From positions 20,910,517 to 20,974,516 of the forward strand of contig OX419755.1 in NCBI GenBank assembly GCA_948567375.1: a stretch of DNA of 64,000 nt, in the 5' to 3' direction. The notes below the pieces were generated by a model. It was given only the letters and a program-made list of their open reading frames with translations, ran no database searches and was not told the DNA's origin. Positions 1 through 64,000 of the stretch are shown here, piece by piece (within the stretch, counting starts at the first letter, position 1; the number at the start of each line of letters is the position of its first letter). This stretch comes from Lunularia cruciata. Lineage: Eukaryota > Streptophyta > Marchantiopsida > Lunulariales > Lunulariaceae. The translations under genes and the position numbers were made by a program.

Positions 1-2130
1 ATGATGTTGACTCTTCATGTGTTCCAAGTGTAATGTATGCAACAATGGTTTGTGATCAGTTGACATGATCACTTGTTTCCCCAAGAGATATTGTCTCCAT
101 ATCTTGGTGGCATATACCATTGCTAGTTGTTCTTGATCTTGAGCAAAGTAATCCCTTTCAGCTATACTTAGTAGACAAGACACAAAGGCAATGGGATGTA
201 ATTCATCTAGGAATTCTTGCTACAACACGCCTCCAATCGCAAAGTTAGAAGAATCAAAATCAACCACACATAAGGTAGTTGAGGATCATATGGTTGAAGA
301 ATGGGTCTTGAAGACACCATACGTTTAGCTTCTAGAATGCTTCTTCATGCTTGGTGGTCCACTAAAAGCTCAAGTTCTTCCCCAAGAGATCAGTCAATGG
401 TGCAGCTACATGGTTATAATAGTGGATGAACCGTCTATAAAAATTGGCCAATCCATTAAATGCCCATACTTCTATAGCATCCTTTAGAGTAGGCCAATCA
501 ATAATGGCCTTGCTTTTCTCCTTCTATCTTGATCCCCTCAGTTGAGATCTTGTGATCCAAGAAGGTAACTTCCTTCTACCAAAATATAATGTTCCGAGGA
601 TAGTAGAGAAACACACAAGAGAAAACATAGGTTTCACATTCCAAACTTCAATGCCTCAAGGAAACACCTTCTCTTTATTAAATATCCAAAGAGGATCTCC
701 TCCAAGGATGCTCCACCATAGGATGAGGTACATGGATAAGTGACATGTCAGCAAGCTCCACCCTTAGATTACTTGCTTGGATGGGTGACATGTAGATCTT
801 GGTCCCATTTGGTTGGTCAAATAAAATTTGATCAAAATGAATCTTTTAGAGAATATTCCTGTAGGAATCTCAAAATCACATGGGTGAGGTAAATAGATTG
901 GTGAGATTCAATAGATTGGTCTTCTTGTAGTAAAATTCTTGCAATAAAATTTCCGTTGTTGTAGTCGTCTTAGGATTTCTTGCATGTGATTCATGTGTTT
1001 TGCCTTTGTCTTGCTATTGATTAAAATATCATCCAAGAACACCACCACGTATTGATCCAATGGTCCATCCAACACTCAATGCATTTGATCCATGAAGACT
1101 ATTAGAGCATTAGTGAGCCCAAAAGGTATAAGTTTTAGGGTCTCCACTTGAAATGCCCATACCTTATGAACAAGGTAATCTTTTGCACATCCTCTTTATC
1201 AATGTGGATTTTCCAATAGCTACTATGAAGATCCAACTTGGAGAATTATTGTGCTCCACTCAATTTATCAAGCAAGTCATCAATTTGAGGTAAGAGATAT
1301 GCATTCTTCATTGTTTGTTTATTGAGCCTATGGTAGTCAGTGTAGATATGAAGTCCTCCATCCTTCTTTGGAACAAATAGTACCACTCCCTAAGGTCTTG
1401 ATTCAAAGGAGACTTCTTTGGCTTTATAGCAGCCAAAGGGCCTGATATGGCTTGACGACGCACACAATACCCGGCAGATCTTGTGTCCTTTGGACCAAAA
1501 AAGTAAAGGCAATGGGAAAAAAATGATGTCCATCCACGCGGTCAATTGAAAAAGTAGATATCCCTCTCCCTTTGGTCAATTGTCTTGCGTTGGTTGACCC
1601 TTGAATAAAGTAAAGAAAAATAGCATTTTCAAGTCCATAAAAAAATTATATTTTTTGAATCAAAAAAGCCTGGCAAGTTTTACTTTATTAAAAGTAAAAT
1701 ACTTCTCGCTTTTTTTAAATAAGCTTTTTAGTAAAAGTGCAAAAGGCTTTACAAACTTTGGCTTGTAGAACAAAGGTCCAAGGATTTAAACAGCTAGATT
1801 GGCGCACAACGCAGGTTTTAAAAACTTTAGCTTTCCCGCTTTCCATTTTTGTTTGACAAAAGTTAGAAAAGTACTATGTATGTCTCCTTATTACGTCTTT
1901 TTTTTATGTGCTTCTCTTTTTGCTACATGCGCTTCCCAAGGAGATGTACTATGTTGTATGAAATCCTTCTCCAACAACTCAATAAGTGTTGTTTGCAACT
2001 CCTCCAACTCCTCTGGTGAGAGTCGATAGATTGGTCTACTCATTGGAGTACTCCTTAGCAATAACTCAATCTTGAAGGGCATACCACAATCAAAGGATAA
2101 TCCCTTTGGTAGATCATCTAGAAACACATC
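1..2130 (-). pseudogene. Element A reverse transcriptase and start of RNase H
   Basis: The minus strand of 1-60 encodes TDHKPLLHTLHLEHMKSQH, the RNase H segment around its catalytic Asp and the following tether. At 1891-2127 the minus strand encodes the N-terminal side of RT, with the family phrase RPIYRLSPEELEELQ followed by a segment of the kind that precedes the RT palm. Between these, RT blocks are readable in broken frames. The equivalent region in element B is 34.9-36.1 kb. Catalysis is impossible here because the frame is broken many times. Confidence 0.75.
585..890 (-). repeat. Truncated E-family LTR fragment inside element A
   Basis: From about 585 the text follows the inverted E-family LTR seen at 23800-24554: a TATAATGTTCC start, then the blocks around AACATAGGTTTCACA, AGAGGATCTCCTCCAAGG and GGTGACATGT. 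Element B has no such sequence at the matching point (near 35520). The similarity fades after about 890, so only roughly the first 300 of about 750 bp are present. The left edge is clear and the right edge approximate. Confidence 0.65.
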
Positions 2131-2389
2131 CGCAAACTCTTAAACTATTTGATCAACCATTGCTTGATGATGCTCCTAACTCTACTCAGATTTTCCTTGT
2201 GCAATTGGCTTGATCTACCCCGCAAAAACATACTTGTCTTTCTCCAAAGCTTGCTCTATGGCTGCTTCATTGGCAAACTTCCCATCTAGGGACTCATCTC
2301 CCTTCAAAGCTTGCTCTATGGTTGCTTTCTTGACAAACTTCCCATCTTGGGATTGACTATTCTTAGGTGTCTTACTCAGAGGTGCCAAA

Positions 2390-3720
2390 CAACATAATCA
2401 AAAATTCCTACCTTGGTGTTGTACTTGAATTTGTTGACAATTCCAACCAAATTGAACCTTATGATGTTCAAGCCAATGTAGATCTAGAATGATATCATAG
2501 TGTAGAGGTGCCACTACAAACCTCATACACTCTAAATACTCTTTTCCAATCTTGGAGGTAATAAGATGCAAGGTACAGAATGCAAAACCTTTTCTACCAT
2601 CTACCATCTACCATCATCAATCTACTTCCAAATACTATCTTGATAAGAATACATAATTCCTCTATTAATTTTATGGACAAGCAATTTTCTCAACTTCCAA
2701 AATCAATCAAAATACTACAACCACAATTAGATATCATACCTTGCAAGTGAAGTAAACTTGCATAGGTCAAGCTTTTGATCCCATTGGAACTACTCAAGTT
2801 CCCAACATGTGGCTCAAAATCTCCTATTGGGATTGCTTGTTTCCTTGATCATTCTACTCCACAAACTCCATCTGGGTGACTTGTCGAGGTTGCACATTCT
2901 TGAGTGGACATTCAACAATGCAATGTCCAATTTGGTGACAAAAGAAACAAACACCATTTTATTGTAATTTTTCTCTATTTGTAGTGCCAAGTGATCTTTG
3001 TTGAATAGCATCAATCTCCATTGGTGTCGGCTCTTCCACTTGTATATAGTGTATTGGTAGGTTTTGTGGAGGACGAGGTCAAGACCAAGTTGTTGCAACC
3101 AAGGAATCAAAGCATTTGGCCAATTGCATGGCTTCCTCTAAGTGTTGTGGCTCTCACATAGTTACCTTAAATTGGTTTTTGACTTCAAGCCCCTCACAAA
3201 TTGATCCTGAGCTCTACCTTCCAATATATCTAGAATTTGCATGATGGTGTTTTGGAATTGTGTGATGTAACTTCTTATAGAGTCAATCTACTTCAACTTT
3301 GCTAACCTATCTCATGTAGCTTTTGTGGCATTTAGAGCTTAAAATTGACCAATTATCACACTCTTGAATTCTGCTCATGTCAAAATTGGTGCAACAATTT
3401 GCCATTCAGCTTGCTCCACTCAGAATTGCCGCCATTGCTTTGCTACTCCATCCAATTGGTCGGAAGCCAAGAGAATATATTTTTCTTTGTCTTGAAGATT
3501 GGTAGCCTCAAATAACATTTTTAGTCAAAGAAAAAATTCTCCATTGCACTAAAAAATTCTTGCCTTCAAAAACCTTGGGTTTTGGAAACCAAATTCAGTC
3601 GTCTCTTTCTCAAACTAGTACTTTCTCTATGTGCTCTTGTCATCAATGATCCATTCATCCAACAATTGAGTAAGGTGCTAATTTGTTTTTGCATAGCAAT
3701 GATAACCTTGAACATTTTTG
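2390..3720 (-). pseudogene. Element A protease tail and gag remnant
   Basis: Minus-strand 2398-2607 contains LDLHWLEHHKVQFGW, the C-terminal block typical of Ty3 retropepsins just before RT. Minus-strand 2900-2960 encodes a CCHC zinc knuckle (CFFCHQIGHCIVEC, CX2CX4HX4C), the nucleic-acid-binding end of gag. Capsid-like text continues to about 3720 in broken frames. The same order recurs in element B at 36.3-37.7 kb. Confidence 0.7.
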
Positions 3721-3814
3721 CCATGGTTACTACTCTATCATACCACCCCCAATCTATCTAATTTATTAACACATAGATGCAACAAGTCCATCATTCTCCA
3801 TAAGTTACAAAGGG

Positions 3815-6028
3815 TGTTGCACTATTCCTTTCTCTCTCTAGGAACACATATGGTGCCTAGCTGTGGAGACTATATATTAGAGGCTATAGGTAAACCCATA
3901 ACTACTCATCTAAACATACGTGTTACCTAACCACTAGAACCCTCCTCTCTCATAACTAGTATTTTTGCTATTGGGAAGGATAGTGACGGGCAACCTAACC
4001 TATCATCAAAACATGCACTCCTAGTCTGTTGGTCATAACCTCCAACATTACCAAGGAGAAATACACAACACTCCTAGAAGGAAATAACCTAAGCACAACG
4101 CCCACACACCAATCCAAACCCATTGGGTGTACAAACAAACATACAAGCATAGAGAGGATCCAATCACAAGAATACAGCAAAAGCTCTCTGTGCTTTGTCA
4201 AAAAAGAGCTTCAAAGCTTCCTTGCTCTATCATCAAGCTCATTTCAACTTTTACTCCAAGCCTTCTCCAATCTGAACTTCAGATCTTAACAATTTTCTAC
4301 TCCAAGTAGAGAATTCTTGTGTATTCTTGATGGGAAAACTCTATGCAGCTCATATAACCATAAATTTTTTTGTGTAGCTTGGATTTGAAAGCCTATGAGA
4401 TAAGCTTTCCAATGACATAAAATAAGCCTCAATCAGATCACTACACCTCCCTTGACAAGCTCTCAAAGTTGGCCAAATGTTTCACAACTTTCACCCTAAT
4501 TTCAAAATCCCTATTTTAGGGTTTTGCCCCTGGTTCTTGCCAACTTTCCCCTAATTTCTAAATCAGATTTACACTTAATCCTCACAAAACACTCTAGAAA
4601 ATATGAACTCTCAATCATAGTCACAAAAGTGAGAGAATTGACATTCAATTATGATTGAAGAAAGAAATGCACCTCCGAGCTTACGGCAATCTTTTCAATG
4701 AAACTTGTTGCATCAAATCTCACTCTCTATGAGTCCAAAGCCAACTGAATTATTCATGGTAGATTTTCATGCTCTTGTTTAACCCTTTGCAAAGTTTTAT
4801 GGCCTAATACAATCCCAATCCCTAGATGTGGATCAATTCCTAAGCTGGGCTAATTTGTGAGCTCTATAGACCAAGGTATACTTGATCCAAGACCATGATT
4901 TCTCTATTTGAATAATTCACATGAAACCTTCAAATAGAGGTGTAAACCTTACTCACCAATAGCATTGGAAAATTTCATAAGGTAATTCAAACCACAACTT
5001 GGAGAGTGACCAAAACTCCAAACCTGATCACTAGCTTTTCTCCAACACCTTACATCCCAAAAGCTTCAACTTCAATAAATTAGATCTGATTTAAGATTGA
5101 TCCAAAACTGAAATTCTTGCACTCAATACAATAAGAACTTTGTCTACTTTCCAATCTCATTGACAGATAATGCCAATGTTCCAAGAAGCTCTCTCAATTG
5201 CCTATTGTGTGCTTTAGGGTATGAATTCTACTCCCTTGATTCAATCAATGATATCTCCACCAAGATCAGCTCAAATCATGTGATTTCTTTCTTCAGATTG
5301 TAGCTTGTCAGCTCCTCTTTCCAACCAAGGTCTTTACTCCCCTAATTACCCTCTTGAACTCCTCTGATGGTTGAAAAACTCCAGACTCCTCTCTTGGGAC
5401 CCAATCTCATGCACATTTGTCCTTTAGTCTTTTTACTTTTGACAAATGGACCCCACAACTCCACCTTGAAGCTTATGAGCAAAAATTTAGGCATTACCCA
5501 ACTATAGAAGCACATATATTGTCAATTCCTAGACATGTTCATAAGTAAGCACCAGAAGGATGATAGCATTTAGGTTTCCCATGACCGACTCCATGAATAC
5601 CATCCTGAAACATGCCACTAATCAGTCCTATAAGCCATCATGGTGCAAAATCTAAAGCTTGATGAGAAAAGGATTTGGGAGTGGTAGGTCAAGAGCATTG
5701 GACATCTCATGCTTGAACGCTTCCTCTAATGTTCTACCACTTGTGCATTGCTACAATTCTCACTCCTAACGTCCTCCTCCCTCTCGAGACTCCTCAACTA
5801 AAACACCCCTTTGTCTCTCCACTCGCCATCATCTATATTCATCAGAGCCCTCAAACATGATAAGATTGTAACCCATGTGGCCAATCACATACATGTATAT
5901 CAATTACTCACATGGCAACATCTCATCCATCAGATCTAGCATACAACCTACCCCACTAATGTGGAGATAAACTACAATAAGTCATTTTTTTATGGGCTAT
6001 GCAAACCACAACACGACACCAGAAGTAC
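3815..6028. mobile_element. About 2.2-kb insertion in the 5' internal region of element A
   Basis: Element B runs from TAAGTTACAA (37778-37787) into the block near ATGAGATGATGAACTGTATGAAA within about 80 bp. In A the same two blocks are 2.2 kb apart. The extra sequence begins near TGTTGCACTATTCC (3815). The short word AAGGG occurs at 3810-3814 and 6029-6033 and may be a duplicated target, although alignment to B leaves a few bases of doubt. No protein domain could be read in either strand. It could be a solo LTR of an unrelated family or another non-coding element. Confidence 0.5.
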
Positions 6029-6189
6029 AAGGGTTCCTTGGACAAGATGATTATATTCACAAAATCTCACCCAAAGTGTGAGGTGATGAACTATATGAAA
6101 CAATGCTTGGGAAGTGCTCAGACACACAAATCCCAATAGTTTGATGGGAATGGATTTGGTGGTCCATAAATTCCATCAATCCCATTTGT

Positions 6190-6201
6190 GCTCTGATATC
6201 A
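6190..6201 (-). other. Primer-binding site of element A
   Basis: The minus strand reads TGATATCAGAGC, one base from the initiator-Met tRNA primer site TGGTATCAGAGC common in plant LTR elements. It lies one base inside the LTR end, and the same spacing is seen in element B. Confidence 0.8.
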
Positions 6202-6202
6202 A

Positions 6203-6627
6203 TATAAACAACCGATACCAAGGAGAGAAATAAGAGAATGGAAGATCACATTGGTACACTTGAGTATGGGAAACTCCAAATGCCGAACATGAGTTTTGGC
6301 TTTGGTATTTATAGGGAGTATACAAGGCTCTTGAGAAGCTTCTCAAGAAGCTTTCTTGAACCACTTTCTTGGAATGCAAGCCAAGTTAACCGACAAGCTT
6401 CTCAAGAAGCTTCTCTCTAGAAGTTGCCTATTTGGCATGCAAGCTAAGCTAGTTAGAAGCTTCTAGAAGCTTCCTTCTAGAAAATTTCTACTTGGAGTGC
6501 AAGCTAAGCTATCAAGAAGCTATCCAAGAAGCTTCCTATATACTTTTAGAATATTCTAGACTAATTTGGCCTATTTGCTACTTTGTTAGCCCTTACTACC
6601 TTCATTGCTAAATTCCATATTGTTATA
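6203..6627 (-). mobile_element. 5' LTR of element A
   Basis: On the minus strand the LTR runs from TATAAC (a decayed TGTAAC) at 6627 to TTTATA at 6203. It is 425 bp and matches the LTRs at 25813, 29570, 32551 and 37965. From upstream to downstream it contains four GAAGCTTC-type clusters (about 6540 to 6325), a TATAAATA box (6306-6313) and the presumed transcription start region. It is bounded inside by the primer-binding site. No clean target duplication is visible at its outer end. Confidence 0.85.
6325..6540 (-). promoter_or_regulatory. Heat-shock-element-like array upstream of LTR TATA box
   Basis: The stretch holds repeated GAAnnTTC units. Positions 6456-6473 read GAAGCTTCTAGAAGCTTC, four perfectly phased nGAAn/nTTCn units, which is the canonical form bound by heat-shock factors. 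Further units lie at 6327-6358 and 6394-6420. The array ends about 12 bp upstream of TATAAATA (6306-6313) in LTR orientation. Function is inferred from sequence only; the same arrays occur in the sibling LTRs. Confidence 0.55.
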
Positions 6628-7663
6628 GAGTGAAAGTGTATTGAAACCATAGGAGCATGGAGTGAGGCCATCTAGGGGTAACTCTTGGGCAACTTAGTGC
6701 ACTAAAAGCCTTGAAACTAGTAGGTGGAGTTGTTCCCTATTCCTTGGGACACCTTTGGTCACTAAAAGTATTGGGATGGAAAATATGAATGGAACCCTTG
6801 CATCCCTAAGCGAATTGCTATTGAAGTTAAGGAAGATATACATCCCAAAGAACAACATTGGTTTGATATGATGTTGTTAACAATATTAGTTTGATATGAT
6901 GTTGTTGGGACATGTTATATTGCTATGGATTTTGAGTTTCAATGAATGTGAACATCTAATAAATTTATCAACATTAAGATTGATTATGCTTATTTACATC
7001 TCAAATTGCAATAGTTTTGAGAGTACCAAATTGTGTAAGGAGTAGGTTGGAGATACAAAATTGCCCAAAGTTCATGGGAGTGCTCAATTATTTTGAGAAT
7101 TTTAGGTACTATAATTTTAATGAAGATAACTAGACTCATAAGTGGTACAATAACATTACTAGTTTAAAACCTCCATCCCATCTGTTGGCATGAGGAAAGT
7201 ATACTATAGATAACCAACCCATAGAGTCATCCTAGTGTGTAAGGCACCTTCATTGAGATACACTAAAATATAAGATACTTGGTTTTTTGTGAATGTATTT
7301 ATGTTTCTATGGAGCTCTTTGAGTTATGTGGCGGTTATAGATTAAGCAATAGTAAGAAATAAAGCATCTTCTATCACAAGCACTTGTACACTCATTGAAG
7401 GTAGGTTAAAACAATAGTACTATGACATATACGTTCAAGGGGCATGTAAGTGCTATAAGAGCTACAAGAAAATGGAGTTTAGATTTGTAAGAACTTAGAT
7501 TAGTAAATTTTGGTAAATTTGGTTACACTAGTGTAAACTTTGCAAAATGGAGTTTAGATCTATCATTTCTCCTACAAAGTAGAATTAAGGATTGTAATAT
7601 GATAACATTGAGTAAAAGATTTGAAGCACAATGTAGGCAAAAGTTGTGGCGATTGCCATAAAG
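6628..7663. other. Unassigned intergenic stretch
   Basis: AT-rich sequence between element A and the 5' LTR of element E. I see no open frame of note, no retroelement domain and no clear match to another part of the window. Confidence 0.5.
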
Positions 7664-8380
7664 TGTAATATCAAGAGCTAGCCATATGATCTTGATGTGA
7701 AATTTGGTTTGGTAACATTTGGAATGATCTTATATATGATGAACAAAATAGATTATATAGAAGTATCACCAAGAGAGTACTTCTACTAATAGGGCAAAAA
7801 CCAAAATAGACTTGAAAACCTTAGAAACAATAGCTAGACATATGATTTGAAAGTGAGAATTTGTTTGGTAACACCTGGAAGGATGTTACACATGATGGAC
7901 TAATTAGATCAGAAAGAGGTTTCACCAAAAGGGGACTTCTACTAATAGAGTAGGAATCAAAATATGCTTGAAATCTTTGAAGGTAATTTTGGAGACCTAA
8001 ACAAATGAATTAGACCTCAAAAATGTGCAAAGTCCTTCCTCTCTTTCCCTCTCCCATTTGTCTCATTGAGAACTTTCCAATAGTACCTCACCCACATGAT
8101 TATGAGATTTCTATAAGAAGATTCCCTAAAGATTCTATGTGTTCAAAGCTTGTTTGACCAACCAGATAGTGTCAAGACCAACATGTCACCCATGCAAGTA
8201 AGTAATCCAAAGGTTGACCTTGCTGACATGTCATCTATCTATGTGCCTAATCCTATGGTGGAGCTTCCTTGAAAGAGATCCTCTTTGACTATATAATAAA
8301 GAGAAGGTCTCCTTTGGGGCATCGGATGATTGAGTGTGAAATCTATGTTTTCTCTTTTCTCTTGTCCTTGGAGTATTACA
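7664..8380 (+). mobile_element. 5' LTR of element E
   Basis: It starts TGTAATATCAAGAGC and ends GGAGTATTACA, with TG...CA ends, and is 717 bp. It matches 22954-23677 end to end and is followed one base later by the primer-binding site. A TATATAATAAAG segment near 8290 may be its TATA box. Confidence 0.9.
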
Positions 8381-8381
8381 A

Positions 8382-8393
8382 TGGTATTAGAGC
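8382..8393 (+). other. Primer-binding site of element E
   Basis: TGGTATTAGAGC, one transition from the initiator-Met tRNA site TGGTATCAGAGC, sits one base after the 5' LTR. Confidence 0.85.
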
Positions 8394-8982
8394 AAGTGTT
8401 TTAGTCCAAGAGAGTGGATCACCTCTCTTGGAAGAGCACAAACTACTCAAACCAAGTAATTTGAGGTGGAGAACATAGAGTAATTGCTAGACTTGGGAAG
8501 AGCTATAGAGAGCGGATGGGATGGATGCACCGGGAAGACAATTCCCGCACCTAACTTCCCATTCTTGAATCCATTCCACATCAAGGTTATATACAGCCAG
8601 TGTGAGCAAATGAGAGTAGTGTTAGTTTATCACTTTGGAGCAAAATTGATGGACAGAGTGATGAACTCACCAAACCTGGTGATTCTACCTGTGGTGGTAT
8701 ATGATAGAGAGTGGGATTTGACAATCTAGATTCTATTATGATCGTATGGATGTGAATGTCCCAAGTCCTCTCCCTTTCAACACTCAAGTAAAAATTTGTT
8801 ATGTAGTGAGACCAAAAGTGATATTTAGAGATTTTGCGATCAGAAATTGTGGTGAGGAGTATTATCAACGAGTGATAGCTTCTGAGGTCCCAATGGTAGT
8901 TCCAATAGTTTGTGTGTCTTTTAGAGTGATCATATTAACTCTCTAGTGAAGTAGACAATAGTGATTGAGTGTTGCAAGAACC

Positions 8983-10140
8983 ATGGATCCGCATTTGTAG
9001 GAGTTGGTGCAAGAAATGCAGGGGATGTTGAATGAATTCTGAGAGATTAAGATGACCATGGAGACATTATAGAGTCAAGTGCAGATCCTTAGGAATGATC
9101 AAGCAATGCAAGAAGAAGAGCCGTCTCAAAACCTAGTACCTTTAATTGAAGTACTTAGAGAGGCCTTTGTGCCTACAAACCCGATCAACTATGAAGCCAC
9201 ATTGCTACTCTAGATGAAGAAGACCTTCAAATATCAAGCCTTACAAGGGGTAGTGTATGATGGGAGTAGTGGAAAATTGGATCTTGAGAATGAATTGATA
9301 TTTCAGATTGTTCTTAACAAAGATCATTGAGCATGCTACAAGCGTGTTTGCATGTGAGTACTTGACCAATAAAGCCCTCACATGGTACGATGCTTGGGAA
9401 TGATCCATGTTGGTAGAGAGAAGGGAGATCACGTGGACAACAATGCAAGAAGGATTGTAGAAGAATTTCCAATTGGTGGATTTTGTGTATATGGCCCAAA
9501 TTTGACTATGGGGATTGAGACAAAAGAACAACTTACAAGAGTATGTGGAGGCATTTCTAGATCTACAAGTTGCAATAATTGACATGAGTCCAACAGAGGC
9601 TCTCAACAATTTCAAACAAGGGTTGAAGGAGTAGATTTGCCAAGAAGTCGTGGTGCAAAATCCTCACACGGTATTTGAAACCATTGCTTGTGCACAGAGA
9701 ATAGCAAGAGCATTGGGTGGAGATGAAGGAGTAGTTCCACCTCAACATTATTGGACAAAAATGCCACACATGGGTGGATCAGGACTGATGGAATTGAGAA
9801 ACCTTTGGCTTCAAGACAGAGGAGCACAATGCCTCAAGGAGAGCATGGAAAAGTAGAAGAACAAAGAGATGGAGTCCTACAAGGAGAAGGAACTCAAGGA
9901 TAACAATGCCATTGTTACAATTGTGGCCGTATTGTGCACATATCTACAAATTGTAATGCTCATCTTTGTAGAGGCTCTTGGCCTTCATATAGGCAATCTT
10001 TGAACAACATGGAAAGATGCACTAAAGAGGAAGAGATGGAAATCACTTTGGAAAACAAAGATTGCCAGTACATGTACCTTGCAAACTTATTGGCTCAATA
10101 AGGAAGCAAAGAAGCAAGAGAAGGAAGAAGACAAGCGTGC
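8983..10140 (+). pseudogene. Element E gag
   Basis: The ATG at 8983 opens a frame beginning MDPHL that soon meets an in-frame stop. Capsid-type text follows through 9900 in several frames. At 9913-9954 a complete CCHC zinc knuckle can be read (CYNCGRIVHISTNC, CX2CX4HX4C). The stops are mostly TAG and TGA where CAG, CGA or TGG would be expected, as in decayed methylated repeats. Confidence 0.75.
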
Positions 10141-10166
10141 AAAAGTCCCAAAAGGCAACCTCATAA

Positions 10167-10394
10167 TTGATTGTTGTGAATGGAGTCCTAAAAGGTAATC
10201 AAGTGGGAGTATTAATAAATTTAGGAGCAGTAGAGAATTTCTTCTCTTGCTCTATTGCAATAAGATTAGGATTAGATCTAGAGAGAGATGAGAGCAAAGA
10301 AATAGAGTTATCTAATGAGCAAATAGAGAAGATTATATCATTATCTAGATGGGTAATACTCTCTGTAAGAGAATATCAAGAAGCAATTGAGTGA
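10167..10394 (+). pseudogene. Element E retropepsin
   Basis: The frame holds VLINLGAVENFFS at the place where Ty3 proteases have the catalytic Asp-Ser/Thr-Gly triplet. Here it reads Asn-Leu-Gly, so the active-site Asp is gone. The segment lies between the gag knuckle and the RT start as expected. Confidence 0.7.
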
Positions 10395-10689
10395 AAGTGA
10401 TACAATTATCTTGTTATGATGCAATCTTAACCATGCCATGGATGGAGCACTACAACCCTAGATGGTAGATTGGAGGAAGAAAGTAGTGACAACCTACCCA
10501 TGGTTGATCATTGGGGTTAAAGAAAAATCACACAAACAAGAACTACCTCTTTATGTCATAAGGACGACAACTATCTATTAGACCGATAGATGTTTCATAG
10601 GTCTAATAAGAGAAGTCTAGAGTGCACCATAGGCACATAGTGCATAGGTAGCATCTTTGGGCAAGACAACTTGATGACAAATTCTTGAT

Positions 10690-11171
10690 AAATTGAAAGA
10701 TGTGGTGGATGAGTTTCAAGATGCCTTTCTTGATGAGCTACCCTCAGGATTACCACCAAAAAAGAGAGTAGATTATAAAATTGAGACACTCTTGGGGAAG
10801 ACACCTCCTTGTAAGGCCTCATATTGCTCATCACCTCATGAGTTGGAGGAATGTAAGACTCAAATTGAAGAGATGTTGCAGAAAGTGTTCATCCAACCCA
10901 ACATATCACCATATGGAGCTCTTGTCTTGTTTGCGAAGAAGAAAGACGATACAATGCGCATGTGCATTGACTATTGGTATCTCAATCATCAAATAGTGAA
11001 GAATAAATACCCCTTTCCTTGCATGGATGACATGCTTGATCAACTCCATGGAGCAAGATACTTCACCAAATTGGACTTGCGGAGTGGTTACAATCAAATC
11101 CAAATTATAGAGGAGGATGTGTACAAAACTGCCTTTTGAACCAAGTATGGTCACTTCGAGTAACTAGTGAT
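10690..11171 (+). pseudogene. Element E reverse transcriptase, N-terminal half
   Basis: One frame from 10693 to 11136 reads through RT blocks 1-3: a DELPSGLPP start, then [17 protein letters not shown] and [13 protein letters not shown], which carries the first palm Asp. It ends in a stop at 11137-11139 and is then interrupted by element F, whose left end is at 11172. The RT continues at 20580 with [10 protein letters not shown]. Confidence 0.85.
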
Positions 11172-11621
11172 TGTCACGCCATTTGTAGTGTCGTATCTAG
11201 ATGCTTGGACGTTGGAGTTCTAGTGAGAGTAGTTAGAGTTATTTCAGTACTTTCTTAGAGACTACTTTTTGACGGTCAAATTTTGTGTTTGGGGTATTGA
11301 CTTCACGGTGGGGCCCACCATTACTTTGCACCGTTTGCACCGTCGAGTGTGCCATCAGCGGGACCGTTTGGGTTTAGACCTAACTTGAGTCCAATAGGTA
11401 TGCTTTCCAAGTGCAGCTCCAGAGAGCACACTTCTCTGATGTTGAGCCTTTGAGTTCTTGGCTATGGTGGACAGTAGCCAGCGAGCGTCACCTGGATTCT
11501 CTATGCTTGAGTGGGTGTGGCTTGACTGTAATCAATGCCTAATTGTTGGCAGTTTATAGAGTGATAGATCAAGTACTAATTGAGTTGAGTTGAGTTGAGA
11601 GTGGTAAATGATCTGATTACA
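11172..11621 (+). repeat. Left LTR segment of element F (450 bp)
   Basis: It runs from TGTCACGCCATTTG to CTGATTACA and matches 20025-20473 almost base for base at both ends. The 105-bp block that follows the right copy (20475-20579) is missing here; after GATTACA the text goes straight into internal sequence (TCAAAGAAGTGAG). I see no canonical tRNA-primer site directly after it. Confidence 0.8.
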
Positions 11622-12420
11622 TCAAAGAAGTGAGTCAAGGGGAAATTGGGTGCAAGAACTACGAGTGTTGGTGGTATCTCCAAGCTTGATGGATCATGGT
11701 GTCTCAATTGCATAGTTTAGATTTCCCTAAGAGAGTGTGTGTGCAGAAGCAATGGCAAAATTTGGAGCCAAGGAAAAAGCAATTTTCAAGTGGTAGTTGT
11801 GATTTTGAGCTGAGGACCAATTTGTTTCGAGTTGAGCTCAAAAATTGAAATTGAAGATGGAGTTGGGAGCAGATCCTCACAAATTGAAGATTGGATGAAA
11901 CTGATTTTTCCAATTTAGCTTGAGTGAAGAGTTAGCTGAGGATTTAGTGGTCAGCCATTTTTAGGGATTTATGTCAGATTTTATGTTAGATTTTATGTTA
12001 GATTTTGTCAGATTTTGGCAAAAAGAACTTGAAACTGATCCTCGATGATCCTCGTAGCTCAAGAAGTAGATAGGTACTCAAATTATGTCAAATGCCAAAT
12101 GGTGGCAGAATCGGTCTTGTGTTGATTTACGAGATGGAGGGTTTTTGTTTAGCATTCTTGTGATTGGAACCCCTCCATTCTTTGCTTCCTGTTTGTGCAT
12201 CGTGTTTGTGTGAGGTGCCATGAATTTTGAGCGTTGGTGCTCTGGTGTGCTCTCGATAGTGAGGCTGGAGTGATGACCAATCAGACTATCTTTTTTTCTC
12301 TCCGGTGAAGTAGAAAGTGATGACCTACAAACCGTGAGAGTGTGTGTTATGATGGTAGGTTATAGGTTGCCTTTCCCCTAGTGTAGTTATCTCGGTTAGA
12401 GTTACATTAGTGGGTGGTGC
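11622..12420 (+). other. Untranslated leader of element F
   Basis: There is no domain and no usable frame between the left LTR segment and gag. TTGGTATTGGCACTTGG near 12426 resembles a primer-binding motif only weakly, and its distance from the LTR argues against that role. Confidence 0.45.
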
Positions 12421-12429
12421 TTAGTTGGT

Positions 12430-13950
12430 ATTGGCACTTGGTAGGGTACTTGCGGTTGCAACTTGGTGGTTCTGGTTTGCTATTGCGGTTACTTGGTCAC
12501 AACAAAGTTCTTTTGGGATTCCAAAGGAGATAGCCTTGCAGTACATAGTGGGTTTACTCGGAGTGACACTCGGTATCAGCCTGTATCTCAGGTCCCAGTG
12601 TGGGAGGAGATTGACTTTGAGTTGGAGTTCAACACAAGAGTTGATTCAATTAAGAGTGCACTTGGTGTGTCCGCACCGTTGTTGTGGGACATGGATAAGA
12701 TTTATGGGGCCTCCAAAGGCCCTAGGCGTTACTTTGGTACAGTGGGTACCATTGAGTTGGATGACTTCATCCAAGAGTTTGATAGTTGGTGTGATCTACA
12801 GCAGATGCGGAACCCGACCTTGTTCACACCCTTCATGACATGGAAGGAGTTGTTTCAGCATCTAGAAGGTCTTCCAATGGATGACTACCATGAGTTCAAG
12901 AGAGCTCACTTGGAGGAGATTGAGTTATGGAGATAGTATTGGTCTCCAAACTATGTCTCTATCACTTCAGGCTTGGTGGCCAGTAGTAGATCAGCTGTAC
13001 CTACGAGTTCTAGCTCGAGTTGTGTTGGTGGAGCTAGTGGAGGTGCACTAACTAGAGATAGTGTTACCACGAGTGGAGGTACCACTGCAGGAGGTGGTGT
13101 GGTACCAGGGTTTAACCCCATGGTGGAGTTCTTCCAGTGTTTGAGGCAAGGGAGTGTGGACTGACAAGCTGCAGAGCTTGCAGGAGTTCCAATGGAAGGT
13201 TGGAGAGAGCCTACATGAGGCATACACTTGCATGAGGCGGCTGATCAGTTTTACTTAAGGAGTTACTGAGGCCCAAGTAGTCTAGTTTTGGTATGGGATA
13301 CTGGACAAGGAGTTGCAACGTAGAGTTCATGATGCTACGTTGTTATAGGCTACTTTGCCTACTTTGGCAGTGGTCTTTGGTTTGGGTGAGCGTATTGAAC
13401 TCAACATGGCAGAGGAGAGAGTGGTGACATCTGGATTTGGTACGGAGACCTCATCCACGGTTGTGCCTTATAATGTGCAATAGAGTGCACCATGCCTAGT
13501 TGGTTTTTGAGGACAAGGTGGACAGGCCAGATCCTATAGAGCAAGTGGAGGGCCTAGTGGAGTTAGACCCTTACCTTCATTTACCGGTTAGTAGCAGCCA
13601 GTGAGTGGTGGTGTTGCTTGTTGGACTTGTGGTGGACCTCACCATTGGAGAGAGTGTACTCAAGGAAGTGGACTTGATACCTCGGATGCATCGCAGCCAG
13701 CACAGAGGAAGTATGAGCATTGCCACAGATTTGGTCACACTAGTGATCAATGTTTTGACCTACACCCGGAGTTACGGAGTGGTAGGACTGCTATGGAAAG
13801 TAGTAGAGGAGCTCCAATTCATGGAGGACGAGGTGGTAGAGGGTCTACACCTAGTACGTGTGCAGTACCTGCCCTTACTTTTGATACAACTATGGCTAAT
13901 CGGATTGAGCATTTGGAGCAGAGATTAGCTAGTATGGCTATTGCTTAGAG
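12430..13950 (+). pseudogene. Element F gag with two zinc knuckles
   Basis: A frame at 12463-12936 encodes a capsid-like acidic and aromatic segment (for example IYGASKGPRRYFG and FDSWCDLQQMRNP). The frame then shifts. At 13601-13948 there are two CCHC-type knuckles: CWTCGGPHHWREC (13619-13657) and YEHCHRFGHTSDQC (13712-13753). The second has Tyr where the first Cys belongs, consistent with a single TGT to TAT transition. Two knuckles in gag fit a Ty3 element with strong RNA binding. Confidence 0.75.
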
Positions 13951-14155
13951 GAGATCAGATTCAAGTGTTGAGGCTTCCACCTCATATGCTAGTGATAGAG
14001 ATGCTTTGGACTTCATGTGTGGAGCACCATAGGTGGATGCATCTGCAACAATGACTAGGAGTGCAATACATGCTCTAGAGCCTAGAGGAGCATCAATGGG
14101 GTTGGATCCATAGAGAGGAGAGGTTGGGAGATAGGTCAGACTTCCCCAATCTTTC

Positions 14156-15070
14156 ATGCTATCGGAGGCATTGCAGACAACATCCATGGTTCCTAGACGT
14201 CTCATTGTAGGTGTGGTAGGTGGTGATGGAGTACATGATGGACTACCTGCTAGTCAACCAATTGCTACTACACAAATTGAGTCTAGCATGATGTTGGGGG
14301 TGGCTCAGCTGATTAAGCGGCATCCTTTGTTTTTGGCTAGTGACATGTTTACATTGGGAGTTGACCCAACCCTAGTGTTCCGGTTGGCCGCCACACTTTG
14401 TGAGAGTAGAGATGATGCGGTTGCTACTACTAGAGCAGAGGTGGTTGGTAGTGGAGTTGACTTGGTTGAGGAGCATGGAATCCGTTCAGCGACCAGTGGT
14501 TTGTGGCAAACAGTAGCGGCTAGACTGGAGGAGTTGCCTGCCAGCTAGACCGGCCTTTGAGAGAGCATGGTTTACACCCGGTGTTGTCCTATTGGATAAC
14601 CAGAGGAGGATTTTCCATTTGGTGGGACCTTTAGGGAAGGTCTATACACCACATAGAGTCTTGTTAGAATTTTGTGCGCAACCCCTTATGTTGGGGAAGG
14701 AGGCAGTGGTCGGTCTGGAATTACGGAAGACCGATGTGGAGAGGTGTCCATTTCAAATCCAGACATCTTTAGGTGGTGGTTTGACACATTACATCACACA
14801 TGGGGAGCTTGTTGTCCAGGTTCAGCCTGGTCATCCGACCGATAGCTTGGTGGTGAGAGCTCAAGCTATTACAACAATAGCTGAGTCATATGATGTGCTA
14901 GTCGGAGAGCAATGTTATACTCCATGGGTTTCAACATTGACTATTGGGAGGAAACAACCTCCTATAGACTTGGTTAGCAGTCTGGTGAGGGACGGGTATG
15001 TCACCTACCAATACGCTTCAGTAGTGACAGTCTTGGCTCACTACAGTTTGGGACCATGGCAGCATCAATT
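14156..15070 (+). pseudogene. Element F protease region
   Basis: The frame at 14592-15071 contains LLEFCAQPLMLGKEAV at the place where aspartic proteases have Asp-Ser/Thr-Gly-Ala followed by a hydrophobic turn. Here the triplet reads Glu-Phe-Cys, so the catalytic Asp is lost. Downstream, AESYDVLVGEQCY fits the second half of a retropepsin fold. A frameshift near 14920 moves the reading to frame 2, and another near 15150 moves it to the frame used by the methyltransferase. The assignment rests on position and the triplet. Confidence 0.6.
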
Positions 15071-15156
15071 TTAGCTTTCAATGGTGCAGTTACTTGGCCT
15101 GGTGATTTGTTGGAGGAGAACATCCATGTAGAGGATACTCTAGTACCAAATGGAGT

Positions 15157-16647
15157 ATGAGTGTGATTGTTCCATCCACCTTGGATGTTCCATTGTGGAG
15201 TTCTGAGGAGGCATTGCAACAACATGCAAATCAATTGGTGCAACATGCTTGGAGTGGAGCCTTCATACCATCAGGAGATGAGTGTGAGGATGAGCCTCTA
15301 GAGGCAATTGCTTTGACACCTCTTGATACCACACTCATTGCTTGGTAATATCCAATAGAGAGGATATGTCTATTGAAGTTGTTCGGTGGGATTAGCACCG
15401 GACTAGCTGCGGTGTTACAAGCGGGTATATGAGTACAGAGGTACTTGTATGTAGAGAGAGATGAGACTACTAGGCGAGTCTCTCTGCATCATGTAGCACG
15501 CTTGGCCTATCGGTATCCAGAGTTATTACCAATGTCAACAGTTAGAGGTTACCAAAAGGCCCTACCAGTAGACATTTCCTTACTGGAAGCACATGACCTA
15601 GAAAGACATGGGGCTATTCACTTGGTGATTTTAGGATAGCCATGTCATGGACATACACATGCAAGCTATGTTTTGGGTCTTCAAGATCCTTGTTTTGGTA
15701 CATTTTGGGAGATATTATGGATATTACGACGTCTCTAGGTTCATCAATCCGTTTCTCCAGCTAACCTTTTGGAAAACATGCATTTGATAGGTGATTCTTG
15801 CACTAGAGTGGTGGTGAGTACACATCAGGTCCATTCTTGGATGGGACCTGTTGTATTGTTAGATGCAGCTAGAGTGGGATCACGGGCTCATCGTCTTTGT
15901 CTTTGGTGGACGAACCTCTTACCCAGAGAGGTTTTACAATGTGCTTATGATGGGATTCAATGACTTGAGCACATCCTTGTTGATGACATCTTGGATGTTG
16001 GGCGTTAGTCTCAGACAGTGGTAGTGGCTGATAGGTCACCTATGGCAGTGGTGAACCTAGTTGGACAGCCTAGAGCCGCATTTCCCACACTCATGAGTTT
16101 CCCAGGCTCTCATGCATTTTGAGAGGGAGGACCTGGACTTGTTTGGGACTCACAATTAAATTAGTTGGTGGAGCCTAATGCTGATGAGAGAGAGCGGGTG
16201 ATGGGTTTTTGCTTTGGTATTACCGCTGTTCCAGCAATGTCAGAAGCATCCAAGCGTCAAGTGTTAGGTCAAGCTATGGACTTGAACTGTTTGACATGGA
16301 TTGTGAGCCTTGGCTTGGCAAGGCAGAGTAGGATGCATTTGATAGGCATCACTACTTGGACACTTGTGAGCCTTGTGCCTATCAAGACGATTCAGGCACA
16401 TGCTAGGGGCAATGGACCGAGTGGACATGGTATTCTTAGGACACATCCAATAGCTACTAGGGAGAGTGGTCTACTTGGAGTCCATCAAGGTGAGCATGGG
16501 CTACTTGGATTACACCTTTGGTCCACATGGGATGCAGCTAGAGGACATGTGGAACTTGCAACCAGAGTGGGGGGAGTTTTTCACACAGAGGTTGGGACTT
16601 CTAGTGGTCAAGAGCATGATATTATTGCTCCCAAGGGCCTAGTGTAG
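15157..16647 (+). pseudogene. C5-cytosine DNA methyltransferase domain inside element F
   Basis: One reading frame runs through the whole span without a frameshift, broken only by point stops (15346, 15430, 15637, 15736, 15961 and others). C5-methyltransferase motifs are in order: motif I FGGISTGLAA (15382-15411, cofactor loop); an acidic block YVERDETTRR; motif IV PCHGHTHAS (15640-15666) with the catalytic Cys present but preceded by a TAG stop and with His where Gln is usual; motif VI LENMHLIGD (Glu-Asn at 15772-15777); motif VIII HRLCLWWTNLLP; motif IX NADERERVMGFCFG; motif X RQVLGQAMDLN. The target-recognition part between VIII and IX is short. The domain sits in the polyprotein between protease and RT. 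As a family, such enzymes transfer methyl groups to cytosine C5. This copy is dead as it stands. Confidence 0.88.
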
Positions 16648-16729
16648 CAGCCAGTCAGTACGTCTTCCACTCCTACTACAGTTACAGAGGATACTTGGGA
16701 GCCAAATCTTGGACCCTAGCTTACTAAAG

Positions 16730-17450
16730 AGGAAAGATGGAGGGTTTGGAGGTTCTTGAGGAGTCACACGAGTTGTTTTGCCTTCAGTATGAGGGATTTG
16801 GGTGCTTTGAAGGGACTCGGTATAGCTTGAGCTGACTAGCGATACATCAGTTTTCCAACGTCCTTATCAATATAGTGATATGGAGAGGACATTGATTTAG
16901 AGCCGGAGTAGTGACCTTTTTGAGGTGGTTTGGTAGAGATTTCTCATAAAGAGTATGCATCAACGACAATGATGCCAACCAAGAAGGATATGCATGGCAA
17001 CTATACAGATAGGTGGATGTGTGGAGATTACCGTCCTATCAACCAACAAACCAAGGCTGATTGGTATGCCATGCCTACACCAAAGGAGATTTTTGATGCG
17101 ATTGGGCATGCAAAGATCTTCAATACTTTGGATCTTTGAGCGGGATATCATCAATTGCCGATCAGGGAGGAGGATAAGTCCAAGACAGCGTTTTTGGCTA
17201 TTGATCCTCATGACAAGGATGTGTTATATCAGTGGAGGTTCTTACCATTTGGGTTAAAGAACACTCCTACTGAGATCCAAAGGGTCATGGATAGGATCCT
17301 AGCTGGATTGGATTTTGCTCGGTGTTATATTGATGACATTTTGGTCTATGGCACTATTGTGGAGGAGCATGAGAGATAGTTGTTGGAGGTGTTTGAGAGG
17401 TTGAGATCTCATGGACTCAAATTGCATCTTGGGAAGTGTAGGTTCTTCCA
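16730..17450 (+). pseudogene. Element F reverse transcriptase
   Basis: The RT start can be read near 16735, with MPTKKDMHGNYTDRWMCGDY from 16972. FNTLDL carries the first palm Asp, and CYIDDILVYG holds the YIDD box (17326-17337) intact. A thumb block with LGHIIYPGG follows. Interruptions are point stops such as the TGA after LDL (17137-17139). The order downstream of the methyltransferase is that expected if the latter was inserted between protease and RT. Confidence 0.85.
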
Positions 17451-17559
17451 CGAGCAGGTTGAGTATTTGGGTCACATTATCTACCCCGGAGGCCTTGGTG
17501 TTCAGCAGACCAAACTAGAGGCTATTGCACGTATTCCTTAGCATTCGGATGTGAGCAGA

Positions 17560-18115
17560 GTGCAAGCATTCCTTAGGTTAGCAAACTTCTATCGCCACTA
17601 TGTTAGAGGATTTAGTGCCATTGCCAAGGCCTTGATGAAGCTAACCAAGCTTACACATGAGTGGTGTTGGGGAGATGAGTAGGAGAGAGCTTTTGTAGAG
17701 CTCAAGGAGAGGTTGACATCTGCTCCTATTTTGAGAAGACCGATTAGAGGACAACCATTTCAGGTTCATACTGATTGGAGTATGTTGGGGCTTGGAGCGG
17801 TGCTCACCCAACATGATGATGAGGAGAAGGAGTTTGTGGTGGCTTATGCTAGTCGCTCCAACAATTCAGCAAAGGCAAAGTATAGTTCATATGAGGGAGA
17901 GTGCTTGGCAACAATTTGGACAGTAGCACATTTCTGATGTTACTTATTAGGTAACCCCTTCACTCTCATCATTGATCATCAGCCACTGAAGTGGTTGATG
18001 GAGTCCAACAAGTCAGGGAAGCTTGCACAATGGGCTCTGATTTTATAGTAGTATGATTTCATGGTTGTTCACAGACCTAGAGTGGTGAACCGTGATGCAA
18101 ATGGATTGAGTAGAA
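17560..18115 (+). pseudogene. Element F RNase H
   Basis: FQVHTDWSMLGLGAVL gives the first catalytic Asp, SSYEGECLATIW the Glu and LIIDHQPLKWLM the second Asp of a Ty3 RNase H. The frame is interrupted by a few stops (near 17935 and 18046). The segment joins RT directly, as in all Ty3 elements. Confidence 0.8.
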
Positions 18116-18332
18116 ACCCATGTCCCATCCAGCAAGATCAGACCGGAGCAAGTTGGCATGGTGAGATAGATGAGGAGATGGTGCCAGGTTGGCATGCATT
18201 GGCCTTTTTGTGTATTTTTTCAGAGGCTTTGGTGGTATCTCTCTCAACGCATATAGGAGGAGTTATTGAGTTCACAAATCCAAAGAGTGAAGATATTGGT
18301 AAGTTCAGCGATACATTCATGATGATGTCTTA

Positions 18333-19310
18333 TTGATGGACTATCTTTGCACTAGTGTTGTGGGTGGTACAGTTGTGACCAAGGGGAGAGACAGTGTTCT
18401 TCAACAAGCCAAATGGTTCAGATTGGAGGGCAAACACCTTTTGCGTGTATGGGAGGATGGTAGAGTGCAAGTAGTACCACTTCCATCTCAGAGACCACAG
18501 TTGGTCCGTCATGCTCATGAGGAGCTAGGACATTTTGGAGTAAAGCGTACATATAGCTTACTCCATAGTCATCATTGGTGGCGTGGTATGAAGACCGAGA
18601 TATAGCAATTTGTTGCCAGATGTGTGGTTTGTGACCAAGTTAGAGCATCATTCAATGCTCCTACGCCACAGTTACACCCATTACCTATCATGGGATTGGG
18701 TTACCATTGGAGTTTGGACTTTGCTGGACCTTTACCGCTGACTGTGAGACATCATTGGTATGTTTTGGTGATGGTGGAGCACTTCTCCAAGTGGATTGAG
18801 TTGGTGGCACTTCCTAACAAGTCTAGTGAAGAGACAGCTTACTTGTTCTTAGATAGAGTTCTTACTCACTTTGGTGCACCAGCTAAGGTTTTGATTGATC
18901 AAGGTGCAGAGTTCTTGGGAGAGTTTCAGGTCTTGTGTGACAAGGCTTTGATTGATCATTGTACTACATCCCGAGATCACCCTGAGGCAGATGGCTTAGT
19001 AGAGAGAGTGGTTCAGATGATGAAGAGAGGATTGCAAAAGTATGGTTTGTAGAGAGGCCACTTGGGAGATTGGGATCTCCAATTACCTTGGTTGGCCATG
19101 GGCTATTGGTTCAGCCGGCAAGCCTCCTTAGCATCCTTGTCTCCGTACTTTCTACTCTATGGACGAGATCTAGATTTACCTGTAGCTATTCATCAAGATG
19201 CTACTGTAGTTTTGGACTTGGATGACCCCGATGTATGGATGAGTGCATGTTTTCAACGGGCAGAGATCTTTCGGAGAGTGATGCGGATGGCCTTTGAGAA
19301 CTTGTAGATT
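18333..19310 (+). pseudogene. Element F integrase
   Basis: An HHCC zinc domain can be read (HEELGHFGVKRTYSLLHSHH, then CVVCDQ). The catalytic core keeps all three acidic residues: Asp in WSLDFAGPL (18717-18719), Asp in LIDQGAEF, and Glu in EADGLVERV about 35 residues later. The core frame 18624-19049 is open for 142 codons. Integrase inserts the cDNA. The survival of D, D and E contrasts with element E's integrase. Confidence 0.85.
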
Positions 19311-19319
19311 TCTCAGTAT

Positions 19320-19600
19320 AAAGATACTTTATGCTATGCTATCATTCAAGGAGGAGATTATAGACCCTTGATCCGTCGATTTCATCCAAGAGACTATGTA
19401 TATCTACAGCAGATAGCACCAATGACACTTGATGTTTCTACAGGCCACACTATCTTAAGAGTGCATTTTTCCCTCTGGAGTCCTTGTGTTGGAAGGACAT
19501 GATGGTGTTTTTTAGAAGGATCATGTGCACAATTGTGCACCATGCCACCTCTCAAACATTGATGGTACTATGGATCCAAGCTTGGCACTTGTACGTGCAG
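19320..19600 (+). pseudogene. Element F integrase C-terminal segment
   Basis: The frame reads FHPRDYVYLQQIAPMTLDVS, a small beta-rich C-terminal module of Ty3 integrases, followed by a frameshift near 19470 and text leading straight into the PHD finger. No chromodomain was seen here, so the PHD finger takes the position usually held by one. Confidence 0.6.
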
Positions 19601-19608
19601 GCTTGAGG

Positions 19609-19743
19609 TGTATGTTATGTGGCTCTTATGGTGGAGCTACTACTATGTTAGTGTGTGATAGTTGTTTGAGAGGATGGCATATGGCATGTATGACTCCTCC
19701 CCTCACGGTGGTTCCTCAAGGGCAGTGGTTATGTCCTAGATGT
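19609..19743 (+). pseudogene. PHD finger at the polyprotein C-terminus of element F
   Basis: All eight zinc ligands are present in C4HC3 spacing: CMLC, 11 residues, CDSC, 4 residues, His, 2 residues, Cys, 14 residues, CPRC. The diagnostic GWH, the PPL turn and the QGQWLCPRC end are there. The frame ends with a TGA at 19747-19749. PHD fingers commonly read the histone H3 tail. Fusion to integrase suggests a role in target choice, by analogy with integrase chromodomains. It shares the frame of the methyltransferase segment but not that of the integrase core. Confidence 0.88.
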
Positions 19744-19917
19744 AATTGACCTATAGCTAGTTCATTCTTTATATGGTATAGATTGCAGACATACAACTAA
19801 CGATAGGGCTCCATAGCACCCGGCCTCCTAATCTTTGCCCATTATAGGGTACACCATATACTTGGAGTAGATGGCTATCAAGAGTTAGAGGGACCTAATC
19901 GTCAGCTAGGGAGAGGT

Positions 19918-20022
19918 TGTGGCACTTTAGAGTCTATGTATGACTTATGTGTGAGTTGTGTTTCTATAGTGTATGATGTTGACAGTGATGTATGTTGTGT
20001 AGCGATGTATATACACACGACA
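19918..20022 (+). repeat. 105-bp LTR-type block, internal copy, element F
   Basis: It starts TGTGGCACTTTAG and ends CACGACA, and is repeated at the same length at 20475-20579. A purine tract AGGGAGAGG (19908-19916) lies directly before it, as expected just upstream of a 3' LTR. Two bases (AC) separate it from TGTCACGCC at 20025. Confidence 0.85.
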
Positions 20023-20024
20023 AC

Positions 20025-20579
20025 TGTCACGCCATTTGTAGTGTCGCATCTAGATGCTTGGACATTGGAGTTCTAGTGATAGTAGTTAGAATTATTTCAA
20101 CAGTTTCTCAGAGACTACTTTCCGACGGTCAGATTTTGTGTTTGGGGTACTGACTTCACGGTGGGGCCCACCGTCACTTTGCACCATTTGCACCATCGAG
20201 TGTGCCATCAGCAAGACCGTTAGGGTTCAAACCTAGCTCGAGTCCAGGGGGTATACTTTTGAAGTGCAACTCCAGAGAGCTCACTTCTCTGATGTTGAGC
20301 CTTCGAGTTCCTGGCTATGGTGGATAAAGGCCGGTGAGCATCACTTGGATTCTCTATGCTTCAGTGGGCGTGGCTTGACTGTAATCAGTGCCCAATTGTT
20401 TGTAGTTTATAGAGTGACAGATCAAATACTGATCTGAGTTGAGTTGAGTTGAGAGTGGTAAACGATCTGATTATTGTGGCACTTTAGAATCTATGTATGA
20501 CTTATGTGTGAGTTGTGCTTCTATAGTGTATGATGTTGACAGCAATGTATGTTGTGTAGCAATGTACATACGCACGACA
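20025..20579 (+). repeat. Right LTR region of element F: 450-bp block plus terminal 105-bp block
   Basis: 20025-20473 matches the left segment 11172-11621. 20475-20579 repeats 19918-20022. The region ends GACA next to the TGAT target duplication. If the LTR is TGTCACG...CACGACA it is 555 bp and the left copy has lost its end. If it is TGTGGC...GATTACA, adjacent to the purine tract, the whole insertion is permuted. Confidence 0.8.
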
Positions 20580-21560
20580 TGATGCCTTTTGGCCTCACCA
20601 ATGCACCTGCCACTTCCATGGATCTAATGAATGACATATTTTGTCCATACTTGGATAAGTCTATTATTGTCTTTGTGGATGACATCTTAGTATACAGTAG
20701 CACAATGACGGAACACAAACAACATCTACAAGAAGTCCTCCAAATTCTAAGATAGAATCAATTGTACGCCAAAATCTCAAAGTGCAAGTTTGGCAAGTCT
20801 GAAGTAGACTACTTGGGGCATAGAGTAAGTATAGATGACATTCAAGTATTGACAAATAAAATAGAGGTCATTAAAAAATAGAGTGCCTTGGAAGATCAAA
20901 CTCAACTCAAGAGCTTCTTGGGATTGATGGGATTTTATTGTTGATTTATCAAACACTTCTCTAAGGTTGCATACCCTTTAATGGCACTACTTGGCAAGGA
21001 AAAGAAGTGGATATGGGGAATGACACAAGAGTTGGCTTTTCAAGAATTAAAAGTAGCCTTGCTACATGCACCAATCTTGAAGTGGTATGACCCAATATGT
21101 CTAATCAAGTTGGCTATAGATGCATCAAGTGTAGCAATAGGAGCAATCCTACAACAAGAGTGGCATGACGGATGGCATCTAATTGTATATTTCTCTCAAA
21201 AGTTGTTACCAATAGAGTGCAACTATCACATCACAGAACGAGAAGAGCTGGCCATTGTCCTTACAACCAAGCATTGGAAGCACTATTGGGCAAGAAGGAA
21301 TTTGTAGTAGAGACACACCACAAACCTCTAGTCTACATGGAGACACAAAAAGATCTATCTTGTTGCCAAATTAGGTGGGCAGAGTGGCGACAATGTTTCA
21401 ACATGACAATCACCTACATGGAAAGTAAGAAGCAACTTGCCGATGCACTCACCCACATATCAATGGCAAATAGTTTAGTGGTAGAGGTTAAGATTAGCCT
21501 TAAATTTTGGCCAGAGATTCTGGTTGCTACAAAAACTGATCCATAGATTGTAGGAGCACA
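20580..21560 (+). pseudogene. Element E reverse transcriptase C-terminal half and RNase H
   Basis: After the F insertion the E frame resumes with [20 protein letters not shown] (about 20679-20700) is the catalytic box, and the thumb block KFGKSEVDYLGH follows. RNase H can be read in 20981-21304 (LAIDASSVAIGAIL, then ITEREELAIV) and after a frameshift in 21270-21540 (THHKPLVYM). Stops near 20753 and 20881 disable it. Confidence 0.85.
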
Positions 21561-21619
21561 ATCATCCAAAGGCGTCACCAACACCCAAGGACTCACCTTT
21601 TGGGATGGTAGATTATGGA

Positions 21620-22720
21620 TCTCAAATGTCCCAAAATTATGCAGTACTATTCTAGAGCGGAATGTCATGATTTGGCCATTGCAGGTCATGTCGGAGTGGA
21701 TAAGACCTTGGAAGCAGTCCAACGCCATTACTATTGGCCCAAGATGAACAATGATGTTATGGACTATGTAAATTGTTGCCTACTCTATCAAAAAAACAAA
21801 GCTTTTTATCAAGCTCCTATAGTGCTCCTTCAACCTCTCTCCACTCCTACACAACGTTAGGAATAGGTGAGTATAGATCTTGTTTGTGAATTACCCAAGA
21901 CCACCTTAGGGTTTGACTCCATTATGGTCTTTGTGGACAGGCTCAGCAAAATGATTCATGTACGCCATACCACCAAGGATATGACCACTCCACAACTAGC
22001 TCAATTACTTAGATGCGGTCTTCTCTCACCATGGCTTGTCTCGAGTACTCATCACCAATAGAGGCACTCAATTCACCAATTTGTTTTAGTGAACACTTTT
22101 TGGTTTCTTCAAAACCAAGTTGGCAATGTCCATAGCTTACCACCTACAGAAAGATGGACAAACAAAGTGGGCTAATCACCCTATTGAAGACATGTTGCAT
22201 GGCTTCACCTTAGAAGAGCAAGAGAGGTGGGACACCCTACTCCACTTTGTGGAATTCACTTACAACAATTTGGTGAATTCATCCACCCATGTCACTCTTC
22301 CTCATGTGTATGGTGAGCATCCTTTCACACCTTCTAGCTTGATGAAGATCCATCCGGTGGCTACCAAGATGCAGTCAACACATTTGTTTCTCAAATCCAA
22401 CAAGGTGTGGAGAGTGCCAAGCATAGATTGCAGATTGCGCAAAATCAACAAAAGCAGTATGATGATGCACACTATAGGCACATGGAGTTAAATGTTGGGG
22501 ATCAGGTGTGGTTTTCTACAACCAACCTCACATTATCTGGCCCTTATAAGCTTAGACCTCATTTTATTGGGCTTTTTTCTATTCTTTGTCGAGTTGGCAT
22601 TGTGGCCTATCACCTCAAGCTACCACCACACATGAAGATCTATCCAATGTTCCATTTTTCCCTACTATGCAAATATGCTCCCCAATTGGACCACTATCAT
22701 TCCACACGAGACCTTTGACC
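21620..22720 (+). pseudogene. Element E integrase
   Basis: The HHCC domain (GHVGVDKTLEAVQRHYYW, CCLLYQ) and core are readable. The first core Asp is kept in SIDLVCELPK. The second acidic site reads Asn in LITNRGTQF, and the third reads Lys in DGQTKWANH, so the enzyme is dead. The C-terminal block with VGDQVWFST follows at about 22485-22515. Confidence 0.8.
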
Positions 22721-22734
22721 TTTTTTGACACTCA

Positions 22735-22915
22735 TTGATGGCACGGAGGAATATGAAGTAGAGCGTATCCTCCAAAAATGCATATATGGTACTTGCCATC
22801 CATGAGTGGACTATCTGGTACAATGGAAAGGTTACCACCTCTATGAGGTAACCTAGGAGCCCACTACCAATTTGACACATGCATTAGTGTTGGTACAGGT
22901 GTTTGAGCAATAGCT
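22735..22915 (+). pseudogene. Chromodomain of element E
   Basis: The text reads TEEYEVERIL, then DYLVQWKGYHLYEVT, then EPTTNLTHA, the three blocks of an integrase-linked chromodomain, with stop codons where Trp would be expected. Such domains direct chromovirus integration toward marked chromatin. This classes E as a chromovirus. Confidence 0.8.
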
Positions 22916-22937
22916 GCACAACAAAGATGTTGCGTCT

Positions 22938-23677
22938 TAAAAGTAGAGAGGTTTGTAATACCAAGAGCTAGCCATATGATCTCAATGTGAAATTTGGTTT
23001 GGTAACATATAAAATGATCTTATACATGATGGAAAAAATTAATTAGATAGAATTATCACCAAAAGAGTACTTCTACTAATAGGGCAAAAACCAAAATAAA
23101 CTTGAAAACCTTAGAACTAATAGCTAGACATATGATTTAAAGGTGAGAATTGGTTTGGTAACACCTAGAAGAATGTTACACATGATGGAATTATTAGATC
23201 AAAAATAAGTATCACCAAAAGGGGACTTCTACTAATGGAGTAGGAACTAAAATATGCTTCAAGTCTTTGAAGGCAATTTTGGAGACCTAAAAAAATGGAA
23301 TAGGCCTAAAAAATGTGCAGATCCCCCCCCCCCCCTCCCCCACTACTCTCTTTTGTCTTGTCAAGAGCTTTCCAACAATACCTCACCCACATGATTCTCA
23401 GATTCTTATAGGAAGATTCCCTAAAATATTCCCTTTGGTCAAAGCTTATTTGACCAACCAGATAGGATCAAGAACGACATGTCACCCATGCAAGTAAGTA
23501 ATCCAATGGTGGAGCTTTTTGACATGTCACCTATCTATATGCCTAATCCTATGGTGGAGCTTCCTTGAAGGAGATCCTCTTTGTCTATATAATAAAGAGA
23601 AGGTGCTCCTTTGGGGCATTGGATGATTGAGTGTGAAATCTATGTTTTATCTCTTCTCTTGTCCTTGGAGTATTACA
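22938..23677 (+). mobile_element. Purine tract and 3' LTR of element E
   Basis: The polypurine run AAAAGTAGAGAGG (22939-22951) is followed closely by the LTR, which starts at 22954 with TGTAATACC and ends at 23677 with GGAGTATTACA. The LTR is 724 bp. It contains a C homopolymer run near 23323-23339 that is absent from the 5' copy, and otherwise the two LTRs match along their length. Confidence 0.9.
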
Positions 23678-23799
23678 CAAGGGAATCAAAAAACAAAAGT
23701 ACTTGCTCTCCTCTATCTCAACAACTTATTTATGTTTTTTGAATTTCTTGATATGATCAATATGCACTTGTTTTTTATTCCAATTATTTGTTAAGGTAG

Positions 23800-24554
23800 T
23801 GTAATACTCCGATGACAAGAGAACTCTTTCAAGAGATGCACAAGAGAGAAAACATAGATTTCACACTCAATCCTCCAATGCCCCAAAGGAGCACCTTCTC
23901 TTCATTATATAGCAAAAGAGGATCTCCTCCAAGGAAGCTCCACCATAGGATTAGATACATTGATAGGTGACTTGTCAACAAGCTCCACCCTTAGATTACT
24001 TGCTTGGATGGTGACATGTCGGTCTTGGTTCCATCTAGTTGGTCAAACAGATTTTGATCGGAGGGAATCTTTTAGGGGATCTTCCTATATGAATCTTAGA
24101 ATCATGTGGACGAGGTACCATTGGAAAGCTCTTAGTGAGACAACCCAAGGAGGAGGAAGTCTAGCCTTTACTCCAATGGGGGAAAATCTACACATTTTTT
24201 AGGTCTAATTCATTTGTTTAGGCCTCTGAAATTGCCTCCAAAGTTTTTAGGCCTATTTTGGCATTTTCTCTATTAGTGGAAGTGTTCTTTTGGTGATACA
24301 TCTATTTGATTTACATTCTCCATCATGTGTAACATCCTTCTAGACATCACCACCCCAAGTTTTACCTCTAGATCATATGCATACCTATTGATTCTAAAGT
24401 TTCCAAGCATGTTTTGGTTTCTAGCCTATTAGTAAAAGTACTCTTTTGGTGATAACTCTATCTAATCTACTTAGTCCATCATGTATAATATCCTTTCAGA
24501 TGTTACCAAACCAAATTTTATCTCTAGATCATCTATCTAGCTATTGGTATTACA
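23800..24554 (-). mobile_element. Solo LTR of the E family
   Basis: The inverted E-family LTR runs from TGTAATACTCC to GGTATTACA and is 755 bp, with no internal region attached. The flanks GGTAG (23795-23799) and AGTAG (24555-24559) differ by one transition, a likely 5-bp target duplication. It was probably formed by recombination between the two LTRs of a full element. Confidence 0.85.
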
Positions 24555-25812
24555 AGTAGGTGGGATGTACAATCCTATACATATGTCATTCCATTGCTTA
24601 CACAAAGCCTTAGGCTGCCTAATTGATTCAAAATCACTCCATTTTTTATCAACAAGTGTACATTGAGCACATTTTCAACCAAGCTGCTCATTAGATTTAG
24701 ATAGGTCTCCATCCCTCCTTGATGGATGTGGTCCCATTATCTTGAATTGCTTGAACAGGATAACGTTTTCCTATATTGATGTTTTCATCCATCATGAGTT
24801 TAGGTACAAGGAGTAAAACCTATGCTTGTGTCATAAAAAATCAATCTTATTCATCATGAAAGAAATCTCCCTCATTTCCATAGAAATCCCGACTTTCTTC
24901 AAACTCATTGCAAAAGGTATGTTAAATCTTTGTGGGAGATTCCTGCTAGGAAGATGTGTACACCTTTAAAAACAATCCAAGCCATCCTTTTGCATTGACT
25001 CAAAGTGCTCTTCTAGCTTTGTGCTCCCTTTTATGGTGTTGCAAATTTATTTTTTTGTGTACTTTTGGCATAAATTTTTTAATATTATATAGTTTGTAAG
25101 TGATTCTTTGCCTTATTAGGAAGAATGTCTTTGTATTGGGTTTGTCTTTGGCTTTGGATTAGAATTAATATCCAAGGAGGAGAAAGATATCAATGAATTG
25201 CAATTGGCACCTTGCCAAGAAGATGTCATTTGTGAGGAACCAATTTTAGAGAAACTCAATGGCTTCTCTTTTGTACATACTATTTTGGTGGAAGTATGAA
25301 GGACAAATGATGCAAACCTTTGTAGAGCTCTACTTTTGGCACCATGTCTTCATATTGTGCTATCTTTTATAATCACTAGGCCCAAAGTAGTTTCTTTAGG
25401 TGGACCATTTTTTTATATACTTCACATTTGTTGATGACTTACCTTCATATTATATTGCCCTTATATTGGATGGGTTGTCTTGAAGCCAAAAATTACTTGT
25501 CCTTAGTGAAGATGATGCATGCAAATGTGTCTACCTTTTGGGTTAAGTATGAAGGAAAAATGGATGAAGTAGATGGACATAGATCCATGCATAAACTAGA
25601 TTATACTAAGGCAAATAACCTTATGATTGAGAATGCTAAGTTGAAATGGGAAATAAGCTAAAACTCTATAGTTATATAGTCCTATACATTCAACTCCAAG
25701 GATTGCAATGTGAGTTAAACAATCTTTATATCTTGAGCATGGAGGAATAGAAGGCTCAAGAGGAAGAGCTTCATAAGTGAGTGAAGAGGAGACAAAGTCA
25801 AGCATACCATTG
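24555..25812. other. Unassigned AT-rich stretch
   Basis: Sequence between two solo LTRs. A frame at 25428-25658 is open for 77 codons but matches no family I recognise. It is probably decayed retroelement interior. Confidence 0.4.
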
Positions 25813-26254
25813 TGTAACAATATGGAGTTTACCAACAAGTTAGTCAAGACTAACAAAGTAGCAAATAGACCAAATTAGCCTAGAATATTCTAGAAACATG
25901 TAGGAAGCTTCTAGGTACCTTCCAATTATTGGATAATGTGCATGCCAAGTATTGATTCATAGGAGGAAACTTCTTGGGAAGCTTCCTAGCTAGCTTAGCT
26001 TGCACACCAAGTAGATGGCTTCTAGAATGAAGCTTCTTGAGAAGCTTTTTACTTAGCTTGACTTGCGCTCTAAGAAAGTGGCTTTGAGGAAATTTTTTGA
26101 GAAACTTCTCATGAAAATTGTATATTTTTTTTAAATACCAAAGCCTAAGCTCATGCTAGGCATATGGAATTTCCCTCATTCAAGTGTACCAATGTGATCT
26201 CCCACTCTGGTCTTCCATTCTCATTTTTCTCTCCTTGATCTTAGATCTTTTACA
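25813..26254 (+). mobile_element. Solo LTR of the A/B family
   Basis: TGTAACAATATGGAG to CTTTTACA, 442 bp, with perfect 5-bp flanking duplications CATTG (25808-25812 and 26255-26259). It contains GAAGCTTC-type clusters at about 25905-26070 and a decayed TATA box near 26130. The clean flanks prove both ends. Confidence 0.92.
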
Positions 26255-26886
26255 CATTGAGTGTTGAATAAGAGAAGGTATTGGCAATGGAGGAAGTACT
26301 AATTTATTATGGGAAGGAAATTGCAATGGAATTGGAAGCAAAAAGAGAACAATTGGCAAAAATAAATTGGAATGGTCCAAGCAATGTCTTTGTGGAGAAA
26401 GGATGATGGCAACACAAACAAAAGACTTATTGTAGATTGAAGGAGCAGATTTGGTCACAAGTGAAGGAGAAGGAGGAATCTTTGCAAGAACTTAAGCTTT
26501 GTTTGATGGCAATGATATCAAATATGGCCAAAGATACTATGACAAAAGCACAACTACATTAGTTGAAACTGTAAGAGATAAGAGACAAGGAAGAACTATG
26601 CATGCAATGTTGATACAAATGAACTTTTGGTAAAGCTCCAAAGTCATTAAGATCAAAGATGGGAGAATGTTGTGACAATCTTAGCTTAGATATCACTCAG
26701 ATGGAGAGTATAGAGAAGTTTATTAAGTTAACTAGATCTAAAGCTCCTGTGCAGTCAAAAGCATTAGAGAAGATAGTTTTAGGAGAAGGCAAAGTAGTCA
26801 ATGGAGTAGTTAGTTCTATAACAACCATTGGTTCATGTATACTCTATGGTGATATGGGGACATTGGTATTGCAAGGAGTCTAAAAT

Positions 26887-26965
<79 letters not shown>

Positions 26966-29569
26966 CATGATTAGTTAAAGTTAATCATATCCAAGATAAA
27001 GGTGATCTTACTTTAGAAGAAATTGAATGAGTGAGCACAATATTTTGGATTCTAGTGTATTAACTTTATATTATTCTTAGGTGTTTGGCTTTGAGTAAAA
27101 AGTTGAGAACTCTTTGGATCCAAGAGTTTGCAACTTTTTTGTTCAGATTTTTCTATAGTCCAAGGATAGTCAATGTGAAAGAGTCCTTGACTTAGTTGTT
27201 TGATCAAGGTAAGACCACATGTATGGATATTCCTTTAGACTTTAAACTTTGTATAACTTTTTGCCTAGTAACTTGAGTTACTCTAGTAATTAATAACTTT
27301 GGTGTATAACTATTTCACAAGGAAGTAAACCAAAGATGAAGGGAACTCATCATCCTTTCAGTTGCAAGTATTTTTCTTTCATCAAGTTCTTTAACAAACA
27401 ATGTCTTGAGTCTTGGAGATGCCTTGGAGTTTTTGCCTTGGAAGAGTGTGATAGAGTTTGGTTTATTGCTTTCTTAGTATATAGTACCTTACCTCAATAG
27501 CAATCAAAGGTCCATGTTGAGTGAGAGATAAGTTGGCTCACATTTGTGGTTTTGTTGTCATGAATAATCTAGAAGACAAGATAATGTTCAACATACAATT
27601 CTATATTAGATATAAAGAGGCTATGAGAGCTCCATTAGAAAGAACAATAGGAGAGGAGAAGGATAAATTTATCTTAAGAACTTGGACCCATTTGTATATT
27701 CTATAGTTTATTATGATGCTTTTGTCATGATATTGTACATCCTATACACATGAGAGGACTTGAAGAGATTGCAGGAGGTGGACCATAGATTTTAAAGAGT
27801 ACCTTGATTGGAATAAAATTTCAAGTTTGAGATATAGACTTGAGAATTTCATGGATGGTAGCTTGCTTTATCATTTAATTTGAATGCTTGGAATTATAGT
27901 AAGAGTTGTTATACATACTAAGCTAGAATTTAGGGGAAATTGATAGGGTAAAATAGACTTAAAAACTACATGCTTTTTGGAATTTTGTAAATATTTCACC
28001 CTTTCCTCAATTTGCATTAGATTGCACTGAAATATTTCAAGAAATGAAGGTAGAGATATGCTACTTTGACTTAAGAATTGTGGAGAAATAATTTTGAAGA
28101 GAGAGAGTTATTGATTTTTGAAACAAGTGGAGTGGTTCTTAGACCAAATCTAGGAAGATGTGTATTGAATAGAGAAGTACCTAGGTCAAATTGCTTGATG
28201 AAATGGGCTGAAATTTTTCAAGAGAAGACCACTTAGAGTGGTGCTTGTGTGTTCTAGAGGAGAGGTATTTACCATTTGGGAGTAATGTCGAACATTGTGA
28301 GCATGGGTTCATTTCTACATGGTTGAGTTCTCATGCATGAGGAGTTTGAGACCAAAAGCATATTTGAGTGTTATCTTGGGAGGCTTATCTTTGGAGCATG
28401 GAGTGCAATCAAAAGTAAAAGTTGAGGTTGTATAAGGATCCCCAATGGATTGAGGTGATAATAATGTCTAATCCAAAGAAAAGAGGGTTTAAAGTAGAGT
28501 TTGAAGAGAGTGTTGAGAGGGCTTAAAAATCTTCACTCCTTAGGAGAAAGAGTGATTCTAAATGCTTTTTATGTGGAGAGAAGTGACATAAGGCCAATTC
28601 ATATCCATGTCCAATTCATATCCTATCCATATCCAATTCATATCCATTGAATCTTAAGAATAAGAGATTGATTGAATGGAAAGGCTTATTAGACTTGTGA
28701 TTGCATGTTGTACCTTCATCAGCAAGATTGGAAAGAAGGAGATCTAAGATCAAAGAGTTATGTGAGTTTTGTGGAGTGGAAGGACTTCCAAAGAGCCATA
28801 AGTGTAGTGGATCATTAGAACTTCTTGAGACCTTGGTGAAAGATATGGGAGAGAGTCTTTGAGTCACAATGGAGAAATTAACTTTATCAGATAGTTCTCA
28901 AAATTAATAATAGAGTTAATCTTCCAAATGATGGATAAACTATTGATGATGTTTGATTAATATGCACTAGGATTTGATTGTGCTATGGAAATCTTGGAGC
29001 AAATTGAGCCCTTTTTGTTTGTTATGGTTGACTCCTCTCAAATGGTGAACAAGAATGAATACCACACATAAGAGTAAATATCTTGCTTCCTATAATAATG
29101 GTGAACCAATTCATTTTGGATTTATCAAATTGGTACAGGAATTGTAACACAAGAAAACTACAGAAAACACCACTTATTTGAAGAACCCAATGACCAAACA
29201 GTCATGTATGTACTCTATTAGCTATAAGGTGAGAAACACCAAAAAAATATTAAAAAGAAGAGAAAGGTAATGGGAGAAATTGGGGATGGGGAAACTTCTT
29301 GTTTTCTTTAGCAAGTATGGAGAAGATGTGGAGATTTTTATGACAGATTTCAAGCAAGCTTGCATAGGCAAGAATGAGAGGAAGAAGAATGAGTGAGCCT
29401 ATTACCACCAAATTTCTGTGAGGATGTAGTTCTTGCATGGTATGAGTTAGAATACAAGAAGAAAGAGATGAGATATGACCAAGAACAATCCTTGGAGAGT
29501 TTGACTACTACACTGATTGATAATTCTTTTCCAAGTAAAAGTTATGAGAGATGTATGAGTGAGTTAACT
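26255..29569 (+). mobile_element. Decayed retroelement interior (unclassified)
   Basis: Segments of plus-strand coding-like text in short frames. At 28563-28604 a gag-type knuckle reads CFLCGEK, a stop, HKANSY, that is CX2CX4HX4 with Tyr at the last Cys. A second cluster near 28760 reads CEFCGVEGLPKSHKC. Near 26850-27020 the text resembles 41130-41270, the 3' end of element I, so this may be another copy of that family. No complete domain and no LTR pair could be assigned. Confidence 0.5.
26893..26962. repeat. (TA)n microsatellite
   Basis: About 70 bp of uninterrupted TA repeats after AAATATTTTTTA. The related sequence at 41170-41190 has only TTTTTTATATGG, so the run expanded at this copy. 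Confidence 0.95.
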
Positions 29570-29991
29570 TGTAACAATACTGAGTTAGCAAATGAGTTAG
29601 TACAAACTAACAAGTTAGCAAATAGGCCAAATTAGCCAAATAGTCTACAAATATCCTAGAAGCATATAGGAAACTTCTTGGTACCTTCCAAGTATCTAGG
29701 AACATATATGCCTAGGAGGAAGCTTCTTGGCAAGCTTAGCTTGCATGCCAAGTAGGTGGCTCTTAGGAGGAAACTTCTTTGGAAGCTTCCCAATTGGCTT
29801 AGATTGCACTCCAAGAAGACAACTTCTAGTAGAAAGCTTTGTTGGGAACTTTCCAAGAGTCTTGTATATTTCCTATAAATGCCAAAGCCCAAGCTCATGC
29901 TAGGCATTTAGAGTTTCACTCATTTGAGGGTCTCAATGTGATCTTTCACTCTGGTATTCCATTCTCTTATATCTCTCCTTGGTCTTTTACT
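29570..29991 (+). mobile_element. LTR of the A/B family, degenerate
   Basis: It starts TGTAACAATACTGAG and ends near GGTCTTTTACT, about 422 bp. It holds TATAAAT at 29874-29880 and GAAGCTTC-type units upstream. No matching 5-bp flanks and no primer-binding site were found, so it is a solo or truncated copy. Confidence 0.75.
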
Positions 29992-30011
29992 CAAGTAAGA
30001 AGACGGAGAGA

Positions 30012-30764
30012 TGTAATGTTGCAAGGATAGTAGTGAAACACATATGCATAAACACAAGTTTCACACTCAAACTCTGTGCTCCAAAGGAACACCTTTTCTT
30101 TATTCTATAAACAAAGAGAATCTCCTCCAAGGAAGCTCCACCATAGGATTAGGCACATAGATAGGTGACATGTCAGCAAGATCCACCCTTGAATTACTTA
30201 CTTGGATGGGTGCCATGTCGGTCCTGTTCCTATTTGGTTGGTCAAACAAGCTTTGACTAGAAGGAATCTTTTAGGGAATCTTCCTATAGGAATCTCAAAA
30301 TCACGTAGGTGAGGTACCATTGGAAACCTCTTGACAAGATAAACCAGGGGAGAAGGAAGGCCAACCCTTCTTCCATTGGGGATAATATGCACCTTTTCAA
30401 GGCCTAATTCATCTGTTTTCTCCAAAATTACATCTCCAAAATTGCCTTCAAAGATTTAAGGCATATTTTGGTTCCTACTCTATTAGTAAAAGTCCCATTT
30501 TGGTGATACATCTTTTTGATCCATTTATTCCATCATGTGTAACATCATTCTAGATGTTACCAAACCAATTCTCACCTATAAATCATATGTCTAGCTATTG
30601 GTTCTAAGGTTTTCAAATCTATTTTGGTTTCTACCTTATTATTAGAAGTACTCTTTTGGTGATACATCTATCTGATCTATTTTATCCATCATGTATAACA
30701 TCATTCTAGATGTTCCCAAACCAAATTTCACATCTAGATCATATGGTAAGCTCTTGATATTACA
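30012..30764 (-). mobile_element. Solo LTR of the E family
   Basis: Inverted E-family LTR, TGTAATGTTGC to GATATTACA, 753 bp, with perfect flanking pentamers AGAGA (30007-30011 and 30765-30769). It lies just right of the A/B-family LTR that ends at 29991. Confidence 0.88.
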
Positions 30765-32550
30765 AGAGAAAGCAAGAGCATATGCAAAAAGGATGGAGAA
30801 GTTAGAGTCCCAATTCCTCATATTGTTGAGGAAGAGTGGAGATGATATGGAAACTAACATGATTGGGATAGTATCCATGCTCACCAATAATTTTGTGGGA
30901 GGATTGAAATTATAAATGTAAAGTAAGGTAAGATATGAGAAACCTTTTTCCAAGGTAGAAGCTATCAAGATTGTAAGAAATTTTCGAAGGGGATGAGAGT
31001 GATTTGGTGTTGAAGGAGGTTATGCTTCCTACAAAAGTCTAAAATTATACTTGAGTTTCTGATCCTTTGGTGACATGCACCACAAGTAGTAGTTGCTCTA
31101 GTTGGACCTCTACCAAGGGCCTACTTCAAACAATCACAAAGTAACTCATAAATCTCAAGATTAATGTAGTACAACTATGGGAGAAGAGAGGTGGAAAAAA
31201 ATCTTGGAGGAGGGTCTAGGATTATAGAAAATATTCATATATAGGAGGATAACCAACTAGAAATTTCAAAACTAGAAATTTATTTGGTTGTGGAGGTAGA
31301 GTTCATCCAAAGGAATTGCCTAAATTCCACTTATCATGGAAGAAAGTGCTATGAAGATGCAAATAGAGTGAAAATGGGAGGTGGTGAAACCCAAGCACCT
31401 CCTATGCAAAATAGTGGTAAGTAGATAGTATCCATAGATGTAATTGAGAGCAAGTGTGAGAAAGGAGCTTGCTCAAATTCCAAAGGTCCCAACTTGGAAC
31501 TTTTGGCACAAGAGAAGAAGAGAGTTTGATTTGGAGAAGATACAAATTCCCCTTAAGGATTTACTCTTGGTAACAATAGTCCCATGCCTACTAGGAGTAC
31601 TTGCACCACCATTTCAACACCATCAATAAATATGACTTCAAGGTAGAATTTGAGATAGACGATTGTCTTGATCTTGAAGCAACAATGCAACTACAATGTG
31701 TTGGAGGACATTAGTAGTCACAAGGCTAACATCATGGTATGACAACTGATTACTTTAAATCCAATCTTAAGAAAGGAGCTTAGAGGGTGGTTTGAGGAGC
31801 AAGAGAAAGAAGAAAAAGGTGAAAGCTCTAGTATAAATGGAGGTGATGGATGCAAAACTAGCACCGTGGGAGGCTTGTGATTATGCCTTCAAGATATGAA
31901 GATGAATGGTCACAATATTAAGGATACACTTGTTGATAGAGATTATGTGATGAATTCCATGTTAGAAAGGTTGATGAATAAGTTGCATATGATACCTTCT
32001 AGACATTCAAAAATTTTGGTGAGCATAGCAAACAAACAAAAAGTTTGACCTTTGAGTATGATGGACAAGATTTTAGTATTGGTTATGGGAGTTCAAAATC
32101 TCATGGCTTTCCAAGTCTTGAATTATTCAAGCCATGAGTTGCTACTTGGGAGACCATGGTTGAGAGCAACTCTAATACTTGCTTGATAGTCCAAAATTTA
32201 CTTGAGAATTAGGCTATCAAACCATTGACTTATAGTTCTAATAATTAATACCAACAACAACTCACATTCAATTACACCATCTTCTAATTATTGGAAATAG
32301 AATGAGTTTCATGTGTAGATACAAGTGTGGAAGAAGAGACCTCTATGGATGAGGATGAATCTAAATTTAATTCAAATGTGTATCTCTTGTGTGCCATGGA
32401 TTTTATGCCCAAACTAGAGGTTTGAAGGACCTTGATAAATCCCCATTGACACTTGAAGAGATAAAGAAGAGACTACCCTCAAGTATGGTCTAAATGTTAC
32501 CAAGAAGGAGAACATAAGATTTGAGGAGATTTTTTACAAGTTTATCTATA
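30765..32550 (+). mobile_element. Element I, left part: gag remnant and retropepsin
   Basis: At about 31915-32175 a protease can be read: SMLERLMNKLHMIPSRHSKI, then SHELLLGRPWLRATL, the C-terminal signature of Ty3/Athila-like retropepsins. Upstream text to 30770 is gag-like but broken. The element is interrupted by element B (32551-38405) and its RT resumes at about 38406. No LTR was assigned with confidence. Confidence 0.6.
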
Positions 32551-33370
32551 TGTTTTGTACGAGAACAAGGAGAGATATAAAAGACCCAAAAGCAAGCAGA
32601 GAAATAGGAGAATGGAATATCACATTTGGGCATTTGAATGAGGGAAAATCCCCATGCCTAGCATGAGCTTTGGTTCTGGTATTTATAGGGAGCATACAAG
32701 GCTCTTGAGAAGCTTCTCAAGAAGCTTTCTTGAGCCCCTTTCTTGACCAAGAAAATTCTCAAGAAGCTTCCTTCTAATAGCCGCATACTTGGCTTGCAAG
32801 TTAAGCTAGTTAGAAGCTTCTAGAAGCTACTTACTTTTGGTGCAAGCTAAGCTAACCAAGAAGCTTCCCAAGAAGCTTTCTAAATACTTTTGAAATATTC
32901 TAGGCTAATTTTGCCTATTCATTACTTTGTTAGCCCTAACTAACTTTGTTGCTAAACTCCATGTTGTTACAAGAGAAATAGGAGAATAGAAGATCATATT
33001 GAGGACTCTTGAATGAGTGAAACTACCACGAGCTTGGGATTTTGTATTTATAGGGAAAATAAAAAGGCTCTTGAGAGGCTTTCCTTCTAAATCAGTCTAC
33101 TTGGTGTGCAAGCTAAGCTAGTCAGGAAGCTTCCCAAGAAGCTTCTTTCTAGAAACCACCTACTTGGCATGCAAGTTAAGCTAGCCAAGAAGTTCCCCAA
33201 GAAAAATCCTCATAGAAATCACCACTTGGCTTACATATTACCTGATGATCAGAAGGTACCAAGTAGCTTCTTAGCTGCTTCTACAATATTCTTATAATTC
33301 TTGGCAAATTTGGCCTATTTTCTGCTTTGTTAATCTCAACTAGCTTGTCTGTAAACTCCATATTGTTACA
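32551..33370 (-). mobile_element. 3' LTR of element B, split by a nested solo LTR
   Basis: The LTR consists of 32551-32575 plus 32972-33370 around an inserted LTR. The outer text TGTTTTGTACGAGAACAAGG followed by AGAGAAATAGG corresponds to the start of LTR A read on the plus strand. It ends at TTACA (33370), next to the purine-rich tract (minus strand GTGGTGGGGAATA) inside the element. A TATAAATA box lies at 33045-33052 and GAAGCTTC-type units at 33120-33200. Confidence 0.75.
32576..32971 (-). mobile_element. Solo LTR nested inside the 3' LTR of element B
   Basis: 396 bp of the A/B family, TATAAAAG to GTTACA on the plus strand, flanked by perfect AGAGA duplications (32571-32575 and 32972-32976). 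Removing it restores the host LTR text AAGGAGAGAAATAGG. It has TATAAATA at 32680-32687 and GAAGCTTC clusters at 32706-32880, including GAAGCTTCTAGAAGC near 32815. Confidence 0.88.
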
Positions 33371-33399
33371 TATTCCCCACCACTAGTTGTTGATGTCCT

Positions 33400-34720
33400 T
33401 ATCACCATGGAAGATTCCAACTCTTGGATGGCCATTTGTGCATTATGGAGATGAGAAAGAGGCTCCCAAGTGGCACATGAAGTGAATATCCTTTCCAAAT
33501 GACTTTGTACTCAACAACCACATTAAATGTCATGATGTGCAAGAATATGATCAACTTCATACTCCTCATGATCATTGATAGGGAAGGGACAAGGAGGAGG
33601 TTGGACACAAGAGGAAAATAACAATGGACTAGAAAAAAAGGGTAACTTGGAAACATGAAAGATAGGATAGATTTGGAGATGACAAGGCAAGGCAAGTTGA
33701 TAAGCAACAAGAGAAATGATTGAGGTGACATCAAATAGACGTATAGTGCAAGTGTATGAGCTTGGGTATCAAGTGGGTGGGTTAGATTACTAAAATAAAG
33801 CATGACCTTATCACCAAGTTGAAAGGTGAGATTGTGACAATGTTGATCTATGTATTGTTTTTGACAATTTTGAGCAACAAGGAGATGAGATTTGGCTTGT
33901 TATAAGAATTGGGATATTACGGTCAAGAAGGTAGAAGTATGAGGGACATGAGATGGAAGAAGAGCAAGAATGGAATCTGGAACAAGTTGGTCTTGGCCTT
34001 GCTCTAATTCTTGCCTACTTGGAGTTATTGTAGGCAAACTCAATAGCTGCAAGACATTCATCTTAGTTAGTATGGTGAACATTGACAAAAGCACAAAGCA
34101 TATCCTCCAAGGTGCAATTTGCATATTTAGTTTGTCCATCAATTTGAGAATGATAAGCAATGAACAAAGCAAGCTTGGTGCTTAGTAGTTAGAAGAATGC
34201 TTGCCAAATTTTTTTGGTGAATTGAGTGAGAAATGAGTATACAAGGCATCCCATGATGCTTGAAGATATTGTCACATAGATCTTGGCCAATGCTGGAGCA
34301 TCCACTATATCAAAGGTTGGTGCCAAATGGATTTGCTTACTAATTTTATCAACCAACACCACAATTGTAGTGTGTCGTGCTTAGTCTTGGGCAAGGATAT
34401 GATGAGATCTAAGCTTATGTGTTCCCATCAAGCAAATAAGATGGGAAGTGGTTGAAGAAGTCTACTCAATTTTTGGTTATTGGCCTTGTTGCATTGGTAG
34501 CTCTCACAACAATCAGAAAAACTATCAAACCTCTTATGCTGGGCCACCACCATTAGCATTGTAGGGTAGCCAAGACCTTGTCTACTCATGGGACCATTGA
34601 TTGGTAAGTCATGGGCTTTTTGAAGGTACACAAGTCATAGATCACCCTTGGCTAGAACATAGATTTGGTTCTCATAGAATAGAAGGACTTCCTTGAAGGA
34701 GAAGGTGTTGTATTCCTTTT
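33400..34720 (-). pseudogene. Element B integrase and C-terminal region
   Basis: Minus-strand 34428-34631 contains CNKANNQKLSRLLQPLPI, preceded by remnants of the zinc-binding Cys pair, typical of the segment between the HHCC domain and the core. Minus-strand 33900-34172 covers the end of the core in a shifted frame, and the C-terminal part continues to about 33400. Catalytic residues could not be verified because the frames are scrambled. Confidence 0.6.
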
Positions 34721-34899
34721 TGTGTGTTGCAAAATGACCTTGTATCATCTAAAAGAAGGGATCTTGTTGTAAAGCAATACTAAACTTGATTTGGACTTTT
34801 GAGGTAATTGATATTATTTTAATTGCTATTATGATGAGAAGAAGAGTCTTTAAATCAAGTTATCATGATAGGGCATTAGTAATAACATGGAAACTGTTG

Positions 34900-36360
34900 G
34901 GTTATATTCAAGTTTGATGTTAAAAACTATAATTGTTCCCCACATCGATAATATCAACTCTTCACGTGCTCCAATTTTAATGTTTATAACAAGGATTTAT
35001 GATCAGTTTGCATGATCATTTGTTTCCTTAAAATATAATGCCTCCATATCTTGGTGGTATATACCATTGCTAGTTGTTCTTGATCTCAAATAGAGTAATT
35101 TCTTTTTGTGTTGTTTAGTTGGTGAGACATAAAGGCAATGGGATGTAACCCATCTAGAAATTCTTGTTGTAAGGCATCTCCAATGGCAAAGTTAGAAGTA
35201 TCTAAATCAACCATACAAGGTGGTGAAAGATCATATGGTTGAAGAATGGGTCTTGAAGACACTATATGCTTTAGCTTTTATGATGCTTATTTATGCTTGA
35301 TAGTCCACTAAAAGCTTGAGGTCTTCCCCAAGATATTGGTTAATGGTGTGGCCACATGAGCATAATAATGGATGAACCATTGGTAAAAACTTTCCAATCC
35401 ATTAATTTTCCACACTTCTATGGCATCCTTTGGAGTAGGTCAATTAAAAGTGGCCTTGATTTTCTCCTCTTCCATCGTGATCTCCTTTGATGAGATCTTA
35501 TGACCCAAGAAGATAAATTCCTTTTGCCAAAAGGCACACTTTGACTTCTTGTAATAAAACTTCCATTGATGTAGTTGTCTTAAGACTTCTCACACGTGAT
35601 TCATGTGGTCTGTTTTTGTCATGCTATAGACTAAAATATCATCCAAGAACACTACCATTACCAATCTAATAGCCCATCCAACACCCTGTGCATCTTATCC
35701 ATGAAGACTATTTGAGCATTAGTGAGCCCAAAAGGTAGAACTCTCCATTCAAAATTTCCATACCTTGTGCATAAGGTAGTCCTTTTCACATCTTCTCTAT
35801 CAATGAGAATCTACCAAGAGCCGCTTTGGAGATCCAACTTAGCAAAGTATCATGCTCCCACTCAATTGATCTAGCAAGTCATCAATTGGAGGCAAGGGAT
35901 ATGGAGTGAAGATATATTGAGACCTTGGTAATCAATACAAAAGCAAAGATCTCCATCCTTCTTTTGGATAGATACTTCCCAAGGAGATGTACTATATTAT
36001 ATGAAATCCTTCTCCAAAAACTCCATCAATGGTATTCAAAGCTCTTCCAACTCTTTTAGTGAAAGCCAAAAAATTGGTTGGTCTACTCATCAAATTACTC
36101 TTTGGGAATAACTCAACTTGAAGCGCATACCATGATCAGAGTGTAACCCCTTTGGCAGATCATCCAAAAGATAACTAAACAACTTTGAACCATCATTGCT
36201 TGGTGAGGCTTCTGGCCCTTATCAGATTTTCCATGCACAATTTGCTTGATCCACACCACACAAATGGGAATATCTTCCTCCAAAGCTTGCTTTATGGCTA
36301 CTTTACTAACAAACTTTCTATCTTGGGATTGACTATTCTTAGGTGTCTTACTCAAAAGTG
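34900..36360 (-). pseudogene. Element B RNase H, reverse transcriptase and protease tail
   Basis: The segment parallels element A 1-2400 block by block: the RNase H block (minus strand near 34990-35130), RT palm text near 35450-35850, and the RT start near 36000-36150. The protease/RT spacer on minus 36113-36355 is recognisable by similarity to A. Frames are broken throughout. Confidence 0.65.
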
Positions 36361-36369
36361 CTAGATAAC

Positions 36370-37750
36370 CTAATCAATAATTCTTACCTTGGTGTTGTAC
36401 TTAAATTTGACTTGGGTCCAATCAAATTAAACCTTATGAGGTTCAATCCAAGGTAAACCTAGAATGACATAATAGTGTAGAGGTACCATTATCAATCTCA
36501 TACACTCCAAATACTCTTTTCCAATCTTGAATGTAATAAGTTGTGAGATACGTGAAATGCAAATCCTTTTCTACAATCTACCATCATCAATCTACTTTCA
36601 ATTATTGGTTTGATAGGAATACTTAAATCTATTTTTAATTGCATGGACATGCAATTCTTGAATTTCCAAAATCAACAAAAATCTTATTACTACTATCAAA
36701 TATTATACTTTGCAAATGAAACAAATTTGATCATAGGTCAAGCATTCAATCCCATTGGAACTAATCAAGTTTTCAATAGGTTGCTTAAACTCTCCTATTT
36801 GGATTCTTTCTTTCCTTGATTATCATGCTCCACAAACTCTATTTGGGCAATTTGTTGGGGTTGCCCATTCTTGAGTAGATATTCAATAATGTTATATTCA
36901 ATTTGGTGACAATAAAAACAACCACCATTTGTTACAATCTTTCTCTATTTATAATATCAAGTGGTCTCTATTGGATGACATCAATCCCCATTGGTGTTGG
37001 TTCCTCTACCCATGTGTAGTGAGTTGGCAGGTTTTGTGAAGGTCAAAGTCAAGACCAAGTTGTTACAACCAAGGAATCAAAGCGCTTAGTGAATTTTTTG
37101 GCTTCCTCTAAGTGTTTGGGCTCCCACATGGTCACTTCTAATCTAATGTGTGACTTCAAGCCCCTCACAAATCAATCCAAAGCTTCATCTTCTAGTATGT
37201 CTAGAATTTGCATTACGGTGTTCTAGAATTGAGTGATGTAGATTTTTGCAAATCCAATTTGCTTCAATTCTATCAATGTATCTTGTGTGGCTTGTGCAAT
37301 ACTTATAGCTTGGAATCTCCCAATTATTGTGCTCTTCTTGTGTTCTTCCAATGTGAAGATTGGCATAAAAAATTTCCATTCAGATTACTACACTTTGGAA
37401 TTGCCACCATTGTTTTGCCACTCCTTCCAATTGGCTTGAAGCCAAGAGAATTTGTCTCTATTCATCTTGAAGATTTATAGCTTCAAAATAACATTCATAA
37501 TCAAACATAAAATTCTCTATTGTGCTTGAGAGATTCTTACCTTAAAATAACTTGGACTTTGGAGAGTGGATTTCCTCTTCTCCTTCTTGAATTGGTGCTC
37601 TCTTTACGTGCTCTTGTTATTGATGGTCCCTTTCTTCCAACAATCAAGTAAGGTGTTTGATTTTTTATTGCATAGCAATGATAACTTAAGTCATTGCTGC
37701 CATAACTATTACTCTATCAAAATATCTATAGTTATCTATGTTAACACATA
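36370..37750 (-). pseudogene. Element B protease and gag
   Basis: It corresponds to element A 2390-3740. The zinc knuckle region near 36880-36930 (minus) starts CFYCHQI, but the following His and Cys have been replaced, so the zinc site is destroyed. The capsid part continues to about 37750 with matches to A such as the ATTACTCTATCA block. Confidence 0.6.
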
Positions 37751-37951
37751 GATGTAACACGTCTACCATTCTTTGTAAGTTACAATTGGAAGTATCAAGA
37801 GAGTTCATTAGACAAAGTGATCACATTTAGACAATTTTACCCAAAGCATGAGATGATGAACTGTATGAAATGATGTTTGGGTAGTATATGGACAAGAAAA
37901 ATCCCAATGGTTTGGGGAAAATAGATGTGATAGTCCATCCATCCCATTCTT

Positions 37952-37963
37952 GCTCTAATATCA
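37952..37963 (-). other. Primer-binding site of element B
   Basis: The minus strand reads TGATATTAGAGC, two transitions from TGGTATCAGAGC, one base inside the LTR end. Confidence 0.8.
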
Positions 37964-37964
37964 A

Positions 37965-38405
37965 TGTAAAAGATTGATGAGAGAAATAAGAGAATGGAAG
38001 ATCACATTAGGCTTCTTGAATGAGAGAAATTAGTATTAGCTTGGGCTTTTGGTATTTATAAGGAACATACAAGGCTCTTGAGAAGCTTCCCCAAAGCCAC
38101 ATTCTTAGAGTGTAAGCTAAGCTAATCAATAAGCTTCTTAAGAAGCTTCCTCCTAGAATCCATTTACTTGGTAAAGCTTCCCAAGAAGCTTCCTCTTAGA
38201 AACAACCTTTTTGGTATGCAAGCCACGCTAGCCAAGAAGCTTCCTCCTAGAAGTCACCACTTGGCAAACGTATTACCTAATAATTGGAAGGTATCAAGTA
38301 GCTTCCTAGATACTTCTACAATATTCTTATAATTCTTGGCTAATTTGGCTTAGTTGCTACTTTGTTAATCTTGACTAACTCATCTATAAACTCCATGTTG
38401 TTACA
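37965..38405 (-). mobile_element. 5' LTR of element B
   Basis: 441 bp, TGTAAC (minus, from 38405) to TTTTACA (37965). A TATAAATA box is at 38053-38060, with GAAGCTTC-type clusters upstream of it in LTR orientation (38076-38260). It matches LTR A and the solo LTRs. Confidence 0.88.
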
Positions 38406-41200
38406 TTTTTACTGTCAATTACAAGGATCTTAAGGAAGTCACCATGGAAAAGCATTAGATAGAGTTGGAATTACATGCAAGACTTGCTTATCAAAAGCAA
38501 CATTTCATTAGCACACCAACAACTTTGATTGTTAAGGAAAAGATTGATAACTTAAATGAGGTTGGGTTTATCTTCAAGTTGGAGAATTTGGAATATGTGT
38601 CTCCAATTGTGATTATAAAAAAGAAGAATAACATACTTTGTGCACGTGTGGATTACAAGAAGCTCAGTCTTATTATCAAGAATGACTAGTACTCCTTTCC
38701 ATTAATTGATGAAATCTTGGTGGAGATTGTGAGACATGAGATGTATAGTTTTGAAGATGGTTACAATGGATATAACCAATTTGAGGTTGCACCAAAGCAT
38801 TAAAAACTCACCATATTCACCATACCTTGGGGGACTTATGCTTTTAAGGTCATATCTTTTGGGCTTTGTAATGCTTAAACCACATTTCAATTGTTCATGA
38901 ACAAGGTGTTTGAACCTTCATTGGGAAATTTGTGAAAGATATTCATTGATAACTTTTGTGTCTATAGAAGCACTTTTAGCACTTGATCAAGGTCTTGCAA
39001 TGCTTAAATAAAGCAAATGCATTACTTAACTTGGAGAAGTGCATCTTTGGTTGTGGAGAAGGTCCACTTTTGGGGCATATCATTTCCAAGGATGGAATAG
39101 CAATGGATCTTAACAGGATGAGGAAAATTTTAAAGCTTCACTTCAAGCTTAATAAAGTTTTGTCAATTCTTGGAGATGGTTGGTTACTATAACAAGGTCA
39201 TTTCTTAAGCAAAAAAGAAGCTCCCAAAGCTCTATAAGGACAAGGAGATTCTTAAAACTTTTGACAACTCAAGAAATCCCTTGTTATGGCTACAATTCTT
39301 GCTAAACTTGATTGGATTAAGCCTTTCATCCTTTATATTGATGATTCTAGTGTAGTTATAGGATGCACTCTTAGTAAATTAGACCAAGATGACATGATTA
39401 TCCAATATATTATACTAGTAGAAAAATGGTCTTAGTATAAAGAAACTATTTAGTCACAAAAAGGAAGGATTGGCAATGATATTTGGTCTCAAGAAGTTCC
39501 AACACTACTTGATTAGAGAATGCTACTATTATCATAGATCACAAGGTGTTATAGTGCGTCTTCAAGAAGCCTAATGTGGAAAGAAGGTTAGCAAGATTTA
39601 TTATACTCTTATCTAAGCATGATTATACTATTGAGTATGATTTCATGGCCTATCAATCATGAAAGAAACACAAAAATGTGGATTTGTTATCCAAGGCCTA
39701 TGATCGTGCTGGACTTGAGCAAATGGATGATTCCTCTTTAGATAAGGAGCTTATTACTCTCTCAATCACTCAAGAGGTTCCAATGGAGTACAAGAAGATT
39801 GTACACTTTTTTACAAGAGGAAACTATCTGGATGACATGTATGATAATGAGAAGAAGGCATTGTAGTAAGATCAAGACCTTACACAATGATAGAGGAGAT
39901 TCTTTTTCATTAAGCAATAAGTAGTAAGTAGTAAGTACTTCAAAGAGAAATGGGTAAGAAGGAGTCTATTCTAGTCATGAAAGATTTTCATGGTGGTTTT
40001 GTTTGTAGGGTCAAATTTGCATGAAAGGTGACCACTTTCAAGATTTTAGATGCAAGTTACCATTGGAGAGGTATTTTTCAAGTATTGTCTTGATTATTAA
40101 AAAATTGTGATGTTTGTCAAGCTTTTGCTACAAAGTCTACCTCCACTTCACCTTTAGATCAATTATATTACTAATGCCTTTTGGGAGGTGTTGTATTGAC
40201 TTTGTAGGTCATCTTAATAAAACCCCTAAGTAAAAATCAATCTATTACGGTAGTTAATGATCACCTTACCAAGTTGATTGAATCTAGATCATTGAGAGAT
40301 AAGAATGAAGATGAAGTTGGTAGATTTCTATATGAATGCATCATCACTAGGTTTTACTACACTTTGGAGTTGGTTTTGGATAGAAGAGGAGATTTTTACA
40401 TGAAGAATCATTATAGTCATATTATGGAATTTTTCTATCACATGTAAAGTGACCATATCTTATTAGCCAAAATCCAATGGCTTGGCAAAGAGAACTAATC
40501 AAAACCTTGTGTATGATATTGACCAACTATGAAAAAATGGAAAGAGGTAAACATCATTGGGACAAGAGAATTCATGTAGTTTTGTGGGAGTATAGGAAAA
40601 CCATGAAAATATTCATGGGGGATTCTACATTTCATTTACTATATGATATTGAGTTTACTTTATCTACTCAATTTAATATTTTGACCTTCCAAAGCATACA
40701 TAAGAAATTGAAGAAGGCACAAGGAGGTGATGTAGAGAGGTCAAGGAAGGATCAACTCATGAAATTGAAGGAGGCAAGAGCTATTTCTATGGTTTGAGTG
40801 GAGAAAGCCCAAAGGAAACAAAAGGAGAGTTATAACAAGAGGCAAGGCAACAAGAAGATAGATCCTTTCAAGGAAGATGATTGAGTAGTATTTTTTGATT
40901 TCATTCAATTCAAGTTGGTGCAAAAGAAGTTATTCTTTAAGTACTTTGGACCTTTCATAATGGAAAAGGTGTGGTGCAATTACACCTATGATCTCAAGGA
41001 ATTGGAAGGAATAATTTTTATAAGATTAACCATGACAAGTTGAAGTTGCATCATAGGAAATAAAGGGACCTCAACTCCAAGGACAAAATGAAATCTTAGT
41101 CCAAGAGTAAATGTGACACTATTGATGCATATATGCTCTATGGGTACATCAAATTTGGTATTGCAAGTCATTAAAATATTTTTTATATGGAGTTTAACCA
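38406..41200 (+). pseudogene. Element I, right part: RT, RNase H and integrase remnants
   Basis: The RT start reads PIVIIKKKNNILCARVDYKK (38600-38659) and the palm block IFIDNFCVY (Asn for the second Asp) lies near 38940-38966. RNase H follows with FILYIDDSSVVIGCTLS (39328-39378) and an end block near 39590-39720. Integrase remnants span 40020-40800: CDVCQAFATKS, then VNDHLTKLIES. The C-terminal linker near 40810-40990 reads KYFGPFIMEKV. The order matches a Ty3 element continuing from the protease at 31.9 kb. There are many stops. Confidence 0.7.
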
Positions 41201-44200
41201 AGCTTCTATATTAGTCCTGATTAGCTGGAGTTAGTCATAGCCAAGATGAAGAGGACACTACTTTAGAGGAAGTTGAATATAATAGAAGACATGGATCAAG
41301 AACTAAATGAAATGTACTCCAAATGTTAGATATGATCCAAATCCTTATTTTATATATTTATGATACACATAAAATTACTTCTTGGCTTCATTAGCCATTA
41401 ACTTCTTGGACAAGTTATACAATCCCTAAAAACCCTAGGTCTATAAGAAGATTCTTGAGTATCTTAATAGTCTACTCAATTCTTAGGAAGCTCCCAAGTA
41501 TATTCTAAATATTCCTTTTCAAACTTCTTAAGTACTTTTAATTTTCATCTTTTAGAAGTTTGTAGTAACTTCTTTACAAAATTTGCTTATAATTTTATGA
41601 TAAATTTCCATTGTATTACCACCAAAATAGTACCATTCTAGCTATCATTAAAATATATAACTTAATATTAAGGTCCTTAACATATAATTTTAATATACAT
41701 AATTTAATCTTGATTGGCCTTTTGCTTGAACAATAAAATAATGCCTTATTGGTTGCATAATATCTCAAGGTAAGAATACAATTAGTGTTTAAATTATATT
41801 TTTATGAAGTTCTATAAAAATATATTTGATAAGATATTCTTGTTAAATTTTTTGAATTTAAAAATATCATGCCATAAATCATAACATTATGTCGTTAAAT
41901 TCTCAGATCCAATTATTTTAGTCTCATATAGAAGATTTTATAAACAATTAAGTTCCCATAATGATGTATCATCTAAAATCAAATCCAATACTGTCAAATT
42001 TTCTATCATGTGATAACCCCTATAATTTAAATTTCCACCAAGTTTGTTCCATAACAATAACCGATAACCACTATTTGATACCCAATTAAAACCTTTTAAT
42101 TTTACTTTTTACATTTAAATCACAATTAACAATTATTATGGAAGCTGAAAGAAAAACTGTTAACTAAAGATTATTGCATCAGATGACATTACTCCTCAGC
42201 ATTGCCATGAATAATGACTTTTCCAAGACAAGTTGTTAGTAAACAAGACTCTCGATGACCCAAAAAGATAATACTCCAAATTTGTTTCACGTTATGGCAT
42301 ATTATATTGTACCTTGTACCTTGGGTACGGGACACTATGGTTTATAGTATATACTTCTTGGAGTTCCATGGATGAAAAGTAATACTCGAAATCATTTGAT
42401 AATTCAAACGGGTATGTTGTACTTGAGCCATGTGGCACTTGGGTTTACAATATTTCCTTCTTAGAGTTCATTTGATGAAACATCGGGACATTAAGGTTTA
42501 CAATATTTAGTTCTTGGAGTCCCGTTGATGAAACATACCAATTGCATACACCGAGGGTATCGGATTAGATAGTTTTGACTATATATGGAGTTTCCCTATA
42601 TCTACATCCTACAGAGGTGATCATCCTGGTTTGGTTATCCTTATGTGGATCTAAGAATGAAAATTCGCCACTAACCTATTGTAAAAAGATCCTGTCTTCC
42701 CCATATACTTTATACCTTAATATCCGTTCTTTTCTTTATTGTTCTATATGCTCAAGAATCTAATAAGACAAAATAGCAATGTCTCTAAATCGAGAGAAAC
42801 CTATCTTTCTTCAAAATTGAGAAATCTTGAAAGGATCTTACAAGTGTTAACGTGTTTGGTTTATTTGGACTCAAAAATAATACACAAAAATATTCTTTAT
42901 GCAAAATTAAGGTTATTGAAGGTGTTGTCCTCCATGATTTTTTTGTGATAAAATTTATATGAACGAAAACAATAAGTTAAAAGAAACAGAGGGGGTATTG
43001 TGGACAAAAGATTCCTTTTATCATTAGATAGAGAGATCCAGGCAATGGAAGGCCACAAGTAATGGAAACTCTAAAATTCAGAAATTGAAGCTTAATTCGT
43101 ATTCTTAAAATATTTTACATTGTATAGGCAACCATGTCTATCTTGTTTTTGTAACGAGATCGAGACCTCGTTCTTACTTCTCTTGACTAATAAGAGCCTA
43201 ATACATTCTGATCAATTCTTCAACTTATATGGATGTTGGTAATTGACGGAAGTAACACCTATTTTCTACCTGATTAGTTAACAAGTTTTCTTAATGAGTA
43301 TAGTTAGCTCCGATTTTTGAAGCGGCGTTGGTTCTACCCTTCGATTGCCTTTAGCTCCTGAGAAATACGGACATTATCTTATTCTTTCCTTATGGAATAA
43401 AGACTATACTTTACTTGTGGGTATTGAGCGTAATCTTGCTCTATAATCTCTGTATAGTTTATCTTCACTTTTGAGCATATAGAAAATATCGATTAGGACA
43501 CCATTGTTAGTTGTGCATTGATGCTCCATTTACAAAGAGATACTGACGGCAGTGTAGTCTTGCTTAGATCACATGTATGTATGCGTGTTGTGCTTCCCAT
43601 TATCTAATCTATAAAGACACTCATGGGTTTGGACGTGCAATTGAGTGATGGTAGTTCTGTTTGGGTAACTGGAACAAAACAGGCTTCAACGTGTTAAAGG
43701 AAAACTTTCGTTTACGATCTAAAGGTTCATAGGAAAATGAAAGAAAGTAATAATGGAAAGGAAAAAGAACTCATTAGTACCAAACTTCCATTGTGGAGAT
43801 TTTCTTTATCCGAAGGGTCTGTAGACAGCTTCTTAATTTGAATCCTCTTATCTAATTATCTAACTTTGTTTTCTTCAAAAGCAAGAAGAGAGAGAAGACT
43901 TCATCTTTTTATGTTTTTAATTTTTTTGGCAAGATAGGAGGAGATCGCTCTAGAGCATCATTCACAAACAAAGAGGCTTTGCCTTTCGAGAGACCCTTGC
44001 TTAAGAAATAAGACCACCGCCAAAGAACAGTTGGAAAAATCCTTTCTTTGGCGGAGAAATTGTCGTAAGTTAGTTTAGTACGCGCGTGTTTGCTTAACTC
44101 CCTAAATCTAGTTTGATTAATCTAACTTATGTGGAGAGAGACAGGAAAGAAGACCATAGTTTGGAAGAGAGGACGAGATCGGAGTTGTGCTGCTGCTTCT

Positions 44201-44298
44201 GTGAGAACTGAGAACTCTGTGCCGCGGGAGGTCTGAGTGGGAGCAAGCCATCGAGGAAATTTAAGCATATGCGGCAACATTGAAGAGCGATCTGCGCA
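41201..44298. other. Intergenic region upstream of COPZ
   Basis: AT-rich and free of recognisable coding domains. The left end still resembles 3' sequence of the element I family (to about 41290). From about 43,200 CpG-containing words become common and the texture changes to genic. No TATA box could be assigned to the COPZ start with confidence. It includes the triplicated motif listed separately. Confidence 0.5.
42340..42535. repeat. Three diverged copies of a ~40-bp motif
   Basis: The motif GTTTACAATATTT...CTTGGAGTCC..TTGATGAAACAT occurs at about 42340-42378, 42445-42485 and 42494-42533, all in the same orientation. The copies differ at several positions, so the array is old. Confidence 0.7.
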
Positions 44299-46712
44299 AT
44301 GGAGGTGAGGATCGAGATACCCGCATTGCATTCTACATTAGGATTGAATTGTGGACTGTCTTCGGCGGAAATTTCCCATTTTACTTACATAGCTTCATGA
44401 AGAATGTTGAGACATGAGATGCAGTAGGCGTAGACGCTTAGATCGGTGTTGAGTTGGTATGGATCTGGATTTCATATGCGGAGAAGTGTACTAGGAGTGG
44501 GGTTGTGGAGCTTACACTACAGAAAAGATTGACGACACCATGTAGTGGATCGAGGATCATGAGGGAAGCGGTAGCTAGGGCTTTAAATATCGGGAAGTAC
44601 CATGGCGGGAATTTGGTACACTATTTAGTCTTCGGGGTATTGATTGAGTCGTAAGTCGAAATCAATCTGTGTATTGCAGGTGTCGGCCCCATTGATCAAG
44701 AACATTCTCCTACTAGATGCCGAAGGGAAGCGCGTAGCTGTGAAGTACTTCTCAGACGATTGGCCAAATCTTGTCGCGAAGCTGGCTTTCGAAAAATCTG
44801 TTTTCACCAAGACTCAGCGGATTAGTGCAAGATCTGAAGGTATTTCAATTACAGAGGAATTAACATATAAATGCCATCTACTGCAAGGAAGGCATGAAAA
44901 TTCTCAGCCCGGCGATTTCTCTCCTTCATCATGCTGAGATCTCCATTCTTTGTCCCCGTATACTTCTGACCCCTCGGTTTCTTGGAAATACAACGCAGCG
45001 GAGATTGGTATGTTCGATGGTTACGTCGTTGTCTACAAGTTTATCTCCGATCTACACTTTTACGTGACTGGAGGTGATGATGAGAATGAGCTCATTCTGG
45101 CCACCGTGTTGCAGGGCTTCTTTGATGCTGTCGGTTTACTTTTGAGGTTGGCTCTCATTAAACGCGGAAACCTTCTTTGAGATTATTCCAAGCACCATCT
45201 GAAGGTTGATATTGGACGAAAGAACAATCACTGGTTGGGACTAAAATGGATTTTGTTTTTCCTGCACAGAAGCAATGTGGAGAAAAAAACAGTTTTGGAG
45301 AACCTGGATCTTGTTCTCCTCTGTCTCGATGAGATCGTCGATGGAGGGTATGTGGATTCCTGAATCACAACACTTGCTGTCCTGGTCTGTGCAATTAGGA
45401 TTCATGATGCTTCAATCATGCACTTTCGTCCATTCTGCGTTCAGTATATGACTGCCTGCCTTGCGTGGCTCTTGCAGAATTATTTTGGAATGTGATGCCA
45501 ATGTGATCGCTGGAAGAGTGGCCATGCGTGGTGCAGAGGCTGATGTGCCGCTATCTGAGCAGGTTTATTTTATCTATCAGAGTCTCTGACCAATTTCAGA
45601 TGTCCAATTCTTGCTTCCAACTATTGTTCTGCACCAACATCAGTATGAAGGCCGACTGAATGTTGAGAAAGTGCCAACGTGGGAAGTACTAAACTTCATT
45701 CAATGCTCAGAGAGGAGCTGAGAACCTCTGCATTTTCCTGCGCACATACCTGGCTATTCCGCAATTGAGAGGCTATGTGCCTTTCACCATGAATTATACC
45801 TTTATTCAGTAACAATTTAACTGGAAGCCCTCTTTTAGGGGCTAACAAGTTCCCTCAGCCTGTTACAAACAGGGATGAGTTTGTAGTGAGAGCATGTGAT
45901 GTTCTCATTGGTATCACTTGTTTCTGGCCGGCGGCTTGGGATCATTTCACGGTACCCGCCGTGTAGGCCACTTGTTTCGATGAAGAACCCTGTGCCACAT
46001 CTGCTACATGCTTGTCAGTTTAGGCTTACGCAACATTGCGGTATAGAAGCCACATGAACCGGTCAGTTAGTTCGTTCGATAAGCACGAGATCTGACTGTC
46101 TCATTGCCTAGTAGCGTAGACCTGTTTCATGGGACCCATCAACTTGCGCGAATGGCCCAGAGATTCCCTGCTTTCAAACAATCTGCTGTAATCTCTGCTC
46201 AACTTGAGCGTTTAGCCTTGAAAACCAGGATGTTGACCACTCTCCAATCGATCTTGATACTCTTATGCAGCTTAGTAATTCGTGTATTGTCTCTCTAGCT
46301 GTCTAGGATATTGCTTATTTTGGGCAAGGTGTGATAATATGTATCTGCGGTCTTAAGCCTCCTCTTTGAGCATATTTTAGTAGATGGTGCAGTTCGACTT
46401 CCACTGATGTATTATCTGCTCGATCTGCAGACTATCTCGCAAGCGCTGGCAACTGCGAAAGAGCACCTTGCAAGGTACAACTATAATGATATGCTGGTCT
46501 GGCTGTAATGGCAGACAACATCATGGTTATCCTGTCACTCATCCAGCTTTCCTCCCTCAAGTCTACTCTAAGCTAGGGTGCGTGAGCTGATTTAGGTCGG
46601 GCAGACTTGCTGCTGTGAGAGACGTGTTAGGTGACTTCAGCTTCCTTCCCTGACTGAGTGAGCATTCGCTTATGAATGCGCGGTGCTTTTGTGCAGAAAT
46701 TGGGTTCTGTAG
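44299..46712 (+). CDS. COPZ: Coatomer subunit zeta (COPI coat)
   Basis: Exons: 44299-44304, 44680-44839, 44999-45146, 45270-45347, 45478-45562, 46431-46474 and a proposed 16-bp last exon at 46697-46712. Phases agree at every resolved junction and all introns are GT-AG. The product would be 178 residues, the family's usual length. Diagnostic blocks are [66 protein letters not shown] and [18 protein letters not shown]. Zeta is the small longin-fold subunit of the COPI F-subcomplex, which coats Golgi-to-ER vesicles in the cytosol. Start: M-E, then intron, as short plant zeta N-termini allow. The end is uncertain: the expected C-terminal SLL-type residues were not found, and two short duplicated exons compete (RNWVL or RNWAL). 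Reading through the 46475 donor would give a different 11-residue tail. Confidence 0.9.
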
Positions 46713-46905
46713 ATTTGCTGAGCTGTTTCATGTACATCAACTGATGTTCATAAGTCAGGGAGATTGCTGCTATGAGAGATGCGCGGAATAACCTCCGCTT
46801 TTTTCTCTGACTTTCGTGCGCTTCCTTGTGAATGCGCGGTGCTGATGTGCAGAAATTGGGCTCTGTAATATTGGTGAGCTGATTCTTGTTCACACATGTG
46901 TTCAT
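46590..46905 (+). repeat. Tandem duplication covering the candidate last exon of COPZ
   Basis: Two units of about 155 bp (about 46600-46745 and 46750-46903) share the same series of blocks: TTGCTGCT.TGAGAGA, CTTCC.TTG/CTTATGAATGCGCGGTGCT, TGTGCAGAAATTGGG, TCTGTA, GAGCTG. In each, an AG acceptor is followed by a short open end: AAATTGGGTTCTGTAG (46697-46712) and AAATTGGGCTCTGTAA (46853-46868). Confidence 0.8.
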
Positions 46906-49900
46906 CTCTCAAGAAATGAAGAATCCCTTCTAAAAGCAGAGGGCATGAAATACTTCGTGACGTCATCATCATATACATATATAAGTCATTTTGGTGTATC
47001 ACTTTGATGTACGTGCCCAAGCTAGGGATCAGCGTAGGGAAATCGGCAGTTCAGAACTGTCAACCGTGGTAGGCTGAAATGCAGCTGACAGATTTATCAA
47101 ATTCTTACCACCAAGTCCTGTGGGAAGTTGAAATGTGTTTCTGCAGTGTTTGAAGTCCATGCATGAGATGCGTTTTCAGTGACATATTGCTCCGTATCCC
47201 TCACTCATGTAAACGAGATTTATGTCGTGGTCTCTCAAGACGGCTTGCCACATTCTGGTCCTCGTACGAATTCATTTACAACTCATCAGCAGGTTTTGAA
47301 AGGACTGCTGCCGCAGTCATGTGCTTATGGCCTCCAACTCTAAGCTTCTCTGATCACAAATAGTTTAGTCAGTTGCCGTTCTGAAGAACTCACAATAACT
47401 CTGGATGTCAGGTTCCAATAGTTAGCGAGGGAGAGCATTGTATTGCTCACCTGTACATGTCGACCCTGAGAAGAAGTGTAGCTCGTGTCACCTCTAACGT
47501 TTTAGCATTACTTTAAGACATGGAGGCTCCAACGAGACGTCGGATGCGTCACTCGTTCCTCAGCGTGGCCGAGTAAGATGTAGAAGCGAGCTATACCGCA
47601 TGTCATAAGTCGCATACAAGCCCTCAGCCCCAAAGTTTGTTCTATCTTTCGTGCCTGGCAAAATTAGGTGTGGGTCAAATTATCTGTTTAGTCGAACCGT
47701 AAACCCGAAAACCATCATAAAACTTCAAAGAACATCACTCAATGAGATACAGCGCAGTCTAGACCAGAGAAAGATCTAATTCTCTGATCTAGATGCCCCG
47801 TTATGTTGAGAAACGTGGTGCAAGTGACGAGGAAGCCAGGCTTTCTCGCCGTTGAGGCTTCGAGACACCCCCGAATTTACAACATGAGTCAGTGGGGCCT
47901 GAAATGTCAGACAAGTTATCTGGGTAGATACTCGGGAGCCAATCCCAATCATTCTTGCTTTCTTATTCTGCCATTGAATTAAACGGTGTTAATTGGGCTC
48001 TCGATATGCTGAAGGAGCACTTGCTCCTTAGTTTGCACACAGCGGATGTTGAAAATTGTTTCACTTCTATATTGACACTTCATTTAACGTTGTTGCGCAC
48101 CATTATTGCATACCAACTAGTAATACATACAAACTACTAAAACGCAGAGCCTTGGAAGATTGTTATGGTAGGTTTCATATGGTATTCAAGAATATATACA
48201 TTTTGTGGTGTAAGTTAGGTGTGGATGGTACACTCGAGTTCATGATATATCCATATGAATCTACCTGCACGTTCTTAAGTACATTTGGAATGTTAATTGA
48301 ATCTATGAAATGATACTTTTATAGAGTAATGGACTGTTTCACCAATGAAAGGTTATCAAAATATATCGACATATATTAGTGCTTACAGGTTCTCCAAACA
48401 CAGATTGAGTGCTGATTGGATCAACAGATTTTCCCTAACATTTTCAAACATAGATTTAGTGTTTAGATTTAGATTTAGATTTCAAACATGGATTTACCAT
48501 ATCGATGATATCGTCCTCTCTTGCAGGATGAGAGTTTGCATTATAACTTTCCATAGTGCAGGTGTATTTTAGATTATCTAGTGGTAGTTTATCCTCTTTG
48601 TGAGGGCTGATATCAGGATTTTGCCAATAAAAGTGTACACTATATAATGCTAGCTGGGAATAGAGTGAGAGTTGGTTCAATGTACCATATCACCCTGTCC
48701 TAAGGTGAGTGTTGACATAACTTTCACTAATGAAAGCGCACATTATTTGATGTGCTGATAGCTAATCTCTAAGGACATAGTTCCTATTGTGAACAGACAT
48801 ACAAACAAGGTAGCCGTCACCTTGTCACTCAAGTAAGGAAGACCACAATATACCACCAAGGAACTTCGATATTCTTGGACATCCAAGATTCTGGGTCTCT
48901 TTCAAGAGTTATTCCCATCTCATTATACAGATCTGTACGTTTCATTGATCATTTACACATCAGATTTTTTCAACAAAGAAATATTACTCAATGTATAACG
49001 TTCCTACGCATAGAATTTATATGGACATGTATGACAATGTGAACCTTCCCCAAATCTAAAATACTGCCACCCTTCTACGAACATATTTTTATAGTATTTT
49101 TATCATACAATTCAATACATGCAGTTCCATTTGCCTGGTCCTTTACATGTTTTCCTCTCCAACATTAGGGAGTCTTGTGCTTTCTTCATACTTGTGCTCT
49201 TCAAATTCTGCACCTCATGTTCCTTTTACCTTCCTTCGTGATGTTTTATTCCCCAGTTTCAGTTGCCATAAGTCGATCAAGTACAGAACAAGCTTTAACC
49301 AATATTTTGTTACTCCGTGAAAGAAATGAATTAAAATTCCTCCAAAATATTTTGTTACTCCGTGAAAGAAATGAATTAAAATTCCTCCAAAATATTGTTG
49401 GTACTACCGTTCCGTGAACATCCCAGCTCACTCCGCGCTTGATGATAGGAAGACGAGCCACAGATTTTTTGTAGAAGTCTAATGTCCGACAGTGACTCCG
49501 CAGGAGGCTGCAACGTTGTCAATGGTATTGGACAGGGCCAAGGATTGACGACGTTGTTTGGCTGGAGCAATGTGTTCAATATCTCTGGCTGTACTTTAGA
49601 TGTTAGACTAGAAGAGTTTCCGAAACCAGAGGAAATCGTTTATTCTCGAACACCATCAAAATCCGACCAACCTTAGCGTCGGCAAAACGGTTTGGGTTGC
49701 TTGTCACACCCAGTTGAGAGCCTCCGCAGAGTAATGTTTTGGTCCCTAACATCGTAATTCAAGCGAGAATGTGATCGAAGTTCTTGGTCATTTAGCTTTA
49801 TTGCTATGATAAATACTGTAGAGAGGTTGATAAATAAGGTACGGAATCAAATCATTGATACATTGGATAGCAATGGGCACACACGAAACGATCAAGTAGA

Positions 49901-50899
49901 CATGCAAGTCAACGTAAGAGTATGTTTGAAAGATCGAATACAAAGCGTTCTTCAAGCAAGAAGTACACCGACTTTCGAGTAAATTGAAGGAGTCGTCTTG
50001 ACCGCATCTTAAAAGCAAAGGTTGTGAATTGCAGAGTCGATATTTCTAACTGAAAGAATGGCTGGTAATATCTATTCAGCTTATTTGAAAGCTTTCTAGC
50101 CTCAACATTGTTCAGTCATAGAGCAGCCATTATTTGCAAGATAATTTCTGCTTTCATTCTGATACTCATTTTACTCCCGAAACCATCGCCATCTGCAATT
50201 TCACAACAGCGCAAAAACATGTCAATGCTTGTACTAGCTGATAACGACGAGTCAATCTGGTCTGAGGCAACGATTAAATGCTAATGCTAACATCGTAAAC
50301 GCTAAGTAGAGACATCGTATTAGACATATAGAAAATACGATGCTTTTTTCCTCCAAAGTTCATTGTCCTCAGTGCATCGGTACCTTGGAGTGAACTCCAG
50401 TCAGCGACAGGGGAAGAGACGCACAGTAGTTGAAAAGGCAATTCAGGAGAAAGCAACTATTGTGTCGTGACGGTAGGCTAGAACAGAATCGTGGGATCAA
50501 AAGAAAGAAATTGAAGGTTAAACGAAACCCATGAAGGCACTCATACTGCAAGAAACACCACCTGCAGTTCAGTCTTTTACCTACGTAGTTAAGCCGAGCA
50601 GGTGTTTTGTGCGGTCCTGCAAACTCTTTCCTGCTATCCTTGATGTATGTGTTCACTTCTGTGAATGTTGTGTAAGTACTTCAAAACACTGCAGCTTCAT
50701 GTATGAGGATGAACGCTGCTGCGTCCAGCAACACAAACGGTTGTACAATCGGTGCTGCTTCATAAAGTCAATTGAGAAAAATCGAACTCCAAACTTAGCC
50801 ATCTAGACATGGAACTCTCAGTGTCTAGCTTATATCGTCGAGTCAGTGTTGACCCACCTTTCAACTGGTTTAGCCCTGCTACACAGCAGCAGAGTGAGG
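46906..50899. other. Intergenic region between the convergent COPZ and tRNA ligase genes
   Basis: Only short frames are present and none has a recognisable domain. The 64-codon plus-strand frame at 49482-49676 has protein-like composition but no family I can name. The region must contain the 3' untranslated ends of both genes, whose polyadenylation sites I could not place. Confidence 0.5.
49301..49396. repeat. 45-bp perfect tandem duplication
   Basis: Two back-to-back copies of a 45-bp unit containing TTACTCCGTGAAAGAAATG, identical over the unit, with the second ending at 49396. It is a recent local duplication in non-coding sequence. Confidence 0.95.
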
Positions 50900-51913
50900 T
50901 CATAAAAAGTCTACTGTTCCTGTGATCCTTATTGGATTTGGGAATACAATCCGTTGTGCTTGGCCTTTATCAACAAGGGCTGGTAGTGCATTTGCGTCTT
51001 TTGGTTTCATCCCTTGACCGGTCCAGACCTGTATCACATGGAGAGCTTGGTTTAGATTGTATCAGAATCTCAAGAAAAATAAAAAATTCTCGAGAATATA
51101 TTGAGTATATGAATATGGAAGTCGTTCGCTAGAACACAGTTCTCTACCCACTGTATGTAAGTGGATATAGCGAGGCGGAGTTGGACTATTACCGTCACAT
51201 GAGGCCAAGAGTTCAAAGACTTAATTGTCTGCTCTTCACCAGCGTTTAACTGTACTTCTAAGGCGCACAACTTGTCTGTATAAACTAGTGCTGTGAACTG
51301 GACGGGAGCTGGAGATGCACGCAGTGATCCATAGGCTGATACAGCTGCCACTCCGTGAGCATGTTTGTGTGCAAGCGTGACGTGAGCCTTGCCTAAGCTC
51401 TCTTTCCAACTCTTCCCAGCAAGGTACATTTGCGCTTGAGGGTTTTGTGCCGCTACCTGGCAGGAAATACGGTCCCCTTTGATCAGTAGCCAGTCGTTAA
51501 CAGACCCTACTTGCACATTGAATGATTCCGAATTCACAAAAGTCTAAGATTCTTTAACGTTCAAGTGATCAAAATACTGAAACTTGTCGGTAGCAGCACA
51601 GCAGGTTGGGGTCAACTGAAGGCTACACGAGACCATCTAGCAGTAAAATCCAGAACTTCACGGGTGCTAACATTTCAAGTACACTCTGTCACACCCGATT
51701 ATCCAAATATAAATCCACATGGAGTAAAGGTCAGCTTCAACATACCAATTCCAACGCCTTGGCCACTTGATCTTGAGGCAACTTGACAGCAGCGAAGGTA
51801 AAGGTGCGGAAAGAACGTTCTTCAGAGGCCCTGGGAACATGCATATCAAAACCTGCACTGTTGATAGTTTTCAGCTGATCGATGACTGATTTTACTGCTT
51901 CTTGAAAAGGAAC
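50900..51913 (-). other. RNL: RNL cyclic phosphodiesterase domain
   Basis: Three exons encode a 2H-type phosphodiesterase with both His-x-Thr motifs: HVT in GKAHVTLAHK (51376-51384) and HVT in SWPHVT (51193-51201), the second directly followed across an intron by VWTGQG. The domain opens the 2',3'-cyclic phosphate to a 2'-phosphate before sealing. The C-terminus reads DANALPALVDKGQAQRIVF and ends ITGTVDFL with TGA at 50900-50902. Confidence 0.92.
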
Positions 51914-54900
51914 CTGTGTGCCGGGCATATTGACCGATGGACGGATTAGATATAGTTGAGAACGTATGAAACCTCTACCAGTTCCTAACCTAATACTACG
52001 TCAAGAATCAACCATATGATGGTTTCTAGCAGTTGCAAGAACGACTACAGCTGCACACAATAGGCTCAGAGGGCTATGTTGAGAACTGTCGACCTGAATA
52101 GAATCCAAATATTCAGCATTGGCAAGCAGAGTCTTCCTCAGTAGAGCCTCCCATGCGACCCAAGCATCCTTGAAGGTGCCTTTTAAACTTTCCAGCCTGC
52201 TTGGCGTATGCATGCGCATCTCAACATCAATCACGGACAAAAGAAGGGAAAGAAGAAAAATTGTGACTCTCGTAAATAAGGAGGAAGTCAAATATCTTAT
52301 CTGATCTACTATACATTATTAGACTTATGGAAATCATTAGCTTATACTTCTCTACTTGGGAGCTACCTACCTTCCATGTTTGGCGGTGTGCTTCTTGTAC
52401 AGATCAAGACCTTGTTCAATAACATCCAGAATGCCTTTCGGCATAGCTTCTCTGCAAAGTAAAACATTCTACATTAGTACGACAATTACTACATTAAGGC
52501 AACACTGACCTTACAGTCAATGATCAGGGCATTACGAAAGTTACTGACCTGTCTGCTTTCAGGAGTGGCATTTTCAGCAGATGTCCAAAACGCTCCTGTA
52601 ATTCTTCTTCGAACTCTTTCCGATCCTGAAACAAAGATTGAGTATTTGTCACTTTTGGACCTCTCTGATCCGGACCTTGAAAATTAAGGACGTGAAGCTA
52701 TATTCAAGACTTGAGAAGCAAAGTTATCCAACTCTTAAAAGTCATCTATACGTCGTTAGGAAAGAAGGTAATGGCTCGACCTATAAAGATGATGCGTAAC
52801 AACTTGATGGGAGAGGCTAACAACTTCTGTCAGGGCGATCCTATATTTCTCGGTTGATGTTTATCGTCTGTATCTAACTGCAATGATAACAGAATAGATT
52901 CTTTCCCCTCATTCTCATGGTTGTGCTCTATATCTGTTTCATACATTGCTAACATGCACGCTTTGGAGTGGGTGCCGAATAGCTGAAAAGAAGGGAAAAG
53001 TCACTATCGCTCGTAGAAGAGCATCAACACAAACAAAAATTTCCTGCATTGGTTGCAACCGATTCTGCAATAGTCTGCAAAATGCGTGTTACCTTGCCCT
53101 TATAAAGGTTGTAAAACATCAGCATAACGGCACCCGGATTTGGTGAGTTCTTATCCAATTTTCCCTGAACAAAATAGAAGATGAATCTAAATATTAATTG
53201 ATGAGAGACAACACGCAACTCATGTATGTCATACTACGGGTACACGACCAGCACATGCCCGGGTGCACCTAGGACCTTTTGAAGAATCCCTCTACGTATA
53301 TACTCCCACGTCCTCAGTTCTCCATACAACAACCTTTATTTGGCCTCCAAATCTGTGCTGAAGTGATTTATCTTGGGCATTGCTTCAATAAAGATATATA
53401 CAAGAGCCCGGACTAAACTGTCAAACCTTCCCTGTTGCACTTGAGAATAGTTCAAACTTACCGGGTGTTCACTTCTCAGGAGAACCCGGTACATACAGAT
53501 CGCCAAAGCATCCAGCGAGTAAGGGTTGCTTTCCGTGCCTGTGTAGGCGCGCAAGAATGCACATTTAAGAGGACATAGTTAGCGAGTCTAAGTCAGGGAT
53601 AGTCGAGGCAAGAAGGTGTATATGACGGGACGATATAATCGGGAACATATAATCAGTACGAAAACTGCACACCAACTCCGGAAACTAGACCGTAGATTTA
53701 TTTTCAAAGCCTTCAATGCGTACCCAGACTAGAAGCTCATATTTGAAAATGACACTCGGTTACAGTTTTGGTAATTATGCCTGAGCATACTGGGAAGGGC
53801 AAGAAATAGACATAATTTTCATTAGAACGTAACGTTCAGACAAAATTCAACAGGACAGAAGAAGTTAAATGAAAAAGAGAAGCCACCTTTCGACTCTGAA
53901 ATAACTGGAACACCAATAGCGTGAGTGCTTTCGCAGATATTCTCTATCTGCAAGTCAATTTTGCTATCAGTGCTTACATTCAGAGCGCCTTAGAAGTTCC
54001 CATACTTGTTCAGATAATAAGATAAAGTACCAAGTTCAATTGCTAACAATAACATGTCAACTTGGGAACTGAGTAGAATCACTCATCTACTACTATAGAA
54101 GGCATATAGCCAGAGGAATTCGTCAATGATATGACCTTAATGAGGTCTATTGCAAACCAAAGTGCAACGATCTTATAGCTTTCGGAAATCAATCTGTGGA
54201 AACGAAGTGAAGGGATAGATACGGAACAAGTAAACATGCGAAGAAACATATGTCCATAAAGTCGTAGGCACCTGCACTAAGACAAGGTCACATAGCCTTA
54301 CCTGCTTCCAAACTTCCTCATTGGGCGCATTTTTGTCAGCCAAAGTTATAGCCTGTGGTTTTTTCTTTCGCTGATCAGCTAGTATCTGCCAGTATCTACC
54401 TACAAAAGTTGGAACAACGTAGAACCAAAGTGTCATGTTCCATACTAAACGCAACAACAGTTACCTGAGTTGATCCAACAAACTAAACATTAAAAAACTG
54501 ACATCACAACTTTGATTGTGAAGACGATCAGATCCAAACTCAAAGTGAATTTATAGAGAATTACTAGTTTGAAACCGAAAAAGCTACCTAAAACGTTGGC
54601 CTACAATTCGAATAGGTTCTAGTAGTTCAATTTGGCTTCTGCTTTCTAGTTTCTCTTATTATTGATGTGACTAAGATGCTAGTAGATTACGTTACAACAT
54701 CGGCTAGCTTTGTTGTTCTTTTAGTCATCTCGATGGTAAGCCACAAATTCCAGGACAAACATTCAGACGATATTGGTAGATAAGAGCAGGAGCCGTTCTG
54801 GGAACGGGTGATCCAGAACTCATTAAATGCATATGAAAGGTAACCAAGATATGTTCCAACCAAAAACATTCAGACGATATATGAAGAAAACCTAATTCAC

Positions 54901-57900
54901 GTTTTTCTTTCAAAACTACAGGATCTTTTAGGTAGACTGGTGCAAACCTTTGGTAAGATCACCCATCAAGTAGTGTTGATGGCCCAGTCCAGTCACTTTA
55001 CGGATCTCAGCACAGAGTCCTGACTTGGCACATCCAGGAATACCTGCAATACAAGGAAGTCAACCAACGATGACGTCATGAGATTTGATAGAAATTTAGA
55101 TTGCATTCACAGAATTCTGTTCCTACTATGCTAGACAAGAAATAGCTGGCTGCACAGAATTGCGTACCAGGAAAAAATACCAACATCCCTTTCGCCTTTT
55201 TCCCCGAACTTGCATCAGTAGCTGAAGAAGTGCTCGGAGATTCATCTTCCTGAGGAATAGAATCATCTTCCTCCTCACTTCTCTCCCCTGACATCTCAGC
55301 CAGAAATTGATCAACATTTACAGCGGATCCAGCTGCCCCAATCAACCTCTGATTCTTGGGACTTCGTTGAGCGTATTTCTCAAGAAAGGGTTCGGCTAGA
55401 GTCAAGTAGCTGTTATGAAGCTTCTTATCTTTAATGTGCTTCTTGGCATACACAGCCCTGTGGTAAAACACAAATTGCCGAGGAAACGAGTGAAGTAACG
55501 TTAATAACTTTGATCAGACTTAGCTCACACAATCTGAAGAAGGTGCAAATAACACCTTGACTAGGGGTAGGCTTGTATCAGGAGCCTCTATACTGTAGGT
55601 CGAGCAAACTCCATGATTCATGCGTCCCATGATCAACTAATCCTAAGGAAGAGCTCCAACTTTCACACAACAGCATGGAGGTCGCTGGAGAGGAACACGG
55701 AAAAGAGTTGGTGACGATATATGTTTAGCAAGAGTCGGTACATATACAAAACTTGGTGATACATGAGCAAGTGATATTTACCATTCGTCTAGTAACTGAA
55801 CCAGCTCCTTCTGTTTCTGGGCTGATGTGCCCCAATTCTTCATTTGCCTGTTCATCGAGTCATATATCGAGTCATACAGTCAGTTCATCGATCTAAGATG
55901 GACAAGTCATTCATCGCAGATGCTTTATTGAACTTCAACATTGGAACTTTAGCAGCTCAAAACTGATACTGCTTGAATGAATTTACTTCCCTATTTGCAC
56001 TCTCAAAACTGACGTACTGCTACCAGACTCGCCTGAGAGAAGAGTAAGAAGAAGCGTCAATGTTGTCTTGGGAGCAGGTACAAACGCTCACCTCATGTAG
56101 TATGTCTTGTACTCAGGGATCCCTTTGTTAAGCAATGGTGCCAGACCGTTGCGGATAAGAAATGTGCGCAACTACAAGAGAAATCAGGTGGCGGAAAGCG
56201 CAACAATGAATTTGATTGAGTGGGAAGTCGACGCAAGATTCAGAAGGTTCAAGCTAGCAAAAATCATCTGAGTGTTACTAATATCTAATAGGACAGTGAA
56301 CACTTGACGGATGACCAAGAGCAATGTTGCGCCAAACCAAAATGATTCCAGAAGAAATGTCATCTGTTGACATATTTGAGAAATGGGAGCAGAAGCCGCT
56401 AGAAGAACGGGGGATCCAGAACCCTCTAAGTATGGAATCGAGAACGTGCATATGAAATGCATGCATGACCGTATGCAAACAGAAATGAATTGAATCTAAG
56501 CAAATCGAATGTAAGAGAATCCAACATTACGCAGATAAGCGGAGGTAAGGACGTAACAGATACATCTCATAGTAGCACCTGCAAAGAGCTAGTATACATC
56601 ATGGAAGAAGAATCAAGATACAACAAATTAAGCATCTGAAATTGAAAGCAGAGGAGGACCATCAAACAGACGAATATTGAGCAAGGAGGAAAAGACAGAG
56701 CGTTAGTTGAGGATGGGTGGAGTGGAGCGAAGTGGGAGAGGAGTGGATGGTGTCAAGGCTGTGTTGGATCAAAACGTGAGAGACGACTGGATATGAGGAA
56801 ATGAGAGCAGAACCCGTTCAAGGAACAGGGGATAGAGTATATCGCAGCATGCGCTATGGAAAGCATGAGTTCTAGAACACTAAACCACTGAAGGAAGCAG
56901 AAGGCGCTCATAGTAAACCTCCACGAAAACAAGTATAACTTCATCAGTGCCAAATGCAGTGCCGAAGTAGCTGAGCGAATGTCAGTACCCCTCGTACCGA
57001 GTCTCTCTTTGAAAGCTCATGAGTGCCAAGGCAAACTTGGTTGCGATAGCTTTCCCCTTTACTAGAGAATACTAGCACTAACTTCCCTTCTTGCTCTTTC
57101 GCTTCATTCATTCCACTGTTTTGGAATGAATATTTCTTCAGTAAACTACTTCATAGTGTTCTTCAGATTGAATGCATTATTCAACGTCATGGAGTGTATT
57201 GAGTTTATCAATACCACATCGCATTTATTGCTTAGACTTGCATGCGCTGAGTTACTTGGATTTGCAATGTGCTTAGTTTGCGTCGGTTCTGTCCTAAGTG
57301 GGTGTGAATTCCCCGTTCTACGAATGGCTTCTTCTCATAGTGCACAACTACCTACTCAAGGGCGTTTGTAGTTACCTTATACGGTAGAAATTTGAGTTTG
57401 AGCATCAAATGCTGTGTGTCATCAATCATGGTGCCTTGATCAAGTCCCAATTTGGATGCCGCAATTTCGGCAGGCGAGTCCTCCAAACTTTCATCCGCCA
57501 ACTTCTTTGTAACTTCACTAACCATTGCAACTGTCGGGGAAGAGGCATCAAGCGGTGTCGAAGGTGACAGTTCTATGTCCACGAAGAACCCTGCAAATAT
57601 TGTAAAACCATGTTATATTCAGTTTAACCAAACATCCTGGACAGAAACCTCTCAAAACTTGGCCAAGAATTAAAAGTTGTACCGTGCTTACCTCTGTACA
57701 ATGGCCATAAACCAGGTTGTTTCCTGTAGAACCAATATTAAACGAATGAGTGATCACCCAATCAGGGGCGGCGTTCCAGGGATTCATCACGGAGTAAGAA
57801 ATGACCGCATCATCAGTGACGAGCAGAGAGGTGAGTTTGCTCGTGGTTCAGTTTCACTTAGGAGAGGGCATGACCATTAAAATTGTAATTCTGTACCTCA

Positions 57901-60900
57901 TCTCACTCTGATATCTTCGAAATGCTGAATCAGATAGGACATGGATAGTCATTCTGAAACACTTTGTATCTGGATTATCTATACCACCAGTTTTACGATG
58001 TGTGTTTGAGCGACACTTGAAGCGAACAGGCAATTTCCGAGAGCGTATAGCACGACAGAGTTCCTGTCCAGGTACATTCAAAAGCAATTGTCAGGCTGGA
58101 TTGACTTTAAGATACAGTTGAATATAGATTTCATCTGCCTTATAAATTATCATGTCTAGGAGATCTACTTACTTGTAATTTCAAGGTTGCATTATCTGCA
58201 GGAGATGCCTGTAGAAAACTTCCAATTAGGTGTGTTTCTGGCCCCTTTGACGACTGGACATCAAGGGTCCTGTCCTCAAACCAGTCCGACACGTTCGAGC
58301 ACATGTTGGTCCCAACACTGTTGAGAAGAGCTCTCATTTGCTGGAACAAATCACATTCAGCCATCAAGATAGTCAAAACCTTGACTAAGAAGGCCTTTCG
58401 GCTTCCATCAACTTCTTGGCTACAAATACATCTTTGCATTTTCTTGATGACGCCACCGAAAAACATCATACTTCACAGGGGATGCATATTGGTTTATCCA
58501 GAGTAGAACAAGGAACCGCCTGATGCCCTCCTTTTAAAGAGCAGAAACCAAGGCTGTAAAGGTCATCAAATCTGAACAACCAGTATATCACAGGACCAGT
58601 ACACATACTCTGGCATTCCAGATTTGTTCATTCAACTGGATAGAACAGAGATTCATACCTTCTCTTCGCTCTCCCTGTTTGCGGCAAAAATTTCGCGAAG
58701 TCCTGGCCCAAGATCAAAGGAACCTGTACAAGCGAGTGATTTAAGATGGGAACCTTATCCGCCGAAACATAGATGGGCATTCCTGAAACACAGTACAGTA
58801 AAAACGGTTAACTTTGGAATCTGTTTATGGTTGTGTACCATCGGGTTTCTCCGGAACAGGATGTTCAATTAGAGTTTTCTCCATAGTGGTTATGCTTGCT
58901 GGATCAACAACACGTGCCACAAGGCCTTCTAGAATCTCTCCTTGGAGCTCTCCGTGGCTCTTTGTGCCTGAACATGCATCCAATTTTAAGATGAGCTAGG
59001 CGGAAAAACTTATCAAGATGACTAAAAGGTTCTCCCAGCTGGAGGCAAAAAAATTAGAACTAATGCAATTCCCAGCTGGTAGCTTCTACTTTTTATAGAA
59101 ACAGCATGATTTCCAATAAAGAACAAGAAATGAGGCTCGACAGTGGATAAAATGAACACCTAGCTACTTCGTCAAATATCACGCCAAAAGTAATCAGAAG
59201 TCATGTAAAAAGCATTTTCACCTGGAACTGCCAAGTCTGCAATCTCATCCATCACTTTCGAAACAGTGCTGGCAATGCCCTCCTCACAGAGAGCATCGTA
59301 TGCAGAAAAGAATGATATCACCGATTTCCTACGTTTGCAAGAAGCCAGAGTTACGTTTGTAGATACAGGTTTAAAATACAGTAAAATCAAATCAAATCAC
59401 GTTGATTGTCAACTACTTCTAAATTCTCGGAAATGCACAAACATGAAGCGTCTATCAGGTACCCTCTTACAACGTAGGCAGTAAAATCCGCCAAGATGTA
59501 CAATATTCTTACTTCGACGAGAATAGCCAGAGCTGATTTGTTGGTAGCCGCCACGTATGACAGAAAGCAACAACATCGGGCGACGAGTAAAAGAGAGGTC
59601 GCCCTTTCAGCTCAGTCACTGCCGTTACAACAACTGCTCAACCGACGACCAAACAACTATTATTAAAAACTGCTTGCTTACTCGTCATTGCTCACACACT
59701 CCAGCTGCACATGAGACTACTCAGGAATTCTCGAGGCATTTAACAAGAGTATCTATTGCAAGAAATAACAATCAAAGCCAACGCACCATAGTCTTGAAGC
59801 GGCCGCTGCCCATGATCTCCTAGAACTGCTGTGACCAGCTCCATGGCAATGCATAGATGATTTTCCTACAGTAACTCTATGTCCACCGTTAAGAATGACT
59901 TCTCACTGGAACTCTCCTTTTGTATCCAAAACAAACAAAAAGAAACTAATGGCATCAACCAAAATCTTGACAAATTTGGCACACTACTACCATTAATGCT
60001 ACGGCATCCCTGAACTGCAATGCACAGGCTAAAGCCCCTTTTTATAAAATGCTAAGTGAATCAACAGGATTGAAACAAAATTATAATCACTGCAAGTTAA
60101 CTCTGTGGACGACAGCTGTATCCTGGACCATCAGAAGAAGCACCCTAAACAGAAAACACCTTTTTCATGGAATTGGCACACCAAGAACAGGCTACTAGCT
60201 GGTATACTTAGATCCCAGAATCGTCAGAAATCCTATGACACGAATAATGACCTCGCTGATTCTCACATCCGACCACACAGGCTTGACCTCTCGTCGTTTA
60301 ACACGCTTCTCTCATTGAAATAAAACTTCTGGTCATACTCATACTTGAATTGACATACAAGCAGGCTTAATAAACTCACTGGAAGTTTTTTATGTGTAAA
60401 AAGGTGGTTGTATGAGTAATGAGAGCAGAAGCCGTTCCCAAAACGGGGAATTCACACCCACTAAGGACAGAACCGATGCAACCGAAGACATGCAGATCTA
60501 AGCAAGTGATGCATGCAGGTCTAACCAACAAAGAATTGATAAAAACACTCGTTGCAAATAGATGCAAAGCAGAAGCGAAGATTGATATATACCAGGAACA
60601 TAACATGGCACTCATAGAGTAGTACGCATCATCCAATGAATGAAGCGTGCCTTCATAAGCAACACGATGCGAAACACAAAGAGTACGCATTTCAAAGCAA
60701 AGGGAAACCATAGCAAGAAGGAAATATAAAGCTAGTGGTTGGTAGATGGGTAGAAGCGAAGGGTGACAGGACTGAATAGTGTATATCATAACATGCTCTA
60801 TGAGCGCATGAGCCCAAACCACTACCCATTAGAAGGAAGCAGTCAGACTGTCATAGTAAGCCTGTGCGGAAGCATAAACGACTTCACCAGTGCTCCAGGA

Positions 60901-62444
60901 GTTGCAGACGTAGTTGGGCGAATGCCAGTACTCCTCGTACCGAGTTTCTGTTTAGCTCATGAGTGCCGAGGCAAAAGGTGGAACACAAGCCGTTTGTAGA
61001 ACGGAGCAGAAAGGTGGATGTATATGCTTAAGCGTATCCTTACTTGAAGGTAGGAATTGAGTTCCTTTTGCTTTTCAGCAGCTTGGGCACCCCATGCCTC
61101 TTGAAGCGTTCTCCCTAATACGTATACACCGACAGCTGTATATCTGTAAATTACATGTTGAAAGTACAATAGAATTAAGCATGCCAGCCATCAGAAGACA
61201 TTCCACATGGAACTATACAGCAGAGCATTCATTAAATAACCTGTCATACGACAATTTCTGCGATCACTCATCTGCAAATTGTCTGACTCAAACCTTCAGT
61301 TAACATCCGCTCCAAGTAAACTGGTTTGCAGGAGTAGCAAGCACATAGTCTACAAAATTCATTCTGAGACTGTTCGAGATTGGTACATACAGGTTTCCAT
61401 AACTATTCTTGGCAAACGCTCCGCCGGTATTATCACCAGAGTACAGAAATAGTGATCCTGAGTGCTTCAGGGAAACCTGACAGAAAAAGACTATCAGAAT
61501 GGTCGATGCAATCGGATGGTTGAATGGTCCATTAAAAATTTGAAGAGAAGGCAAGGCAAAATGTCGAGTCATGGAGGTGGGCAATACTAGGTACATCGAT
61601 TCTCACCTCTACTATACCCTTTGCAGCAGTCACCGCTTGGATCATCTTGTTTCGCAGCTAACCCCAACGAAGTACAAGGTCATTTGAGGAGCTAAAGTGT
61701 ACCAATTAGTCAAGCATGCCACTTAGAATTTCCATTCTATCAGCTCACCACATATCTTATGATAGCTTGAAGCCATAATAGAAGAATCACATTGAGTAGT
61801 GAGATACACAGCCTGGTCCCGTACCTTCGTCTACATGCATGACCAGATGCGAAAACAAATCACAGCACAGACCACAGTGCTTGCTTACCTCTTGGTCCGA
61901 TTTTTCATTTTCAAACTTTGGATAAAAAGTTGCTCGCACTTGTGCACGAGCTGAAAGTCTCCCACCTTTGGTTGACTTAATATCCATCACCTGAGGCCAA
62001 GTAAAAGTGGAAGTAAGTTTTTTAAGTTGCTACGGGTACCACTGGCTCGTTCTTTTGCGGTAAGCGATGACAGTTCACAAAAATGGCTCGGTACATGAAG
62101 GTAGCCAGTATGCACAAGGTTTAATCCCATCGACTCCAACCTGTGCCCCGTTTTCTCAGTCTACTTTTGAGAGCACTTCTGTATTCCTCATAGACACCCC
62201 TCTATCAAACAAAATTTGCAGCCCCTGCTTTTCTAGTTGCTTAGGTGATCAAGGTTTCTCTCACCTCATCGTCGGGTTTGACAGGCCCTTTGACATCGGC
62301 ATCTTCGGAGGACTTCACGGCGGCTTTAGTTTCTAGCTCCGGCTTTTGGCCCTTGGGAGCCCATACCAGCTTCTGACCACCATTCTTGTTAGTCACCGTA
62401 TTGTACGGCCTTCTGAAATTAGCGTTGCTGCCTTGCACATTCTT
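50900..62444 (-). CDS. RNL: Plant-type trifunctional tRNA ligase (RNL/RLG1)
   Basis: Minus-strand exons, 5' to 3': 62265-62444, 61889-61990, 61607-61657, 61391-61476, 61044-61143, 59787-59865, 59513-59633, 59222-59328, 58839-58967, 58659-58723, 58173-58340, 57897-58063, 57692-57723, 57376-57590, 56092-56171, 55782-55847, 55168-55457, 54948-55043, 54302-54399, 53887-53947, 53462-53538, 53093-53164, 52549-52625, 52371-52451, 52094-52196, 51746-51913, 51193-51456, 50900-51028. All junctions are GT-AG and phase-consistent: 3,264 nt, 1,087 residues plus TGA. The Arabidopsis enzyme is about 1,104 residues, so only a short N-terminus is missing. The protein seals tRNA halves after intron removal, and in plants also joins IRE1-cut bZIP60 mRNA in the unfolded-protein response. 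No in-frame stop interrupts the resolved exons, so the gene looks functional. The start codon was not found. Confidence 0.95.
52094..55220 (-). other. RNL: RNL polynucleotide kinase domain
   Basis: The P-loop is read across the exon 17/18 junction as FFPG then IPGCAKSGLC (55168 and 55043), a GxxGxxKS nucleotide-binding loop. Later blocks are MGDLTKGRYWQILADQRKKK, ITLADKNAPNEEVWKQ, NPYSLDALAICMYRV, FYNLYKGK, RKEFEEELQERFGH and KGTFKDAWVAWEALLRKTL. The kinase phosphorylates the 5'-OH of the 3' tRNA half. The acidic linker before it (55200-55300) is rich in Glu, Asp and Ser, as is usual for inter-domain spacers. Confidence 0.9.
54775..54880 (+). repeat. Intronic repeat family, partial copy
   Basis: GAGCAGGAGCCGTTCTGGGAACGGGTGATCC and nearby text match the start of the larger copies at 56390 and 60419. 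Only about 100 bp are recognisable. It lies in the intron between exons 18 and 19. Confidence 0.6.
56390..57045 (+). repeat. Intronic repeat family, long copy
   Basis: It matches 60419-60985 in order: GAGCAGAAGCCG..., AACGGGG, CATGCA, then at the right end CTCGTACCGAGT.TCT..., AGCTCATGAGTGCC.AGGCAAA (near 56988-57032). A second head-like motif sits at 56797, so the copy may be composite. It lies in the 1.2-kb intron between exons 14 and 15. Confidence 0.7.
57165..57347 (-). repeat. Intronic repeat family, inverted copy
   Basis: The reverse complement reads AACGGGGAATTCACACCCAC and AGGACAGAACCGACGCAA, matching 60448-60485. It is opposite in orientation to the neighbouring copy at 56390-57045 in the same intron, forming an imperfect inverted repeat. 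Confidence 0.8.
60419..60990 (+). repeat. Intronic repeat family, most complete copy
   Basis: About 570 bp in the intron between exons 5 and 6. It starts GAGAGCAGAAGCCGTTCCC and AACGGGGAATTCACACCCAC and ends CTCATGAGTGCCGAGGCAAA. The antisense 148-codon frame here (60376-60822) is part of the repeat and has no recognised domain. Confidence 0.75.
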
Positions 62445-64000
62445 CTGGAACAAAACACGCCTCAACAATTAGGGATAGCACATTCACATATCCCGGACAG
62501 TGCTTACGACTGTCTCGAACAGATCGTTAGGACAATCAAGGGCTCTCCAGTGAGAGTGGACCCAAGATGTGAAAACTCAATTTTGAGGCTTCCTCGTTTA
62601 GTTTCGATTTTTACACTGAAGAGAAAAGACACAAAGATGTATCGACAGTAAGAATCCTGGATCTTGAGCAAGACAATGATCAAGGATGGGCCCCAATGCA
62701 CTTGACACCAAGAGTAGAAACGGATGTCGAAGACTTCACGTACGTACCACTTGGAGTCGAGACATTACCGTTCCAGAGAGGATACACGAGAATCTAACAC
62801 AGGACTGGCACAAGGATAGAAGCGGGAGGAGAAAATAAATAAGGGACAAAGAGCGCCGCCCATCAGTCGCAGAGGTCAGCCCAAGGAAAAAGCAGTGATT
62901 GTTCAGATCGACCTCATCCCAGAAACCACACAGCTGCAAACAGTACGATTGTCTTCTTGGAGCTACATATTTTTCAACCTCGGAACAAACACATTTTACT
63001 GTCTCACTCGGATAATGCACAGCACTGGGAAAGTACGCCAGCGTCTTCCAGCCAATTGTATATCGTAAAGCATCAAATGCGCAAATCTTTATAGATCCTG
63101 AAGTGGTCGTAACTTCAAGAGTTTTGGATCGCTGGGGTTGTGTATAAGCACATGTTCCCACTACGATTCTATTATATGCGCAGACGAGGGTTTAACACAC
63201 AATTAGTGTGCATGGGCAATAGAGGATCAGAATTATTTCATGGCATAAAAGTGGACCTCTCAACTTGATTGTGCCAACTCTGTGAGAGCCTCAATTTTCC
63301 GAGGAAATTGACTCACGGTCAATGAATAGATCATTCCAGCCTTCTAGCTGTGTCAAATCTAAAGCAGGGAATGAACAGGACTGCATTGCGCAGCAATTCC
63401 AGCCAAGTCGTAAAACTTGCTCATCAAGATACTCAAACGTCAGTTATCGCAGTCCACTACGTACGATCCCAAAGTAACAGCGGCCACGAACTCATATCGG
63501 CTATATTTAGATCCTTCAATTTTTTAGGGTTCCACAGGCCTTCATACCTTTGTTTCCTTACGTTCAGGCCAATTCTAATTTCTTCTCCGGAAATCCCCTT
63601 AATATCTCGAGACTTTAGAAGAATACAGAAAGAATTCATTCCCTAGCATTAGGCAGAATGAAAGCGTCTCGCATTAGGTTATGTTTCGACATTCAGCTGG
63701 AGGTTCATGGCGATCAAGCAACATGCAATTTCATCGCTACGCAGAACTTTGACTGACTGAAGAATAAAGCATGCAGGAACGGAAATTCACAAAGATGACA
63801 GCGGAAATCTACCCCCGCTTCCATCACACAAGTGATTGTGTTGCAGTAAACTGCCGAAATGTGCGGCGGAGAATTCCTCGAGGCAGTCCTAAGGTGCGTC
63901 AAACAGAAATCGACACAAATTCTTCCCTTAACGGCGAGCAATGCCCTCATCTGCTGTCTAGATTTCCACTTAAGTACGATCGAATGTGTTCATCATGCCT
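62445..64000 (-). other. 5' end of the tRNA ligase gene, start exon unresolved
   Basis: A plausible exon with a strong pyrimidine-rich acceptor and GTAAGC donor spans 62508-62615 (minus), but in the phase needed to join exon 62265-62444 it contains a stop and no ATG. It may be an untranslated exon, or the junction may use another acceptor (for example near 62468). Minus frames at 62736-63161 (141 codons) and 63714-63950 have ATG starts but no family resemblance. Confidence 0.45.

Follow-up and report, generated by a model that had tools for sequence, protein, structure and literature searches.

The window, by which we mean the whole stretch of 64,000 nucleotides of Lunularia cruciata DNA that was analysed, contains at positions 11172-20579 a Ty3 retrotransposon, element F, with a 4-bp target duplication on both sides. 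It is composed of Gag with zinc knuckles, protease, a C5-cytosine methyltransferase (MTase), a UAG codon, reverse transcriptase (RT), RNase H, DDE integrase and a PHD finger, in this order (Table 1). The initial annotation had placed a C5-MTase between protease and RT, with its motifs in order in one frame, and this is what is present. The domain order and the short target-site duplication are those of Ty3/Gypsy elements (Metaviridae); a DIRS/Ngaro tyrosine-recombinase element is ruled out by the DDE integrase and the target duplications. The protease call is based on alignment and on PF13650 in relatives, in which this domain is precomputed for P0028 and P0095 and is under the cut-off in P0002 and L056.

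Table 1. Features of element F and its surroundings (L095 is an open copy of the family in the same genome)
Feature	Position	Strand	Basis
Older Ty3 element E, two parts	7664-11171 and 20580-23677		
LTRs of E	7664-8380 and 22954-23677		87%
Left target-site duplication TGAT	11168-11171	+	sequence
A1, left terminal repeat, begins TGTCACGCC, no B behind	11172-11619	+	88.4% identical to 20025-20473
Gag with CCHC zinc knuckles and region up to protease	12427-14542	+	tblastn, L095 ORF1 residues 7-723, 81-83% identity
Retroviral-type aspartic protease region, VLLEFCAQPLMLGK (VLLDSGAQPLMLGK in open relatives), internal frame changes	14538-15157	+	tblastn, ORF1 residues 721-927
DNMT3-type C5-cytosine MTase, linker, C-terminal tail; eight premature stops	15151-16644	+	tblastn, L095 ORF1 residues 931-1428, one frame, 84.5% identity; 74 relatives
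Catalytic domain proper	about 15370-16310		
Motif I, LFGGISTGL	15379-15405		
Motif IV site, PCHGHT (PCQGH in relatives)	15640-15657		
Motif VIII, DAARVGSRAHRLCLWWTNL	15862-15918		
VEPNADERERVMGF, between motifs VIII and X	16168-16209		
Motif X, VLGQAMDLNCLTW	16261-16299		
UAG CAG CCA, putative leaky stop of plant-virus type between Gag-protease-MTase and Pol, same frame	16645-16653	+	conserved in own-genome copies and L056; motif in PMC2754532
Reverse transcriptase and RNase H (PF00078, PF17919, PF17917)	16687-18563	+	Pfam, tblastn
DDE integrase (PF17921, PF00665)	18567-19463	+	Pfam, tblastn
End of integrase ORF with PHD finger PF00628 (finger about 19609-19743)	19465-19746	+	E 6.3e-10 in window, 6.5e-11 in L095
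B1, internal copy of right terminal repeat, then two bases and A2	19917-20022	+	93.4% identical to 20474-20579
A2, second copy of A	20025-20473	+	repeat comparison
B2, right terminal repeat, ends CGCACGACA	20474-20579	+	repeat comparison
Right target-site duplication TGAT	20580-20583	+	sequence
Inverted copy of E LTR	24554-23842		
Palindrome-like stretch	22953-24555		
Host gene exon, weak tRNA ligase phosphodiesterase match	51073-51537	-	PF08302, E 1e-4, just under cut-off

F has inserted into the RT gene of a different Ty3 element (site ctagTGATgcc, translated LVMPFG). F is nested in the older element E, whose LTRs flank both halves, and an inverted copy of the E LTR gives rise to a palindrome-like stretch. 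Far from both elements, an exon of a host gene was found on the minus strand.

Two complete LTRs are not found in F, which has instead split terminal repeats: A (449 bp) alone on the left and B (106 bp), two bases, A and B on the right, that is, an A-coding-B-A-B arrangement, known from DIRS-type elements. The same start of A was found in 12 further copies of the family. B is lacking behind A1 in all seven further copies whose stretch passes A1 (five checked by search of the next 1.3 kb and two by the first 3 to 7 bases; in the other five of the 12, excluded from this count, the stretch ends inside A1 or at its edge). The right end reads B-A-B in 11 of the 12, the right end of the C7 copy not being found, and the complete 4-bp duplication is present in the window and in 9 of 11 further copies, while L094 and the C2 copy keep three of the four bases. 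At the internal B-GC-A join the copies contain a perfect 10-base palindrome, GACAGCTGTC, like the two ends of the element joined. The join of the window copy reads B-AC-A, different from the B-GC-A of L093-L097 and the further copies. No TGG was found directly behind A1.

The methyltransferase and its family in the host genome

The frame of position 15157 contains the C5-MTase motifs in normal order up to the UAG at 16645-16647, so that the end point given in the initial annotation, 16647, is the final base of a stop codon. Outside the catalytic domain, the remainder of 15157-16647 is linker and C-terminal tail. Motif VI is LLENM in the window copy and mostly ENVP in relatives. The eight premature stops before 16645 are located at 15346 (TAA), 15430 (TGA), 15637 (TAG), 15736 (TAG), 15961 (TGA), 16006 (TAG), 16120 (TGA) and 16162 (TAG), and there are frame changes near 13149 and 14540 (both in the stretch from Gag up to the protease), 14910-14924, 15151-15157, 18303-18333 and 19464. 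Because of these stops and frame changes, the window copy is unable to make the enzyme.

The profile search that the initial annotation had proposed gives two answers. On the broken window segment Pfam-A reports no C5-MTase, only one sub-threshold unrelated match, and being blind to such a segment it would return a negative for the window span; the open frame of L095, on the other hand, passes the cut-off for PF00145 (29.8 bits, cut-off 22). The membership of the segment in the C5-MTase family is also significant in a search of 5.8 billion proteins, which yielded 74 relatives at E <= 0.001 (7994 candidates scored), the best at 5e-154 with 54% identity over 98% of the query. PF00145 is present in many of the 74, and one of them also has an aspartic protease domain. 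At the level of sequence, chance is thus excluded as the origin of this match.

In an alignment of 16 diverse relatives, the P, C and Q of motif IV, the E and N of motif VI and the A-H-R-x-R of motif VIII show little or no variation. The order of motifs is the normal one, not that of the rearranged DRM enzymes, and the catalytic PC and EN are present in the 16 relatives as well as in the window copy (PCH, LLENM). Among solved C5-MTases, DNMT3 is the closest by profile and by fold, as judged with a model of P0003 and a further alignment profile (A2); DNMT1 is absent among the 60 of 154 PDB matches that were listed, which by itself is no argument against a DNMT1/MET1 origin. We regard the Ty3 architecture of the element and the DNMT3 identity of its MTase as practically certain.

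An exact search of the 566-Mb host genome finds the 27-base motif IV site 909 times (448 + 461) and its reversed control 0 times. When the genome was searched with P0002, all of the best 62 copies scored from 16,939 first-look candidates covered nearly the whole query, and 26 of these 62 have no stop inside. The search for intact copies suggested by the initial annotation was fruitful for the upstream half of the element: the Gag-protease-MTase frame is open over 1428 codons in four of the five copies read at about 10 kb (L093-L097). Pol is broken in all five, and several of the 97 rows of an RT-ranked search show an RT-containing open frame of 1037 codons, as long as the complete Pol. Since 26 colinear copies are 97.4-99.3% identical, the family must have been active recently. 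In 325 pairs of them, the pN/pS of the MTase is 0.35, as compared with 0.26 in RT, 0.21 in protease and 0.54-0.56 in two linkers (four of 30 loci were left out, three of other length and one not colinear), values that come from MTase-side-ranked copies and that, in such young copies, include neutral decay. Conservation is overestimated in comparisons of own-genome copies, because these were ranked by similarity, which for the first set meant similarity on the MTase side.

A second set was ranked by RT (rows 2-21 of the best 97 scored, from 51,080 first-look candidates) and its junctions were read; six of these 20 copies are also among the 62 MTase-ranked ones and 14 are new. The MTase tail and TAG CAG CCA are present in all 20, which argues against the possibility, raised in the initial annotation, of a chance insertion of the segment into one copy. 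Motif X is kept in 19 of them, two with I for M, while the upstream part of L132 breaks off just before DLNCLTW (motif X).

Element F itself is a dead copy of a family that was alive until recently. It is 92.1% identical to five young copies at sites where those agree, and its C-to-T changes amount to 93/336 in CG (27.7%), 143/645 in CHG (22.2%) and 112/2441 in CHH (4.6%). Such decay is typical of methylation at CG and CHG, for which the host alone could be responsible. The premature stops within the MTase-side matches of the 62 copies are TAG or TGA with zero TAA, and the 97 RT matches include one TAA. This bias is consistent with CG/CHG methylation, under which CAG and CGA decay by C-to-T and TGG by G-to-A changes.

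The UAG codon between methyltransferase and Pol

The MTase frame of the window copy ends GTG UAG CAG CCA, and the Pol codons follow without a change of frame. The hexamer CAR YYA behind UAG is essential for readthrough in tobamoviruses, according to PMC2754532. Among 30 of the best 62 MTase-ranked loci, 26 have TAG CAG CCA and one TAG CAG CTA, giving a fit to CARYYA in 27 of 30. The other three are one TAG CAG CCT, L088, which stops earlier, and L071, which was missed by the motif used and on rereading is the same copy as L125, with TAG CAG CCA. Chance alone also produces such sites: the plus strand of the 64-kb window has four UAG-CAR-YYA sites, that of F included.

Outside the host genome, L056 has TAG CAA TCA at the equivalent place with Pol in frame, and its hexamer (CAATCA) differs from that of F (CAGCCA) only at degenerate positions of CARYYA. 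L056 is a 9.3-kb contig in a cyanobacterial bin; it has 127 bases of terminal overlap and is best understood as a whole element that was collapsed. With an identity to L095 of 34% in Gag-protease-MTase, 53% in MTase and 62-70% in Pol, it is not a very distant witness for conservation of the stop, which was read in the DNA of only these two lineages, F and L056. The RNA behind the stop has ordinary structure in F (z 1.24 in the window, -0.58 in L095), values that speak against a special RNA structure as part of F's stop signal; in L056 a stable structure is found there (z -3.36).

Taken together, the UAG is very probably read through, as far as can be judged from the letters. With the stop kept in F copies and in L056, the enzyme would probably be made at Gag level. 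In many other Gag-protease-MTase proteins the sequence stops short of any RT, 90-150 residues past motif X, although some of these ends may be contig ends. In relatives P0118, P0119 and P0124, MTase and Pol share one uninterrupted frame; these proteins, together with a clade in which the MTase lies between RNase H and integrase, indicate that supply at Gag level is not needed by all.

Relatives in bryophytes and green algae

Among the named hosts of relatives are Sphagnum mosses and three liverworts, Calypogeia fissa, Marchantia polymorpha and Riccia sorocarpa. When a distant relative served as the query, two green algae, Monoraphidium neglectum and Chlamydomonas eustigma, and numerous metagenome proteins were found as well. 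A scan of viral contigs gave 55 loci with distant MTases (23-53% identity over short segments), none of them at the identity or coverage of the F family, and two further scans gave none. The scan of genome contigs yielded six loci, of which one, L056, is a true member and five are distant (26-45% over short segments). Two family members are found in bacterial bins, L056 (cyanobacterium) and P0030 (Candidatus Obscuribacterales); these are most likely eukaryotic contigs binned with bacteria.

An RT tree of 27 rows puts the 19 elements that carry an MTase into a single group (SH-aLRT 99), separate from eight proteins without MTase match, six of which are one near-identical Tanacetum cluster and a seventh also from Tanacetum. 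Since relatives were found through their MTase, close relatives free of it were possibly missed. One clade of seven elements (98) has the MTase after RNase H, and another of 12 (88) has it before RT; the PHD finger is found in both. In the MTase tree (64 of 73 rows kept after thinning), the after-RNase-H type is one clade of nine rows (100), to which P0065 and P0136 were assigned on the grounds that the integrase comes immediately after their MTase. L095 is placed in this tree with Marchantia, Calypogeia and relatives (100). Both trees are quick ones, with SH-aLRT support only and several long branches. They fit one old capture, joint descent of RT and MTase, and one relocation. The related capture proposed in the initial annotation would thus stand as a capture, better read as old and common to green algae and bryophytes than as fresh.

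Some relatives have further peculiarities. P0065, from a metagenome, has the MTase followed by an integrase zinc-binding domain, without RT, consistent with the after-RNase-H arrangement. P0127, P0130 (in its C-terminal third) and P0136 contain toward the C-terminus a stretch that resembles a second class I methyltransferase, recognized by eye from its motifs (DPWCGTG ... MSPLF in P0130); Pfam finds no family in this stretch of these after-RNase-H or pre-integrase relatives. Residues 1184-1223 of P0130 are a G-patch domain (PF01585, E 2.7e-7) between MTase and integrase.

The closest known system was described by de Mendoza et al. in 2018 (PMC5890265), who report Dnmt3-type MTases under purifying selection in DIRS elements of Symbiodinium and Gypsy elements of Klebsormidium. 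KnitGypsy-Dnmt3 of Klebsormidium nitens shares with F the Ty3/Gypsy domains, an unrearranged Dnmt3-type MTase within the polyprotein and under purifying selection, and the A-coding-B-A-B repeats; it differs in its host, a streptophyte alga, and in that the MTase is described within the Pol ORF. The passages on it mention no leaky stop, and 'PHD' is absent from the main text. No name-bearing match of our protein searches is from Klebsormidium (most matches are without name), and common descent with KnitGypsy-Dnmt3 is argued from the architecture only, F having the same Ty3 pol, Dnmt3 MTase in the polyprotein and A-coding-B-A-B repeats. In yeast, SymbioDIRS enzymes gave CG methylation and the KnitGypsy-Dnmt3 catalytic domain none, a result that the authors of PMC5890265 call inconclusive. 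SymbioDIRS-Dnmt3 and SymbioLINE-Dnmt of Symbiodinium resemble F in carrying an MTase inside a retrotransposon, and SymbioDIRS also in its A-B-A-B repeats and Dnmt3-type enzyme. The Symbiodinium elements have tyrosine recombinase or LINE machinery, in contrast to the DDE integrase and the 4-bp target duplications of F.

Chromoviruses, the chromodomain Ty3 elements of plants, have a chromatin-reading domain at the integrase C-terminus, and REM1 of Chlamydomonas is a green algal Ty3 element with a PHD finger in a separate antisense ORF and is not known to have an MTase. Compared with chromoviruses, F has a PHD finger in place of the chromodomain, plus the MTase, the split repeats and the leaky stop. 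The splitting of one frame by a UAG is known from the tobamovirus replicase, with the hexamer CAR YYA (PMC2754532), and from gammaretrovirus gag-pol, by readthrough (PMC4178896). Unlike both viral systems, F belongs to the Ty3 elements of a plant and encodes an additional enzyme ahead of the stop.

A proposed role for the enzyme and its significance

The architecture, the catalytic motifs, the DNMT3 match in fold and profile, and the conserved MTase and UAG-CAR-YYA stop are read directly from the DNA. The following mechanism might connect them. Most ribosomes would halt at the UAG and produce Gag-protease-MTase, while a few would read through and produce the Pol fusion. The MTase would thereby enter the particle in Gag amounts, be released by the protease and methylate the element's own double-stranded cDNA before integration; the chances that this cDNA is the main substrate appear about even. 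The PHD finger of the integrase is of a type that recognizes histone H3 unmethylated at lysine 4 and would direct the marked cDNA to silent chromatin. There the new copy would be marked like its surroundings, with less harm to the host and less exposure of itself to surveillance. As a whole, a split-repeat Ty3 family with a Gag-level MTase supplied through a leaky UAG, self-methylated cDNA and PHD targeting is, we think, the best explanation and a reasonably likely one.

That the UAG merely ends the Gag-protease-MTase ORF, Pol being reached by reinitiation or from a spliced message, seems improbable to us. The Marchantia gene models P0075, P0077 and P0078, which join MTase to RT without all or part of the tail, do look as if spliced, but Pol is in frame right after the UAG in 28 of 30 loci (stop in place), in 20 of 20 others and in L056, with later decay stops in some, and the hexamers of F and L056 vary solely at two places that CARYYA permits. 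Equally improbable is that the MTase was kept for a role other than DNA methylation, be it binding of nucleic acid or SAM in the particle or methylation of RNA. The invariant or nearly invariant catalytic residues of motifs IV, VI and VIII in the 16 relatives are difficult to reconcile with a non-methylating role, even if the MTase pN/pS is slightly above those of RT and protease and, in PMC5890265, KnitGypsy-Dnmt3 is silent in yeast and RNA methylation is suggested for SymbioLINE-Dnmt.

The enzyme might also act in trans on host chromatin, on other elements or genes, shifting the silencing landscape to the element's gain. The abundance of the family, with its hundreds of exact motif IV sites, would suit such an action, Pol could be recruited to chromatin by the PHD finger, and trans action has also been proposed for Symbiodinium (PMC5890265). 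The placement in the Gag-protease frame points instead to the particle, and the window copy has decayed in the way usual for plants, at CG and CHG and not in an all-CG pattern, so that we consider trans action rather unlikely, if slightly less so than the two preceding explanations. Separate entries of the bryophyte, green algal and Klebsormidium MTases into different Ty3 lineages are unlikely too, though of all these alternatives the one that deserves most weight: the domain has two positions, before RT or after RNase H, and independent captures were argued for Klebsormidium against Symbiodinium in 2018 (PMC5890265), but the agreement of the RT and MTase trees (99 for the group; 98 and 100 for the after-RNase-H clade) and the A-coding-B-A-B repeats that KnitGypsy-Dnmt3 has in common with F speak for a shared origin.

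Going back to self-marking by a captured DNMT3, its fullest version is more tentative, with a probability that we put somewhat below even. A single DNMT3 capture before green algae and land plants diverged would have founded a lasting Ty3 lineage with a methylation writer and a histone reader; on the bryophyte line the enzyme would have been put on the Gag side of a leaky UAG, giving many copies per particle, and the element's own cDNA would be methylated before integration as routine self-marking.

The presence of such elements in green algae is not new. Their presence in bryophytes appears to be new. According to a 2019 paper, they are missing from land plants "such as tracheophytes", and the passages of PMC9033089 show no such MTase-bearing elements. 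Among titles and abstracts, with subscription papers and bioRxiv mostly outside the scope, none deals with a bryophyte Ty3 element with an MTase or a leaky UAG therein. As far as these searches reach, the bryophyte presence at such a scale, the putative leaky stop that places the enzyme with Gag, the adjoining PHD finger and the signs of one old capture are new. DNA methylation is a weapon of the host against retrotransposons, and for this reason a very successful element with its own de novo-type MTase is a paradox. Marchantia polymorpha carries relatives of F that are uncounted among the five methyltransferases (MET, two CMT, two DRM) named in PMC5784723, a methylome study of this species, and retrotransposon self-methylation is therefore directly testable in a model plant.
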